Positions 1 to 58,164 of a stretch of 58,164 nt of DNA are shown here, piece by piece (position 1 is the stretch's first letter; each line of letters opens with the position of its first letter). The notes under the pieces are model-generated. The model ran no database searches. It was not told the DNA's origin and was given only the letters and a program-made list of their open reading frames with translations. Source of the stretch: Myxococcota bacterium (GTDB lineage Bacteria > Myxococcota_C > UBA6777); NCBI GenBank assembly GCA_023150835.1, contig JAKLKB010000028.1, forward strand, positions 1 through 58,164, read 5' to 3'. A program made the position numbers and the translations under genes.

Positions 1-50
1 GCCATGAGAGAGGTATCAAGAGGCAACACTTCTCAGCCATGACAGGCACA

Positions 51-125
51 CCTAGTTGCCCCTACGTGTCGGAGATCACACGGTGTTTTGTAGGGGCAGG
101 CCCCCGTGCCTGCCCTCGATCTGTT
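51..125. repeat. Family B-like palindromic repeat fragment
   Basis: Contains the inverted repeat GGGGCAGGC/GCCTGCCC around 92-116, flanked by gttgcccctacg and GATCACACGGTG, the same words found in the other family B copies in this window. It looks like a partial or rearranged copy. Nothing coding is convincing in 1-240. Confidence 0.55.
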
Positions 126-240
126 GCGTCGCTGACCTCTTCATCGCTATCTGTTTTGAACGAACCCATCGAGTTTTCGTTGTTTTCTTCGACTGTCATG
201 TAGCGAGTTTCCAGACACCCTCTCGTTGGGCGGCTTGCGC

Positions 241-600
241 AGCAACGCAACATTCATCCAACATTTATTGGATAGCTTTTGCGGAAATACAACACTCACC
301 CAACAGCTATTGGATGGCTTTCGCATAAACACAACACTCACACAACAGCTATTGGATGGCTTTCGCATCAACACAACACTCACCCAACAGCTATTGAATG
401 GCTTTCGCATAAACACAACACTCACCCAACAGCTATTAGATGGCTTTCGCATCAACACAACACTCACACAATAGCTATTGGATGGCTTTCGCATCAACAC
501 AACACTCATCCAACAGCTATTGGATAGCTTATGCAGCAATACAACACTCACTCAACAGCTATTGGATAGCTTGTGCATCAACACAACACTCACCCGAGAG
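241..600. repeat. 42-bp tandem repeat array, about 8.5 copies
   Basis: Eight full units and one partial unit of 42 bp, with the core ACACTCACCCAACAGCTATT and the tail GGATGGCTTTCGC. First and last units are more diverged than central ones. Because 42 is a multiple of 3, several frames on both strands stay open and give artificial 14-residue repeat ORFs. None of these has a credible ribosome binding site or an end outside the array, so I treat it as a non-coding minisatellite. The unit equals four B-DNA helical turns. Confidence 0.85.
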
Positions 601-781
601 GTCGCTGCGTTCGCTTGGATGCCCTTGTGCTTTCCTCTCGCCTTGCAGCGAGGCTTTGCGAGCGTCGCAGGGGTGGCGCGAAGCGACGGGGGGCGTTGCG
701 TGAGACGAAGGTTTGAGCATGATGGGGCGGAGTCGATGGGTAGCGAGAACATCGTTGCAAAGAAAAAAGGAGTGGCGTGCG

Positions 782-1639
782 ATGGGTGGTGTGATGCGTT
801 GGATGTGGTGTAGCGGGGCGGTGTGGTGTGTTGCGGTGGTGGGTTTGTGTGCGTGGGCAGAGCCGCCGAACCCGCAGACAGATCCATCGAAGCATCCGTC
901 CCATACGCGGGGTGGGGTCGTCTCGACGACAACGAAAGACGGGAAACAAGGAGCATCCAAGGCAAAAGCGCGGCTAAAGCAGGATCTCAAAGGGATGTTG
1001 GGGAGATGGCATTGTCCGATGGTGTTGCTGGGTCGGGCGGTAGAGATCGTGATCAAGCAAGGCGGTGCGGAGATCCACGTCAACCAAGGAGCGAAAGTCG
1101 AGTGGTATTGGTCGGAGGGTCAAAGTACAGGGGCGGGAGAAGGCGAGTATTTGGCGATCCAGTCGAAGACGACGCAAGGAGCGAATGCGACGGAATACAG
1201 TTATCTGATCTTCAGGTATCGACGGGCATTGGATGGAAGTGTGCGATTTACGGTGTACCCGACGTCTGCGGAGAAAGCACGCGATGGATCATGGAAGCAT
1301 CGGAGTGGTCGGCGTTTGGAGTCCAATATCCCGCAGCGCTGCTTGTCTTCTTCGGCTTATGCGGCGCTGCAAAGCAAGCCCAAACAGCCGCAAGAAGCAG
1401 ATATCACCTATTGTCGGGGCATTGTGGGTGGGCAGCGTTTGGTGTTTCGCAAGTGGGTGTTTGGTTCGGGATGCGCGCAGGAGATGTGTTTGGTGGTGGC
1501 GTGGCAAAACCTGTTTGAACGGATGGCGGCTTGTCTCGAAGGTCGGGGGTATGATCCTTATCCGTTTTTGTACACGAAGCCCCACCAGCAACGCGTATTT
1601 CAAGGTCTGTTTTCGCTCAACGCTCCCTCGAAAGATTGA
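782..1639 (+). CDS. Secreted hypothetical protein with signal peptide
   Basis: 285 residues. The ATG at 782 is preceded by AAGGAG with about 9 nt spacing; an in-frame ATG at 713 is possible but lacks a good site. The N-terminus (MGGVMRWMWC, then a hydrophobic run ending CAWA) is a typical Sec signal peptide, cleaved near residue 24. The mature part has a low-complexity Pro/Ser/Lys start, then a region rich in beta-strand patterns (EIHVNQGAKVEWYWSE) and a C-terminal half with several Cys. No family recognised. It stands alone, convergent with the minus-strand genes that follow. Confidence 0.7.
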   Translation: MGGVMRWMWCSGAVWCVAVVGLCAWAEPPNPQTDPSKHPSHTRGGVVSTTTKDGKQGASKAKARLKQDLKGMLGRWHCPMVLLGRAVEIVIKQGGAEIHVNQGAKVEWYWSEGQSTGAGEGEYLAIQSKTTQGANATEYSYLIFRYRRALDGSVRFTVYPTSAEKARDGSWKHRSGRRLESNIPQRCLSSSAYAALQSKPKQPQEADITYCRGIVGGQRLVFRKWVFGSGCAQEMCLVVAWQNLFERMAACLEGRGYDPYPFLYTKPHQQRVFQGLFSLNAPSKD

Positions 1640-1676
1640 CGAGGGCTTTGCACAGAAAAAGCTTGAGGTTCGATGG

Positions 1677-2009
1677 CTATGGGATCTGCGGTCGTTTGTT
1701 TGCGGAGTGAGATCGTTCAAGGGCTCTTTCAAAACTAATGAGCTGTCGAATGAGCGCGTTGTAGCGTGAGTGAGCGTCGTTTTGGTAATGTTGGGCGAGG
1801 CGGCGGTATAAACGGTGTTCTGGAGGCTCTTGTTGTTGAGGAAAGAATGGCATCGAAAAGCCCAGCCGTTGTAATCGCGGAGAGCCAATTTGAACAAGCA
1901 GAGAAGACTCTGTTTCTTCTTGTTCTTGCTCGATTTGTTTCATTCCCTCGATGATCCACTCCGCTCCCGGAAGTTCTCGATAGATCAGGAATTGCTGTTG
2001 GTAGTCCAT
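1677..2009 (-). CDS. Hypothetical protein, partner of the nucleotidyltransferase gene
   Basis: 110 residues, starting MDYQQQFLIYRELPG. Gln/Glu-rich and predicted mainly helical, with no signal peptide or membrane segment. It lies 155 bp downstream of the DUF6036-like gene on the same strand, so the two may be co-transcribed. The gap holds an imperfect hairpin (CCTTTGTTGTT/AACAACGAAAAGG, about 2130-2160). The ribosome site is weak. No family recognised; a partner role is inferred only from position. Confidence 0.5.
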   Translation of the reverse strand: MDYQQQFLIYRELPGAEWIIEGMKQIEQEQEETESSLLVQIGSPRLQRLGFSMPFFPQQQEPPEHRLYRRLAQHYQNDAHSRYNALIRQLISFERALERSHSANKRPQIP

Positions 2010-2164
2010 TTGCTCGATTGCTCTGTTCGTTGTCTGGTCAACGGGGCCTACCCAAGATGAGCGGGAATGGCTCCGGCTTCAGTCGAGGGTAGTTGACCGA
2101 CTCTTCGCTATCGGATGCCCTTGTTCCCTTTGTTGTTCTGGACAACAACGAAAAGGTAGGCGGG

Positions 2165-2698
2165 TTATAGGTTTTCGTGTTTGGCGACAAACTCGTCAAC
2201 CTTTTCTCGAAACGCGTTGGGATCGATCGCAGGATAACGAAGCAATTGTGGTTCGATTTGCGAAAAATAATGCTTGAGATTTTTGATGTCGATCAGAGCT
2301 TTTTTGTGCATTTCTTGGACATCAAGCAGATCTTTTTGATGCCCTCGTTCAATCTTTGCGAGAGCTTGGCTGTAAAAATCGTAGTGAAAGAATTGTAAAC
2401 TTCCTACCTGCTCGATAAAGTGCGAACGGGATTCCCAACCGGGAAGGGGCGGAATAAAGTCGCTTGGAGAAGCCAATTCGATGTTGATGTTCAGGGTCTG
2501 CTTGAGTTGAGCGATGGCTTCAAAGGCTCCTTTTGGCTCGGTCGAAAAGCAGAGATCGATATCCAGCGTCATATCACGCCATCCTTCGAGAACAGCGCTG
2601 GTTCCGCCCGTAAAATACACACGCCCAAGACCTTTCGTTTCCCTTCCCAATCGCAACATGAATTGTTGAATCTTTTCAGCGTTGGTAGTTTCTCTCAT
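2165..2698 (-). CDS. DUF6036-like nucleotidyltransferase
   Basis: 177 residues from the ATG at 2698, which has CGGAG 8 nt upstream; a GTG at 2722 in frame is less likely. Visible motifs are FTGGTSAVL (GG[TS] nucleotide-binding turn) followed by TLDIDLCF (DxD metal-binding pair), the hallmark of the AbiEii/DUF6036 branch of the nucleotidyltransferase fold. Members are often found as toxin-like or accessory-island genes, usually with a small partner. The C-terminal half is helical. Enzymatic target unknown. Family placement is from motifs; a toxin role is inference. Confidence 0.7.
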   Translation of the reverse strand: MRETTNAEKIQQFMLRLGRETKGLGRVYFTGGTSAVLEGWRDMTLDIDLCFSTEPKGAFEAIAQLKQTLNINIELASPSDFIPPLPGWESRSHFIEQVGSLQFFHYDFYSQALAKIERGHQKDLLDVQEMHKKALIDIKNLKHYFSQIEPQLLRYPAIDPNAFREKVDEFVAKHENL

Positions 2699-2754
2699 CG
2701 CATAGTCTCCGATCAAAAACACAAAGCTTCGTAGTTAGAGGTTAGCCCGAATCT

Positions 2755-3723
2755 TCAGGGGACGATGCCCAAGCCTCGAAGGTTTGCAAAGACATCGTGG
2801 TAGAGGAAGCCGCCCGCAGGGGAGGACATGTACGGAGGGGGCGTGTAGCGGGAGGTTCGGACGTTTTCGATCTGAACAAACAACGTCAGCTTGGAGAAGC
2901 GGCGTTCTTTGAGGATGCGATCCAGTTGTGTTTTGGGGATCAACAAACGGACGTAGACAGCGGCCTTTCGGCTGGAGGGGGTGATCTCGAAGCGTTCATA
3001 AAGACCATTTTTGCGGGGAAGAAGTTTTCCACGTCGGTAGGTGGTGAAGGTGGCGAAGCTTCCGCGTGATGCGGGTCGCACGATGCGAAACTGATCGAGA
3101 GGAAGTTCAAAGGGAACATTGCGTCCGTCACGGTTGGCAGAGGGCGGGCGATTGTCCAAGGGAGCGGGCGAGAGATCGTGGGGTTGGGCTTGCGGTGGAA
3201 GATGCTTGCGACGAGTATCGATTTGGACTGCACGATCGCGCAGATCGAGGATCGGGCGAGGTTCGTGGGTAGTGCGCCCGCTGACGCGAACCGTCGGAGA
3301 AACAAGTTGGATCGAGCCGCAATCGTAAGTCAGCGTGGTGATGGTTCCTGCGGGGACATTGTGTTGTTTGCGCGATATCCGCCAAACCCAACAACGCAGC
3401 GTCTGGCGATCCGCTGCTGCAAGCGTCGGAAACACGCGGAAAAATCTGGCACGTGGGATGCGGTAGGTGAGATACGTTGCGCGGCGTACATGGCGATCAG
3501 GGCGGAAGAAAACAGACGCACCTTGTTGTTGGATTTCGGAGGCCCGCAGGATCAACCGGTGCGGAGGGCGTTTGGAGTGGATGGGCGGAGGAAGTCGGCC
3601 ATCGTTGACACGTTGTTCGATGCGCGTAGGCCGCTGCTTGGGCGGGGAAGGCAAAACATCCGCAGCAGCGCTCTGGGCAAACAAGAGACTGACGACGACT
3701 GAACAGACGATGATTCGGGGCAT
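2755..3723 (-). CDS. Secreted hypothetical protein, Arg/Pro-rich
   Basis: 322 residues from the ATG at 3723, preceded by AAAGGAA (agaaaggaactccaa). An upstream in-frame start at 3786 would translate part of the interspersed repeat at 3751-3892 and is rejected. MPRIIVCSVVVSLLFAQSAAA is a clear signal peptide. The mature protein starts with a Pro/Arg-rich stretch. It then has two beta-rich blocks, one around FRPDRHVRRATYLTYRIPRA and one around VYVRLLIPKTQLDRILKE, which look like related modules. No known domain recognised. Probably periplasmic or extracellular. Confidence 0.7.
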   Translation of the reverse strand: MPRIIVCSVVVSLLFAQSAAADVLPSPPKQRPTRIEQRVNDGRLPPPIHSKRPPHRLILRASEIQQQGASVFFRPDRHVRRATYLTYRIPRARFFRVFPTLAAADRQTLRCWVWRISRKQHNVPAGTITTLTYDCGSIQLVSPTVRVSGRTTHEPRPILDLRDRAVQIDTRRKHLPPQAQPHDLSPAPLDNRPPSANRDGRNVPFELPLDQFRIVRPASRGSFATFTTYRRGKLLPRKNGLYERFEITPSSRKAAVYVRLLIPKTQLDRILKERRFSKLTLFVQIENVRTSRYTPPPYMSSPAGGFLYHDVFANLRGLGIVP

Positions 3724-3750
3724 TTGGAGTTCCTTTCTGGTGGGAGTGGC

Positions 3751-3892
3751 GCAGTAGCCAAAAAAGCCGTGTTCGCGAACGCTCAAGCGAGAGCGTCGCT
3801 GGTTTGAAAAACAGTGATCTCATCGCCCACACGGGGTCAAGGGGGCAAAGCTAAGGGTGTGGGGCGTGGGGTGAAGCCCCACCACCCCCTAC
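3751..3892 (-). repeat. Interspersed repeat family A, copy 1
   Basis: In minus orientation: GTGGGGCTTCACCCCAC hairpin, CCTTGACCCCGTGT, then TTTTTCAAACCAGCGACG and GCGAACACGGCTTTTTTGGC. The other copies are at 8866, 19787, 24447, 32231, 49757 and 56531. It occupies the promoter-proximal side of the secreted-protein gene ending at 3723. Confidence 0.8.
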
Positions 3893-4010
3893 GATATCCG
3901 AGAGGAGTGCGATCGCAATGGTCGGTGCGAGCCGCTGTAATTGCCCTGTTATAGGGCAGCCACAGGGGGCTGCCCCTACGTTTTACGGTCACGCGCCCTG
4001 CGGATCTCGG
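3889..4010. repeat. Interspersed repeat family B, copy at 3.9 kb
   Basis: Starts ACGATATCCGAG and contains the core AGGGCAGCCACAGGGGGCTGCCC (inverted repeat around 3953-3975), followed by CCTACG and CGGATCTCGG. It directly abuts the family A copy. The rest of 4011-4112 shows nothing recognisable. Confidence 0.75.
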
Positions 4011-4112
4011 CTGGGTCCGACTGCGTAAGTCCTATGTCATACGAGACATCCGAGATCTTGCGGGCAAGGATACACTTGTGCGCAACGACGGAGAACGAAA
4101 GGAGATGTCGCG

Positions 4113-4322
4113 ATGTGGGGAGGGCGGTCGCCTCGAAAGGAATGGCGGTTGGATGGGGAGGAGAGCAGCGTCTTGACGTGGTGTGGAGGGGTGGGTAGAA
4201 CAGGCGGGCCGATGGGCAGATCTGCTGTTTTTCAGCCTCGCGTTGAGAGCGTTGTGCTGGGAGGATGGCGGATGGACGGTGATCTTTGGCAAAGCCCTTA
4301 CAACAAGCGAGGAAAAGGATGA
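4113..4322 (+). CDS. Possible small ORF coupled to the S46 peptidase gene
   Basis: 69 codons starting MWGGRSPRKEW. An AAAGGAG lies about 9 nt upstream of the ATG, and its TGA overlaps the ATG of the peptidase gene (ATGA at 4319). This arrangement is typical of translational coupling, but the amino-acid sequence looks unstructured (many Gly, Arg, Trp) and no family is recognised. It may be a leader ORF or chance. Confidence 0.25.
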   Translation: MWGGRSPRKEWRLDGEESSVLTWCGGVGRTGGPMGRSAVFQPRVESVVLGGWRMDGDLWQSPYNKRGKG

Positions 4323-6613
4323 TCAAACGGTCTCGGCTCTTTGGGATGTTCATGGTGTGGGTGATCGGGATAGGGGTGATGTGGCCTGTGTATGCGGAAG
4401 AAGGGATGTTTTTGTTGTACGAGACGGCGAAAGTGCCGTGGCAAGAGCTTCAAAAGAACGGGTTGAAGCTTTCGTCGCAACAAGTGCAAGCGCTTGCGCC
4501 AGCGGTGGTGCAGTTGGCGCGGGGTGGGACGGGTTCGTTTGTTTCAAAGGGCGGGCTGATCGTCACAAACCACCACGTCGCGTATGGCTGTTTGGCCCGA
4601 TTGGACGCCACCACGCACAAGGGTTTGATGAAAAAAGGGTACGTGGCGGCATCGCGTGAGAAAGAAGTGCATTGCCCGGGCTACGATATGATGGTGGTGG
4701 TGCGGCTGGAAGATGTGACGGAAAAAGTGCGCAGCGTGCTCAAATTGGGGATGAAGCCAGAGCAACAGGCGAAGCTGATCCGCACGCAACGACGGACGCT
4801 TGAAGCGGCTTGTGAAAAAGGAACAGGGCTGATCTGCGAAGTGTCGGCCTTGAATGGCGGTGCAGGTTTTACGTTGTCGGCGTATCGGCGTTTGTTGGAT
4901 GTGCGTCTTGTGTACGCACCTGCGGGGGCCTTGGGCAAGTTTGGCGGAGATATCGACAACTGGCGTTATCCGCGTCATACCGCAGACTTCACCTTTTTGC
5001 GTGCCTATGTGGGAGCAGACGGGCATCCCGCCAACTACAGCCCCAAGAATCGGCCTTTTGCCCCCGCGCACTATCTCAAGATCAGCACAAAGCCGCTTCA
5101 GCGGGGTGATTTGACGATGGTGATGGGATTCCCGGGCCGCACGTCGCGTCACGCCTCGTATGCACAAGCCAAGTACTATTACGAACGGGCGATCACACAA
5201 CGCGCCCTCTTATTTCGTGCGCTGATCGATGCGATGCCCAAGAAAGGGCTCGGAAAACGCCGCTATCAGGGGCTGAGCGCAGGTCTCAACAACGGGGCCA
5301 AGTATTACGAAGATCTCAAGACGCAATTCGATCATTTCAAGTTGCTTGAGCGGAAGAAACAACAGCAACAAGTATGGCTGTCCAAGTTCAACGGTAGTCA
5401 CAAGATCCGCAAAGAACACGCGCAGTTTTTAGGGCAGATCGAGAAGATCTTTGAAGATTATCGGGATGTGGATCAAAAAGCGTTGTATCTGACGTACATG
5501 CAGTCGTCGATCTTGCGAAGCCTTCAAACAGCGGTGGATCTGGTGAAGTGGAGCAAGATCCGCAGCAAGTCCGATCTCGAACGCCCGGGCGAGCGCTTCC
5601 GCGACAAGAATATGTACCGCGTGTACCGTGAGTCCGATATGTTGGAGCGTTTGATCACCCTCGGCGGCGAGCGCAAGCTGTTGACACGCTATATACAGAT
5701 GGCGTACGCGCTTCCAGCCGCCCAGCGGCCCAAAGTCGTGGAGTGGCTGTATCGCAAAGGCCAAAAACAAGCCAAGCGGCTACGCAAGCGCTTTCGCAAG
5801 ATGAATCCGAGCCTGCAACCCTACGTTGCGAAGCTGTTGCACCTTGGGCTGCAAAAGCTCGATCCGATCGAAGTGGCTGTGGCGTGGCTGTTTCATCACA
5901 CCGCGCTGATCGGCAAAGAAAAGGACGCGCTGTCTTTGAAAGCAGCCGTCGGTTTGCGCCAAGCCCTGTTCAAAGCAGAGGAAAAAGAACTGCGCGCCGC
6001 CAAAGATCCGCTGTTGCAGCTTGCGGTGCGGATCGTGGATGAGGTGGAAGCCCTCGAAAAAGGCCCCTTGGCTCCGATGAACAAAGTGCTCGGGCCGATC
6101 TACAATCCCCTTCTTGTCCAACAGATCATCCAGCCAAGTTATTGGGATGCGAACTTTACGCTGCGCTTTAATTACGGAACGGTGCAAGATTACACAGAGT
6201 CCAAAAGCCAAAAGAAGTACTTCTACATGACGACGCTTCAAGAGCTTTTGAAAAAAGGCACCGACAAACACCCCTTTGTGGTTCCTGCGTCCTTGAAAAA
6301 AGTCGCCGCAGCGAAGCAATGGGGGACGTGGCGCGATCCGTCGATCAAAGATGTGCCTGTGAACTTTACGGCAACGCTCGACACAACGGGCGGGAATTCA
6401 GGCAGTCCCGTGTTGAATGGTGCGGGCGAGCTGATGGGCCTGTTGTTTGATGGAACGCCCGAGTCGATCCTCAGTGATTGGCAATACATCGAGTCCGAAC
6501 AGCGCAGCATCTGTATGGATATCCGCTTTGCTTTGTTTCTTGCCGACAAAGTGGATGGCGCTCACGCGCTACTGAAAGAACTCGGGATCGCCTCTTCCAA
6601 AGATTCTAGATAA
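4319..6613 (+). CDS. S46 family dipeptidyl-peptidase (DPP7/DPP11 type)
   Basis: 764 residues. The ATG at 4319 follows GAGGAAAAGG; an ATG at 4286 is in frame but poorer. An N-terminal hydrophobic segment ending PVYAEE is a signal peptide, so the enzyme is periplasmic or exported. S46 hallmarks: GTGSFVSKGGLIVTNHHVAYG (catalytic His near residue 86), DIDNWRYPRHTADF (N-terminus-binding Asn-Trp-Arg and catalytic Asp region) and TTGGNSGSPVLN near the C-terminus (catalytic Ser). The residue 18 after the Ser is Gly (FDGT). In DPP11 this position is Arg and gives acidic P1 preference; Gly is the DPP7-like state, so a hydrophobic P1 preference is inferred. Length is normal for S46. The usual role is release of dipeptides from oligopeptides for amino-acid feeding. 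Confidence 0.95.
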   Translation: MIKRSRLFGMFMVWVIGIGVMWPVYAEEGMFLLYETAKVPWQELQKNGLKLSSQQVQALAPAVVQLARGGTGSFVSKGGLIVTNHHVAYGCLARLDATTHKGLMKKGYVAASREKEVHCPGYDMMVVVRLEDVTEKVRSVLKLGMKPEQQAKLIRTQRRTLEAACEKGTGLICEVSALNGGAGFTLSAYRRLLDVRLVYAPAGALGKFGGDIDNWRYPRHTADFTFLRAYVGADGHPANYSPKNRPFAPAHYLKISTKPLQRGDLTMVMGFPGRTSRHASYAQAKYYYERAITQRALLFRALIDAMPKKGLGKRRYQGLSAGLNNGAKYYEDLKTQFDHFKLLERKKQQQQVWLSKFNGSHKIRKEHAQFLGQIEKIFEDYRDVDQKALYLTYMQSSILRSLQTAVDLVKWSKIRSKSDLERPGERFRDKNMYRVYRESDMLERLITLGGERKLLTRYIQMAYALPAAQRPKVVEWLYRKGQKQAKRLRKRFRKMNPSLQPYVAKLLHLGLQKLDPIEVAVAWLFHHTALIGKEKDALSLKAAVGLRQALFKAEEKELRAAKDPLLQLAVRIVDEVEALEKGPLAPMNKVLGPIYNPLLVQQIIQPSYWDANFTLRFNYGTVQDYTESKSQKKYFYMTTLQELLKKGTDKHPFVVPASLKKVAAAKQWGTWRDPSIKDVPVNFTATLDTTGGNSGSPVLNGAGELMGLLFDGTPESILSDWQYIESEQRSICMDIRFALFLADKVDGAHALLKELGIASSKDSR

Positions 6614-6728
6614 TACGATATCCGAGTGATGTGTGATCGTAAGATAGTACGTAGCCGCCCGATTCTTGGGCAGCCACAGGGGGCTGCCCCTACATTTTTA
6701 CGATCACACAACGAGCGGATCTCGTATA
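6613..6728. repeat. Interspersed repeat family B, clean long inverted repeat
   Basis: The best-preserved copy: left end ATACGATATCCGAGTGATG with GTGTGATCGTAA, core GGGCAGCC/GGCTGCCC, right end TTACGATCACACAACGAGCG with GATCTCGTAT. The two ends are imperfect inverted repeats of about 28 bp, giving a roughly 116-bp cruciform-capable element starting in the stop codon of the S46 gene. No transposase inside; MITE-like. Confidence 0.85.
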
Positions 6729-6742
6729 AGGTGGGTTGTGAG

Positions 6743-7231
6743 CTAACGTTGGGCATTGGCGCGAGGTTCGGGGAGGGGTTGAGACTGTGTGCGGGGGCGG
6801 AGAGAGCGGTGACGCGAGCTGTAGGCCCGTTGGGGTTCTTGTGATGCGGGACACGTGGTGGATGCGTCCTCTTCGATGGGGAGGAGCGGAACCAGCGTCG
6901 GCTGCGAGAGCGGATGTTTGGGAGCGGGGGCTTGGGCAATCAACCAAGCGCAGATCTCATCAAAAAGCCCCCAAGGGATGGCCTTTGTAGAAGTGATGCC
7001 GTACGTACACAGCAAATGATTTTTGAGATCATCGAGAGAGAGACGGGCCTGCTTGAGGAGGGGGAAAAGTTGGCCGCGTGCAGGTTCGCTGATGGGGTCT
7101 TCGTCTTCGCAGCCCGCTTGACGGATGATGGAGAGCACCCGACGGATGGCGTCGGCGTGATCTTGTTTGCCTTGGGCGGTGTAGTCACGTTCCATGTGGG
7201 CGAGAAGGTCGGCGATGACGTAAGCTTTCAT
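6743..7231 (-). CDS. Hypothetical protein with helical N-terminus and Pro-rich tail
   Basis: 162 residues starting MKAYVIADLLAHMERDY. GGGAG lies about 9 nt before the ATG. Residues 1-105 look helical and soluble (HADAIRRVLSIIRQAG, LSLDDLKNHLLC). The C-terminal 55 residues are Pro/Ser/Gln/Arg-rich and probably disordered. No family recognised. Divergent from the gene at 7449, with which it shares a 217-bp intergenic region in which I saw no clear promoter. Confidence 0.65.
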   Translation of the reverse strand: MKAYVIADLLAHMERDYTAQGKQDHADAIRRVLSIIRQAGCEDEDPISEPARGQLFPLLKQARLSLDDLKNHLLCTYGITSTKAIPWGLFDEICAWLIAQAPAPKHPLSQPTLVPLLPIEEDASTTCPASQEPQRAYSSRHRSLRPRTQSQPLPEPRANAQR

Positions 7232-7448
7232 GTATCAAATCTCCCAAAAAGACCTCGCCTCTCGATAAAAGGCGCGGATGGCGCGACAAAGCGATGTTGT
7301 GCCGTGCGTTTTTCAGACAGGGGCCAGTATGGAAGGGGTGTGCGTCACACGGCGTCACAAGGTCGCCCCGCCACGCAAGTTCTTTGATCTTTGGGTGGAA
7401 ATCGATCATGCTCGATCGTTTGACACCCCCACAAAAAGAGGAGGCATC

Positions 7449-7835
7449 GTGTCCAACAACAAAGAACGCCAACAGTTCGGTCTTTCGCCGATCGATCGGG
7501 AAGAATGGTGCGCGATGTTGTCGCAGCGGATGGGGCGTTTGTTGCCGAATCCATCAGGAGAACAAGCGAGCGAGGCTTTTTTGCGTGAGGTGGAGGAATG
7601 GCTGACACAGCGATTTGGTGAGATGCTGGCGCATCGTGCCGAGCAAGCCTTTCAGGCGTTGTATCGGGTGGATGTTTCGGAAGAACAAGTCAAACAAGTG
7701 ATGTCGACACAAGCATCGGCGTTATGGGCAAGAGCATTTGCGCGGATGGTGGTGGCGCGGCAGATGGAGAAGTGGGAGACACGACAGCGTTGGCAAGCGC
7801 AATTTGCGCCTTCAAAACAAGGCGATTGTTCTTGA
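7449..7835 (+). CDS. Hypothetical helical protein, GTG start
   Basis: 128 residues from the GTG at 7449, chosen because GAGGAG lies 5 nt upstream; the ORF is open further up without another good site. Starts (M)SNNKERQQFGLSPIDRE. Almost entirely alpha-helical by pattern, with a repeated A-x-R-M-x-A signature. No signal peptide, membrane segment or recognised domain. It ends 80 bp before the homoserine kinase start and may be co-transcribed with it. Confidence 0.6.
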   Translation: MSNNKERQQFGLSPIDREEWCAMLSQRMGRLLPNPSGEQASEAFLREVEEWLTQRFGEMLAHRAEQAFQALYRVDVSEEQVKQVMSTQASALWARAFARMVVARQMEKWETRQRWQAQFAPSKQGDCS

Positions 7836-7914
7836 CAAGTGATAGTGGGTCTTGAAATCATGCGCCGAAGCATGGGGCTTGTGCGACAACACGGACGGAG
7901 ATGGAGAAGAGGGT

Positions 7915-8853
7915 TTGACGAGAAAAGAAAAGAAAGAGGCGATAGCATTTGCGCCTGCGACGGTGGCGAATTTGAGCGTAGGTTTCGATGTTTTGGGCTT
8001 GGCGTTGGATGGTGTGGGCGACACGGTCCGAGCGCGTCGTCGTGAGGCAGCAGGCGTTGCGATCGTGGATATCCTTGGGGATGAAGGGAAGCTGTCGCGC
8101 AAGGCCGAAGAGAATACGGCGGGTGTTGCGGCATTATCGACGTTGGCCTTGGCGGGTGTATCGTGGGGGGTGGAGTTGATCGTCGAGAAGGGTCTTCCGA
8201 TCGGCTCAGGGATGGGAAGCTCCGCAGCGAGCGCAGCAGCGGGGGCTTTGGCGGTCAACGGGTTGTTGGAAAAGCCGTTGTCCTTGGAGGCATTGATCGG
8301 GCCTTGTTTGGATGCCGAAGCAGCAGTAGCGGGACGCCATGCCGACAATGTGGCGCCTGCGCTGTTTGGTGGGCTGTGTTTGGTGCAGCAGATCGATCCG
8401 CTGCGGCTGTTGCATCTGCCCGTTCCCAAGGAGCTTTGGATGGTGGTTGTCACACCACAGATGGAGCTGTCCTCGCGCAAAGCGCGAAGCGTCTTGCCCA
8501 GCCAGATCCCGATGCGTGAATTTGTCCACACCAACGGACGGATGGGTGCTTTTGTGTATGCGATGTTGACGGGGGATCTGAGCGCGCTGGCTTCGGCCCA
8601 TGCGATCGATCCCGTCACCGCAGCAAGAGCGCCGCTGATCCCGGGATCGTTGCAGGTGATCGAAACAGCCCTCGCCGAAGGAGCGCTGTTTTCGTCGATC
8701 AGCGGAGCGGGTCCATCGGTGTTTTCGATGGTCGCAGGCCAAAACAAAGGCGAGCAGGTCGCAAAAGCGATGGCAAGGGCGTTTGAGCAAGTTGGACTGC
8801 CCTCAAAGGTCTTGATTTCGCCTGCGAACAACCCGGGCGCACGCTTGTTATAG
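7915..8853 (+). CDS. thrB: Homoserine kinase (GHMP kinase family)
   Basis: Phosphorylates L-homoserine with ATP in threonine biosynthesis. The start is probably the TTG at 7915 (GGAGAAGAGGG upstream), giving (M)TRKEKKEAIAFAPATVAN; an ATG at 7852 would add 21 atypical residues. Family signatures: FAPATVANLSVGFDVLG at the N-terminus, the GHMP phosphate-binding loop LPIGSGMGSSAASAAAG, AGRHADNVAPALFGG, and ISGAGPSVF near the C-terminus. 312 residues, normal length. The preceding pathway enzymes are encoded about 39 kb away as a fused aspartokinase/homoserine dehydrogenase (47162-49702); no threonine synthase is seen in the window. Confidence 0.93.
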   Translation: MTRKEKKEAIAFAPATVANLSVGFDVLGLALDGVGDTVRARRREAAGVAIVDILGDEGKLSRKAEENTAGVAALSTLALAGVSWGVELIVEKGLPIGSGMGSSAASAAAGALAVNGLLEKPLSLEALIGPCLDAEAAVAGRHADNVAPALFGGLCLVQQIDPLRLLHLPVPKELWMVVVTPQMELSSRKARSVLPSQIPMREFVHTNGRMGAFVYAMLTGDLSALASAHAIDPVTAARAPLIPGSLQVIETALAEGALFSSISGAGPSVFSMVAGQNKGEQVAKAMARAFEQVGLPSKVLISPANNPGARLL

Positions 8854-8865
8854 AGCGGTGCGACA

Positions 8866-8915
8866 CAACAAAAGTCCGTGTTCATGGGTTTCAAGCGGCG
8901 GAGTCGTTTGTGATC
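8866..8915 (-). repeat. Interspersed repeat family A, partial copy
   Basis: Only one arm is recognisable: AAAAGTCCGTGTTCATGGG then TTTCAAGCGGCGGAGTCG, matching the GCCGTGTTC...TTTCAAGCGACAGAGTCG arm of the copy at 32231. The hairpin half is missing or diverged. Confidence 0.5.
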
Positions 8916-8985
8916 TTTCGGATATCGAGATGCTCCCGAAATAGAAGACAGAACGGTTGGATTTCTTGATGAGGCGAGGTGTTGG

Positions 8986-11900
8986 ATGAAGAGAAAGTAT
9001 CGATGGGGCCGAGTTGGTTTGGGGCTGTTGGGCGTTTGGGCGTTGGGGCTGTTGTTGACAGCAGCGGATTGGCCAAATGGCCCCGATGAAGATCCGACGT
9101 TGGCGATCCCCAACGATCCCGATTATGCGCGGCGTTGTCGTTGTAAAGCAGGCGCAACCTGCCCAGACGAAGATCCCGACACCAAAGAAAACAAAGACAA
9201 ACCTTGTTTTCATGATCGCCAATGCGGGGGCAAAAGCTTTGTCTGCCAAGGCCGGGGATATTGGAATTATTGGAGCTTTGTTCCTGAGGAGTGGACAAAA
9301 ACCCCGGGGTTTCGAGAAGAAGAAAAACAGCTTGGGACAGGGATACACGCCGATCGCGCATGGCAACTGACCACAGGTGATGCGCGTGTGCTGATCGCCG
9401 TCACCGATTCGGGCGTGTATTGGGACAACAAAGACCTCGTGAACAAATACTACCTCAACACAGGCGAACTGCCCAAACCCCAAGACAAAGACGGAAAAGA
9501 ATATCCCACCCACGACGCCAACGGAGACGGCGTGGTGAATATGTTGGATTACGCCGACGATCCCCGAGTGACCGACAAAAACGGCAACGGGATCAAAGAC
9601 CCGGGCGATCTGATCAAGACCTTCTCGAACGGAAAAGATGACGATAACAACGGATACATCGACGACATCAGCGGTTGGGACTTTATGCAAGACGACAACG
9701 ATCCCAACGACGACACCCGCTTTGGACACGGCAACGGAGAAGCCAGCGACTCCGCAGCCGAAGGGAACAACGGGATCAGTGGCGTGGGAGTCTGCCCAAA
9801 GTGCATGGTGATGATGTTGCGGGTCTCGGACAGCTTTGTGGGTGATACCAACCACTTTGCGGCAGCGTCGATTTATGCGGCAGATATGGGGGCGCAGGTG
9901 ATCCAAGATGCCCTTGGCGTGATGAACAACACGCCTTATTCGCGAGAAGCGGTGGCGTATGCTTGGCGCAAAGGCACGCTGGTGATCGGAAGTTCGGCAG
10001 ATGAGACGAGCTATCACCACAATTATCCCGGGATCTACTTGCATACGTTGTACGTGAGCGCGATCCGCTATGATGCAGAAAAAGTCGAACAATCCAAGAC
10101 CTTTTTGAATTTTACGAACTGCTCGAACTTTGGCGGGAAGTTGGTGATCTCGACCCCGGGAGTAAGCTGTTCCTCCGAAGCGACGGGGATTAGCAGCGGC
10201 CATGCAGGATTGTTGTACGCGGCAGGACTCAAGTTCAAGGTGACACCGCCCTTGAATGCGGCAGAAACCTATCAGCTTTTCATTATGAGCGCGGATGATA
10301 TCAACGTCGCGGAGTCCAAGACAGACAAGACCAAGTATCCATCAGGTCCGGGATGGGATCATTACTTTGGTTATGGTCGCAACAATGCGCGACGCTCGGT
10401 AGAATGGGTGCGCGATGGCGCGATCCCACCAACGGCCCTGATCACAAGCCCACGTTGGTTTCAACCGATCTATCCAGCCAAAACACCCAGTATAGCGATC
10501 GAAGCCGAGATCGAAGCCCGCCGCCACGAGCGATTTGACTACATCTTGGAGGTCGCAAAAGGCGTCCAGCCCGAAGAAGGCGCGTATCGCAAGCTCAAAG
10601 AAGAAAAAAGTGTCACGCAAGCGATCAAAGGCAAAGTCGCAGACTGGTCTGTCAAAGACGAAGACTACGAAAAGACGGGAGCCACCACACGCGACGCCCA
10701 CAAACACAGCTACACGATCCGCATCCGTGTGACGGCATACCGCAAAGACGGAAAGACGGACAAAGGAGAGTTTCGCAAGACCGTTCATCTGCTCGATGAT
10801 CCCGATCTTGTGGCGGCATTTCCGATGTATCTCGACGCTGGAGGCGCCCCCTCGCTCAAGATGGCGGACCTGAACAACGACGGAAAACAAGAACTGATCG
10901 TCGCAAGTGAAAGCGGAACCATCCACGCCTTTGATATCAACGGAAAAGATATCGAAGGCTGGCCCGTCCAAACCAAGCTGTTGGCCTTTTTTGATCCAAA
11001 CAACCCCAACAACCACCTCAAAGCCCCTGCCTACGACAAAGAAGGGTTCCGCAAAGACTACCGCCAATCGATCATCGCCACCCCCGCGATCGGCGATCTC
11101 GATGGCGACGGAAAGCTCGAAGTGGTCGTCGCAAGTTACGACGGCGAAGTCTATGTTTTCGGGCATGACGGAAAGCCCAAAGCAGGGTTTCCCGTCAAAC
11201 TCGATGCTGAAAAGTCGAAGAAGACGGACAAAAACAACCGACTGGAGTACGGGATCTTTGCTTCGCCTGTGTTGTTTGATCTGGATGGAGACGGAAAGCT
11301 GGAGATCATCGTGGGGGCGATGGATGGACATATTTATGTGTGGCGGCACGATGGCTCGATGCAACCGGGCTTTCCAGTCGAGCTAAGCGACAAAAGCGAA
11401 GCGACTCCTCAGCGCGGGCGGATCATGTCGACGCCCGCAGTCGGAGATGTCGATGGGGACGGGAAACCCGAGATATTTGTCGGAACCAACGAGGTCTACA
11501 AAGATGAAAAAGAAGCCCGATTGTACGGCATCCACCATGACGGCAACAACCACGCAGGTGGCCCCTACCTTGCGGGATGGCCTGTCAAGATCTTTACCTT
11601 GGCAGGTGATGTGTTGCCGTATGTGGGGCGTGGAAACCCCAACTCACCGATGCTTGCGGACTTTGATGGAGACGGAAAGCTAGAGATCGTCAACGGCACG
11701 ATGTTCTTTTCTCCAACGATCTACAAGGCGGATGGAACGCAGTTTCGACAGATGCTTCCTGCGCCTTTTGGTGCGGGGACGGATTCAACGGACACACAGA
11801 TGATCTTTGGTCTCAACAACCCATCCCTCGGGGATCTCGACGGCGACGGTATCCCCGATCTGATCGGCGGTGGTGTGGGCGGAAACGCCTTGAAGGCGAT

Positions 11901-12519
11901 CGCAGGGCCGGGAGGAGTGCGCGCAGACGCCGAGCATCTGTTGGGAGCGTGGAGTGGGAAAACAGGTCGGATGTTGGCGGGTTTTCCGCGTGTGGTCGAA
12001 GACTTTCAATTTTTTATGAACCCCGTGGTTGCAGAGATATCAGGGGACGACAAATACGACGTGATCTCGGGGACGGGAGGCTATCTCTTGCACGCGGTGG
12101 GATCGGATGGAAAGCCCGTTGCAGGCTATCCCAAACAAACAGGCGGCTGGCTGGCGGCTTCACCGACAAGCGGCGATATGGACGGAGACGGAAAGCGCGA
12201 GCTTGCGGCGCTCACACGCAACGGCTGGTTGTTTGTGTGGCGCACCAAAGGCGATGCAGGGATCAAAGCGCAATGGGAATCCTTTCACCACGATCTCGCC
12301 AACACAGGCAACTTTAGCGTGCCCTTGCCGGGTCGTCGCATTGGAGATGCCCCCGAAAAAGTAGACGAACCCAACCCTTCAGATGGCGGAAACACCGACA
12401 AGACCGGTCCCGCCACAGGATGCGGATGTCAAAGCAGCGGTGAAAGCGGATTCTCGGTCGGTTTGCTGTTGATCTTGTTGTGCTGGTTGGCACGCCGCCG
12501 AGTTGTGGGGGTTGGATGA
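8986..12519 (+). CDS. Secreted subtilase-like protein with FG-GAP repeats and MYXO-CTERM-like tail
   Basis: 1177 residues. Signal peptide (MKRKYRWGRVGLGLLGVWAL). An S8 peptidase-like domain spans about residues 110-440. The Asp motif (VLIAVTDSGV, about residue 140) and His motif (FGHGNGE, about 246) are present. The oxyanion Asn region reads GSSADE instead of AAGNE, and the Ser motif reads SCSSEATGISSGHAG instead of GTSMAxPHVAG, so activity is doubtful. The Asp-rich inserts DANGDGVVNMLD and DKNGNGIKDPGD resemble EF-hand calcium loops. From about residue 600 at least seven FG-GAP/VCBS modules follow (DLDGDGKLEVVVAS, DLDGDGKLEIIVGA, DMDGDGKRELAAL), likely a beta-propeller. The end, GCGCQSS then a hydrophobic stretch then RRR, resembles the MYXO-CTERM surface-sorting signal. 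Its stop overlaps the next start (ATGA). Confidence 0.88.
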   Translation: MKRKYRWGRVGLGLLGVWALGLLLTAADWPNGPDEDPTLAIPNDPDYARRCRCKAGATCPDEDPDTKENKDKPCFHDRQCGGKSFVCQGRGYWNYWSFVPEEWTKTPGFREEEKQLGTGIHADRAWQLTTGDARVLIAVTDSGVYWDNKDLVNKYYLNTGELPKPQDKDGKEYPTHDANGDGVVNMLDYADDPRVTDKNGNGIKDPGDLIKTFSNGKDDDNNGYIDDISGWDFMQDDNDPNDDTRFGHGNGEASDSAAEGNNGISGVGVCPKCMVMMLRVSDSFVGDTNHFAAASIYAADMGAQVIQDALGVMNNTPYSREAVAYAWRKGTLVIGSSADETSYHHNYPGIYLHTLYVSAIRYDAEKVEQSKTFLNFTNCSNFGGKLVISTPGVSCSSEATGISSGHAGLLYAAGLKFKVTPPLNAAETYQLFIMSADDINVAESKTDKTKYPSGPGWDHYFGYGRNNARRSVEWVRDGAIPPTALITSPRWFQPIYPAKTPSIAIEAEIEARRHERFDYILEVAKGVQPEEGAYRKLKEEKSVTQAIKGKVADWSVKDEDYEKTGATTRDAHKHSYTIRIRVTAYRKDGKTDKGEFRKTVHLLDDPDLVAAFPMYLDAGGAPSLKMADLNNDGKQELIVASESGTIHAFDINGKDIEGWPVQTKLLAFFDPNNPNNHLKAPAYDKEGFRKDYRQSIIATPAIGDLDGDGKLEVVVASYDGEVYVFGHDGKPKAGFPVKLDAEKSKKTDKNNRLEYGIFASPVLFDLDGDGKLEIIVGAMDGHIYVWRHDGSMQPGFPVELSDKSEATPQRGRIMSTPAVGDVDGDGKPEIFVGTNEVYKDEKEARLYGIHHDGNNHAGGPYLAGWPVKIFTLAGDVLPYVGRGNPNSPMLADFDGDGKLEIVNGTMFFSPTIYKADGTQFRQMLPAPFGAGTDSTDTQMIFGLNNPSLGDLDGDGIPDLIGGGVGGNALKAIAGPGGVRADAEHLLGAWSGKTGRMLAGFPRVVEDFQFFMNPVVAEISGDDKYDVISGTGGYLLHAVGSDGKPVAGYPKQTGGWLAASPTSGDMDGDGKRELAALTRNGWLFVWRTKGDAGIKAQWESFHHDLANTGNFSVPLPGRRIGDAPEKVDEPNPSDGGNTDKTGPATGCGCQSSGESGFSVGLLLILLCWLARRRVVGVG

Positions 12520-15380
12520 TCGAACAACTGTCGGCTCCTTTTGTGGTGTTTGCGCTAGAGGAACGAGCGTTGGTGGCGCATCAGGCGATCCAAACCTTCT
12601 CGGCTTACGGTCGTGCGCGAGCGGTAGGAGAAGCCTTTTCTTTGCGTGCCTACTGGTGCGAACAAAAGCGATGGCTATCGCCTTCGTTGTACGATGCTTT
12701 GTGGGAGCGCTTCTCAACGGAAACCTCGGCAGAACAGCAGGAAGAAGTCTTGGACGCGGAGACCCAACGCAGCCGCGATCTCGACTGCTTGGCGACCGTA
12801 CAGCTTTACATACTCCAACACCCGACAGACTCACAAGAAACACCACAACGCATCCAAATCGAGCGCGGAAAAAAGCAAGAAAAGCAACAGAAAGCGATGC
12901 TTCAGATCGCAAAAGAAGCCGACCACCGCGCAAAGGAGAGCGACAGCAGCGCAAAGGAGGAAGTCCCCAAAACACAGGTGCTTTCGGTGTCCGTCACCGA
13001 AGCAAGCGAGGATATCCCCGCCCAAGCGCATCTTGTCGAAGCGCCGCAAGTGCTTTGGCAACCCGCCCGCGTCTACGCCGAACGCTACAAAGAAGAAGAA
13101 GAGTTGGGACGCGGTGGTCTTGGGCGGGTGGTGGCGCTGTACGACCGCAATGTCGGTCGAAAAGTAGCAAGCAAGATGCTGTTGAAAGGCACAGGCGCAT
13201 CGTTTCGAGAGCATCAGCGCTTTTTTGAAGAGGCCCGACTGACGGGGCAATTAGAACATCCCAACATTATCCCGATCTACGATATCGGCGTGTTGGAAGA
13301 TGGGCAGCCCTATTACACCATGCGCCTGAGTTCATCGCGAAATCTTGCGCAAGTGTTAGAGGAACGCAGCGCCTCGATCTTGCAACTGCTCAAGATCCTT
13401 CAACAGATGTGCATGGGCCTTGAGTACGCGCACAGTCGAAATGTGATCCACCGCGATATCAAGCCCGCCAATATCTTGCTTGGTGAGTTTGGCGAGGTCT
13501 TGATCTTGGATTGGGGGATCGCGGAACGCACAGCCCCCGAAGACCAAGCCGACGGATTCAGCACACAAACCCCCAAAGACAAGATCCCTCGCGGAACTCC
13601 CGCTTACATCGCCCCCGAAGTCCTCACCAAGGGCATCATCTCACCTGCTTTGGACCAATACGCCTTGGGGGTGATCTTGTACGAGATATTGACGGGGAAA
13701 CGGCCTTTTGAAGAAGTCAACCTGTTTACGTTGATCTTCAAAGTCAGCTTTGAAGAACCCTATCCACCGAGCCATTGCGATGTGTCTTGGGAAGTCCCCG
13801 AAGAGCTAGAACAGATCTGCTTGCGGATGTTGGCCAAAGATCCCCAAGCGCGTTTCCCGTCTTGCCGCGCTGTCTATGATCAGTTGGAAGAATATCTGGA
13901 AGGCACAAAAGAAAAACAACGGCGAAAAGAAGCCGCCCTTTCTCGGATCGCAGAAGCCGACGCGATCAAAGTAGAGTTCTACGAAAAACGCGCACAGTTG
14001 GGCGCATTGCGAAAAGAATGGGAAGATGCCCAAAAGACCGTCGAACCGTGGGACAGCCCCGAAGCCAAGCGCGAAGCATGGGCCAAAGAAGACAAGTTCC
14101 TCGAATTCGAGCAAGAAGTGGTGCGGCTTTTTGGGGCAGCGGTCCAAAAGTACATCCGCGCACTAGAACACGAACCCGGGAACGCAGACGCCAAAAACGG
14201 CCTTGTCGAGTTGTATTGGGAGCGCTTCTTGGAGGCCGAACGCGAAGGCGACACCTTGCAACAGATCTATTACCGCGATCTGGTGGAGTTTTATGACGAC
14301 GGAACCTACGCAAGATTGCTGCACGGCCAAGGCATCGTTGAGATCGCCACAGACCCCAAAGACGCCACCCTACAGGTCTTTCGCTTTGTGGAGCAAGAGC
14401 GCAGACTCCGACCGCTTTTAGAGATCGAAGAAAAAAAAACACCCAGCACACTCGAACTTTCGCAAGGCTCGTACCTCTTGCGCTTCCATAAGCAGGGGCG
14501 GCGAGACACGCTTTACCCGCTACAGATCCAACGAACCACCCGCGATGCTGTGCATATCCGCTTGTACCGCGAAGAAGAGATCGGTGGGGCATACATACAC
14601 GTCCCTGCGGGGCCATTTCCGTTTGGTGGCGATCCAGAAGCCTTGATGGGGCTGCCTTTTTCGCACCACACACTCGATGACTTTTTTATCTCGCGCTATC
14701 CTGTCACGTTGGGGGAATACCTGATCTATGTAAACACCATCCATGCCGAAGATCCCGCCCGTGCAGCAGATCTGGTTCCGCGATCTGGACAAGAAAACTA
14801 CGCGATATTGGAGGGGGATCACTACATCCCCCATCGTGCGGCCCTATTAGAAGGTGAGATCGCCCAACGCTATCCCGTAGGCGAAGGGCATGAAGAGCGT
14901 CTACCTGTGTTTGGAGTGAGTTGGTTTGAAGCGGTCTTGTACTGTCGCTGGCGCACCCAACGCGAAGGGCGCTTGGTGTCCTTGCCCTCCGAAGAACAAT
15001 GGGAAAAAGCCGCAGGGTGCTTTGATCAGCGGATCTATCCTTGGGGCAATCGTTTTGATGCAACCTTTTGTAAGATGGGGCGCTCTCGCCCTGCCAACCA
15101 GCTACAGCCCGAGCCGATCGGCGTCTTTACGGCGGATCAGTCCGTGTATGGGATGTGTGATGTGGTGGGATGTGTTAGCGAATGGACGCTCTCGATGACG
15201 CCCGAAGAAGTGGCGTTGTTCACCGAAGATCCAAAGATCACCCCCGTTCAACGAGGCGGTGGATGGGTCGCTTCTAACGAGCGAAGTTTGCGCCTTCGCA
15301 CACGACTGCCCCGCGCCGAAGGCACACGGACGTACAATTGCGGCTTTCGCGTTGTTGCTTATCCCAAACAGCCAAGCTAG
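12516..15380 (+). CDS. Ser/Thr protein kinase fused to formylglycine-generating-enzyme-like domain
   Basis: 954 residues. The start ATG overlaps the TGA of the upstream secreted protein by 4 bp, implying translational coupling. A helical N-terminal region of about 180 residues comes first. The kinase domain (about 190-460) has ELGRGGLGRVV as glycine loop, VASKML (ATP Lys), HRDIKPANILL (catalytic loop), LDWGIAE (DWG in place of DFG) and GTPAYIAPE (activation segment end). A charged coiled-coil-like region (about 470-640) follows. The C-terminal FGE-sulfatase/SUMF1-like domain (about 692-954) shows FGVSWFEAVLYCRW, LPSEEQWEKAA and RGGGWVASNERSLRLRTR. Such fusions are known in Myxococcota and Planctomycetota. 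The FGE fold there often has no proven oxidase activity. No transmembrane segment is evident. Confidence 0.9.
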   Translation: MIEQLSAPFVVFALEERALVAHQAIQTFSAYGRARAVGEAFSLRAYWCEQKRWLSPSLYDALWERFSTETSAEQQEEVLDAETQRSRDLDCLATVQLYILQHPTDSQETPQRIQIERGKKQEKQQKAMLQIAKEADHRAKESDSSAKEEVPKTQVLSVSVTEASEDIPAQAHLVEAPQVLWQPARVYAERYKEEEELGRGGLGRVVALYDRNVGRKVASKMLLKGTGASFREHQRFFEEARLTGQLEHPNIIPIYDIGVLEDGQPYYTMRLSSSRNLAQVLEERSASILQLLKILQQMCMGLEYAHSRNVIHRDIKPANILLGEFGEVLILDWGIAERTAPEDQADGFSTQTPKDKIPRGTPAYIAPEVLTKGIISPALDQYALGVILYEILTGKRPFEEVNLFTLIFKVSFEEPYPPSHCDVSWEVPEELEQICLRMLAKDPQARFPSCRAVYDQLEEYLEGTKEKQRRKEAALSRIAEADAIKVEFYEKRAQLGALRKEWEDAQKTVEPWDSPEAKREAWAKEDKFLEFEQEVVRLFGAAVQKYIRALEHEPGNADAKNGLVELYWERFLEAEREGDTLQQIYYRDLVEFYDDGTYARLLHGQGIVEIATDPKDATLQVFRFVEQERRLRPLLEIEEKKTPSTLELSQGSYLLRFHKQGRRDTLYPLQIQRTTRDAVHIRLYREEEIGGAYIHVPAGPFPFGGDPEALMGLPFSHHTLDDFFISRYPVTLGEYLIYVNTIHAEDPARAADLVPRSGQENYAILEGDHYIPHRAALLEGEIAQRYPVGEGHEERLPVFGVSWFEAVLYCRWRTQREGRLVSLPSEEQWEKAAGCFDQRIYPWGNRFDATFCKMGRSRPANQLQPEPIGVFTADQSVYGMCDVVGCVSEWTLSMTPEEVALFTEDPKITPVQRGGGWVASNERSLRLRTRLPRAEGTRTYNCGFRVVAYPKQPS

Positions 15381-15606
15381 AGTGTATTCTTTACCATACA
15401 CTCAGACGATACCGAAGGAGAGAGCCGTGACACGCTTGGCAGAGTGGCGCGGTACAACAACGCAGCAATGACACATAGAAAAGTCATCGCCGAGGATCGA
15501 GCGTTGCGAGACCGCGAGAAAATAGTCTCGTTTGGCTTTTTGGCATAGATATTGTTTTCGGTCGAGATGAAGCATCATGTCTTTAGCAAAGAAAGCAGGT
15601 GATCAG
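15381..15606 (+). other. Intergenic region with hairpin after the kinase gene
   Basis: Immediately after the stop codon lies GAGTGTAT-TCTTTACC-ATACACTC (about 15381-15403), a perfect 8-bp stem without a U tract, so a weak terminator or processing hairpin. GAAGGAGAGAGCC followed by GTG at about 15428 opens a 14-codon ORF with no other support. The remainder up to the lipoprotein gene shows nothing recognisable. Confidence 0.4.
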
Positions 15607-17691
15607 ATGCCAAGGCAAGAACGGAAGATCGGTGTGTTGTTTGTGGGATGGGCGTTGGCTTGGCTCGGGCTGTGGGGCTGTAGTTCATCGCCCGGAAACA
15701 CAAAACCAGTGGGCCAATTGCCTCCTGATACGGTGGTGTTCAAGACCGAAACAGCACTGTGTCCCGATCGGTTGCTGTCGAGTTCGCCCGTCCAATTCGA
15801 CGGAGAGGCATGTGATATCAACAAAAGCGAGCCTTGCAACAGCGGCTGCCGTCCTGCGGTGACCTTGGCCTCAAGCAAGATCGAAGGGGACGTGGATGCG
15901 TTGTGTGGGCAATCGGGTGTGTTGTGCGTTGGAAAAGGCCGAGGTCTCGAAGAGATCAAAGAACTGCCCAAACGTTTGCAAGACGACGCAACGATCGTGC
16001 GGGTGATCTTGATGGGGGAGGTCTGGCAAGGGCCGATCGAGTTGGGCGGATTGACGCGCACGATCACGATCGAAGGAGTCTCGAACGAAGCCAACGCAGG
16101 TGCGCGCATCCAACTGCCCGAACAAGCCGATGCCCCCGAAGATTACGCAGCCCTCCAGATCGAAAGTAACGCAGATATCACCTTGAAGCGCCTGCATATC
16201 AGCGGAGGTGGGCATGGCGTGTTGATCCGCGCCGCCCGCATCGCCACGCTCGAAGAGGTGATCCTTAAGGGAAATCGGCTGTCTGGCTTGCACGTCGAAT
16301 CTGCCGAGGAAGTCAAGATCCTCCAAACACAAGCCACACAAAATGGCAAGCCGTTGTTGCGCGAGGGTTCGACAGAACCCGTCTCACGGCTGCGTTTTGG
16401 CGTGATGTTGGGCAAAGTCAAAGTCGTCTCGGTCGCCAACACGGAGATCGCCCACAACGGAGCAGGGGGACTGGCGCGGGCGTGGGAAACCAAAGCGGTG
16501 GGGATCACGCATGATCACCGTGTGACGGGGCGTTATGAAAAATATGGTGTCGGCATCACCCACGATCACAAGGTCGCCATGCGCTCGACCTACGTCCACC
16601 ACAATGGCCCGATCGCAGCCGATACACGGCGCAGTCAAGAAGATTGCTCCACGCGTTGTCCAAGAGGTACCTTTTGCGAGGCTGGGATCTGCCGTCCTTC
16701 CTTGGTGGAAGATGGGCAAGAACCCACCCAAGGACAGCGTTTGTTGGGGGTCGGCGTCCATATCGCAGGCGCAGGCATCGTGGAGATCGAAGGCAACAGC
16801 TTTTTTGGCAACGATACCGCTGGTGTGATCGTGCATTCAAGCGCAACGGTCAGCTTGTCGCGAAACGCATTCGAGCGAAACGGCGTTCGTTCGGCCCAAA
16901 TCAACGCTGAGATCGCGGAGCGGTTTGCTTATCCAGCCGCGCACCTCTGGCACGTCCAAAAAGATATCCGCGCAGAAAGCAACGTATTTACCGACAACTA
17001 CGGCGACGGCTTGCGTGTCGGCCATGAGCGCGTCGAAGGCCAAAACGTGGGCAACCTCAAGACCAACCTGTTCTCGAACGCCTTTTGGGGCCAAGGCCGC
17101 AGCCGTCCCAAAGGCGAGTTTCCCGCAGGAACAGGACTCCGTATCGCCCATGCAACCGACGGGGTGGACGCCGAAGTTCGCGTAGAAAAGAACTACTTTC
17201 ATGGCAACGGAGCCGCAGGGCTGGGCGTTTCAGGCAAAGGCTCGTTCAACGTCGCAGAAAATAAGTTTGAAAAAGAGCGATTGCGCGCCATTGCTTTCCA
17301 CGATGTCAAGAGCGCCAACACCGCGATCACCCGCAACAACCTCTCGGATATCCGAGGCTTTGGGATCCAGCTCGTCGATATCTCAGGCGAGTTCAGGCTG
17401 TCCGAGCTGTGGATCAACAAGATCACCCGCATCAGCGAAGAAAGCGAAGGCGACGGCATCAACATCAGCCGCCTTTCGGAAGGCCGCGTCTCGATCCAAA
17501 CCACAAGCTTCCAAGAGGCCGGACGGGCAGGCATTTTCTTGGATGCTGCTCGTGCGGAGCTTTCTGGCAACAGCTTCACCGCGATTGAAAAGCCCATCCT
17601 CCTTCAAGGCGACGCTTCTGTCACAGGCGAAGCAACCAAAGGCGATCGAGTTCGTTCCCCCCTTCCCAACCGCAAGATCGCCCTCCCCTAA
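15607..17691 (+). CDS. Lipoprotein with right-handed beta-helix (parallel beta-helix repeats)
   Basis: 694 residues from the ATG at 15607 (AGGTGATC just upstream); the ATG at 15577 would lengthen the n-region. MPRQERKIGVLFVGWALAWL then LWGC is a lipoprotein signal with the acylated Cys near residue 24. The mature protein has a short Cys-containing head (EACDINKSEPCNSGC). Many 22-25-residue turns follow with the pattern V-x-I-x-x-N-x-F/I-x-G-N (IEGNSFFGNDTAGVIVHSS, VEKNYFHGNGAAGLGVSG), the signature of NosD/pectate-lyase-like beta-helices. A Cys pair insert, TRCPRGTFCEAGICRP, interrupts the helix. Family members bind or cleave polysaccharide, or serve as surface proteins; no catalytic residues were identified. 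Outer-membrane location inferred. Confidence 0.82.
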   Translation: MPRQERKIGVLFVGWALAWLGLWGCSSSPGNTKPVGQLPPDTVVFKTETALCPDRLLSSSPVQFDGEACDINKSEPCNSGCRPAVTLASSKIEGDVDALCGQSGVLCVGKGRGLEEIKELPKRLQDDATIVRVILMGEVWQGPIELGGLTRTITIEGVSNEANAGARIQLPEQADAPEDYAALQIESNADITLKRLHISGGGHGVLIRAARIATLEEVILKGNRLSGLHVESAEEVKILQTQATQNGKPLLREGSTEPVSRLRFGVMLGKVKVVSVANTEIAHNGAGGLARAWETKAVGITHDHRVTGRYEKYGVGITHDHKVAMRSTYVHHNGPIAADTRRSQEDCSTRCPRGTFCEAGICRPSLVEDGQEPTQGQRLLGVGVHIAGAGIVEIEGNSFFGNDTAGVIVHSSATVSLSRNAFERNGVRSAQINAEIAERFAYPAAHLWHVQKDIRAESNVFTDNYGDGLRVGHERVEGQNVGNLKTNLFSNAFWGQGRSRPKGEFPAGTGLRIAHATDGVDAEVRVEKNYFHGNGAAGLGVSGKGSFNVAENKFEKERLRAIAFHDVKSANTAITRNNLSDIRGFGIQLVDISGEFRLSELWINKITRISEESEGDGINISRLSEGRVSIQTTSFQEAGRAGIFLDAARAELSGNSFTAIEKPILLQGDASVTGEATKGDRVRSPLPNRKIALP

Positions 17692-17740
17692 ACGGCCTTC
17701 CCTACGCTACGCCTTCCCCCAAAGACGCAACTCTCCCAGA

Positions 17741-17855
17741 ATACGAGAGCCGCCCGTTGTATGCTCGTAAAAATGTAGGGGCAGACAGGTGTGGCTGCCC
17801 AAGCACAGGGCGTCTACGCGCTATCCTGCGATCACACATCACTCGGATATTGTAT
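17741..17855. repeat. Interspersed repeat family B
   Basis: Left end ATACGAGAGCCGCCCGTTGT, centre TAGGGGCAGACAGGTGTGGCTGCCC (one arm slightly diverged), right end GATCACACATCACTCGGATATTGTAT. It separates the convergent beta-helix and oxygenase genes and could act as a bidirectional stop. Confidence 0.8.
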
Positions 17856-17872
17856 AAGACGCAACACCTCTC

Positions 17873-18739
17873 TCAAAACGAAGAAGCAGAGGCCGCATCC
17901 CCTGCAAGATAAAAGCACGTGATGGTGTAACGTGCGATCCCCTCGGGGATAGCGCGCACAGGCTCCACCCAATGAGGTGCGCCCTGAGGACGAAAGATCA
18001 AAGCGCTGTTGAAGACAGGCGGGATCGCCAAAGCGATCCGTTGCTTGTCAGGATGCAAGAAATACAGGTTCCCCCCCCATTCAGGCGACCAATGCGCCGA
18101 AAGATTGTACACCACAGCGATGCCTTCGCATTCGGTGTCTTCGTGCATCGCGAAAAAATCCCCCTCCCGCAAACGTGATATCTGGACTTGAATGGCCGAG
18201 TGCATTGGACGAGGATGAGGCCATCCCACCAGCCATTGATGCGCTGCTGCCGCCTCTTTGGTGCGCAACCAATTCACCAGCCCCGCCAAGATGCCCGACG
18301 GCGCAAGCGCGTCCATCGGAAGGATATCGATCTGGTAATCCGAAAAATGATGCCGAACAAAAGACGCTGTAGACAGTTCTTTCCAGATCGCCCACGCCTG
18401 TTCGGCAGGGAAAGCCTCTTGCAAAGCAACGTGCGGGATCGGCCCTTCAAAAAGAAAATGTTGGCGGATCGTCGTCACGATCGCGGGATCGAGAATCTGA
18501 GGATGCCACCACTGCGACACATTCGAGGGGTCGGGCGAAGAGTCATGTACGATCGTTCGCCAGTTCGAGCCAAAGCGGTGATCTACAAGATGAGGAATAA
18601 AAAAGGCCCCTCGTTCGGACGCTTTGGGAAGGCTCTCCCACGCAGGCCAAGCGTGCTCCAAAAACAAAGAACGGCTGTGCTGTTGGTATCGCTCGATCGG
18701 GGGTTGGCATCCTTCGTTCGGGGATTCTGGTCGACTCAC
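17873..18739 (-). CDS. 2OG-Fe(II) oxygenase in the graspetide-like cluster
   Basis: 288 residues from the GTG at 18739, chosen because GGAGG lies 6-7 nt upstream; the longer frame overlaps the ATP-grasp gene. The C-terminal third is a 2-oxoglutarate/Fe(II) dioxygenase fold of the prolyl-4-hydroxylase type. The HxD pair is in FFAMHEDTE (H199, D201), the distal His in GAPHWVEP (H256) and the oxoglutarate Arg in GIARYTITCFYL (R270). The N-terminal 130 residues are unassigned and may bind substrate. The gene starts 29 bp after the ATP-grasp stop, so the two are surely co-transcribed. Inferred role: hydroxylation or another oxidation of the repeat precursor encoded upstream, possibly at Pro, Asp or Lys. 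Confidence 0.82.
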   Translation of the reverse strand: MSRPESPNEGCQPPIERYQQHSRSLFLEHAWPAWESLPKASERGAFFIPHLVDHRFGSNWRTIVHDSSPDPSNVSQWWHPQILDPAIVTTIRQHFLFEGPIPHVALQEAFPAEQAWAIWKELSTASFVRHHFSDYQIDILPMDALAPSGILAGLVNWLRTKEAAAAHQWLVGWPHPRPMHSAIQVQISRLREGDFFAMHEDTECEGIAVVYNLSAHWSPEWGGNLYFLHPDKQRIALAIPPVFNSALIFRPQGAPHWVEPVRAIPEGIARYTITCFYLAGDAASASSF

Positions 18740-18768
18740 GCTGGCCCTCCATTCGCTTGTTGATTTGC

Positions 18769-19710
18769 TCAGATAGCCGCTTGTTCGACCAAGAACGCCG
18801 CCAAACGCTTGATCAAGACCCCTTCCACGGGATCGTCGAAGTACGATATCGCAGGCGTTGGATTGCACTCAAACACCACAAAACGCCCATCTGCTTGGCG
18901 TCGCATATCGACCGCCGTCCAAGACAGCCCAAGCACCGACGCAGCGCGCACACACAACGCCCATGCTTCTTCTGAGATCACCGTAGGTCGGGCTTGATCG
19001 ACCGCCTCACGTGCATCCACCAACCCCTCCGTTGGCAACGAAAAGGCCGCCACAGGCTCGCCGTTCAACACATACGCTCGGAACTCTTCGCCTAGAATCT
19101 CCTCCTGAAACAGCACAGGGCAATGCGCCAATAACCCCAACCGTTCGGGCTGGAGATCGGCGCTCGACAAACGTCGCACCATCGCACCTCCCCCAAGCGG
19201 CTTGTAGATCACACGTGGATGTCGCTCAACAAACGCCAATAACGCCGAATGATCGGACGTTGCAAGGCTTTCAGGAACAGGGATGCCCTGCGCTTTCAAG
19301 CGCGCAAGCTGATGCAGCTTGAGTTCATGCAAACGCACCGAAGCCATCGGATTGATCATCCGCGTCCCTTGCTCTTCCAAGATCTCCAACACCGACGCAA
19401 TCAACGATTGACGTTCCCGCTCTGCGATGTACATCTCCTGCCAGATATCAAAGTTGCGCCGCGAAAATTGCTCGGGGTCGGTCGAAGGCACACCCGTGTG
19501 GATCGTCCGCAGATACACACAACGCAACGCATCCAAACGCTCCCCCTCATAAAGCAACGCTCCTCGATCGTACGTCAACGTTCGCGCTTCTGGAACAGCC
19601 GCCGTTTCCAACAGCCAAGGCAAACCACCCGCCCGCTCCACCGCCTTCATCACATACATCGCTTGCTCGTCTTGTCGGGATGCAACAATTCCGACACACT
19701 TCTTCTCCAC
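18769..19710 (-). CDS. ATP-grasp ligase, RimK/MvdD (graspetide macrocyclase) type
   Basis: 313 residues; GTG start at 19710 with GAGGAA upstream. The pattern is that of the ATP-grasp enzymes that modify ribosomal peptides. A substrate-side N-terminal domain has CVYLRTIHTGVP and INPMASVRLHELKLHQLARL followed by GIPVPESLATSD. The ATP-binding core has VIYKPLGGGAMVRRL and PVLFQEEILGEEFRAYVLNG. The metal site is in VVFECNPTPAISYF (E281, N283). Such enzymes activate Asp/Glu side chains as acyl-phosphates and join them to Ser/Thr hydroxyls or Lys amines. Upstream on the same strand lies a precursor with seven Lys/Asp-containing repeats, downstream a 2OG oxygenase. A RimK-like glutamate ligase role is the alternative. 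Confidence 0.85.
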   Translation of the reverse strand: MEKKCVGIVASRQDEQAMYVMKAVERAGGLPWLLETAAVPEARTLTYDRGALLYEGERLDALRCVYLRTIHTGVPSTDPEQFSRRNFDIWQEMYIAERERQSLIASVLEILEEQGTRMINPMASVRLHELKLHQLARLKAQGIPVPESLATSDHSALLAFVERHPRVIYKPLGGGAMVRRLSSADLQPERLGLLAHCPVLFQEEILGEEFRAYVLNGEPVAAFSLPTEGLVDAREAVDQARPTVISEEAWALCVRAASVLGLSWTAVDMRRQADGRFVVFECNPTPAISYFDDPVEGVLIKRLAAFLVEQAAI

Positions 19711-19786
19711 GATCTGGGTTCCTCACAGTGCTTGTTTTGTTGATAGGACCTACGCATTTGGATGGTTTGGTGTTTATTGATTCAGT

Positions 19787-19910
19787 TTTGTGGGGCGAGG
19801 TACCACACCCCGCAAGGGTGCACAGCCCCTTTGACCCCGTTTTGGCGAAGAGATCACAGATTTTTCAACACAACGGCTCTGTCGCTTGAGAGAGCGCGAT
19901 CACGGAGTTG
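19787..19910 (+). repeat. Interspersed repeat family A inside the peptide cluster
   Basis: GTGGGGCGAGGTACCACACC, CCCTTTGACCCCGTTTTGGCG, TTTTTCAACACAACGGCTC and GAGCGCGATCACGGAG follow the family order. It sits between the precursor and ATP-grasp genes, where its hairpin could attenuate transcription so that precursor mRNA exceeds enzyme mRNA (inference). Confidence 0.75.
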
Positions 19911-19957
19911 GAGACAGTGTAGCTTGCAAGACAGCGGAACAACCAGAAAGAAGGGGC

Positions 19958-20782
19958 TTAGCGGAAGAGATCGCGGAGTAGGTTCGCAAGATCGGAGAGT
20001 TGGCTTCCAAGCGAGCCGGGAAGAGGCTCATCCGCACGAAACTTCATAATCGGTCCGCCATTTTGGGGAAACCCGATGTCGGGAAGGCTGGGGAATCCGC
20101 CGCCTTGGTTCGGCATCGGCTCATCCGCACGAAACTTCATGATCGGTCCGTTGCCACCGGGAAACGGGAACGTCGGGACTTGGGGCAAGCCCTCTTGACC
20201 GGGCATCGGCTCATCCGCACGAAACTTCATGATCGGTCCGTTGCCACCGGGAAATGGGAACGTCGGAGGTTTCGGTGAAGAGCCATCTTGACCGGGCAAC
20301 GGAACGTCTGCACGAAACTTCATGATCGGCCCGTTGCCACCGGGAAATGGAAACGTCGGAGTTTGAGTTGGAGGTGTGGGTTGTCCGCCGTCTTGGCCGG
20401 GTAGTGGGACATCTGCGCGCACTTTCATGATCGGCCCGTTTCCGCCCGGCAGTTGAGGATGTCCGCCGTCTTGGCCGGGCAGTGGGATATCTGCGCGCAC
20501 TTTCATGATCGGCCCATTGCCGCTCGGCAAATGGGGTTGCCCTCCCTCTTGGCCGGGTAATGGGACATCCGCACGAATCTTCATGATCGGCGGTTTGCCT
20601 TGCTGTTGGGATTGAACGAAGTTTTTGACCGCGTCAGCAGCCCCTTGAAAGCCTTTTGCAGCGCGTTCAAAAGCATCCGCAACTCGGCCCCCTCCGTCTT
20701 TCACACCTTGGTTTTGTTGCGTAGAAGAGGTTTTTTCGGTGGATTGGACGGGAGGTAGGTTCGGCTTTTGATTGATCTTCAT
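19958..20782 (-). CDS. Multi-core peptide precursor, putative graspetide-like RiPP
   Basis: 274 residues from the ATG at 20782, with AAGGAG 7 nt upstream; the longer frame has no site. Residues 1-62 are leader-like: a Gln/Ser/Thr-rich start, then an amphipathic helix (RVADAFERAAKGFQGAADAV). Then come seven copies of P-I-M-K-[FVI]-R-A-D-[VIE]-P-[LM]-P, with Lys at 68, 94, 120, 155, 186, 216 and 247, separated by 26-35-residue Gly/Pro/Gln-rich spacers (GQDGG, PTFPFPGGNG). K-[FVI]-R-A-D resembles the K-Y-P-S-D of microviridin cores, but the cores lack Ser/Thr, so only Lys-Asp/Glu amides, not esters, would be possible within a core. No signal peptide. The next genes on the strand encode an ATP-grasp ligase and a 2OG oxygenase, the basis for the RiPP reading. 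A Pro-rich structural protein is the alternative. Confidence 0.72.
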   Translation of the reverse strand: MKINQKPNLPPVQSTEKTSSTQQNQGVKDGGGRVADAFERAAKGFQGAADAVKNFVQSQQQGKPPIMKIRADVPLPGQEGGQPHLPSGNGPIMKVRADIPLPGQDGGHPQLPGGNGPIMKVRADVPLPGQDGGQPTPPTQTPTFPFPGGNGPIMKFRADVPLPGQDGSSPKPPTFPFPGGNGPIMKFRADEPMPGQEGLPQVPTFPFPGGNGPIMKFRADEPMPNQGGGFPSLPDIGFPQNGGPIMKFRADEPLPGSLGSQLSDLANLLRDLFR

Positions 20783-20793
20783 CTTGTGCTCCT

Positions 20794-20838
20794 TAGCGAT
20801 AACGCTATGCATCGTATGGAGATATCTCCATGCGATGC
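20794..20838 (-). promoter_or_regulatory. Two adjacent palindromes upstream of the peptide precursor
   Basis: 20809-20838 is a 30-bp palindrome, GCATCGTATGGAGAT/ATCTCCATGCGATGC, with one mismatched pair, centred on GATATC. 20794-20807 is TAGCG-ATAA-CGCTA, touching the AAGGAG at 20789-20794. Both lie between the hydratase/dehydrogenase stop and the precursor start. They could be an operator, a terminator of the upstream operon, or 5'-UTR hairpins controlling translation. Confidence 0.6.
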
Positions 20839-20908
20839 TTGGTTTTGTTGAACGGGCATCAACCAAAGGTATCGTCAAGAGCGAGGCAAAGTTGCGTGCG
20901 AGTGCGGC

Positions 20909-23047
20909 TCAGACCTTCTCAAAGAACCGTTCGCTCGCTGCAGCCATCTTTTTCAAGATCGCGGGGGCAGCGTAGCGCGTACCGTAGCGCTCGGCGAATG
21001 CCGTCAGCGTTGCAACAGCGTTGTTTAGCCCGATGCGATCGAGGTAAGAGAACGGCCCTCCTGTGTTCGGTGCAAACCCCACACCGAAGATCGCCCCAAG
21101 ATCGGCATCGCGATGATTGCGCAAAACGCCCGACTCAAGGGCCTTGAGCGCTTCCACGCACTGAATCAACAACAAGCGCTGTTGCACCAAGGTCTCGCTG
21201 CTTTCAGCAGGCATTTGTGCAACCAGCGACTTCAAGCCATCCCAAAAGCCCTTGCGCCGGCCATCTTCGTAGTTGTAAAAGCCCGCCCCTGCGGCTTTTC
21301 CGTTGCGTTTGTGGATATCCACAAGCTGCTTGAGAAGCTCCACTCCCGCAAGCTTCAGTTCGGTTCCAAGGTACTTTTCGCCTTGCTCGATGCCGTGTCG
21401 TCCGAGGCTCAGGCTGACTTCATCAAAGACTTGCAGCGGTCCCACGACCATTCCTGCGCTACGGGCCGCCCATTCGATCAAGGCGGGAGGATGGCCTTCG
21501 GCGAGCAACTGCACACCTTCGAGCGCGTACGCGGAGAACACGCGGGTGGTATAAAAGCCGTAGCCATCGTTGACAACGATCGGAAGTTTTTTGATGGCTT
21601 TACAGTAGTGAAGGCAGCGCGCCAAGGTATCTTGGGAGGTTTCGGCTCCCATGATGATCTCCAACAGGGGCATCTTTTCAACGGGAGAGAAGAAGTGCAT
21701 CCCGATAAATCGGTCTTTTTGTTTGGAGACGATCGCGAGATCGTTCATCGGCAACGCAGAAGTATTGGAGGCCCAGATGCCGTTTGCAGCGAGCAATCCT
21801 TCGAGTTCTTGGTTGACTTGGTGCTTGATCTCAAGCTTTTCAAAGACGGCCTCGATGATCAAGTCGCATCCTTCGAGATCTGCGGACGCAAGCGTCGGTT
21901 TGATGCGTGACGCAAGCTGCTTTTTCCCCGCTTCATCGAGTTCTCGGCGCTTGCTGACTTCCCCAAGACAATGCTCCATCCCGCGATCCAAGGCTTCTTG
22001 ACGGATATCTTTGAGGACGACTTCGTAGCCGCGCAACGCGCTCGTAAACGCCAGTCCTGCGCCCATCATCCCCGCCCCCAAGATGCCGATCTTGCGGATG
22101 CCGCCCTCTTCGACCGAGGGCAGACCGTCGTGCTTTTCAGCAGCAGTGCGATGATACCAGATGGTGCGCAGCATGTCCTTGGCCTGATCGCTTGTGACCA
22201 TCCCCGCGAAGTAGCGCGATTCAACCACCAAACCTGCATCAAAAGTCAACTGCGTCCCTTCTTGGACCGCAGAGAGCGCAGCTTCGGGGCCTTTGAAAGC
22301 CCCTGCTGTCTTCTTAAATAGCATCGCGCTGGCCGCCATCAAGAGATTGCGCGCATCCCCTGTAGCGGGCTGAGGCCCGGGAAACGCAAACCCCTCTCGA
22401 TCCCAAGGCTGTTTGGCCCTCGGATGTGCGGCGATCCATGCTTCGGCCTTGGTGCGAGCAGCTTGGGCATCGACAGCGAGATCGTCGATCAGTCCGGCAT
22501 CTTTGGCTTGTGCTGGCCGATACAGCTTTCCTTGCAAGATCGCTTCGAGCGCTGCTTGCAATCCGATCAAGCGCGGCAAACGCTGCGTCCCGCCCATCCC
22601 GGGCAACAGCCCCAACGACACTTCGGGCAAGCCGATCTGGATCTTGGGATCATCGACAGCGATCCGTGCATGGGCCGCCAATGCAAACTCGTACCCCCCG
22701 CCCAACGCCGACCCCGCCAACAAACAAACCACAGGGTATTTCAGCGTCTCCAAGCGCCGCAGCAAGCCGTGTAGCTGCATCACCCCCTCACGAGCCGCCG
22801 CTGCATCGCGCTGTTTGTACATCACGTCGATGTCACCACCCACACAAAAGTTTTTGTGCGCGCTGTCCAGAATCAGACCCTTCAAGCCCGTCAGCGACGA
22901 AAGCCAATCCAGCCCCATCGCAAGGCCCACACCAAACGCCTCGTTGATCTTGTTCGCTCCATCGGGCATCGCAAAGGTCAACGTCGCGATGCCTGTGTTT
23001 GGATCGAAATGCTGCAAAAATGCCGGATTCTTCTGTATCTGTGTCAT
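20909..23047 (-). CDS. fadJ: Fatty-oxidation complex alpha subunit: enoyl-CoA hydratase/3-hydroxyacyl-CoA dehydrogenase
   Basis: 712 residues from the ATG at 23047 (GAGGAA upstream). The N-terminal crotonase domain (about 1-310) has NFCVGGDIDVMYK (oxyanion and acyl-CoA region) and GLPEVSLGLLPGMGGTQRLP with the catalytic Glu. The NAD-binding 3-hydroxyacyl-CoA dehydrogenase domain follows from about residue 330: GILGAGMMGAGLAF, SNTSALPMNDLA, GMHFFSPVEKMPLLEII with the catalytic His, and VVNDGYGFYTTR. The C-terminal dehydrogenase modules complete it. It starts 11 bp after the thiolase stop, so they form one operon encoding two successive beta-oxidation functions. FadB versus FadJ cannot be settled; the symbol is by overall resemblance. 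Confidence 0.93.
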   Translation of the reverse strand: MTQIQKNPAFLQHFDPNTGIATLTFAMPDGANKINEAFGVGLAMGLDWLSSLTGLKGLILDSAHKNFCVGGDIDVMYKQRDAAAAREGVMQLHGLLRRLETLKYPVVCLLAGSALGGGYEFALAAHARIAVDDPKIQIGLPEVSLGLLPGMGGTQRLPRLIGLQAALEAILQGKLYRPAQAKDAGLIDDLAVDAQAARTKAEAWIAAHPRAKQPWDREGFAFPGPQPATGDARNLLMAASAMLFKKTAGAFKGPEAALSAVQEGTQLTFDAGLVVESRYFAGMVTSDQAKDMLRTIWYHRTAAEKHDGLPSVEEGGIRKIGILGAGMMGAGLAFTSALRGYEVVLKDIRQEALDRGMEHCLGEVSKRRELDEAGKKQLASRIKPTLASADLEGCDLIIEAVFEKLEIKHQVNQELEGLLAANGIWASNTSALPMNDLAIVSKQKDRFIGMHFFSPVEKMPLLEIIMGAETSQDTLARCLHYCKAIKKLPIVVNDGYGFYTTRVFSAYALEGVQLLAEGHPPALIEWAARSAGMVVGPLQVFDEVSLSLGRHGIEQGEKYLGTELKLAGVELLKQLVDIHKRNGKAAGAGFYNYEDGRRKGFWDGLKSLVAQMPAESSETLVQQRLLLIQCVEALKALESGVLRNHRDADLGAIFGVGFAPNTGGPFSYLDRIGLNNAVATLTAFAERYGTRYAAPAILKKMAAASERFFEKV

Positions 23048-23057
23048 CTGTTCTTCC

Positions 23058-24263
23058 TCACACGCGCTCAATAATCGTTGCGATGCCCATCCCACCCGCA
23101 ATGCAGGCAGTCACAAGTCCCGTCGTCTGGTCCCGATCTTCCAAGGCATCCAACACCGTCCCCAACAACATCGCTCCTGTCGCACCCAACGGATGCCCCA
23201 ACGCGATCGCACCTCCATGCGGATTGACGATCTCAGGCGAGACACCAAACGCCTGCATAAAGGCCAAAGGAACGGCTGCAAAGGCTTCATTGACTTCGAT
23301 CAGATCGATATCTCGGATATCCATCCCCGCTTTTTTGAGCGCCTTGCGCGTCGCTGGGATCGGCCCATCCAACATCAAGATCGGCTCATCCCCCACCACC
23401 GCCGCAGCGCGAATGCGTGCGCGAGGTTTGAGTCCCAACGCGGCTCCTTTTTCTTTGCTCGCCAACAACACGGCTGCTGCGCCATCCACGATGCCCGACG
23501 AATTGCCTGCTGTATGGATATGCTCGATCCGCTCGATATGCGGGTAAGCTCGCTTGGTGATGGTGTCCAAACCAAACTGTTCACCCATCATCTGAAACGC
23601 GGGTCGCAAGGCCGACAGCCCTTCAAACGTCGCATCGGGCCGAGGGAACTCATCACGCGCCAAGACGACTTCACCGTTTTGATCGCGCACCGCCACAATA
23701 CCGCGTTGAAAACAGCCCTTTTCGATCGCTTCGACCGCACGCTTTTGACTGCGAAACGCAAACTGATCCACCTCTTCACGCGAAAATCCCCGCAACGTCG
23801 CCAGCAGATCCGCCGCCACTCCCTGCGGAACCGTCCCCACGCGCCATTGGTTGGTCGCGTCCCACATCGCCCCACCATCCGAACCCATCGGAACACGAGA
23901 CATACTTTCCACACCACCCGCGATCATCAGATCCACAAATCCCGCTGCGATCTGCCCCACCGCATAATGCACCGCCTCCAAACCCGAGCCACAAAAGCGA
24001 TTCAACGTCACTCCCGCAGCCACCTGATCAAAACCCGCCTCCAACGCCGCTGCTCGGGCAATACAACTTCCTTGCTCTCCTGTCTGCGTCACACAACCCA
24101 TCACCACATCTTCCACTTCCCGAGTGTCCAACCCCTGACGCGCTTGCAACGCCTTCAACACCGTCACCACCAGATCCACAGGACGCACCGTATAAAGAGC
24201 CCCGTTGTTTTTGCCCTTCCCTCTAGGCGTTCGCACCACATCGTAAATGTACGCTTCTCCCAT
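23058..24263 (-). CDS. fadI: Acetyl-CoA C-acyltransferase (thiolase)
   Basis: 401 residues from the ATG at 24263, which has GAGGAG 7 nt upstream; a GTG two codons earlier is too close to that site. Thiolase signatures: the acyl-enzyme Cys in LNRFCGSGLEAV (C91), NPHGGAIALGHPLGATGA with the catalytic His, and VTACIAGGMGIA with the second catalytic Cys. Cleaves 3-ketoacyl-CoA to acetyl-CoA and a shortened acyl-CoA in beta-oxidation. First gene of the operon with the hydratase/dehydrogenase. Upstream, AAGATGC-N8-GCATCTT near 24330 is a small inverted repeat that may be regulatory. Confidence 0.93.
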   Translation of the reverse strand: MGEAYIYDVVRTPRGKGKNNGALYTVRPVDLVVTVLKALQARQGLDTREVEDVVMGCVTQTGEQGSCIARAAALEAGFDQVAAGVTLNRFCGSGLEAVHYAVGQIAAGFVDLMIAGGVESMSRVPMGSDGGAMWDATNQWRVGTVPQGVAADLLATLRGFSREEVDQFAFRSQKRAVEAIEKGCFQRGIVAVRDQNGEVVLARDEFPRPDATFEGLSALRPAFQMMGEQFGLDTITKRAYPHIERIEHIHTAGNSSGIVDGAAAVLLASKEKGAALGLKPRARIRAAAVVGDEPILMLDGPIPATRKALKKAGMDIRDIDLIEVNEAFAAVPLAFMQAFGVSPEIVNPHGGAIALGHPLGATGAMLLGTVLDALEDRDQTTGLVTACIAGGMGIATIIERV

Positions 24264-24446
24264 GCTCACACTCCTCTTCGTTCACACACAACACCCACAC
24301 GCTCCAAAGCAAGCAGGCCCCAAATCAAACAAGATGCCCGCCCTCGCATCTTACAACGCGAGGTCATGGCTCTCCTGCGCGTGACATCTTGCACGCTTCA
24401 CCGTTTCTCAACAAGTCTGGTGTCTGGTTTTTTTCTTGTTATATGG

Positions 24447-24573
24447 TGTTGTGGGGCGCTGCCCCAGACCCCGCAAGGGACCAAAGGCCCCTTGACCCCG
24501 TGTTGGCGGCGTGAGCAGGTGTTTTTCAAACAAACGACGGCTCCGCTTGACAGGGCGCGAACACGGGAGTTTG
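24447..24573 (+). repeat. Interspersed repeat family A
   Basis: TTGTGGGGCGCTGCCCCAGA hairpin, CCTTGACCCCGTGTTGGCGG, TTTTTCAAACAAACGACGGC and GCGCGAACACGGGAG. A near-complete copy in the 558-bp gap between the thiolase gene and the FKBP gene. The rest of that gap (24574-24821) holds no recognisable feature apart from a GACGCCGGGTGGCGTC hairpin near 24733. Confidence 0.82.
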
Positions 24574-24821
24574 GGTGAGGGGGGTCTCGTGTTGTGAGAT
24601 GGCGGCTTGGGGCGGCAGGATCTCTCGATCGCAAATGGCGGATTGATGAGCAGGATTCATCCGCGCAGAAAACGGGTTGGCAGAACGCGCTGTCTGTGGT
24701 AGGGTGCGCCGCGTTGTGAGGCGGTGGCTCGACGCCGGGTGGCGTCTTCTATCCTGACGGGAGTTCCGTCCTCATCGACACCTCACAAACCCTCACACCC
24801 ACAAAACAAGGATCACAGATC

Positions 24822-25154
24822 ATGGCAAACCTTCAAATCGAAGAGCTTCAAATCGGCACAGGCGAAGAAGCCAAAGCAGGCATGAGCGTAAGCGTCCATT
24901 ATACGGGCTGGTTGACCAACGGAACCAAGTTCGATTCCTCACTTGACCGAAACAGCGCCTTTTCCTTTGAGCTGGGTGCAAGCCAAGTGATCAAAGGCTG
25001 GGACCAAGGCGTCGCAGGCATGAAAGTAGGCGGAAAACGCAAACTCACCATCCCACCCGAACTCGGCTACGGCGCACGCGGTGCAGGTGGTGTCATCCCC
25101 GGCAACGCTACCTTGATCTTTGAAGTCGAGTTGCTTGGCGTCAAAAAGCGCTAG
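24822..25154 (+). CDS. FKBP-type peptidyl-prolyl cis-trans isomerase
   Basis: 110 residues, the single-domain cytosolic size, without signal peptide. Conserved FKBP signature: [18 protein letters not shown] near the N-terminus, [19 protein letters not shown] (active-site Val-Ile and Trp), and [19 protein letters not shown] followed by [16 protein letters not shown]. Catalyses prolyl bond isomerisation in protein folding. Stand-alone gene; CAAGGATC lies upstream as a modest ribosome site. Confidence 0.95.
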
Positions 25155-25365
25155 TCTTTTGCCCAAGGCATATTAAAGGGGCGACCGACGCTAGGTTAAT
25201 CCTCCCGTCCTTGGAGTCGTGCCAACCACGCATCGAATTAAGGACTCTGCCCTCGTAATCTCCGACAACAGTGACACGCGACCCCATAAAAAATGGGTCG
25301 TCACCACCGCCCTTGCGCAAGATAAATTCTTGCAAGTTTCGGGAACGCAGCATCCAACCTAACAT
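25141..25365 (-). CDS. Possible small hypothetical protein or gene remnant
   Basis: 74 codons, overlapping the FKBP stop tail-to-tail by 14 bp. The stretch [16 protein letters not shown] reads like a small beta-barrel strand pattern, and base composition is less GC-rich than neighbouring genes. No ribosome site is visible and no family is recognised. It may be the remnant of a larger gene. Confidence 0.3.
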
Positions 25366-25450
25366 CTCAAAGAATCGAAAAGCCCTCGATCGAGACCTCT
25401 GCGATTCGCTGTGGGAGTTGTGTGAGCCTGTCCGTCCGCTGCTCTATGTC

Positions 25451-25760
25451 CCGATACACGGGCGGTTCGCGAACCGCCCCTACGCAAACATGGCCTTGCA
25501 TCGAACACGGAGCGAACGAAAGAATCGTAGACAAAGCAAACGCAAACAGACATCAAAAGACGGAGGATACGACATCCGTGTCTGGTGTGAGCAAAGGGTG
25601 GGGCGTATTGCATACGCCCTTGCCCCATTCACGGGGATGTTCATCGCCCTGTACGAGCAGGCAACCTGCGGATTTGATATGACGCAGTGGAAAAGGGAAA
25701 GCGTGAAGAATCAACCCGTTGTAGGGGCAGTTCGCGAACCACCCGCGCCTGAACCCGTTG
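25451..25760. repeat. Cluster of palindromic repeats related to family B
   Basis: 25460-25479 is the perfect palindrome GGGCGGTTCGCGAACCGCCC, followed by CTACG. 25601-25619 is GGGCGTAT-TGC-ATACGCCC. 25720-25745 is the related TAGGGGCAGTTCGCGAACCA. All use the TAGGGGC.../...GCCCCTAC frame typical of family B but with different arm sequences. No gene is credible in 25366-25822. Confidence 0.7.
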
Positions 25761-25822
25761 GAGGGGCTTTACAGACGAAGTGTCCGAGTGTTCGCCGCCC
25801 AACGGCGCAACCGACGGGTGGA

Positions 25823-27238
25823 TCACTTGATGGGGGCTTTGAAGTTCTTGACTTCGACATCTTTGTATTTGGCGAGTTTGCGATACAAGGTAGCGCGTCC
25901 GATGTGGAGATTACGGGCGGCGTGCTCAACGCTGCCTTTGGTGAGGCGCAAGGCGTTGAGGATGGCTTGTTTTTCCAACTCTTCGAGAGGAATGATCGAG
26001 TCGGTGACATCGCCACGAACGGCGAGGCGAGCTTGTTGTGTACGAAAGAGCCGTTTGGGGAGAGCTTCGAGGGGGATCCATTCGTGATCGGTCGAGACGA
26101 CGGCGCTATTGACGACGTTGGCGAGTTCGCGCACGTTGCCCGGCCAATGGTAGCCGAGCAGTGCTTCCATCGCTTGTTCGGAAAATCCTTGGATCTGCCG
26201 TTCGGATTCGTGCTGAAACTTCTTGGTGAAATACTGGATCAGCAATGGGATATCATCTTTTCGCTCTCGCAAAGAGGGCAAATACACGGTGTATCCGGCA
26301 AGTCGATAATACAGATCTTCACGAAATGCGCCTTCTTGAACCATGGTTTCGAGGTTTCGATTGGAAGCACAGATCACGCGCACATCGACTTGGATCAGCC
26401 GCGTTCCGCCCACACGGATCAAGGACTGTTCCTGCAAAACGCGCAGTAACTTGGCTTGGCTCAAAAAGCTCATCTCTCCGATCTCATCAAGAAACAACGT
26501 CCCGCCATCTGCCCGTTCAAAACAACCTTTTCGCGTGGAGTGCGCCCCCGTAAATGCGCCCTTTTCGTGTCCAAACAGCTCGCTTTCCAACAAGGTTTCG
26601 GGAATAGCAGCACAGTTGAGCGCAACAAACGGATGCACCCGCCTTGGTCCGGCATGGTGGATCGCGTTGGCGATTAATTCTTTGCCTGTGCCCGATTCAC
26701 CGTGAACATACACCGAGATCGAACTCGGTGCGACTTTGCGCACATCTTGAAAGACTTGTTCCATCGACTCCGAAGCGCCGATGATGTTCTGAAACTCGTA
26801 TCGCTCCTGAACTGCGGCCTCTAACTCTTCGACCTTGGCTTGGAGGGCATAACGCTCGACAGCATTGCGCATACTCGCCACCAATCGCTCACGCTCGACC
26901 GGCTTCACGAGATAATCGTAAGCGCCCAGTTTGATCGCTTGGAGCGCATCACGAGCCGTATCCGAGGCCGTCAAGATGATCACAGGCACCCAAACCCCCA
27001 TCGCTCGCATCTCTTGGAGCGCTTCGAGTCCCCCCATCACAGGCATCATCAGATCCATCACCACCGTCTGGGGACGCAACTCTCGCATCCCCTCGAACAT
27101 ATACCGAGCGTTCTCGAATTCTTCGACTTGATATCCCGCTTCTTCTAGCCATAAACGCAAGATCCCCCGCATATCCTCGTCGTCATCCACCACATACACC
27201 AACGGATGCAACAACCTCGCGTCTTTTTCTTTTCCCAT
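25823..27238 (-). CDS. Sigma-54-dependent response regulator (NtrC/AtoC type)
   Basis: 471 residues from the ATG at 27238 (AAGAAGG upstream). The receiver domain (about 12-125) is intact: VYVVDDDED acidic pocket, VVMDLMMP phospho-acceptor Asp, LTAS and KPV. The AAA+ sigma-54 activation domain (about 150-380) has GESGTGKE (Walker A), the GAFTGA loop that contacts sigma-54, LFLDEIGE (Walker B) and WPGNVREL. A Fis-type helix-turn-helix ends the protein (GSVEHAARNLHIGRATLYRK). It activates promoters with sigma-54 polymerase when phosphorylated. The divergent gene at 27492 encodes an Hpt-carrying protein, a plausible phosphodonor. Targets unknown. Confidence 0.93.
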   Translation of the reverse strand: MGKEKDARLLHPLVYVVDDDEDMRGILRLWLEEAGYQVEEFENARYMFEGMRELRPQTVVMDLMMPVMGGLEALQEMRAMGVWVPVIILTASDTARDALQAIKLGAYDYLVKPVERERLVASMRNAVERYALQAKVEELEAAVQERYEFQNIIGASESMEQVFQDVRKVAPSSISVYVHGESGTGKELIANAIHHAGPRRVHPFVALNCAAIPETLLESELFGHEKGAFTGAHSTRKGCFERADGGTLFLDEIGEMSFLSQAKLLRVLQEQSLIRVGGTRLIQVDVRVICASNRNLETMVQEGAFREDLYYRLAGYTVYLPSLRERKDDIPLLIQYFTKKFQHESERQIQGFSEQAMEALLGYHWPGNVRELANVVNSAVVSTDHEWIPLEALPKRLFRTQQARLAVRGDVTDSIIPLEELEKQAILNALRLTKGSVEHAARNLHIGRATLYRKLAKYKDVEVKNFKAPIK

Positions 27239-27491
27239 CGTCAGCCTTCTTTCAAATTCTCGCTTCGAGCGGTGCGTGCCTTGGTACAGCAAGCACGCAC
27301 ACCCACGACAACACTCAACACGCACAAGATCGGCTTCTTTGGCACACGCACCAAAGTTTCGCAAGGAACCCCCCTTCCGCGCACGCTTGACAAACAACGT
27401 GTTTCGGGTTCCCAATACAAGAAGATACCTCCACAACGCTGCGAAGCGTCGATTCTTCGCGCAAACGTATGGCCCACATCAGAGAAACAAC
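27239..27491. promoter_or_regulatory. Divergent intergenic region between response regulator and Hpt protein
   Basis: 253 bp must hold the promoters of both divergent genes. TTGACA occurs at 27387-27392 on the plus strand, but the nearest AT-rich -10 candidate (CAATAC) is spaced about 20 bp away, so it is weak. TTGGCACACGCACC near 27340 resembles the -24 half of a sigma-54 promoter but lacks the GC of the -12 element. No confident promoter. Confidence 0.3.
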
Positions 27492-30104
27492 ATGCAGGAC
27501 AAGCAAGTGAAGGCCACGATATCCAACACTCACTCCCTTCAACTCTTCTCGACTCTTCGTCAAGCCCCTCGTCTGCGCTCTTATCCCGACCTGTTTATGG
27601 AACAACTCGCCTCCCTCGGTCATGCTGTCCGTGTACCCGAAGGTTTTGAACTCCTCTCCGAAGGAACCTACAACGATTACGTCTATCTCTTGCTCAAAGG
27701 CAGCGTCCGCCTCCAAAGCAAAAACAAGATCTTCTTTCACCTCCATCAAACAGGCGAGATCTTTGGAGAAGGCGCGCTGTTGATGGAAGAACCCGGGCGC
27801 GAAACCGCCATCGCTTCCACACAAAGCGAACTGCTGCGATTGCCTGTTCAAGAACTCTCTAAACTTCAGCAAGATCCGTCTCTTCGTGAACCGTTGCTTC
27901 GTTTCATCGCCCACTCCCAACAAGACAAATTCCAGCGGCTTTTGCGTAGCCCCACAGGAGGCGATCTCCCCCACGATCCGCAGACAGCGCACCGACAAAC
28001 CACCGGCCCCTACGAGTCGCACGCCACACATCGCCCAAACACCGGCCCCTACGAGTCGCACGCCACACATCGCCCAAACACCGCCTCTTACGAGCCACAT
28101 ACCGCACATCGACCAACCACCGGCCCCTACGAGTCGCACGCCACACCCCGCCCAACCACCGCCCCTTACGAGCCACATACCGCACATCGACCAACCACCG
28201 CCCCTTACGAGCCACATACCGCACACCACCAAGCCGAAGCCCTTGAAGATGCCCATCCGCTGCCCAACCCTCCTCCCCACGCAGCTTTCCTCGCCTCTCC
28301 ACGCCCTGCGCTGCAACCCTCTTTTGGCGAGATATCCTACGAAGATCTCGCTCCTTCCGCTTGGCCTCGTTCTCCTGCACAAGGCTTCTTGCCGACTTCT
28401 AGCTACCCCTCCGCCTCTCCAAATACCCATGCCTTCGCCGCATCGCCGCCTTCTCCCCATTCACCACCAGCGTCTTCACCCCATCATTCGGCTCCCCAAC
28501 TCCACACGATCCTCCCGCTCCTCCCCAAAAGCCCCAATACCACAGAAAAACGCGCCTTACCGATTTCTGCATGGTCCAACCATAGCTCCGAAGCATGGGG
28601 CTTCATTCGTCAAATGCAGTCCGATCTTCTGCTCGCTCTTGACCAACAACACGACCTCCTCCACAAACTCAACGTCACACAGATCAACTCTTGGCAACGT
28701 GCGCTCCTCCTCGAACTCCAACGCACACAACAAGCCCTCCAAACCCACCTGAACGACCTTTTTGCAATCAGTGCGATCGAAAACAAAGAAGCCCTTTTTC
28801 ACCAACACGCCTTCTCTCTTGAACAAGTCCTCTCCGAACTCTTTGCTCCTTTGCGTGAAATCTCCGCGACACGCGGCATCTACCTTCAGTACGCTTGCGC
28901 TCCCCACACAGGCCTCTACCGAAAAGGCGATCCCCTCCAACTCACGCGGATCTTGAGCGCCCTACTCCAAACCTCCATTGGGTGGACCGCACAAGGAGAA
29001 GTCGTCCTCTGGGTCGAACCCCTGCCCCAAGCCCCCGATTGGCTGCGCTTTTCTCTGCGCGACACCAGTCCCGGACTTCCTCCCGAACAAGCCTCCCAGA
29101 TCTTCTCGCGTTATCACCCCGCCGAATCTCCCCCACACAGCGGCCTTTCCCTCGCCCTCGCACAACGGCTCAGCCAAGCGATGGGTGGACAACTCACCTT
29201 TGAAAGCCATCCCCAACAAGGGGCGCACTTCCTCTTAAATCTCTGTCTTCCAATCCATCTTACCCGTCCCACCGCCCACGCCACCCATGTCGATCTCTCC
29301 ACTCACATCCTACCCCCTCATTCTTCCGTATCCACCGCCGATCTCGATCTGATCCCCCCACCCGACTATCTCCGCCCCCTCAAACAAGCACGCACCCTGA
29401 TCATCGACCCAAACCCCGAAAGCGCCGCCCTCACCCGTCACGCTCTCCAATCCATCGAGATCTCGCCCGATATCGCCGCAGACCCCACCAAAGCACTCCA
29501 CCGCTTCTCCCAACAAACCTACGATATCGTCTTTCTTTGCCCGCCCATCCCCAACACAGAAACATGGGAACTCAGCGCCAAATTGCAGGCCCTCCACCGC
29601 GCCCAAGAACACCCACACCCCTTGCACACGGTCGCCCTCCTCCAACAACCTCCGTCCTCTTCCCAACATACCTTGCTTCAACAGCACCATGACGCTTGGC
29701 TGCTTCGGCCTCTCCAAAAACAAGACCTTCTCCAAACCCTCCAAGAACTCTGGAAAGGACGCCAGATCATGACCCGTCAAGGCAATGCTCCGCCCTCTCC
29801 CTCCAAAGCCAGCCTCACCGCGCAATTCGACGCACTGCTCCAACGCTACATCGCCAATCTTCACCAGCGCGTCGAGCGCTTGCGCGAGGCCCTCCACGCA
29901 AACGATCTCCAAGAGGTCCGACATATCGGCCACAAACTCAAAGGCTCGGGTTCCAGTTATGGCTTCGATCAGATCACCGAGATCGGACGCCAGATGGAGA
30001 TCGCAGGCGAACAAAACGACGCCACCGCTTCGGCTCAACTGATCGATGAACTCGAACGCACCCTCCAATCCATTGAAGAAAAACGCCCCAACGATCCCAC
30101 CTGA
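27492..30104 (+). CDS. cNMP-binding, pseudo-histidine-kinase, pseudo-receiver, Hpt protein
   Basis: 870 residues from the ATG at 27492. Domain order: cyclic-nucleotide-binding domain (about 45-150; GEIFGEGALLMEEPGRETA is the phosphate-binding cassette), a 13-residue Pro/His/Tyr repeat linker (about 167-245), a long Pro/Ser-rich region, a histidine-kinase-like dimer helix (LNDLFAISAIENKE), a HATPase-like domain, a receiver-like domain and a C-terminal Hpt. The kinase part looks inactive: no SHExRTP motif, and the ATPase N-box reads LLQTSIGWT instead of LLxNAxKFT. In the receiver the MDxxMP motif is FLCPPIP (Asp to Cys) and the Lys is Arg. Only the Hpt motif HIGHKLKGSGSSYGF keeps its His. Divergent from the intact sigma-54 response regulator, its likely partner. 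Confidence 0.82.
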   Translation: MQDKQVKATISNTHSLQLFSTLRQAPRLRSYPDLFMEQLASLGHAVRVPEGFELLSEGTYNDYVYLLLKGSVRLQSKNKIFFHLHQTGEIFGEGALLMEEPGRETAIASTQSELLRLPVQELSKLQQDPSLREPLLRFIAHSQQDKFQRLLRSPTGGDLPHDPQTAHRQTTGPYESHATHRPNTGPYESHATHRPNTASYEPHTAHRPTTGPYESHATPRPTTAPYEPHTAHRPTTAPYEPHTAHHQAEALEDAHPLPNPPPHAAFLASPRPALQPSFGEISYEDLAPSAWPRSPAQGFLPTSSYPSASPNTHAFAASPPSPHSPPASSPHHSAPQLHTILPLLPKSPNTTEKRALPISAWSNHSSEAWGFIRQMQSDLLLALDQQHDLLHKLNVTQINSWQRALLLELQRTQQALQTHLNDLFAISAIENKEALFHQHAFSLEQVLSELFAPLREISATRGIYLQYACAPHTGLYRKGDPLQLTRILSALLQTSIGWTAQGEVVLWVEPLPQAPDWLRFSLRDTSPGLPPEQASQIFSRYHPAESPPHSGLSLALAQRLSQAMGGQLTFESHPQQGAHFLLNLCLPIHLTRPTAHATHVDLSTHILPPHSSVSTADLDLIPPPDYLRPLKQARTLIIDPNPESAALTRHALQSIEISPDIAADPTKALHRFSQQTYDIVFLCPPIPNTETWELSAKLQALHRAQEHPHPLHTVALLQQPPSSSQHTLLQQHHDAWLLRPLQKQDLLQTLQELWKGRQIMTRQGNAPPSPSKASLTAQFDALLQRYIANLHQRVERLREALHANDLQEVRHIGHKLKGSGSSYGFDQITEIGRQMEIAGEQNDATASAQLIDELERTLQSIEEKRPNDPT
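27990..28223 (+). repeat. 39-bp in-frame coding repeat, about 6 copies
   Basis: Units such as CACCGACAAACCACCGGCCC then TACGAGTCGCACGCCACA encode HRPTTGPYESHAT and HRPTTAPYEPHTA. They lie in the linker between the cyclic-nucleotide domain and the kinase-like part, where copy number could change linker length without changing frame. Confidence 0.85.
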
Positions 30105-30220
30105 TCTCTTGCCTCTCCGCCCTCTCTGTTCTGCCCCCTGTACCACTTCTGAAGATCGCGGTAGCTTGCAAGCGAGTTGCTATCCAATCACACGATGTTT
30201 TCACACCGAAGGGATCTGCC

Positions 30221-32239
30221 ATGCCTTCGTTTTCACAACGCTTTGAACCTTTTGCCAAGCGGCTACGCGACGATCAAGCCCATCCTCTCTTGATCAAAAA
30301 CTTTCAAGCAGCCTACGCTCAACTTTGCGAAGGCGAAACCGGCCTACTCCCCGAGTCCCAGATCCAACCTCCTCCCCCACAACCCGACGCCGAAGAACTC
30401 CCCCGTTCCACCCAAAAACGCGGAGAGAAGGCACTCCCCCACACCATCCAGATCCGCCTCAACGGTGGGCTTGGCACCAGCATGGGACTCCAACAAGCCA
30501 AATCTCTTCTCTTCGTCAAACAAGATCTATGCTTTCTCGATATCATCGCCCAACAATCCGAAGCCTTGCACATCCCCCTGCTTCTGATGAACAGCTTCGC
30601 CACGCAACAAGATTCCCTCCAACGGCTTCAACAACATCCAAAACTCCGTCAGATCCGACCTCATCTTCCTCTCGACTTCTTGCAACATCGTATCCCCAAG
30701 ATCCGCCAAGACAACCTCTCCCCTGTGCAGCACACCGAAGAAGAACTCACGTGGTGTCCTCCCGGCCACGGAGATATCTATCTCGCCTTGATCACCAGCG
30801 GGCTTCTTGAGGCCCTGCTCCAAGCCGATATCCACTACGCTTTTGTCGCAAACGCCGACAATCTCGGCGCAAGCGTCGATCTCTCCATCCTTGGTTACTT
30901 TGCCGAACACGACTTCCCTTTCTTGATGGAAGTCGCCGACCGTACCCGCGTAGATCGCAAAGGCGGACACCTTGCACGCCATCTCGATGGCCACTTGCTG
31001 CTTCGTGAATCTGCCCAATGCCCGCCCCAAGACGAACAATCCTTCCAAGATATCCAACGCTACCGCTACTTTAACACCAACAACATCTGGCTTAATCTCC
31101 GCCATCTTCAAAAAACCCTCGAAGACAACAGCGGTATCCTCGGCCTACCTCTGATCCGAAACGCCAAAACCGTCGATCCCCGCGACCCCGCCTCAACGCC
31201 CGTTTTTCAACTAGAAACTGCGATGGGTACGGCGATATCCATCTTCTCCAACGCTCAAGCCCTGCGTGTCCCCCGCAGCCGCTTTGCTCCCGTCAAAACC
31301 ACACAAGATCTACTCGCTGTGCGCTCCGATGCCTATACGCTCGATCCCTTCGGAAGGATCGCCCTTCACCCCAAGCGAGAAGGCATCCCGCCCGTCGTGT
31401 CTCTCGACAACCGATACTACCGACTTGTCGATGATCTCGACCAACGCTTTCCCCAAGGCCCGCCTTCTCTGCTTCACTGCACACTTCTCTCCGTCCAAGG
31501 CGATATCACCTTCGGGCGCTCTGTCACTTGTCGAGGCAAGGTCGAACTATCCGCCCCCAACCAACCACAAACTCTTCCCGATGATGCCCAACTCTCGGGT
31601 TCCTTCGACCTTCCCTCTTCGCGATCGATCCCCACTCAACCGCACGCCTCTCCCCATCGCTACCAAGCCTATTACTGCGAAGAAAATATCTGGCAACTCG
31701 CCCATGAATCGGCCTTTTCTGATGTCGAAGGCTACGCTGTCTTCATCTCGAATCCCGAAAAATCCTGTGCGCTTTGGCACCAACGCGCCAGTCACTCCGC
31801 ATGGGAACCCGTCTTGTGGGATTACCATGTCCTCTATCTCGCCGCGACAGGCCCGCAATCCTCGCCTTGGGAGATCTGGGATCTCGATACCTTGCTCGGA
31901 ATGCCCGTTCCTTTGGCCGATTATCTCTCACAAACTTTTTGCATGACCGCCGAACTTCACCCACGTTATGCCCCATCCTTCCGACTTCTTCCACGCGAGA
32001 TCTTTTTACGCGACTTTTACAGCGACCGCAGCCACATGCTCGACAAACACCAGACTTGGCGTCAACCTCCGCCGCCTTGGCCGCCGATCATGCCCAACGT
32101 CCCACAACCCCGCCCTCTCCTCCGCATCGTCGCCATGCAAGATCCCACCCTCGGACCCATCCTCGATCTCGGCCAACTCTACGAGCGCTTTCTCCCAACT
32201 CTACGAGCGCTTTCTCTCCCTATAGAAGCCCCGCAGTAG
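30221..32239 (+). CDS. UDPGP-type uridylyltransferase fused to NTAQ1 N-terminal glutamine amidase
   Basis: 672 residues in one frame, start ATG at 30221 (GAAGGG upstream). The N-terminal part (about 1-440) is a UDP-glucose/UDP-N-acetylhexosamine pyrophosphorylase of the eukaryotic UDPGP type: RLNGGLGTSMGLQQAKSL (nucleotide loop), FVANADNLGASVD, and YRYFNTNNIWLNL. The C-terminal part (about 475-670) is unmistakably NTAQ1: YYCEENIWQLA (Cys486), YAVFISN, VLWDYHVLYL (His536), IWDLDTLLG (Asp554), and DRSHMLDKHQTWRQPPPPWP. The Cys-His-Asp triad has the spacing of the human enzyme. NTAQ1 deamidates N-terminal Gln to Glu. The combination is unusual. A 22-bp tandem duplication at the 3' end has shifted the frame, so the last ten residues are non-native and the stop lies in a family A repeat. 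Confidence 0.9.
   Translation: MPSFSQRFEPFAKRLRDDQAHPLLIKNFQAAYAQLCEGETGLLPESQIQPPPPQPDAEELPRSTQKRGEKALPHTIQIRLNGGLGTSMGLQQAKSLLFVKQDLCFLDIIAQQSEALHIPLLLMNSFATQQDSLQRLQQHPKLRQIRPHLPLDFLQHRIPKIRQDNLSPVQHTEEELTWCPPGHGDIYLALITSGLLEALLQADIHYAFVANADNLGASVDLSILGYFAEHDFPFLMEVADRTRVDRKGGHLARHLDGHLLLRESAQCPPQDEQSFQDIQRYRYFNTNNIWLNLRHLQKTLEDNSGILGLPLIRNAKTVDPRDPASTPVFQLETAMGTAISIFSNAQALRVPRSRFAPVKTTQDLLAVRSDAYTLDPFGRIALHPKREGIPPVVSLDNRYYRLVDDLDQRFPQGPPSLLHCTLLSVQGDITFGRSVTCRGKVELSAPNQPQTLPDDAQLSGSFDLPSSRSIPTQPHASPHRYQAYYCEENIWQLAHESAFSDVEGYAVFISNPEKSCALWHQRASHSAWEPVLWDYHVLYLAATGPQSSPWEIWDLDTLLGMPVPLADYLSQTFCMTAELHPRYAPSFRLLPREIFLRDFYSDRSHMLDKHQTWRQPPPPWPPIMPNVPQPRPLLRIVAMQDPTLGPILDLGQLYERFLPTLRALSLPIEAPQ
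32173..32216 (+). repeat. 22-bp tandem duplication shifting the 3' end of the UDPGP-NTAQ1 gene
   Basis: CCAACTCTACGAGCGCTTTC plus TC occurs twice in direct succession (32173-32194 and 32195-32216). Removing one copy restores the frame ...LYERFLSL followed by TAG (now at 32223-32225). With both copies, translation continues to 32239. Confidence 0.85.
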
Positions 32240-32320
32240 CCAAAAAAGCCGTGTTCTCGCTGTTTCAAGCGACAGAGTCGTTGGTTTGAAAAACGCTTGC
32301 TCTGCGGCGTGGTGGGTGGT
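32231..32320 (-). repeat. Interspersed repeat family A, truncated copy
   Basis: GCAGTAGCCAAAAAAGCCGT, TTTCAAGCGACAGAGTCGTT and GGTTTGAAAAACGCTTGCTC match the copy at 3751 almost base for base. The hairpin half is missing. The stop codon of the upstream ORF lies within it. Confidence 0.8.
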
Positions 32321-32379
32321 ATCTTGCGCGCCCATCCTGTTCCCGCCCTGCGATGGCACAACCAAGGAGCAAGCGTATG

Positions 32380-33567
32380 TCATCGATCCGCCGTTATAAT
32401 TTTCCAACACGTATCCTCGTCGGTCTCGACGCCCGAAAAGAAGTCATCCCTGCACTTCGCGAACGCAATCTATCCCGCCCGCTGATCGTGACGGATCGCG
32501 TTCTTGCGAAACTTCCTGTCCTTCAAGATTACGCGCTCCTGCTGCGCGAAGCAGGGTTCCAAGTTGCCGTATACTCCGAGATCTGGGGCAATCCCGTCAA
32601 ATCACAAGTGACGGCTGGTGTCGAGGCATTCCGCGCTTACCAAGCCGACGCGGTGATCGCCTTCGGGGGGGGAGCCGCGATGGACGTCGCCAAGGTGATC
32701 GCGCTGATGATCCATCATCCCGGCGATATCTTTGATTACGAAGATGGCATCCCCAACGGTCGCCCTGTCGATCAACCCATCCCCCTGATCGTCACCATCC
32801 CCACCACCGCAGGAACAGGCAGCGAAGTAGGCCGATCTTCCGTCATCTCCGATGAAGAAGATCACCGAAAACGCATCATCTTCGATCCTCGCCTCCTGCC
32901 CTCGCTCACCTTGCTCGATCCCGAAGTCACCCTCGCCCTCCCTGCATCGATCACCGCATCCACCGGCATCGACGCTCTCACACACCTTGTCGAAGCCTAC
33001 CTCGCCAAAGGACACCACCCGCTTTGCGACGGCATCGCCCTCGAAGGCATCCATCTCGTCTCTCAATTCCTTGCCCCTTGCGTCCATTTTGCCCAACGCA
33101 TCGCCCAAGGCGAAACCCTCAGCCAAGCCGATCACGCCCGTCACATCGAAGCCCGCGAACGTATGCTCGAAGCCGCGATGATGGGCGCTGTCGCCTTCCA
33201 AAAAGGTCTTGGCCTCACCCATTCCTGCGCTCACGCCCTCTCCACCGTCTGCGATATGCACCACGGCCTCGCAAACGCCCTGATGATCGCCCCTTGCATG
33301 GAGTTCAATGCTCCCGCCGTCCCTGAACGCTTTACGCGCATGGCTCAAGCTGCTGGGCTTGACAACCCCAATGCAGCTACCTTTATTGCTTGGCTGCGCA
33401 AACTCAACCAAGAGATCGGCATCCCTTCTGGACTCGCTGCCGTCGGCGTCAAAACCGAACACCTCGAACCCCTCGTCAAATGGGCAACTGTCGACGTCTG
33501 CCACCCCCTTGGACCCCGCACCGTCACCCCAGACGACTTCCGCGCTCTCTACCAAGCCGCCCTCTAA
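32380..33567 (+). CDS. Iron-containing alcohol dehydrogenase
   Basis: 395 residues from the ATG at 32380, with AAGGAG 7 nt upstream; the ATG at 32353 is poorer. Group III Fe-ADH signatures: AFGGGAAMDVAKVIA (NAD(P) binding), IPTTAGTGSEVGRSSVI, and the metal ligands Asp and His in STGIDALTHLVEAY, His in THSCAHALS and His in DMHHGLANAL. Converts alcohols and aldehydes with NAD(P). It heads a same-strand group with a PuuD-like hydrolase and an aldehyde dehydrogenase, suggesting oxidation of an amino-alcohol or amine-derived aldehyde; the substrate is not evident from sequence. Confidence 0.93.
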   Translation, partial: SSIRRYNFPTRILVGLDARKEVIPALRERNLSRPLIVTDRVLAKLPVLQDYALLLREAGFQVAVYSEIWGNPVKSQVTAGVEAFRAYQADAVIAFGGGAAMDVAKVIALMIHHPGDIFDYEDGIPNGRPVDQPIPLIVTIPTTAGTGSEVGRSSVISDEEDHRKRIIFDPRLLPSLTLLDPEVTLALPASITASTGIDALTHLVEAYLAKGHHPLCDGIALEGIHLVSQFLAPCVHFAQRIAQGETLSQADHARHIEARERMLEAAMMGAVAFQKGLGLTHSCAHALSTVCDMHHGLANALMIAPCMEFNAPAVPERFTRMAQAAGLDNPNAATFIAWLRKLNQEIGIPSGLAAVGVKTEHLEPLVKWATVDVCHPLGPRTVTPDDFRALYQAAL

Positions 33568-33597
33568 TCGAACCAACCCCCAAGGAATAAAACCGCG

Positions 33598-33759
33598 ATG
33601 CTCACCTACAAAGCGATGTACAAATTCTTGGAAGGTGCCGTACACGGCGAAGTCCTCCCGATCCCCGATCCCAAAATATCGGATACTGAAGCGGAGCTTG
33701 AAGAACCCATCCATCTGCTGCTCACAGCAGCCCCATCCATCGCGATCTCTGCTTTGTAG
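33598..33759 (+). CDS. Short HicB-like protein, probably truncated
   Basis: 53 residues, ATG at 33598 preceded by AAGGAATAAAACCGCG. The start MLTYKAMYKFLEGAVHGEVL matches the opening strand-helix of HicB-like antitoxin domains, which normally continue with a D-F-P-G turn and a helical L-E-E-A-R segment of 60-80 residues. Here the middle (PIPDPKISDTEAELEEPIH) lacks that turn and the protein ends early, so it looks decayed. No HicA toxin gene is adjacent. Confidence 0.45.
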   Translation: MLTYKAMYKFLEGAVHGEVLPIPDPKISDTEAELEEPIHLLLTAAPSIAISAL

Positions 33760-33825
33760 CAAGCACCTACCCCCTAAACACCGCCAAGAAGAACCTCCCA
33801 CTCACGACACGATTTGAGTACAAAC

Positions 33826-34629
33826 ATGACCCTTCCCCTTCGTATCGGCATCTCCGCCTGCTTTTTTTATCCCGACCCCAGCCGTCGTGTCTTCGGCCCC
33901 AAGACGCTGCTTTACGCCGAGCGCTCGATGATGCAATGGATCCTCTCCCAAGGCGCTCTGCCTTTTTTGATCCCTGAAGCCCATCCAAACTTTACTCTGC
34001 CTGATCTACTCGGTTGTTTTGATGGTCTCCTGCTTCAAGGGGGTTCCGATCTTTCGCCTTCCAGCTACGGCGAAGAACCGCTTCGCCCCGAATGGAACGG
34101 CGATCTTCACCGCGACAACTACGAGATCGCCCTTGTTCACGCAGCCATCGCACTCGACAAGCCCATCCTTGGCATCTGTCGCGGCGCGCAACTCCTGAAC
34201 GTCGCGCTCGGCGGGACGCTCTACCAAGATATCGAAACGCAACTCGAAGGCGCACGCACCCACCGAGACGCCACCCTCTACGACACCCTCCATCACGACC
34301 TCACGCTGATCCCAGAAACGCCCTTGGCCGCGATGTATGCCGATATCACTCGCCCTCGCGTCAACACCGTCCACCACCAAGGGCTGCGTGCCCTCGGCCA
34401 AGATCTCCGCATCGAAGCCCGCTGCCCCGAAGATCAAGTGATCGAGGCTGTCCGCTTGGTTCCTCAAGGACACGGCAGCGCCAACCCCGCACCCTACGCT
34501 TTCGCCGTTCAATGGCACCCCGAGTTCCAAGATCCCCAAGATACCGCTCTCTTGGATCGCACCCCCATCCTCCAAGATTTTTTCCAAGCCATCCAACAAC
34601 GCTTGGCTCGAAACACCCCAACAGCCTAA
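33826..34629 (+). CDS. Gamma-glutamyl-gamma-aminobutyrate hydrolase-like (class I amidotransferase, PuuD type)
   Basis: 267 residues from the ATG at 33826; a TTG at 33814 would add four residues and neither has a strong ribosome site. Peptidase C26/PuuD signatures: LLLQGGSDLSPSSYGEEP, the nucleophile elbow GICRGAQLLNVALGGTLYQD with the catalytic Cys, VNTVHHQ, and FAVQWHPEF carrying the catalytic His, followed by the Glu position. PuuD releases GABA from gamma-glutamyl-GABA in putrescine breakdown. An aldehyde dehydrogenase follows after 28 bp and an alcohol dehydrogenase precedes. A PuuA-type glutamylating enzyme is absent from the window, so the substrate is uncertain. Confidence 0.88.
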   Translation: MTLPLRIGISACFFYPDPSRRVFGPKTLLYAERSMMQWILSQGALPFLIPEAHPNFTLPDLLGCFDGLLLQGGSDLSPSSYGEEPLRPEWNGDLHRDNYEIALVHAAIALDKPILGICRGAQLLNVALGGTLYQDIETQLEGARTHRDATLYDTLHHDLTLIPETPLAAMYADITRPRVNTVHHQGLRALGQDLRIEARCPEDQVIEAVRLVPQGHGSANPAPYAFAVQWHPEFQDPQDTALLDRTPILQDFFQAIQQRLARNTPTA

Positions 34630-34657
34630 ACCAGCCCACAAGAAAGTACACAACACC

Positions 34658-36046
34658 ATGCTCAAAGTCGTGAACCCTGCGACCGAAACCGTGATCCGCG
34701 AGCTCCCCACCGATACGCCCGAGTCGATCCGCGCTCATTTTGAACGCGCCAAAGCCGCACAACCTGCTTGGGCTGCACGCCCACTTGCCGAACGCATCGA
34801 GATCCTCACTCGCTTTCGTGACAAGATCATCCAACACACCGACACTCTCGCCAACCAACTCTCCTCCGAGATGGGCAAACCCCGCAAACAATCCCTCAAT
34901 GAGATCCGCGCACTCCCCGATCGCATCGACTTTTTCCTCCAACACACCGAAGCCACACTCCGCCCCCAAGACGTCTCCTTTCGCACCGATCCCAACACCC
35001 CGCCCGCCACACAAGAGATGATCTCTTACGAACCGCTCGGCGTGATCGCCAACATCTCGGCTTGGAACTACCCTTACTTTGTCGGAAGCAACGTCTTCGT
35101 TCCCGCCCTTCTGACCGGAAACGCTGTCCTGTATAAACCTTCCGAATACACCCCGCTGACGGGCCTTTCGATCGCACAGCTTCTCCACGAATCGGGTGTC
35201 CCGTCCGATATCTTTGTGACTATCCTCGGCACAGGGACCGCAGGGTCCGCCTTAACCGCACTCCCGATACATGGGGTTTTCTTTACAGGCTCCCACGCCA
35301 CAGGCGTCAAGATCGCCCAGTCTGTCGCCTCCCGTCTGATCAAAGTCCAACTCGAACTCGGCGGCAAAGATCCCACCTACGTTTGCGACGATGCCGACGC
35401 CAAAAGCGCTGCTATCGGACTTGCGGATGGCGCCTTCTATAACGCCGGACAATCGTGCTGTTCCGTCGAACGCATCTATGTCCACCAAGACAACTACGAT
35501 GCTTTCGTTGCCGCTTTTGTCGAAGAAGTCCAAAGCTTCAAAGTCGGCGACCCGATGAAAGAAGACACCTACATCGGCCCCCTCGCCCGAAAAGAACAAC
35601 TCGATGTCCTTGACGCTCAAGTCCAAGACGCCCTCCAAAAAGGCGCACGTCTCCTACTTGGTGGGCATCGCCTCCAAGGAACGGGCTATTACTACGCTCC
35701 CACCGTCCTTGTCGACGTCGATCACAGCATGGATGTCATGCGCGAAGAAAGCTTTGGCCCAATCATCGGCATCCAAAAAGTCCACGATGACCAAGAAGCC
35801 ATCTCCAAAATGAACGATACCGCCTACGGCCTCACCGCTGGCGTGTACACCCCCGACGCCCAACGCGCCAAATCCATCCTCTCCCATCTCAACGCAGGTT
35901 CCGCCTATTGGAACTGTTGTGATCGCGTCAGCCCACGCCTCCCTTGGACTGGACGACAACACTCCGGCATCGGCTCCACCCTCTCCCACCTTGGCATCCT
36001 CGCCTTCGTTCAACCCAAAGCATGGCATCTCCGCTCCCCCGCCTGA
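34658..36046 (+). CDS. Aldehyde dehydrogenase family protein
   Basis: 462 residues, typical length. Motifs: ANISAWNYPYFVGSNVFVPA (cofactor pocket), LYKPSEYTP, FFTGSHATGVKIA, LELGGKDP with the general-base Glu, and NAGQSCCSVERIYV with the nucleophilic Cys. Oxidises aldehydes to acids with NAD(P)+. Downstream of the PuuD-like gene by 28 bp, hence probably co-transcribed; it may act on a gamma-glutamyl-aminoaldehyde or a similar amine product (inference). The stop at 36046 is followed within 25 bp by a 9-bp minisatellite. Confidence 0.93.
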   Translation: MLKVVNPATETVIRELPTDTPESIRAHFERAKAAQPAWAARPLAERIEILTRFRDKIIQHTDTLANQLSSEMGKPRKQSLNEIRALPDRIDFFLQHTEATLRPQDVSFRTDPNTPPATQEMISYEPLGVIANISAWNYPYFVGSNVFVPALLTGNAVLYKPSEYTPLTGLSIAQLLHESGVPSDIFVTILGTGTAGSALTALPIHGVFFTGSHATGVKIAQSVASRLIKVQLELGGKDPTYVCDDADAKSAAIGLADGAFYNAGQSCCSVERIYVHQDNYDAFVAAFVEEVQSFKVGDPMKEDTYIGPLARKEQLDVLDAQVQDALQKGARLLLGGHRLQGTGYYYAPTVLVDVDHSMDVMREESFGPIIGIQKVHDDQEAISKMNDTAYGLTAGVYTPDAQRAKSILSHLNAGSAYWNCCDRVSPRLPWTGRQHSGIGSTLSHLGILAFVQPKAWHLRSPA

Positions 36047-36068
36047 CCTGACTTTTGACTTTTGACTT

Positions 36069-36386
36069 TTCCGTGTCTTCCGTGTCTTCCGTGTCTTCCG
36101 TGTCTTCCGTGTCTTCCGTGTCTGCCTTGTCTGCCTTGTCTGCCTTGTCTGCCTTGTCTGCCTTGTCTGCCTTGTCTGCCTTGTCTGCCTTGTCTGCCTT
36201 GTCTGCCTTGTCTGCCTTGTCTGCCTTGTCTGCCTTGTCTGCCTTGTCTGCCTTGTCTGCCGTGTCTTCCGTGTCTTCCTTGTCTGCCTTGTCTTCCTTC
36301 CGTGCCTTGTCTTCCTTGTCTGCCGTGTCTGCCGTGTCTGCCTTGTCTGCCTTGTCTTCCTTCCGTGCCTTCCGTGTTTTCCGTGG
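36069..36386. repeat. 9-bp minisatellite (TGTCTTCCG / TGTCTGCCT)
   Basis: About 35 units. The first block is TGTCTTCCG, the middle block about 15 near-perfect TGTCTGCCT, the end a mixture including CTTCCTTCCGTGCC, finishing with TTCCGTGTTTTCCGTGGACAG. TGACTTT repeats precede it. All frames stay open (SALSALSAL, PCLPCLPCL), which creates artificial ORFs and an artificial N-terminus for the next gene. A short related piece occurs at 49981-50015. Confidence 0.9.
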
Positions 36387-36516
36387 ACAGATTTTTTCTG
36401 TGAACTTGTTTGCGCTGCGTTGCGAAAATGCCTATACACAAGCGAGAACACAAACCCGAAGAGGCAAACGGGGTGTATCGAGAGCAGAAGCCCGATGCCT
36501 GTTGGAGAAAAGACGT

Positions 36517-38043
36517 ATGCAGCGATCCCAAAAGCAAAGAAGTCCTCGTCAAGCGGAGACGGGCGACCCGCGAAGCAAACCAACGAAGAAGCCGTCATGG
36601 TTGATATGGCTTGTTTTTCTCGGAGGGTGGGGTGGATTCGGAGGATGCACCAACACCAAGGTGATCAAAAGCGAGCGTTCACCGGTGTTTTCATTGGTGA
36701 GACAGCTTCGTGCGGATGAGACCGAAAAGCGCGTGGAAGCAGCACAAAAACTCGGTGAGATCGGAACGAAAGCGCACCAAGCCATCCCCAAGCTTCGGAT
36801 GTCTCTCGAAGATCAATCTGTGGAGGTCCGAAAAGCCGTTGTACTCGCCTTGATGAAGATGGGAGAGCGCGGCACGCCGTCTTGGCTGCGGGGATTGGAT
36901 GACAAGTCTCCCGAAGTGCGCAAGGTCGTGGAAGACAAACTCGACGAAGGAGGCGACGAAGTGATCGAGGATGTCACGAAGGTCATGCAGTCTCCGATCG
37001 GAGAAGAGCGACGGCTTGCGGTGCGTGCGTTGGGCTACATGAGCAAACGCACAAACAAGGCGATCCCTTCGCTAGGAAAAGCCGTGTTGGATAGCGAAGT
37101 CGATGTTCGCCAAGAGGCGGCTGCAACGCTTGGTAGACTGGGTTCCAAAGCGGCTCCTGCTGTTCCTCAGCTTGCCAAGGGGCTGCAACAAAACCGCGAC
37201 TGGTGGAATGTTCGCAAAGCCATCATCGAAGCCCTCGGAGATATCGGCCCTGCTGCTGCCGAAGCCATCCCAAATCTTGTCGAGATGATGCAGGACAAAG
37301 ACGATGATGTCCGTAAAGCCGCACTCAACGCCATCCGAAAGATCGGCCCGAGCGCCGTCCAAGCCCTTAGCGAAGCCCTCCCTGCCTCGACGTGGTGGGC
37401 CAAAGCCGAGATCCTCAAGATGCTAGAGACCTTCGGTTCCAAGGCCAAAGCTGCGCTTCCCGCGTTGATTGCGCTGCTCAATGACAACGATCAAGACGTC
37501 CGACGACGTGCCGCGATGATCATCGGAAAGTTCGCAACAGAGGGTTCTTCAGCAGCCCCCACCCTCCAAAAGATCCTCTTCGATCAAAAAGCTCCTCATG
37601 TTTTGTGGAGCGTCGTGATGGACACCTTAATGAAGATCGGGCCAGACGGGCACGCGGTCTTGCGCAAAGCGCTGGATCACCATGATTGGTGGCTGCCCAA
37701 AACCATCTCCGAGGCTTTCGGTCAATCCGGCCCAGATACCCCCCCCGAAGCCATCCCCACACTTGAATACGCACTCCAGCACTCGCGTTGGGAGGTCCGT
37801 TGGACGGTGGCCTTGGTCGCAGGTCGCATGAAAGCCAAAGCCGCTCCGCTTCTTCCTGCCCTACTCAAGGCGCTCAACGACAAAGAAAGCCGTGTTCAAG
37901 TCCAATCAGCCCTCAGCATCGGCGAGATGGGCGACGCCGCAAAAAGCGCCATCTCCCCACTCAAAAGCCTCCGCAACGTCGGTAGTCCTGAGCGCCAAGC
38001 CGCCATCAAAAAAACCCTCGAAAAACTCGGTGACTCCGAATAA
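36517..38043 (+). CDS. HEAT-repeat lipoprotein
   Basis: 508 residues from the ATG at 36517 (GGAGAAAAGACG upstream); the frame is open back through the minisatellite but that part is not considered coding. A basic n-region and hydrophobic WLIWLVFLGGWGGF end at GGC, a lipobox with the acylated Cys near residue 48; the n-region is long. The rest consists of about ten HEAT/PBS-lyase-type repeats of 35-40 residues (DQSVEVRKAVVLALMKMG, DDDVRKAALNAIRKIG, DQDVRRRAAMIIGKFA), forming a superhelical binding scaffold. Partner unknown. Confidence 0.85.
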   Translation: MQRSQKQRSPRQAETGDPRSKPTKKPSWLIWLVFLGGWGGFGGCTNTKVIKSERSPVFSLVRQLRADETEKRVEAAQKLGEIGTKAHQAIPKLRMSLEDQSVEVRKAVVLALMKMGERGTPSWLRGLDDKSPEVRKVVEDKLDEGGDEVIEDVTKVMQSPIGEERRLAVRALGYMSKRTNKAIPSLGKAVLDSEVDVRQEAAATLGRLGSKAAPAVPQLAKGLQQNRDWWNVRKAIIEALGDIGPAAAEAIPNLVEMMQDKDDDVRKAALNAIRKIGPSAVQALSEALPASTWWAKAEILKMLETFGSKAKAALPALIALLNDNDQDVRRRAAMIIGKFATEGSSAAPTLQKILFDQKAPHVLWSVVMDTLMKIGPDGHAVLRKALDHHDWWLPKTISEAFGQSGPDTPPEAIPTLEYALQHSRWEVRWTVALVAGRMKAKAAPLLPALLKALNDKESRVQVQSALSIGEMGDAAKSAISPLKSLRNVGSPERQAAIKKTLEKLGDSE

Positions 38044-38085
38044 CCTCGGACATCGATCTCTATGATCTCGAAGACTCGTGGTCAT

Positions 38086-38367
38086 TTAGCGGCAAGGAAC
38101 GTTGGTGTTTTGAACACACGACACAAAGCTTTGGCATGTGCCTAGCGCAAGACAATCGCCGATCAACTTGTTCCAATCCTGTTGTTGACCGCTTGAAAGG
38201 TTCGCCACACACCGCCCAACGTTTTCGTTGCACTCCGAAACGCTGGTCCCCGCTGCAAGCACGTTGCAAGTTTGACCTCTCGAACAATAGCTCGACGTCA
38301 TCCCACCACAGCCCACCATCATCGTCATCCACGCACACGCTACAACCAAATAGATTACAAACTTCAT
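38086..38367 (-). CDS. Small Cys-rich lipoprotein
   Basis: 93 residues from the ATG at 38367 (AAGGGG upstream). MKFVIYLVVACAWMTMMVGC is a lipoprotein signal with lipobox MVGC. The mature 74 residues contain eight further Cys in pairs (SYCSRGQTC, SECNENVGRC, GDCLALGTCQSFVSC) that probably form disulfides. Small Cys-patterned lipoproteins of this style are common in Myxococcota; function unknown. Convergent with the HEAT-repeat gene. 38368-38626 shows nothing recognisable. Confidence 0.7.
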   Translation of the reverse strand: MKFVIYLVVACAWMTMMVGCGGMTSSYCSRGQTCNVLAAGTSVSECNENVGRCVANLSSGQQQDWNKLIGDCLALGTCQSFVSCVQNTNVPCR

Positions 38368-38626
38368 GAGCAAACGCCCCTTCATACATGGTGTTTTGCT
38401 GTTTTCGTGTGCTTTCGCCTTGCTCGTTTGTCTACCCTGATCATCCAAAAAAACAAGGCGCGTTGCCCGTGTGATGTGCACAGACAACCGCTGCAAATGC
38501 AACGATATGAAGCCGAAAACAACCCTCAAAAAAAAGAAAGCTGTGCGGAAACTACAACAAGCCGCTGTTTGCCGTCAAGTATTTTGCGCACGCTCCCTTC
38601 TTCTCCAAGGCCATCCCCGCACCTTT

Positions 38627-39832
38627 TTACTCGCCAAGCGAGATGCCTGCAACAGGAGGAAACGCGGGGATCTTTTCTTCTCGAAAAGGTCCGTAGGATT
38701 GGGCATTTGTGATCTCTTTTTGCGCGGCATCGGTTTCGCGTTGAGCAAATTCACCAAAAGCCCGATCGAGCGCAGGATGCCCGAACAAATGAGCGCTGTG
38801 GATCACCACAGGTAAAAACCCACGCTTGAGCTTGTGCTCTCCTTGTGCGCCCGCTTCCACAAGCGTGCAGCCCGAGCGGATCGCTCGTTCGATCAGTTGG
38901 TAATAACACAGCTCGAAATGCAGGTTATCGATCGGCTCGAAACACCCCCAATAACGGCCATAGACGTGCTTTCCTTTGGCAAAAGACAACGTACCCGCCA
39001 AGATCTGCCCATCACGCCGAACCAATCCCACCACAGCACGCTTTCCGACAGCCTCACGAGCATCCAGAAAAAAACGCCTTGTCAGATAAGGACTCCCCCA
39101 CTTGCGATCGCTCGTCGACGTATACAGCCGAAACAACGTCATCCACTCGTCCAGACCGATCTGATCGCCTGTTTGCAAAGAAGCCGTCAGCCCGCCTTCT
39201 TCGATACATCGGCGCTCTTTGCGGATCTGCTTGCGGTTTTGCGAGCGCAAGGCTGACAAAAAATCTTCAAAGTCCGAATACCCGGGATTTCGCCAATGAA
39301 ACTGATGCGTCGCACGCCGCGAAAAGCCACACGCCTCAAAAAACGCTGCTTCCTCATCGTTGCAAAACAAGACATGGATGCTCGATGCCTGCGAAGCCAC
39401 CATCAACTCCCGCAGCCCTTGGACCAACAAGCGGCGGATCGACTCTCGATCTTCGTTTGGATGAACCAACAAACGCGGCCCCGTCGCAGGAGTGAACGGC
39501 ACCCCCACCACCAACTTCGGGTAATAGTCCACTCCGACGCGCCGTGCGATGTTCGCCCACTCCCAATCGAAGATAAATTCCCCATAGCTGTCTGTTTTGA
39601 TATAGGTCGGTGTAGCCCCCAATAGCTCCTGACCTGACCACACCGTGACGTGGGCAGGAAGCCAACCTGTGTTGGGGCCGACGCTGCCCGAATCTTCGAG
39701 CAAGCGCAAAAAGCTGTAGTCCAAAAAAGGATTGTGCGGATCTTCGAGCGCAGACCAAGCCGCCTCCCCGATGCGCCCCAAAGAAGGCAATATCTCCATA
39801 CGCCATGCACGCTGTGTTCGGCCCTTGTCCAT
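38627..39832 (-). CDS. FemAB-like/DUF482 acyltransferase (GNAT fold)
   Basis: About 401 residues; the chosen start MDKGRTQRAWRMEI has GGAGG about 8 nt upstream. Motifs of the FemAB-like DUF482 family: an N-terminal region NPFLDYSFLRLLEDSGSVG, then LRSQNRKQIRKERR in the middle (DFLSAL precedes it), GTLSFAKGKHVYGRYWG and FELCYYQLIERAI, and the C-terminal VEAGAQGEHKLKRGFLP. Members are predicted N-acyltransferases related to Fem enzymes that attach amino acids to peptidoglycan. Substrate unknown. Divergent from the MBL-fold gene at 39939. Confidence 0.88.
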   Translation of the reverse strand: MDKGRTQRAWRMEILPSLGRIGEAAWSALEDPHNPFLDYSFLRLLEDSGSVGPNTGWLPAHVTVWSGQELLGATPTYIKTDSYGEFIFDWEWANIARRVGVDYYPKLVVGVPFTPATGPRLLVHPNEDRESIRRLLVQGLRELMVASQASSIHVLFCNDEEAAFFEACGFSRRATHQFHWRNPGYSDFEDFLSALRSQNRKQIRKERRCIEEGGLTASLQTGDQIGLDEWMTLFRLYTSTSDRKWGSPYLTRRFFLDAREAVGKRAVVGLVRRDGQILAGTLSFAKGKHVYGRYWGCFEPIDNLHFELCYYQLIERAIRSGCTLVEAGAQGEHKLKRGFLPVVIHSAHLFGHPALDRAFGEFAQRETDAAQKEITNAQSYGPFREEKIPAFPPVAGISLGE

Positions 39833-39938
39833 CCAAAAAGCCTCCGTCAAGGTGTCATCTCAAAGACTCCATTTGGAGATCGGACACGCAGAGTCGATTC
39901 GCAAGACCCCCACCCCAAACCCAAGGAGTCCCAAAAAG

Positions 39939-40772
39939 ATGCAAAGATGGAAATGGAAGTTGTTGCGTGCGGGTGCATTTCGCCTCGATGGGGGAGCCAT
40001 GTTTGGGTTGATCCCCAAAGCCCTCTGGTCCCGATCGTTTCCTGCCGACGAAGACAACCGCATCACCCTGCAAACCAACTGCGTGCTTCTCGAATCTCCC
40101 CATCGTCTGGTGCTGATCGAAACGGGCTGCGGAAACAAGTTCGGAGCCAAAGAACGCCAGTTTTACGAACTCGAATCCCGTTGGGTCGGTGATGCTCTGC
40201 GCGAAGAAGGCGTCGAACGCACCGATATCACCGACGTGATCATCACACACCTCCATTTCGACCACGCAGGCGGGCTGACCTATCTTTCCGCACCTGACGC
40301 CCCGATCCAAGCCAGCTTTCCAAACGCCCGCATCCACACCCAACGCACCGAGTGGCAAGACGCCCTCGCCAACCGCTCCACCATGACCCGCACTTATCTG
40401 CGCGATCATCTCGAACCCATCGCCGAACAAATCATCCGCCTCGATGGAAACAGCGAGATCCTCCCCGGCATCCATACCCTCCCCGTCCCCGGCCACACTT
40501 GGGGACAACAAGCCATCCTCTTCCAAGACGACCTCGGCACGCTTTGTTTCCCCGGCGACATGATGCCCACCCTCCACCACGTCGGCGACGCCTTCAACAT
40601 GGCCTACGATATGCTCCCCTACCAAAACACCCAAACCAAACGCTCCCTCTTACACCGCGCCCACCGCGAAGCTTGGCGACTGATCCTTGATCACGAACCC
40701 GGACCCGCCGTCGTCTCCGTCATCCACGATGATCGCGGACGCTTCGCTCTCCAACCCACCCCCGCCCTGTAA
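39939..40772 (+). CDS. MBL-fold metallo-hydrolase
   Basis: 277 residues from the ATG at 39939 (AAGGAG about 10 nt upstream). Metallo-beta-lactamase fold: VIITHLHFDHAGGL (HxHxDH zinc motif), LPVPGHTWGQQAI with the next His, and CFPGDMMPTLHH with the bridging Asp. Soluble, no signal peptide. The family spans lactonases and thioesterases and the substrate cannot be assigned. Followed by a repeat-filled gap. Confidence 0.9.
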   Translation: MQRWKWKLLRAGAFRLDGGAMFGLIPKALWSRSFPADEDNRITLQTNCVLLESPHRLVLIETGCGNKFGAKERQFYELESRWVGDALREEGVERTDITDVIITHLHFDHAGGLTYLSAPDAPIQASFPNARIHTQRTEWQDALANRSTMTRTYLRDHLEPIAEQIIRLDGNSEILPGIHTLPVPGHTWGQQAILFQDDLGTLCFPGDMMPTLHHVGDAFNMAYDMLPYQNTQTKRSLLHRAHREAWRLILDHEPGPAVVSVIHDDRGRFALQPTPAL

Positions 40773-40880
40773 CACACGCCCCCGCTCCAACGACCTTTTC
40801 AACGCCTGATTTATCGACATGAGTGGTGAAAAGACCTCGACCGATAACACACGCCACCGCTCCAGCGACCTTTTCAATGC
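40771..40880 (+). repeat. Direct repeat pair after the MBL gene
   Basis: AACACACGCCCCCGCTCCAA then CGACCTTTTCAACGCC at 40771-40806 recurs as AACACACGCCACCGCTCCAG then CGACCTTTTCAATGCC at 40845-40880. Spaced 74 bp apart; about 90% identical by eye. Confidence 0.75.
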
Positions 40881-40902
40881 CCCCCACACGAAAGGTCCAC
40901 TA

Positions 40903-41016
40903 ATACGAGATCCGCCCGTTGACTTATCGTAAAAAGGTAGGGGCAGCCCCCTGTGGCTGCCCAACAATCGGGCGTCTACGTAATCTCCTTCGATCACCGA
41001 TCACGCGGATATCGTA
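40903..41016. repeat. Interspersed repeat family B
   Basis: ATACGAGATCCGCCCGTTGA on the left, TAGGGGCAGCCCCCTGTGGC plus TGCCC in the centre, GATCACGCGGATATCGTAT on the right: a complete copy. Upstream of the kinase operon; 41017-41179 shows no clear promoter. Confidence 0.85.
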
Positions 41017-41179
41017 TGATGTCCTCACACCGAACACAAACAACCTAGCGATCTCCAATCGATCCTGTTATACCTAGACCGTCACCGCCCACAAAAGGCC
41101 GCGCTCTCTCGTCTTGGGTACGCGATCCGTTTTGTTCCCTACGATCGGTGGCTTAACTCCACACATTAGGCAAACAAGG

Positions 41180-43129
41180 ATGTACAGACTCTTTGTTTTC
41201 GAGGGCGATCCGCACACCACCCAAGCCCTACAAGCCCAACTCGCGCAACGCATGATCACCACCCAATCGTCCGCCTCTGTACAACAAGCGCAGCTACTCC
41301 TCACCCAACATCCCCCTCACATCGTAATTTTCGACCTCACCCACCCACTCCACGAAGTCGAAAGCCTCTACCGATGGATCACCACACACCCCCAACTCCA
41401 CACCATCCCCCGCGTCTTTCTCAGCCTACCCCACCAAGAGCCGCTCCTCGCTCAACTCCGTCAAGAAGGCGAACAACACATCTTTGAACGCCCCCTCCGA
41501 CCTTCCCTGTTTTTTGATGCGCTCCAACAACTGCTCTCTCCCCATCCTGCTCCTTTTACCTCCATGCCCCAAAAGAAAAAGCTCGAAGATGCGATCTCTG
41601 CCATGATTGGCCGAAAGATCGGCTCTTTTGTACTCGAAAAAGAGATCGGACGCGGTGGCATGGGCGCTGTCTTTCGCGCCCACCAAGAAGCCCTCCAGCG
41701 CAAAGTTGCCCTCAAGATCATGCTCCCCAACGCACAACAGGACGAAACCTCCATCCGACGCTTCCAACGCGAAGCCCTTGCCATCGCACAATTAAAGAGC
41801 CCTCACATCGTACAGATCTTCGACGCAGGAACCACCGAAGACGGCATCTTTTACATCGTCATGGAATTCCTTGACGGCGAAAACATCGATCAGTTCTTGC
41901 GCTCCCACAAACGCCTCCCCGAACTCCAAGCCCTCTCTGTGATCGAACAAGTCGCCCTCGGTCTCAAAGTCGCCCATGATGCCGGACTCATCCACCGCGA
42001 TATCAAACCCTCGAACCTGATCATTGACACTCGCGGACAAGTCACCCTTACCGACTTCGGACTCGTTCGCGGAAACCAAGATATGTCCTATACCCAACCC
42101 GGGATCGTCGTCGGCAGCCCTCACTATCTCTCCCCCGAACAAGCCTCCGGCAAACCTCTCGATCACCGCTCCGATATCTACGCCCTTGGCATCGTCTTTT
42201 TTGAGATCCTCACAGGCACCGTCCCTTTTCGCGGCCCCCACGTCTCCAACGTCATGCTCAAGCACATCCAAGAACCACTCCCCGACCCCCGCCAAACACA
42301 GCCCGATATCTCCCACGCCACCGTCCACTTCCTCCAAAAAATGACCCAAAAAGAACCCGCCGCCCGTTACCAAGATTGCAACGCCCTGCTCGAAAGCATC
42401 CTTCTCCTCAAGCATACACTTCATCCCCCCACTTCTTCCGCAGGAAGTTGGCCCGGCCTTGCTCCCCACTCCTTTGTTCCAAACACTCCTTCTCCCTACG
42501 CCCAAACCTTTTCTCCCTCCCCACAACATCCCCCCAACTCCCACACCTTCGGCCAACCACACTCCCCTCTCTCTCCTCCACACACACATCCCCTCCATCC
42601 CGCCTTTTCCAACTCACTCCCTCCCTCTCTGCCCACTCCCCACCATGCACATCCCCTCCATCCCGCCTTTTCCGACTCGCTTCCTCCCTCTCCTCCCCCA
42701 TCGCTTCCCTCCCACTCCCTCCCTCCCGTGCAATCCCCTCTCTCTCCTCCCTTCCTTGAACGCGCAAACCCCTCTCTCGGCGCTCTTCAAGAACACCTCT
42801 CACCTCCTAAAATGCTCTCTTCTTCCGCAACAACCGCACTCTCCAACACCAACCTCTCCCCTCCGCATTCTTCTCCTGCACAACAAACCAACCTCCTCTC
42901 CGAAGCCGAAATCGAAGCGCTCCAAAACGAACTCACCCGTATCATCGGACCGATGGCCCAGATCGCACTCAAACAAGCCATCAAAAAACTCGGACACACT
43001 CGACAACAATTCCCCCGACAAGACGGCTCGAAACTCCTTGAAGCGCTCAAACAGCGCCTCGATCCGCACAAACAAGAAGCCTTCTTGCGGGCTGCAACAC
43101 CCCACATCTCTTCCAAAAGGAGTCCCTAA
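41180..43129 (+). CDS. Ser/Thr protein kinase with N-terminal receiver-like domain and DUF8082-like tail
   Basis: 649 residues from the ATG at 41180. Residues 1-120 form a receiver-like domain that keeps the acceptor-type Asp (IVIFDLTHPLH) but has GD for the acidic pair and Arg for the Lys (FERPL). The kinase domain (about 145-400) is complete: EIGRGGMGAVFRAH, VALKIM (Lys), HRDIKPSNLIID, LTDFGLVRG, GSPHYLSPEQ. A 150-residue Pro/Ser/His-rich linker with short repeats (THPLHPAFSNSLPPS) follows. The C-terminus (EIEALQNELTRIIGPMAQIA, AIKKLGHTRQQFP) matches the small domain found at the end of many bacterial kinases. The HAMP membrane protein gene starts 2 bp after its stop. Confidence 0.9.
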   Translation: MYRLFVFEGDPHTTQALQAQLAQRMITTQSSASVQQAQLLLTQHPPHIVIFDLTHPLHEVESLYRWITTHPQLHTIPRVFLSLPHQEPLLAQLRQEGEQHIFERPLRPSLFFDALQQLLSPHPAPFTSMPQKKKLEDAISAMIGRKIGSFVLEKEIGRGGMGAVFRAHQEALQRKVALKIMLPNAQQDETSIRRFQREALAIAQLKSPHIVQIFDAGTTEDGIFYIVMEFLDGENIDQFLRSHKRLPELQALSVIEQVALGLKVAHDAGLIHRDIKPSNLIIDTRGQVTLTDFGLVRGNQDMSYTQPGIVVGSPHYLSPEQASGKPLDHRSDIYALGIVFFEILTGTVPFRGPHVSNVMLKHIQEPLPDPRQTQPDISHATVHFLQKMTQKEPAARYQDCNALLESILLLKHTLHPPTSSAGSWPGLAPHSFVPNTPSPYAQTFSPSPQHPPNSHTFGQPHSPLSPPHTHPLHPAFSNSLPPSLPTPHHAHPLHPAFSDSLPPSPPPSLPSHSLPPVQSPLSPPFLERANPSLGALQEHLSPPKMLSSSATTALSNTNLSPPHSSPAQQTNLLSEAEIEALQNELTRIIGPMAQIALKQAIKKLGHTRQQFPRQDGSKLLEALKQRLDPHKQEAFLRAATPHISSKRSP

Positions 43130-43131
43130 CC

Positions 43132-44016
43132 ATGCGCATCGGCTTAGGCTTTCGCATCATCTTCTTGACCTCCTCGATCGTGCTGCTCACTTCGGCCACT
43201 CTAATCTTTCTCGCCTACAACCGCGCTTACAACGACCTCCAGTCCAGCATCGCTCGCCGCCTCGAAGGCATCGCCAACACCACCGCCCTCCAGATCAACG
43301 GCGACAACCACGAAATCATCGCCCCCAACAAAAAACTCAATCTCAAAGGCTCTCCCTCCGACGAAAACCGCGACCAATCCATCCAAACCCACCTCGCCGC
43401 GCTCTCCCCCGCTGACCAAACCCAATACAAACACTTCATCAAGATCCGAAACTTCCTCGCACAAGTCCACCGCGTCAACAAGCTCAACACCGATATCTAC
43501 ACCCTCCGTCCCGAAGACAGCACCATGTCCTTTATCGTCATGGCGGGTGGCGGCCAGTACATCGGGCACACCCACCAATTCACCCCACAAACCCGCGATG
43601 TCCTCAAAACGGGCAAAAGCACCACCAGCAAGATCTACTACGATCAAAACGGTGCATGGCTCTCTGCCTTCGCCCCCGTCCGAAACTCCCAAGGAAAAGT
43701 CGTCGCTGTCCTCGAAGTCGACGAAAAACTCAAAACCTTCCAAAACGAACTGGCCATGCAGCTTTTCTGGCCCGCCATCATCGCTGTCCTTGTACTTGTC
43801 CTTGCCTTGCTGCTCTCCGTCCTCTTCTCCAAACGCCTCGTCGCCCGCCTCGCCTACTTGCGCGATGTCACCGAAAAGATCTCCCTTGGACAGATGGATC
43901 ACCCCATCCAGATCCGCTCCAACGACGAGATCGGCGATCTCGCCCAAGCCCTCGAACGTATGCGCGAATCCCTCAAAATGGCCATGCAGATGCTCGAAGA
44001 CGAAGACGAAGGCTGA
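43132..44016 (+). CDS. Membrane sensor with extracytoplasmic domain and HAMP, no output domain
   Basis: 294 residues; AAAAGGAG about 9 nt upstream. TM1 about residues 7-29, a periplasmic sensor region about 30-210 (a single-Cache-like pattern ending SAFAPVRNSQGKVVAVLEVD), TM2 about 213-236, then a HAMP linker (KRLVARLAYLRDVTEKISLG, NDEIGDLAQALERM), after which the protein stops. With no kinase or cyclase of its own, it probably signals to the Ser/Thr kinase encoded 2 bp upstream (inference from the operon). Confidence 0.85.
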   Translation: MRIGLGFRIIFLTSSIVLLTSATLIFLAYNRAYNDLQSSIARRLEGIANTTALQINGDNHEIIAPNKKLNLKGSPSDENRDQSIQTHLAALSPADQTQYKHFIKIRNFLAQVHRVNKLNTDIYTLRPEDSTMSFIVMAGGGQYIGHTHQFTPQTRDVLKTGKSTTSKIYYDQNGAWLSAFAPVRNSQGKVVAVLEVDEKLKTFQNELAMQLFWPAIIAVLVLVLALLLSVLFSKRLVARLAYLRDVTEKISLGQMDHPIQIRSNDEIGDLAQALERMRESLKMAMQMLEDEDEG

Positions 44017-44116
44017 CCCCCTCCAAACGCACTCCCACTATCCCGTATCCGATCCGTTCTCGCTCTTGACCATCGCCACCCTGTGGATTATATCTCTCCG
44101 CACGATAACCTACCTC

Positions 44117-44140
44117 ATCACTAGGTGATCACTAGGTGAT
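44117..44140 (+). promoter_or_regulatory. Overlapping palindromes upstream of the Nfu gene
   Basis: ATCACTAGGTGAT occurs twice, sharing its ends (ATCACTAGGTGATCACTAGG then TGAT). Each half is an ATCAC/GTGAT dyad. It ends 47 bp before the Nfu start and could be an operator for two dimers. It does not match the IscR or SufR consensus I know. Confidence 0.45.
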
Positions 44141-44186
44141 CGAGGTCGCGGCTTTTTCAGCCCGCATACAACGACAAGGAGCACCC

Positions 44187-44726
44187 ATGCGGATCGTGAA
44201 TCTTGAACCCACACCCAACCCCAACGCCTACAAATTCAACGTCGCGGAACTCCTGTCCAACGACGCACGTTCTTTCCCCAACCCCGAAGCGGGCGCTCGC
44301 GATCCCCTTGCTCGCAAGCTGTTTTCCGCAAACGGCGTTGAATCAGTCTTCTATCTCGGCCACTTTATCACCGTCAGCAAACGCGAAAGCGTCGACTGGG
44401 GCGACGTGATGAAACACGTCAGCCAATCTCTCCTCGAATTCGACGCCAGCGGACTCAAAGACCTCGGCCAAGACCCCCAAGCCGACAACAGCCAAGACAG
44501 CCCTGTACTCGCCCAGATCAAAGAGATCATCGAAGAGATGGTCTTGCCTGCCCTTGCCAACGACGGTGGCGGACTCGAAGTCCTCGGCATGGAAGACCAC
44601 ACCGTCTTTATCCGTTACCAAGGTGCCTGTGGAAGCTGCCCCAGTGCAACAAGCGGCACGCTCATGGCGATTGAACGCTTGCTCCAAAGCCAAATCGACG
44701 GATCTTTGCGCGTCCTCCCCGCCTGA
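44187..44726 (+). CDS. Nfu/NifU-type iron-sulfur cluster scaffold
   Basis: 179 residues from the ATG at 44187 (AAGGAG 5 nt upstream). The N-terminal Nfu-N domain begins MRIVNLEPTPNPNAYKFNV and contains ANGVESVFYLGHFITVSK. The C-terminal NifU-like domain has IIEEMVLPALANDGGGLEVL and GACGSCPSATSGT with the CxxC cluster ligands C148 and C151. It carries a transient [4Fe-4S] cluster and passes it to target enzymes. Same architecture as mitochondrial NFU1. Monocistronic by context; the dyads at 44117-44140 may regulate it. Confidence 0.95.
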   Translation: MRIVNLEPTPNPNAYKFNVAELLSNDARSFPNPEAGARDPLARKLFSANGVESVFYLGHFITVSKRESVDWGDVMKHVSQSLLEFDASGLKDLGQDPQADNSQDSPVLAQIKEIIEEMVLPALANDGGGLEVLGMEDHTVFIRYQGACGSCPSATSGTLMAIERLLQSQIDGSLRVLPA

Positions 44727-44789
44727 ACCCCCCCGAACCTACCTACCAAACAAACCCCACCGATCCCCCAACAAACCGCTTTCTTCCGA

Positions 44790-44978
44790 ATCATAGGAAA
44801 TCCGCAGGGCGCTTGATCGTAAAACGTAGGGGCAGCCCCACGACTGATGTGTCGCGTTCGAGAGGTGCAGTTGGTGCTTGATCGTAAAACGTAGGGGCAG
44901 CCCCCTGTGGCTGCCCAACCACAGGGTAGTTACAGCGAATTGCACCTACCCTTCGATCACACATCTTTCGGATTTTGA
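44790..44978. repeat. Family B repeat with internal duplication
   Basis: GCTTGATCGTAAAACGTAGG then GGCAGCCCC occurs twice (44811 and 44877), the second time with the full GTGGCTGCCC arm. Ends near TCATAGGAAATCCGC and GATCACACATCTTTCGGATT. A copy of the element seems to have been partly duplicated in place. Confidence 0.75.
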
Positions 44979-44979
44979 A

Positions 44980-46722
44980 TCAATCTTCGTTGTAGTTGTA
45001 GAGGTTGTCCCAAATACCATCCAACACGCGCAAGGCTTCATCCAGAGGCTTGGCTTTGTAACGTTCGATGCCATCGGCTCCTTGGATCACTTGAACGATC
45101 GGCAGATCGTGTTCTTCTTTCTCGGCCTTCTCGATCACCTTATTGAGTGCGTCATCGACCTCAAAGTCTACTTCGAGACCTTCAAACTTTTCCTTCAAGA
45201 ACAGCTCTGCGCGTTCGTCGATCTCTTCGGCTGTCAGGGCTGTTCCTTCGGCGTACAGGATGTAATAGCACAAGATCGCCTCTTTGAACTCTTGTTCTTC
45301 GAGCGTATCCATCAGGTATTGCAACACACCGATGTTGTTGTCGAGGTTCTTGTTGTAAAGGTCTTGCGTAATCTTGGCTTGGTAAGTCGCCTTCGTGCGG
45401 CGATAGCCCAACACCAGCTTCACCGAATACGCGGCAAGCACCGAAAGCACGATCAATGCGGCACTTCCGCCACCTTCTTTTCCAAGGCTTTTGTACAGCG
45501 CGAAAATCCCCAACAGGACGGTGATCACCAGCATCGTCACGTCAAAGGACTTCATCCGCATGTTTTTTTCGGGGAAGATGATCTCGCTGTCTGCAAGCGG
45601 GATATGCTTGAACATCTTGATGTGCATCGTCCAATCCCGCGCACCTTCGGGAGGTTTCTTTGCGGCGATGATCTTGCCCAACACAGGGATCTTTTCCATC
45701 CAACCGGGAAGCGTCGGAGGACGCAAACGAAACAAGCTGATCACGCGCTGCATCGCGGGTTCTTGAAGCTTGATCGGTTTGAGCAATTGGGTGGCTGCTT
45801 TGGGTTGTGTTGCAAGGTTTTGACGGCGCACCCATCGGCGTTCAAACACGGTGGTTCGTTCTTCATCGTTCCCAGACACGGCTTCGGGCTTGGACTTGTC
45901 TTCGCCAAAAAACTCCGCCAAGACGTTTCCAGACTTTTTGTCACCACGCACTTTTTCGATCAGGATCTGGATCGGTGTCAGCACCACTCCCAATGCCCGC
46001 GACAACAAGAAGTCGATCTTTTCCATCAAAAACAGACCTTCGGTCTTGTCGCGTTCGATCCCTCGGTGAAACACCAAGATGTTGTTGTCAAATTCCTTTG
46101 GCAAAGACAACACTTGTTCCACAGGCTCATCGAGCCCCAAGCTCTCTTCCTGCTTTTGACCCTCGGGGGTCTTCAGATGCTCGAAGTATTGCGTCAACAT
46201 CCGAGGATCGAACACATTCCAGTTGATATCTACAGGCAGATCGAACAAATAGCTGTGTTCACAAGCCCGCACGTAGTCCTCTTCGGTCATCGGGTTGAAG
46301 TTGCCTCGAAACATCGTCTTGAGAAAATTCGTCAAAAACCGACGCTCCCGCCACAGCAACTCTTCTTCCGAAACACTTTCGCGCATCTTTTCGCCTGTAT
46401 CGGGCGCGAAGTACTCGTAATCTTCTTTCAGCTCGTTGAGGACGCGGTGATAAAAGAAGTGGTACAACCCTTCGGAAAGCTCCATCAAGTGGCGAAAGCC
46501 TTCTTCGTTGGCCGCCACTTGGGGATGTTGATTGATGGCGCGTACGAAACGTGCCTTGCTGACAGGGATATAGTGTTCGTGGGGGATCTCCACCCAGTCC
46601 CCGGGCTTCCATTCTCCGCTCACGGGTGGCGCTTCGCCTTGAAAAAACAAGTCCTGTTCGATCCATTCACCTTGCTGCACCACAGCGGCCTGCGAGGCAC
46701 CGCCTTGTCCTTGTTCACTCAT
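44980..46722 (-). CDS. DUF3754 family membrane protein
   Basis: 580 residues; GAAGGAGG 5 nt before the ATG, one of the strongest ribosome sites in the window. Matches the DUF3754 (TMEM143-like) family in layout. A long soluble N-terminal part includes EIPHEHYIPVSKARFVRAI. Then comes KMFKHIPLADSEIIFPEKN just before two adjacent transmembrane segments (about residues 395-440; TMLVITVLLGIFALYKSLG, AALIVLSVLAAYSVKLVLGY). A soluble tail follows, with NLDNNIGVLQYLMDTLEEQEFKEA and EEIDERAELFLKEKFEGLEVDFE. Function is not established in any member; anchored to the inner membrane. Confidence 0.82.
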   Translation of the reverse strand: MSEQGQGGASQAAVVQQGEWIEQDLFFQGEAPPVSGEWKPGDWVEIPHEHYIPVSKARFVRAINQHPQVAANEEGFRHLMELSEGLYHFFYHRVLNELKEDYEYFAPDTGEKMRESVSEEELLWRERRFLTNFLKTMFRGNFNPMTEEDYVRACEHSYLFDLPVDINWNVFDPRMLTQYFEHLKTPEGQKQEESLGLDEPVEQVLSLPKEFDNNILVFHRGIERDKTEGLFLMEKIDFLLSRALGVVLTPIQILIEKVRGDKKSGNVLAEFFGEDKSKPEAVSGNDEERTTVFERRWVRRQNLATQPKAATQLLKPIKLQEPAMQRVISLFRLRPPTLPGWMEKIPVLGKIIAAKKPPEGARDWTMHIKMFKHIPLADSEIIFPEKNMRMKSFDVTMLVITVLLGIFALYKSLGKEGGGSAALIVLSVLAAYSVKLVLGYRRTKATYQAKITQDLYNKNLDNNIGVLQYLMDTLEEQEFKEAILCYYILYAEGTALTAEEIDERAELFLKEKFEGLEVDFEVDDALNKVIEKAEKEEHDLPIVQVIQGADGIERYKAKPLDEALRVLDGIWDNLYNYNED

Positions 46723-46898
46723 TCAAACCTCCTTCGTTGGTTTCGTCCACTGCACCACCCCAATGTTCTCGACACAACGCCCCTTCTATCCGCGATTTGC
46801 AACGGCTTCAAGGGCGGCCCTTTATCCTAAAAAACACATCTGTCGGATGTTGACAGAGGAGCCCAACCCCGTCAAGAGATCGCTCCGCTCTCCCATCA

Positions 46899-47015
46899 CG
46901 CAGGCTCTTGTTTGCGCGCCGTTCTACACAGAGTTGCGCAGGCTCTTGTTTGTGCGGAGTTCTGCGCATAACGGCGCAAGCCACATCTTCAACGTGACTT
47001 TTTTGCACCGTTATG
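46899..47015 (+). promoter_or_regulatory. Leader region of the aspartokinase gene: direct repeat and long stem
   Basis: GCAGGCTCTTGTTTG occurs at about 46900 and 46938 (38-bp period). 46967-47015 contains CATAACGGCGCAA ... TTGCACCGTTATG, a stem of 8 bp plus 4 bp around one mismatch with a 23-nt loop that includes a T run. It lies about 150 bp before the gene. Role (attenuator, terminator or repeat debris) unknown. No Thr/Ile-rich leader peptide is visible; the rest of 46723-47161 is featureless. Confidence 0.4.
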
Positions 47016-47161
47016 GGTGTGATTCCCCCTTGACGCATCCGCAGGGTTGCGCTACTCCGACGCAGCCTTTCCGACGCGTAAGACAGCCACCCGATTTCGT
47101 TGCCTGAGCGTGGCCTCTCGACAAGCGCGTCCTTCTTCCTCGCCCTGTGGAGGCTTGATCG

Positions 47162-49702
47162 ATGCAAGCGCACTCTCATTTCCGAGTCCTCAAGTTTGGC
47201 GGAACCTCCCTTCACCAGCCCCATCTACTCCATCGCGTAATCCGCATCATTGCACACACACACTCCGAAGGCCCAACCGCTGTCGTGGTTTCCGCGATCG
47301 GCGACACCACCGAGATGTTGCTCCAAGCCGCACACACCGCAGCACAGGGCAAACTCGCCGAAGCAGAGGCCCTTGTCGATCACATCCATGATCTCGCCCT
47401 GCACAACGCGCTCGCTTGTATGCGGCAGATGCGCATCGATCGCGATCCACGCGGTGATCTGGACGATGCCTTGAAGATTACACCGCAGGCCCGCGAACTT
47501 CTCACACCACTTCGTCAGATCTTGCTTGGGATTAGCCTGCTGCGCCAGAAAACCCTACAATCTCTTGATCTGGTGATGTCCTTTGGTGAGCGCCTCAGCG
47601 CCCGTCTACTCGCTCTCTTGCTTCAAGCCGAAGGCTTCGACGCCACCGATGTCGACGCTCGCACATGGCTCGTCACCGACGACAACTTCGGTGCTGCCGA
47701 GGTCAACAACGCGATCAGTCGCGAGCGCTTGCGCGATCTCTCGCACCGATGGGCAAACAAGATCACCGTTCACACCGGATTCATCGGCCAAACCGAAGAC
47801 GGATGCGTCACGACGCTTGGACGCAATGGCTCCGATTACACCGCCACCTTGCTTGCCAACTTTCTCGAAGCCGAACGTGTCGAGCGTTGGACCAGCCTCC
47901 CGGGCGTGATGACTGCCGATCCCGCCATCGTCCCCGACGCTTATCCTGTCCAACAACTCAGCTATCTCGAAGCCCTCGAACTGGCGCATTATGGCTCTCG
48001 CGTCCTCCACCCACGCACCATGCTCCCGCTGCTTGAAGCCGATATCCCGATGCGCATCCGAAACGTCGAATCTCCCGATGATCACGGCACTTGGATCCAC
48101 CGCGAACGCAAAGACCTCGACAACCGCCCCACCTGTGTCACCTCGCTCGAAAACCTCGCACTGATCGATATCCGATGGCGCAAGCTCTCCAAACAAGCCC
48201 AGATGAGCGAGCGCGTCCTCCAAGCCCTCCGCCAAGCCGATATCCCCCTCTGGATGGCCACACAGCCCGCTCACGGCCAAGCTGTCGCGGTCGTCCTCCC
48301 TCACGAACGCCTCGCCGAGGCTGTCCGTGTCCTCGAAGCCGAACTCAGCCCCGAACGCCTCCGCCAAGAAGCCGAACCCTTCGAGATCGTGGCCCCTGTC
48401 ACCTTGCTCTCTCTTGTCGGCGAAGGTATGTCCCCCGAAGAAGATGTCACTGGAAGATTCTTCCGCACACTCGGAACCATCGGTGTTTCTGTCCTTGCCA
48501 TCGCCCAAGGCAAAAGCTCTCGCTCGATCTCCTGTGTCATCGACGCCCAAGACACCCACGTCGCCGTTCGCACCGTCCATGCCGCCTTTAACTTCGCCCA
48601 CCAAGATGTCAGCGTCTTTCTCCTCGGCCAAGGTGTTGTCGGTAGCCAGCTTCAACAGCAACTTCAAACCCAACATCAAAAACTACGCGAACAACACGAC
48701 GTCCACTTGCGCCTCGTTGGACTTGCCAACAGCCGCGAGATCGCCTTTCACCCCGAAGGCATCGCCCCCACCAGCCAGATCCACGATCTCCCCCATTCCA
48801 TCCGTTCGCCTCACGATACCCCTCACTTGCTCGCTGCACTCGATCGCTTGCGCCGTCTGCCTGTCCCCATCCTTGTCGATTGCACCGCCGCTTCCGAGAT
48901 GCACCTGCTCTACAAAGAAGCCTTTGCTCGCGGAATCCACGTCGTCGCCGCCAACAAAAAACCCCTCACCATCCCTTGGCCCCAACGACAACAACTCCTC
49001 CAATCGGCGCGCACACACCACCGCGCCTATCGCTACGAAACCACCGTCGGCGCAAGCCTACCCGTGATCGACACCCTCCAATCTCTCGTCCGTACAGGCG
49101 ATCGCGTCCTGCGCATCGAAGGCTCCTTCTCTGGAACCCTCGGCTACCTCAGCGACAAAGTCATGTCGGGAACTCCACTCTCTCAAGCCGTCCGAACTGC
49201 CCGTGAACTCGGCTATACCGAACCTCAGCCCCAAGATGACCTCTCCGGCCTCGATGTCGCCCGAAAAGCCCTGATCCTGATCCGCGAACTCGGCCTCCCC
49301 ATCGAACTCGAACACATCACCGTCGAACCCCTCGTCCCCGAACAGATCCTCGCCAAACGCGATCTCGACGACTTCTTCGCCGCACTCGAACAACACGACC
49401 GCGCTTTCCAACAACACATCGACTCCCTCAAATCCGACAACAAAACCTTCCGTTATCTCGCCATCCTCGTCCCTCCCAACGCCCCCAACGAACCCTTTGA
49501 AGCCCGTGTCGGTCCCGTCGGCATCCCCAACCACCATCCCGCCACTCGCCTCCGTGGCTCCGAGTCTTTCGTCGCCTTCACCACCGAACGTTACCAAGAG
49601 TACCCCATGATCGTCCAAGGTGCCGGCGCTGGCGGAGCCGTCACCGCCGCCGGTGTCCTCGCCGATATCTTCCGTATCGCACAGCATCTGCGCGGTCGCT
49701 AA
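47162..49702 (+). CDS. thrA: Bifunctional aspartokinase/homoserine dehydrogenase
   Basis: 846 residues; GGAGG 8 nt before the ATG. The N-terminal aspartokinase domain has VLKFGGTSLHQPHLL, LVMSFGERLSARLLA, GFIGQTEDGCVTTLGRNGSD and ALELAHYGSRVLHPRT. Two ACT-type regulatory modules follow (VTLLSLVGEGMS...RFFRTLGTIGVSVLAIAQG). The homoserine dehydrogenase domain starts near residue 480 (VFLLGQGVVGSQL, VDCTAASEM, VVAANKKPLT, YETTVGASLPVIDTLQ, GSFSGTLGYL, QPQDDLSGLDVARKALIL, GAGAGGAVTAAGVLADI). It catalyses the first and third steps from aspartate to threonine and is usually feedback-inhibited by threonine. Homoserine kinase is encoded at 7915-8853, so the two are unlinked. Confidence 0.96.
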   Translation: MQAHSHFRVLKFGGTSLHQPHLLHRVIRIIAHTHSEGPTAVVVSAIGDTTEMLLQAAHTAAQGKLAEAEALVDHIHDLALHNALACMRQMRIDRDPRGDLDDALKITPQARELLTPLRQILLGISLLRQKTLQSLDLVMSFGERLSARLLALLLQAEGFDATDVDARTWLVTDDNFGAAEVNNAISRERLRDLSHRWANKITVHTGFIGQTEDGCVTTLGRNGSDYTATLLANFLEAERVERWTSLPGVMTADPAIVPDAYPVQQLSYLEALELAHYGSRVLHPRTMLPLLEADIPMRIRNVESPDDHGTWIHRERKDLDNRPTCVTSLENLALIDIRWRKLSKQAQMSERVLQALRQADIPLWMATQPAHGQAVAVVLPHERLAEAVRVLEAELSPERLRQEAEPFEIVAPVTLLSLVGEGMSPEEDVTGRFFRTLGTIGVSVLAIAQGKSSRSISCVIDAQDTHVAVRTVHAAFNFAHQDVSVFLLGQGVVGSQLQQQLQTQHQKLREQHDVHLRLVGLANSREIAFHPEGIAPTSQIHDLPHSIRSPHDTPHLLAALDRLRRLPVPILVDCTAASEMHLLYKEAFARGIHVVAANKKPLTIPWPQRQQLLQSARTHHRAYRYETTVGASLPVIDTLQSLVRTGDRVLRIEGSFSGTLGYLSDKVMSGTPLSQAVRTARELGYTEPQPQDDLSGLDVARKALILIRELGLPIELEHITVEPLVPEQILAKRDLDDFFAALEQHDRAFQQHIDSLKSDNKTFRYLAILVPPNAPNEPFEARVGPVGIPNHHPATRLRGSESFVAFTTERYQEYPMIVQGAGAGGAVTAAGVLADIFRIAQHLRGR

Positions 49703-49756
49703 TCTCCCCCTCTCTTCGATCTTTCCCGTCTCTTCGCCCCTTCCCCGTTCTTCGGC

Positions 49757-49883
49757 TTTTGTGGGGTTTCACCCCACGCCCCACAAGGGACTGTCGCCCC
49801 TTGACCCCGTATCGGCGGGGTGATCACTGCTTTTCAAACCAACGACAGCACCGCTTGAAATAGCGCGAACGCGGGATTTTTTT
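49757..49883 (+). repeat. Interspersed repeat family A
   Basis: GTGGGGTTTCACCCCAC hairpin, CCTTGACCCCGTATCGGCGG, TTTTCAAACCAACGACAGC and GCGCGAACGCGGGATTTTTT. Complete copy just downstream of thrA, where the hairpins and T run could terminate transcription. Confidence 0.85.
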
Positions 49884-49889
49884 CTGCGA

Positions 49890-50022
49890 ATACGAGAGCC
49901 GCCCGTTGTGTGATCGTCAGGAGATAGGGGCAGCCATCGGGGGCTTGCGGTATCCCACTATCGCATAAACCTTCTCCTCGCCGTGTCTGCCTTCTTTCCG
50001 TGTCTTCCGTGGACTCTTCTTG
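49890..50022. repeat. Family B partial copy followed by 9-bp-type repeat fragment
   Basis: ATACGAGAGCCGCCCGTTGT, GTGATCGTC and TAGGGGCAGCCATCGGGGG mark a rearranged family B copy. Then GTGTCTGCCTTCTTTCCGTG and TCTTCCGTGGAC (49984-50013) match the end of the minisatellite at 36069-36386. The same juxtaposition of the two repeats occurs nowhere else here. Confidence 0.65.
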
Positions 50023-50037
50023 GCCCATTCCGAGCCA

Positions 50038-50400
50038 TCACTTTTTATTGATCACCAGATGCACCGATGTTCCGGGCGCGACCCGCTGTCCAGCCGCAGG
50101 ACGCTGGCGCAAGACCCACAGCGGTGTCACGTCTTCATCGACCGCATAACTCACGGACCCCACCCGCAAGCCTGCACTTTGCAACATCTCTTTCGCACGA
50201 TCTTCGCGCATATTGCGCACACTTGGAACGCGCACTTGGCCTGACAAAACGGACGGGACTTCGAGACGCACTTTGGGCGGGGGTTTTTGCGTCAACATCG
50301 GCAACACCCAAAACTCCATCCCCACATAAACCGCCACCGACACAAACAACGACACAAAAAAGGTTCCCAGAAAAGACATCCCACCTGCACGTTCCGCCAT
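50038..50400 (-). CDS. Membrane-anchored single PASTA-domain protein
   Basis: 120 residues; GGAGG just upstream of the ATG. One transmembrane segment (about 10-32, FLGTFFVSLFVSVAVYVGME), then a Pro-rich hinge and one PASTA domain (about 52-118: VPSVRNMREDRAKEMLQSAG, VGSVSYAVDEDVTP, VLRQRPAAGQRVAPGTSV). PASTA domains bind uncrosslinked peptidoglycan or muropeptides and are usually attached to Ser/Thr kinases or penicillin-binding proteins. Here it stands alone, so it may be an accessory sensor for a kinase encoded elsewhere. Confidence 0.85.
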   Translation of the reverse strand: MAERAGGMSFLGTFFVSLFVSVAVYVGMEFWVLPMLTQKPPPKVRLEVPSVLSGQVRVPSVRNMREDRAKEMLQSAGLRVGSVSYAVDEDVTPLWVLRQRPAAGQRVAPGTSVHLVINKK

Positions 50401-50618
50401 CTCTCACCTCCAGTTCGCTCCAGCCCAAATCGATACAACGCGATGCAAACGGCCCATCCTCGGCCCATCAAACGAAGGGTTGTCGCATCAAAAAGAGCGT
50501 GGTAGGCTTGCCCCTGTTTGACCACACTCTTGCTTTTTGCTACGCGATATCGCTTCACCGCAAAAGCAGCCTCGTTCCACCACAAGGACAGCACCGCTTC
50601 ACCACAAGAGGTTTCCGT

Positions 50619-51776
50619 ATGCCACACTACCACCGACTTGGGGAGATCCCTCCCAAACGCCATATCCAGTTCCGCCGCCCTGACGGCAAGCTCTACGCCG
50701 AAGAACTCGTCAGCACCGAAGGATTTTCCAATCTGTATTCCCTTGTGTATCACATCCACCCACCAACGGCGATCCAAGAAGCCGGCACCCCTTACAGCGT
50801 CGCTCCCAAGGTCGCACTCGACAAAAATATCCTGCCTCGCAGCTTCCTTGGCTTTCGCCTCCCGAACGAAGGGGACTTCCTACAAAGCCGCAAGATCGTC
50901 TTTACCAACAACGATCTCCACGTTGCGCTTGCCTCCCCACGTCACGGCACAACGGACTTTTACAAAAACGCCCAATCGGACGAAGTGATCTTTGTCCACG
51001 AAGGCCAAGGAACCTTGCGCACCATGCTCGGCGATCTGGCCTTCCAAGGCGGCGATTACCTTGTGATCCCGCGTGGCGTGATCTACCAGATCGATTTTGT
51101 CAACGAGCACAATCGCCTATTCATTGTCGAATCCCACAGCCCGATCACCTTCCCCAAACGCTACCTCAATGACGCGGGCCAGCTTCTCGAACACGCGCCC
51201 TTTTGCGAACGCGATATCCGCAAACCCACCACACTCCACACCCACGACGCACAAGGCGATTTTAAGATCTTGATCAAAAGACAAGATCAGATCTATCCGT
51301 TGTCTTATGCTTATCATCCCTTCGATGTCATCGGATGGGACGGCTACTTTTTCCCCTATGCTTTTTCGATCCACGACTTTGAGCCGATCACGGGCCGCGT
51401 CCACCAACCGCCACCTGTTCACCAAACCTTCGCAGCACGGGGCTTTGTGATCTGCTCTTTCGTTCCGCGCCTCTATGACTACCATCCTCTCGCCATCCCC
51501 GCTCCCTACCACCACAGCAACATCGACTCCGACGAAGTCCTCTACTACGTAGACGGCGAATTCATGAGCCGAAAGCACGTCGAACGCGGCATGATCTCGC
51601 TACATCCGATGGGCATCCCACACGGCCCTCACCCGGGCGCGATCGAACGCTCCATCGGCAAAAAAGAAACCCGCGAACTGGCTGTGATGGTCGATACCTT
51701 TGCACCGCTCAAGATCACCGAAGACGCGCTCAAACTCGAAGATCCCCTCTACCACAAATCATGGCTTGAAGAGTGA
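50619..51776 (+). CDS. hmgA: Homogentisate 1,2-dioxygenase
   Basis: 385 residues from the ATG at 50619 (AGAGG upstream); an open frame continues upstream without support. Starts MPHYHRLGEIPPKRHIQF. Cupin-type Fe(II) dioxygenase with DEVIFVHEGQGTLRTMLG and GDYLVIPRGVIYQI in the N-terminal part. The metal-site region follows: YHHSNIDSDEVLYYVDGEFM and SLHPMGIPHGPHPGAIE. Opens the ring of homogentisate to maleylacetoacetate in tyrosine catabolism. It lies upstream of the 4-hydroxyphenylpyruvate dioxygenase gene with a 252-bp, repeat-filled gap; together they give two consecutive pathway steps. Confidence 0.95.
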   Translation: MPHYHRLGEIPPKRHIQFRRPDGKLYAEELVSTEGFSNLYSLVYHIHPPTAIQEAGTPYSVAPKVALDKNILPRSFLGFRLPNEGDFLQSRKIVFTNNDLHVALASPRHGTTDFYKNAQSDEVIFVHEGQGTLRTMLGDLAFQGGDYLVIPRGVIYQIDFVNEHNRLFIVESHSPITFPKRYLNDAGQLLEHAPFCERDIRKPTTLHTHDAQGDFKILIKRQDQIYPLSYAYHPFDVIGWDGYFFPYAFSIHDFEPITGRVHQPPPVHQTFAARGFVICSFVPRLYDYHPLAIPAPYHHSNIDSDEVLYYVDGEFMSRKHVERGMISLHPMGIPHGPHPGAIERSIGKKETRELAVMVDTFAPLKITEDALKLEDPLYHKSWLEE

Positions 51777-51810
51777 ATCGCGCAGCAAAGGCGCAAGGCT
51801 GTTTTTCCAC

Positions 51811-51968
51811 CTCACCCCGTCACTTCGTGACACCCCTCTCCCCACGACCACTCGTAAGACTCGTTGTGCGGAGAGGGGGCAAAAAACGATACGCACACGC
51901 ATACTCTGCCTTCTTCACCCCCCTCGCCGCTGCGACAGCAGGGAGAGGGGGGGCGGGGGGGGTGAGGG
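51811..51968. repeat. G/C-run inverted repeat (CTCACCCC...CCCCTCTCCC type)
   Basis: CTCACCCCGTCACTTCGTGA then CACCCCTCTCCCC pairs with GGAGAGGGGGC. A second half-element, TTCACCCCCCTCGCCGC, pairs with GGGAGAGGGGG...GGGGTGAGG. This repeat lies between hmgA and the HPPD gene. A related piece occurs at 56901-56945. Confidence 0.7.
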
Positions 51969-52028
51969 TCGAACAAGGCGCATCGTTCTTCAACCAATAC
52001 GCTTCTACACAAGAGCGAGGACTACACC

Positions 52029-53132
52029 ATGACCCAAACCCAACAGGATTTCTTGCCGATCAATGGCACAGACTACATCGAATTTTATGTTGGAAACGCC
52101 AAACAAGCCGCGCATTTCTACAAAACGGCCTTCGGCTTCCAATCGGTCGCCTATGCCGGACCCGAAACAGGCATCCGCGATCGCGCTTCTTATGTCCTGC
52201 AACAAAACAAGATCCGCCTCGTCCTCACCACTCCGCTCCACCCCGAAGGCGAGATCGCTGCGCACATCCAACGCCACGGCGACGGTGTCAAGACCCTTGC
52301 GATGTGGGTCGATGACGCCACCGCTGCTTGGAAAGAAACCACCACACGCGGCGCTCGCTCCGCGATGGAACCCACCACCCTCAAAGATCAACACGGAGAA
52401 GCCCGTCTATCGGGCATCCACACTTACGGCGACACGCTCCACCTGTTTGTCGAGCGAAAAAACTACAACGGCCCCTTTCTACCCGGCTTTGAAGCATGGA
52501 AAAGCCACTACAACCCCACCGATACGGGCTTGCTCTATGTCGATCACTGCGTCGGAAACGTCGGTTGGGGCGAGATGAATCAATGGTGTGACTTTTACCG
52601 CAACGTCATGGGCTTTCAACAGCTTGTTTCCTTCGATGACAAGGACATCTCCACCGAATACTCCGCACTGATGAGCAAGGTCATGTCCAACGGAAATGGC
52701 CGCATCAAGTTCCCGATCAACGAACCTGCCAAAGGCAAAAAGAAATCCCAGATCGAAGAATACATCGACTTTTACCACGGGGCGGGCGTCCAACACATCG
52801 CCGTCGCCACGGACGATATCGTCTATACCGTCACCAGTCTCCGCGATCGCGGCGTCGAATTCCTGTACGTTCCAAGCGCCTACTACGACGATATCCTTGA
52901 TCGCGTCGGCCCGATCGAAGAAGACCTCGCCCCCTTGCGAGAACTCGGCATCCTGATCGACCGCGACGAAGATGGCTACCTCTTGCAGATCTTCACCAAA
53001 CCCGTCGAAGATCGCCCCACTTTGTTTTATGAGATCATCCAACGCAAAGGCGCACGCTCCTTCGGAAAAGGCAACTTTAAGGCGCTTTTTGAGTCGATCG
53101 AACGCGAGCAAGCACGCCGTGGAAACCTCTAA
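52029..53132 (+). CDS. hppD: 4-Hydroxyphenylpyruvate dioxygenase
   Basis: 367 residues. Two vicinal-oxygen-chelate halves. Fe(II) ligands are His in LLYVDHCVGNV, His in GVQHIAVATDD and Glu in LFYEIIQRKG. Other family signatures: DYIEFYVGNAKQAAHFYKTA at the N-terminus and DEDGYLLQIFTKPVEDRPT near the end. Converts 4-hydroxyphenylpyruvate to homogentisate, the substrate of the enzyme encoded upstream. The next gene starts inside its last codons, so they are translationally coupled. Confidence 0.96.
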   Translation: MTQTQQDFLPINGTDYIEFYVGNAKQAAHFYKTAFGFQSVAYAGPETGIRDRASYVLQQNKIRLVLTTPLHPEGEIAAHIQRHGDGVKTLAMWVDDATAAWKETTTRGARSAMEPTTLKDQHGEARLSGIHTYGDTLHLFVERKNYNGPFLPGFEAWKSHYNPTDTGLLYVDHCVGNVGWGEMNQWCDFYRNVMGFQQLVSFDDKDISTEYSALMSKVMSNGNGRIKFPINEPAKGKKKSQIEEYIDFYHGAGVQHIAVATDDIVYTVTSLRDRGVEFLYVPSAYYDDILDRVGPIEEDLAPLRELGILIDRDEDGYLLQIFTKPVEDRPTLFYEIIQRKGARSFGKGNFKALFESIEREQARRGNL

Positions 53133-53442
53133 TCCCAACCCCCCCTTGACAACGCCCCAACCACCGTGGCGCGTCTCGATCCAGTTTTGCACAAAATGCC
53201 GATGGCTATTGCGCGCCGCTTGGCTTGCCCAAGAACTCCTCACCACCTTTGAAAACGATCTGCACGAAGTCGCTCTTTGTCCCGCAGATTCCGGCACTTT
53301 TGATGTCTTCCTCAACGGCTCTTTGCTGTTCTCTCGCGCACAACAACAACGCTTCCCCGAGCCCCGCGAGATCAAACAAGCCCTCCGCGATATCATCGAT
53401 CCACACCGTTCTCTCGGGCATTCTGATCGCCCCACCCCCTAA
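53119..53442 (+). CDS. SelT/SelW/SelH (Rdx) family thioredoxin-like protein, Cys form
   Basis: 107 residues from the GTG at 53119, overlapping the HPPD stop by 14 bp; a TTG further in is the alternative. VSIQFCTKCRWLLRAAWLAQ carries the CxxC redox motif (C24, C27) where vertebrate relatives have selenocysteine. EVALCPADSGTFDVFLNG and RFPEPREIKQALRDIIDP complete the Rdx fold. A small oxidoreductase of unknown partner; the coupling to tyrosine catabolism is positional only. Confidence 0.88.
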   Translation: METSNPNPPLTTPQPPWRVSIQFCTKCRWLLRAAWLAQELLTTFENDLHEVALCPADSGTFDVFLNGSLLFSRAQQQRFPEPREIKQALRDIIDPHRSLGHSDRPTP

Positions 53443-53533
53443 CACACTCTCTAAGAGAGGTGTGTTCGAAGGATTGCTGCGATCCGCTGTAGACGCCCGA
53501 TGGTTGGGCAGCCACCCCCGACTGCGCCCGCCT

Positions 53534-53563
53534 CCGATCTGCGGATCATGATCCGCAGATCGG
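53534..53563. repeat. Perfect 30-bp palindrome within a repeat-rich gap
   Basis: CCGATCTGCGGATCA is followed directly by its exact reverse complement TGATCCGCAGATCGG. It follows a family B-like fragment (GGGCAGCCACCCCCGACTG at about 53503). It lies at the left edge of the AT-richer stretch that leads to the IscB locus. Confidence 0.8.
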
Positions 53564-53749
53564 CCCTGCCCTCTTACTTTTCGCAAAAAGATGATTTTCC
53601 TTTAAGATCGGCTTATTAGAGCAACGATCTTGGATCTCGTTGGGACTTTTGCGATTGGCCTCTCGCCATTCTTTTGGCTTTTGTGGTATACGGTCATCCC
53701 GATCTGTATCATGAGATACACCGCGTGGCAAAAGCCTTACGCTCACGAA

Positions 53750-54045
53750 AGCGAGAAGGAGTGGGAAGTCAACGACCCGCCCCGAAAGGGAGCGGGCTTG
53801 TGAGTCTTGCCCCGTTGACCCGCCCCCAGAAGCCGAGGGAAACTTCGGTGGAGGAAACGTTGAGAGAGAATAGATAGGCACAGTCGGATGCTTCTCCAGT
53901 CCGACGCATCTGCGGGGCACGTCGACAGTCCTTGGGTAAGCCTGCTTCGTGTCTTCAAAACCTCTCGTTCAACTGGGCAAGGAGAACTTGACCGAAACGC
54001 AAGTTTCGAGAACACCCCGTCAACACGGGGAAAGGTAACGTCTTC
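53750..54045 (+). ncRNA. Putative omega-RNA of the IscB locus
   Basis: Structured region directly upstream of iscB. A long-range stem GTCAACG (53768-53774)/CGTTGAC (53813-53819) encloses the hairpin CCCGCCCC-GAAA-GGGAGCGGG. Further elements are CCGA-GGGAAAC-TTCGG, CGAAAC-GCAA-GTTTCG and CCCCG-TCAACA-CGGGG just before the start codon. Described omega-RNAs sit here, carry a guide of about 16-20 nt at their 5' end and run up to the iscB start; a GGGTAAGCC segment here also resembles a TAAGCC segment I recall from one of them. The guide would be just 5' of about 53766. Ends are estimates. Confidence 0.7.
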
Positions 54046-55371
54046 ATGGCACAAAACAGAGTCCTCGTCTTGGACGTTGACCATCAACCCCTGATGCCTT
54101 GTCATCCTGCTCGCGCTCGTCAGCTGCTCTCGGAGGGCAAAGCCGCCGTTTGGCGGCGTTTTCCCTTCGCCATCGTACTCCAACAACCCACCACTTCTCA
54201 CACACAACCCCTGCGCTTGAAGGTCGATCCCGGGAGTCGCACCTCTGGGCTCGCGGTCGTCGCCACTTACCAACGCGGACAGGTCTGTGTGTTCGCCGCA
54301 GAACTCCAACATCGCGGCATGGCGATCAAAGAAGCTCTCTACAAACGTCGTGGTGTTCGGCGTTCGCGGCGGTATCGCCACACACGTTATCGCAAACCGC
54401 GCTTTCTGAATCGAAAACGAAGAAAAGGCTGGCTGGCCCCCAGTTTGGAAAGTCGTGTGCAAAACGTGGTGCAGTGGGCCAAACGGCTGAGGCGTTGGAT
54501 GCCTTTGACGGACTTGTCGATGGAATCGGTGCGTTTCGATCTGCAACGCTTAGAGAATCCAGAGATCGAGGGCGTCCAATACCAACAAGGCACGTTGTTT
54601 GGGTACGAAGTGCGGGAATATCTGCTGGAAAAGTGGGGAAGAAAGTGTTTCTATTGTGAGGCCACAGAGGTGCCTTTACAAATCGACCACATCATGCCTC
54701 GCTCGAAGGGGGGGACGGATCGTGTGAGCAACCTGACGTTGGCCTGTGCAGCGTGCAACCAGAAGAAGGGCAACACGGACGCGAAGACGTTTCTAGCCAA
54801 ACAGCCCTCAAAATACGCAGCGTTGAGGGCTGCATCCAAGAGAGGGCTCTCAGATGCGGCGGCGGTCAACAGCACACGAACGGCGTTGTGGAAACGGTTA
54901 TGTGGGTTGGGTATCGCGTTGGAAGTGGGCAGCGGCGGGCAGACGAAGTACAACCGAAGCGTGCAAGGGTATGCGAAAACACACTGGCTCGATGCCGTGT
55001 GTGTCGGCGTGTCGGGAGAACGTGTGCTCGTGGAGGCAGAGCAAGAAGTGCTGGAGATCAAGGCGATGGGACGGGGAAGTCGACAGATGTGCAGAATGGA
55101 TCAGTACGGGTTCCCCCGAACAGGCCCGAAAGCAAGACAAAAGAAGGTGTACGGTTTTCAGACCGGAGACATGGTGGAGGCGGTGGTTTCGAGAGGAAAA
55201 AAAGCAGGTCGATACGTAGGACGGGTGGCGGTGCGAAGTACGGGCAGTTTCAACATCAAAACCCGAAGTGGCACAACACAAGGCATTTCTTACAAACATT
55301 GTCGTATCCTTCAACACACAGACGGATACGCCTACACACGAAGAAAGGACGGCGCTTCCTCCCCCCTCTAA
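54046..55371 (+). CDS. iscB: IscB RNA-guided HNH/RuvC endonuclease
   Basis: 441 residues. PLMP-type N-terminus (VLDVDHQPLMPCHPARARQL). RuvC-I LKVDPGSRTSGLAVV (D61). Arg-rich bridge helix RRGVRRSRRYRHTRYRKPRF. RuvC-II in TDLSMESVRFD (E160). HNH domain with a zinc ribbon CFYC...CAAC and LQIDHIMPRSKGGTD (H215). RuvC-III KTHWLDAVCVG (H313, D316). C-terminal target-interaction region GDMVEAVVSRGKKAGRYVGR and GSFNIKTRSGTTQGISYKHC. All catalytic residues are present, so it is probably active. IscB is the transposon-encoded relative of Cas9 and uses the omega-RNA encoded upstream. No TnpA is nearby, so the element is non-autonomous or immobilised. Confidence 0.96.
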   Translation: MAQNRVLVLDVDHQPLMPCHPARARQLLSEGKAAVWRRFPFAIVLQQPTTSHTQPLRLKVDPGSRTSGLAVVATYQRGQVCVFAAELQHRGMAIKEALYKRRGVRRSRRYRHTRYRKPRFLNRKRRKGWLAPSLESRVQNVVQWAKRLRRWMPLTDLSMESVRFDLQRLENPEIEGVQYQQGTLFGYEVREYLLEKWGRKCFYCEATEVPLQIDHIMPRSKGGTDRVSNLTLACAACNQKKGNTDAKTFLAKQPSKYAALRAASKRGLSDAAAVNSTRTALWKRLCGLGIALEVGSGGQTKYNRSVQGYAKTHWLDAVCVGVSGERVLVEAEQEVLEIKAMGRGSRQMCRMDQYGFPRTGPKARQKKVYGFQTGDMVEAVVSRGKKAGRYVGRVAVRSTGSFNIKTRSGTTQGISYKHCRILQHTDGYAYTRRKDGASSPL

Positions 55372-55399
55372 AGAAGGGGGTCTCCGCGCCTTATCAACG

Positions 55400-56452
55400 A
55401 TGAGTATCTCTCTAGAGCAACCGACTTGGCTGGCCGATCTGATCCGATATACCCTCGAACACTACGATACGCAGGCCGCAAGCGCACGCGCCACACAACT
55501 CCCCGTAGACAACCGACGCGGTGTGGCTGCCATCTCGATGGCCCTCGAATGCCGCAACGTCTCGCAAGGTTTACCTGCCCTCTATCCTGAACTCTCCGAA
55601 GATCCCTCTGATTTTCCCTCCGTCAAATTCCTCTCCACCTTGCGCATCCAATCCGAAGTCGCTTTGGATGTCGCGGTCTCCCTTGGCCGTCCCTACGAAG
55701 GCCAACTCGCCCGCCTTGCCTTGTTGATGATCTGGTGGGCGGCCCTCGGCGAACTCGATCAAGCCGACGCCCTCGCCCAACTCTGGACACAGATCGCTCA
55801 AGGACATCGCGATGCGTCCGAGATCTCGGGCTATCTCGATAGCCACATCGAACCTCTCGGCGCACACCTCAAGTCCCGCGCTGTCCTCAAACCCGATCCT
55901 CTCCTCGCTCTCCCGATCAGCCAAGGCATCAGCTTCTTTGATATCCGCATGGCTGGACAACTCGCCGAAGCTCTCCACGATGACCAACAGCTCGAACGCC
56001 ACGAGATCGAGCGCATCATGATGCTCACCCAAAGCGATCGACTCCGCTTCATCGAAGCCACCATCGCCCTCGCTTGGTCCAACGGACTCCTCGAATCCGA
56101 AGAACGCAACCTGATCAAAAAACAGATCGAAGTCCTCAACCTCGACAAAAAGGACACCCGCAAACTTCTCAACGCGATGATCACCCCCGCCGTCCCGAAA
56201 GAATTTGTGCAATCTTTCTCCGATCCAGAGGTCGCAATGTTTGTTCTGCGCCAGCTTGTGATCGCCTCCATGATCGACGGCGAACAAGACGCCAAAGAAC
56301 GCAAGTTCCTCCAACGCACCGCCAAAGAGATGGGACTCAACGACACCCAATTCCGCCAGATCATGGAAGCCATGATGGCCTTCCTCGACGCCAACCGCGC
56401 CTCCATCGACGCGATGAAGTCCCAAAAGAAACGCACCCGCCCCGGCTTCTGA
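55400..56452 (+). CDS. TerB-like domain protein
   Basis: 350 residues from the ATG at 55400; the ribosome site is weak, perhaps because the IscB element inserted just upstream, and CTCCCCCC...GGGGG (55357-55381) forms a hairpin in between. The N-terminal 200 residues are helical and unassigned (YTLEHYDTQAASARATQL). The C-terminal 150 residues contain two TerB-like helical modules (IALAWSNGLLESEERNLIKK and VIASMIDGEQDAKERKFLQR) with the D-G-x-x-x-x-x-E-R/K-x-x-L pattern typical of the tellurite-resistance TerB/DjlA superfamily. Function unknown; no tellurite genes nearby. Confidence 0.75.
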   Translation: MSISLEQPTWLADLIRYTLEHYDTQAASARATQLPVDNRRGVAAISMALECRNVSQGLPALYPELSEDPSDFPSVKFLSTLRIQSEVALDVAVSLGRPYEGQLARLALLMIWWAALGELDQADALAQLWTQIAQGHRDASEISGYLDSHIEPLGAHLKSRAVLKPDPLLALPISQGISFFDIRMAGQLAEALHDDQQLERHEIERIMMLTQSDRLRFIEATIALAWSNGLLESEERNLIKKQIEVLNLDKKDTRKLLNAMITPAVPKEFVQSFSDPEVAMFVLRQLVIASMIDGEQDAKERKFLQRTAKEMGLNDTQFRQIMEAMMAFLDANRASIDAMKSQKKRTRPGF

Positions 56453-56530
56453 TCCTCCAAAACCCTTGTTCCTCCGCCCTCTCTGCCTCACACTACTCTA
56501 CACGCTCACACAACCTCGGATGGATCGAGT

Positions 56531-56658
56531 TTTGTGGGGTTTCACCCCACACCCCACAAGGGAGCACCGCCCCCTTGACCCCGTATCGGCGGAGCAAACA
56601 GCGTTTTTCAAACCCACAACGGTTCCGCTCGAAGTGCCGCGAACACGGGTTTTTCTGG
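56531..56658 (+). repeat. Interspersed repeat family A
   Basis: TTTGTGGGGTTTCACCCCAC, CCTTGACCCCGTATCGGCGG, GTTTTTCAAACCCACAACGG, GCCGCGAACACGGGTTTTTC. Complete copy downstream of the TerB-like gene. Only the distal arm recurs at about 57140-57170 (CCCGAACACGGGGTTTTTTG). Confidence 0.85.
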
Positions 56659-56700
56659 CCACATATCACACGATAGTGTACACGAAACGTCGACACGGTT

Positions 56701-56880
56701 TGCTGTGGCGGTCCTGTTCTTGGGCAGCCACAGGGGGCTGCCCCTACATAGGTCGATCACACCGTGTGCTGTGGCGGTCCTGTTCTTGGGCAGCCACAGG
56801 GGGCTGCCCCTACATAGGTCGATCACACCGTGTGCTGTGGCGGTCCTGTTCTTGGGCAGCCACAGGGGGCTGCCCCCATA
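56701..56880. repeat. Three tandem 66-bp copies of a family B core
   Basis: Unit TGCTGTGGCGGTCCTGTTCT then TGGGCAGCCACAGGGGGCTG then CCCCTACATAGGTCGATCAC, repeated at 56701, 56767 and 56833 with almost no differences. Each unit holds the GGGCAGCC/GGCTGCCC palindrome. A fourth fragment (GGGGGCTGCCCCTACATAGG) lies at 57080. Confidence 0.9.
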
Positions 56881-56900
56881 GGCGTTAGGTTAAGCGCTTG

Positions 56901-56945
56901 TTGGCCCCCCCACCCCAGCCCTCCCCCGTGAACAGGGGAGGGAGC
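56901..56945. repeat. G/C-run inverted repeat fragment
   Basis: CCCCCCCACCCCAGCCCTCC pairs in part with AGGGGAGGGAG, the same style as the repeat at 51811-51968. The remainder to 57208 contains only repeat fragments; no gene seen. Confidence 0.55.
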
Positions 56946-57208
56946 GAAAGTCGGAAGCAGCGGGGATTTTGTTTTTTCATGACACACGCTGTATGCAACG
57001 GGGGGATTGAGGGGGGGCGACAAAAGAAACGGCGATCAGGCTAGACTATCCGGTGTTTCCACCTTAACAAGGCGCGTATGGGGGCTGCCCCTACATAGGT
57101 CGATCACACCGTGTGCGGGTTTCGTACCACACCTACGCCGCTTGCTTTGGCCCGAACACGGGGTTTTTTGCCTATGGCATCACTCCAGTCCACACAGGAA
57201 ACAACACC

Positions 57209-57970
57209 ATGCCCCAAGGTTGGTTCTATTTTTCCACGCTGATCTTTGTCTTCGCTTTGTGTCCGCTTGTGATCCTCTCGACGCTGTTTGTGACGGCTCC
57301 TTACGGTCGCTATGTCCGCCAAGGATGGGGCCCCCAAATCGATACACGCTGGCTTTGGGTTCTCATGGAATCCCCCGCCGTCTTTGGCTTTGCGCTGTTT
57401 TATTTTCTTGGGCCGCGTGCTTTTTCTCCCATGCCACTGATCTTGCTTGCGATCTGGCAGTCCCATTATATCCACCGCACCTTGATCTACCCTTGGCAGA
57501 TGCGCGCAAGCCACAGCCAAACCCCCCTTGTGATCGCCTTGATGGCGATCGTCTTTAATCTCGCCAACGCCTACCTCAACGCCTCTCACCTTTCCAGCCC
57601 CGAAGCCCACTACACGCTGTCGTGGCTCACCGATCCGCGTTTCCTCGTTGGGATCGTGCTTTTCGTCATCGGATACGCGATCAACCGCCAGTCTGACGCC
57701 ATCCTCCGCGCTTTGCGCAAACCCGGCGAAACAGGCTACAAGATCCCCTATGGGGGCTTGTATGCGTGGATCTCTTGCCCCAACTACTTTGGCGAGTGTC
57801 TGCTTTGGGCTGGATGGGCGATCGCCACATGGTCGCTTGCGGGCCTCTCTTTCTTTTTGTTTACCGCCGCCAACTTGCTCCCTCGTGCGATCGCAAATCA
57901 TCGGTGGTACCACGAAAAGTTCTCGGATTATCCAAAACAACGCAAAGCTGTCATCCCTTTCATTCTTTGA
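57209..57970 (+). CDS. 3-Oxo-5-alpha-steroid 4-dehydrogenase-like membrane enzyme
   Basis: 253 residues from the ATG at 57209 (ACAGGAAACAACACC). Five to six hydrophobic segments. The C-terminal signature of the steroid 5-alpha-reductase/DUF1295-like family is clear: GYKIPYGGLYAWISCPNYFGECLLWAGWAI and, at the end, NHRWYHEKFSDYPKQRKAVIPF. Known members reduce the delta-4 double bond of 3-oxosteroids with NADPH; bacterial homologues often have unknown lipid substrates. Length matches the eukaryotic enzymes (about 255-260). Stand-alone gene flanked by repeats. Confidence 0.9.
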   Translation: MPQGWFYFSTLIFVFALCPLVILSTLFVTAPYGRYVRQGWGPQIDTRWLWVLMESPAVFGFALFYFLGPRAFSPMPLILLAIWQSHYIHRTLIYPWQMRASHSQTPLVIALMAIVFNLANAYLNASHLSSPEAHYTLSWLTDPRFLVGIVLFVIGYAINRQSDAILRALRKPGETGYKIPYGGLYAWISCPNYFGECLLWAGWAIATWSLAGLSFFLFTAANLLPRAIANHRWYHEKFSDYPKQRKAVIPFIL

Positions 57971-57995
57971 ACCATCTCTTTCATTCTTAGAGCTT

Positions 57996-58164
57996 ATACG
58001 AAATCCGCTCGTTGTGTGATCGTAAAGACGTAGGGGCAGCCCCCTGTGGCTGCCCAAGAATACGTAGGGGCAGCCCCCTGTGGCTGCCCAAGAATACGTA
58101 GGGGCAGCCCCCTGTGGCTGCCCAAGAATACGTAGGGGCAGCCCCCTGTGGCTGCCCAAGAATA
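57996..58164. repeat. Family B copy with at least four 34-bp tandem core units, running off the window
   Basis: ATACGAAATCCGCTCGTTGT and GTGATCGTAAAGA start a normal left half. From 58029 the unit CGTAGGGGCAGCCCCCTGTG then GCTGCCCAAGAATA repeats four times with no difference up to the last base. Confidence 0.92.

Follow-up and report, generated by a model that had tools for sequence, protein, structure and literature searches.

A three-gene cluster on the minus strand of a Myxococcota contig, encoding a precursor, an ATP-grasp ligase and a 2OG-Fe(II) oxygenase, very probably specifies a corallotide-type graspetide, in which seven Lys-Asp lactams would be formed within one large precursor and the bridged lysines would then be hydroxylated at C5 by the CorC-like oxygenase. 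The window, that is, the whole stretch of DNA analyzed here, is 58,164 nt long, and the positions of the features within it are given in Table 1.

Corallotide, the product of corABCD in Corallococcus exercitus and a member of graspetide group 15, was reconstituted by Carter et al. (March 2026; PMC13097080), who established its 5-hydroxy-isopeptide by MS and NMR. In that system CorB links Lys to Asp in KxxxD motifs, while CorC, besides binding and activating CorB, acts after cyclisation to hydroxylate the bridged Lys at C5; CorD, although present in every group 15 cluster, is non-essential (PMC13097080). The 5-hydroxy-isopeptide ring is described from one genus and has no known function, and group 15 is stated to be Corallococcus only in a paper whose supplementary lists may already name other hosts (PMC13097080).

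The locus and its seven cores

Table 1. Features of the cluster, in window coordinates
Feature	Position	Strand	Remarks
Inverted repeat	20809..20838	.	13 pairs, core TGGAGATATCTCCA; ahead of precursor start
Precursor (CorA-like)	19958..20782	-	274 aa; ATG 20782, stop 19958; 64-aa leader, seven cores, short tail
Leader region	20591..20782	-	residues 1-64, with VADAFERAAKGFQGAADAVKNFV stretch
Core 1	20555..20590	-	PIMKIRADVPLP; first residue 65
Core 2	20477..20512	-	PIMKVRADIPLP; first residue 91
Core 3	20399..20434	-	PIMKVRADVPLP; first residue 117
Core 4	20294..20329	-	PIMKFRADVPLP; first residue 152
Core 5	20201..20236	-	PIMKFRADEPMP; first residue 183
Core 6	20111..20146	-	PIMKFRADEPMP; first residue 213
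Core 7	20018..20053	-	PIMKFRADEPLP; first residue 244
ATP-grasp graspetide synthetase (CorB-like)	18769..19710	-	313 aa; INP..GIPVP and ECNPTP present
2OG-Fe(II) oxygenase (CorC-like)	17873..18739	-	288 aa from GTG 18739; PF13640

The precursor gene begins 126 nt after the stop of a FadB-like gene and has an AAGGAG-like ribosome site ahead of its ATG. Its product ends in a short, helical-looking C-terminal tail (GSLGSQLSDLANLLRDLFR), and residues 1-135 share 95% identity with the sister species KLAP109. The seven cores conform to PIMK[FVI]RAD[VIE]P[LM]P and are spaced 26-35 residues apart in an array built of 93-nt and 78-nt units; both cores and linkers are rich in proline, and Ser and Thr are absent from every core, as the earlier note had claimed. 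A degenerate DNA motif, ATGAARDTNMGNGCNGAY, matches seven times in the window with one mismatch allowed (0.18 expected), and all seven matches that it has in the 7.56 Mb genome fall on the cores. When the P-I-M-K-x-R-A-D codons were compared among the cores (x left out), pS was 0.48 and pN was 0, and because the differences are synonymous only, constraint on the motif acts at the level of the protein. The sister genome has at least four cores with a spacing unlike that in the window, so the motif persists through changes in copy number.

No protease or transporter adjoins the three-gene cluster. The inverted repeat ahead of the precursor is a possible operator or mRNA hairpin, and its exact 14-mer is present as a single copy in the window genome and in that of the sister, each time ahead of the precursor. 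No sigma-70 promoter site for the operon exceeded chance, the 247 nt separating precursor from ligase gave no signal of RNA structure (z = -0.15), and the window contains neither Rfam matches nor a tRNA. A dispersed short repeat, GGGGTCAAGGGG, lies at window positions 3833, 19827, 24488, 33506, 49797 and 56571, with one copy in the precursor/ligase gap; GGGGTCAAAGGG, with at most one mismatch, has 6 copies in the window compared with 0.45 expected.

The ligase and the oxygenase

Judged from its sequence, the ligase groups with the graspetide synthetases and not with the RimK-type glutamate ligases. TIGR04187 is its best NCBIfam model, yet the score is far under the cut-off (74.5 vs 350 bits). 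A profile of the window ligase and its near relatives matches the plesiocin ligase PsnB (7drm) with E=1.7e-71, the microviridin ligases (5ig8/5ig9) with E of 1e-16 to 1e-17, and RimK with E near 2e-11. In a scan of bacterial genome contigs, identity to CorB from eight Corallococcus species was 51-54%, and it was 51% in the deep-sea bin Dive96, 42-43% in an Archangium MAG, 39% in the Myxococcales MAG nzgw260, and at most 39% for ligases outside the CorB clade. The alignment of the ligase with CorB scores about 330 bits, which the usual EFI formula converts to about 94 (PsnB, about 39), and an SSN alignment score of 70 was used to group graspetide synthetases (PMC13097080), by which measure the window ligase would cluster with CorB. 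Trees place it inside the CorB clade, together with the Corallococcus, Dive96, Archangium and nzgw260 sequences, while PsnB and the window genome's own RimK fall outside (SH-aLRT 100 for the 13-row clade; 95/97 for a smaller clade that includes CorB); a grouping with RimK was looked for in the placement and not found. The window ligase nests among Myxococcota sequences, which makes its transfer between lineages likely. The likeness to the KYPSD core of microviridin on which the earlier note had drawn is not needed, the closest ligases being CorB and not the microviridin enzymes.

The oxygenase lies in an open frame extending from 18868 to 17873, and GTG 18739, just 3' of a GGAGG, is its likely start. 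It matches PF13640 (E=3.4e-12), retains all of the HxD, distal H and R ligands, and is 37-39% identical to CorC proteins over about 245 aa. Its AlphaFold model (pLDDT 71, with the N-terminal 70 residues unreliable) matches Fe/2OG hydroxylase structures, the nearest solved folds being the prolyl hydroxylases Tpa1/OGFOD1 and PHD2. The three genes lie where they had been placed in the earlier note, on the minus strand with H/D/H/R intact, and the reading offered there, graspetide logic with Lys-Asp lactams only and later hydroxylation, is well supported by the homology to CorB and CorC.

Comparison with known graspetides

Plesiocin (PsnA/PsnB, Plesiocystis pacifica; 7drm) resembles the window system in its multi-core precursor and homologous ATP-grasp macrocyclase (33%), but has no 2OG partner, and its ligase falls in a separate clade; plesiocin cores, TTxxxxEE, carry Thr/Glu esters. 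The microviridins (MdnB/MdnC, KYPSD core) share the graspetide logic and one lactam involving Lys, whereas their ligases are far more distant and the window cores cannot form Ser/Thr esters. Group 18 graspetides (SmaO/SmaX) likewise combine a graspetide cluster with oxygenases, but there a linear Asp is hydroxylated to give aminomalonate independently of ring formation (PMC13097080), unlike the route expected for the window.

With corallotide, the window shares a large multi-core precursor, K-hydrophobic-x-[A/S/M]-D-x-P cores, a TIGR04187-type ligase, a PF13640 oxygenase and the A-B-C gene order with homologous B and C. It differs in its seven PIMK[FVI]RAD cores, in a leader that cannot be aligned, in the lack of CorD, and in its host, which does not belong to Corallococcus and which the genome set used assigns to another phylum. 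CorD adjoins CorB/CorC in all eight named Corallococcus loci, while no CorD homologue was found on the window contig and the PF00144 (beta-lactamase) genes of the genome are all on other contigs; as CorD is reported to be non-essential, it is an accompaniment rather than a defining part of the corallotide type. A homology to the CorA leader suggested by eye (DAFER...FV) had no statistical support, the alignment being no better than shuffles; the leaders of related precursors vary, and one precursor is almost leaderless.

What marks a corallotide-type cluster, several KxxxD motifs in a large precursor and an adjacent CorC-homologous oxygenase with intact ligands, is found at this locus, as is what marks the graspetide class, namely a ligase of the synthetase clade adjoining a precursor whose cores keep their acceptor and donor side chains. 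The chemistry expected for the window product is the published one, and the product class is already described. The earlier note knew of no described class with such cores and a 2OG oxygenase, but corallotide matches the window in core type, in ligase and in 2OG oxygenase (PMC13097080).

Distribution and variants

The window assembly consists of 239 contigs, and its phylum is represented by five genomes in the set used. The cluster is conserved in both species of the genus, and none was found in the family's remaining three members. In the sister genome, which was submitted under the title 'Myxococcota bacterium isolate KLAP109', separate contigs carry the precursor and the ligase, and their adjacency is deduced from contig ends only. 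A clade ligase, defined by a profile score of 257 bits or more, is carried by 22 of 195 Myxococcota genomes (one of the 22 is split by a frameshift), and a CorC homologue is adjacent in 22/22. Two other oxygenase matches lie apart from these: in G475 the match is a pair of broken fragments, and in G512 it is weak. No CorC homologue was present beside lower-scoring ligases in the seven neighbourhoods inspected.

The association of core and ligase that the earlier note proposed to check holds, in that KxxxD cores accompany this ligase clade, and a repeat protein lacking an ATP-grasp neighbour was looked for and not found. In precursors beside the clade, Lys is at -4 in 126 of the 134 D-x-P sites and is nearly always followed by V/I/F; as these precursors were chosen by their place beside the clade, and most also by having at least two KxxxDxP motifs, the count describes the family and is no independent test, while the cores of the window were not selected in this way. 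The PIMKIRAD core itself also occurs in the Archangium MAG and in G456.

Several variants depart from the arrangement in the window. In nzgw260 (L078:7881-9641) CorB and CorC form a natural in-frame fusion with ligands intact, which fits the CorB-CorC complex known for corallotide, and in the precursor a globular-looking region of roughly 300 residues comes after two KIRADDP cores. The CorC homologue of Dive96 (L047:6974-7837, equivalent to L040:883-1746 on the minus strand) has E/H/L/F in place of H/D/H/R, although structure comparison of its model finds the same hydroxylase folds; with the ligands lost and the predicted fold kept, it looks like a non-catalytic partner. The Dive96 precursor, with a KIQAD core beside a CorB-like ligase, is cut by a contig end. 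A first motif scan near the distant ligases L040-L043 found no multi-KxxAD precursor, that of L040 being cut by the contig end. The Archangium precursor (L054:7643-7936) is almost leaderless, with five KIRADD cores of which the first (IKKIRAD) starts at residue 11, and the G456 precursor resembles this early-core form. In G569 (L142:6763-7059, minus strand) one VIKVRADDP core lies among plesiocin-type TTxxxxEEDGG repeats. The genes beside this hybrid precursor, two for ATP-grasp ligases and one for a homologue of CorC, suggest that the ligases divide the labour. Finally, a G570 protein (L151:5292-6713, minus strand) with a single VIFKIRADDP core and a large C-terminal domain lies beside a ligase that is one of the seven lower-scoring ones yet groups with nzgw260 in the tree, and has no CorC homologue nearby; the oxygenase is thus not invariable in the wider clade.

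Other features of the window

Four further features were seen elsewhere in the window. Positions 54046-55368 (+) encode a 441-aa RRXRR and HNH protein, IscB-like by domain content, with no guide RNA among Rfam gathering-score matches. An N-terminal glutamine amidase domain is fused to a UDP-glucose pyrophosphorylase domain at 30221-32236 (+; Pfam UDPGP and Nt_Gln_amidase), an odd pairing, and a Ser/Thr protein kinase is fused to a formylglycine-generating-enzyme-type domain at 12480-15380 (+; 966 aa). At 36074-36362, 32 copies of a nine-base tandem repeat give SSVSSVSALSAL at the start of the frame of a HEAT-repeat protein.

Proposed chemistry and alternatives

In the proposed pathway the CorB-like ligase would activate the Asp side chain of every K-[FVI]-R-A-D core and link it with the amine of the lysine at position -4, generating seven i/i+4 isopeptide (lactam) rings. 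The CorC-like oxygenase probably forms a complex with the ligase and aids its action, and would then hydroxylate C5 of each bridged Lys. The product would be a large repeat protein, rich in Pro and Gly, that bears seven 5-hydroxy-isopeptide rings and has a mass change of -2 Da per core, or -14 Da in total. We infer both reactions, their order and the enzyme complex from the characterised homologue, while the window itself contributes the genes, their order, the homology, the K and D conserved in the cores and an oxygenase with its ligands intact. We also infer the site and regiochemistry of hydroxylation, since the window core has Arg at K+2 and the characterised KIVAD has Val.

It is quite unlikely that, after the same graspetide ligation, the oxygenase acts on a proline or Asp of the Pro-rich repeats and not on the bridged Lys. 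Its best structural matches are prolyl hydroxylases, the Pro richness of cores and linkers fits a proline target, and Asp beta-hydroxylation occurs in group 18 graspetides (PMC13097080). However, prolyl hydroxylases are what the PDB best samples among relatives of this fold, CorC itself is also a PF13640 protein, and CorC, the nearest characterised homologue, makes 5-hydroxy-Lys on the bridged ring and only after cyclisation.

Two readings that dispense with rings are much harder to credit. A RimK-like ligase adding amino acids to the repeat protein would be consistent with the weak matches of the ligase to RimK-type models, but its grouping with CorB, far from the RimK of the same genome, the profile E-values (1e-71 for PsnB vs 2e-11 for RimK) and the paired K and D kept in the family cores make it highly improbable. 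That the precursor is an unmodified Pro/Gly-rich repeat protein unrelated to its neighbour genes seems scarcely plausible: the leader has no recognised homologue and the cluster lacks a flanking protease or transporter, but this core and this ligase recur side by side in Dive96 and in many Myxococcota, and the motif codons of the cores vary synonymously only.

With the corallotide-type pathway as the preferred reading, a much broader and more speculative proposal, which we regard as rather unlikely, is that K-[VIF]-x-[AMS]-D motifs and the ligase-oxygenase pair represent a general bacterial means by which large proteins, repetitive or multi-domain, are stapled through hydroxylated Lys-Asp isopeptides, nearer to collagen-type maturation than to a secreted small peptide. 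The oxygenase would then be primarily a ligase-activating subunit, such that its chemistry can be lost, as in the Dive96 homologue, or the two genes fused, as in nzgw260.

Significance

The window departs from two published statements about group 15, that it is Corallococcus only and that CorD is in every cluster. That a distant lineage has these three genes, with a core held by selection, shows that the gene set is no oddity of Corallococcus, and the window enzymes are diverged variants for biocatalysis. Together, the fusion, the ligand-less oxygenase, the oxygenase-free ligase, the almost leaderless precursor and the plesiocin-type hybrid make the activation of CorB by CorC directly testable.
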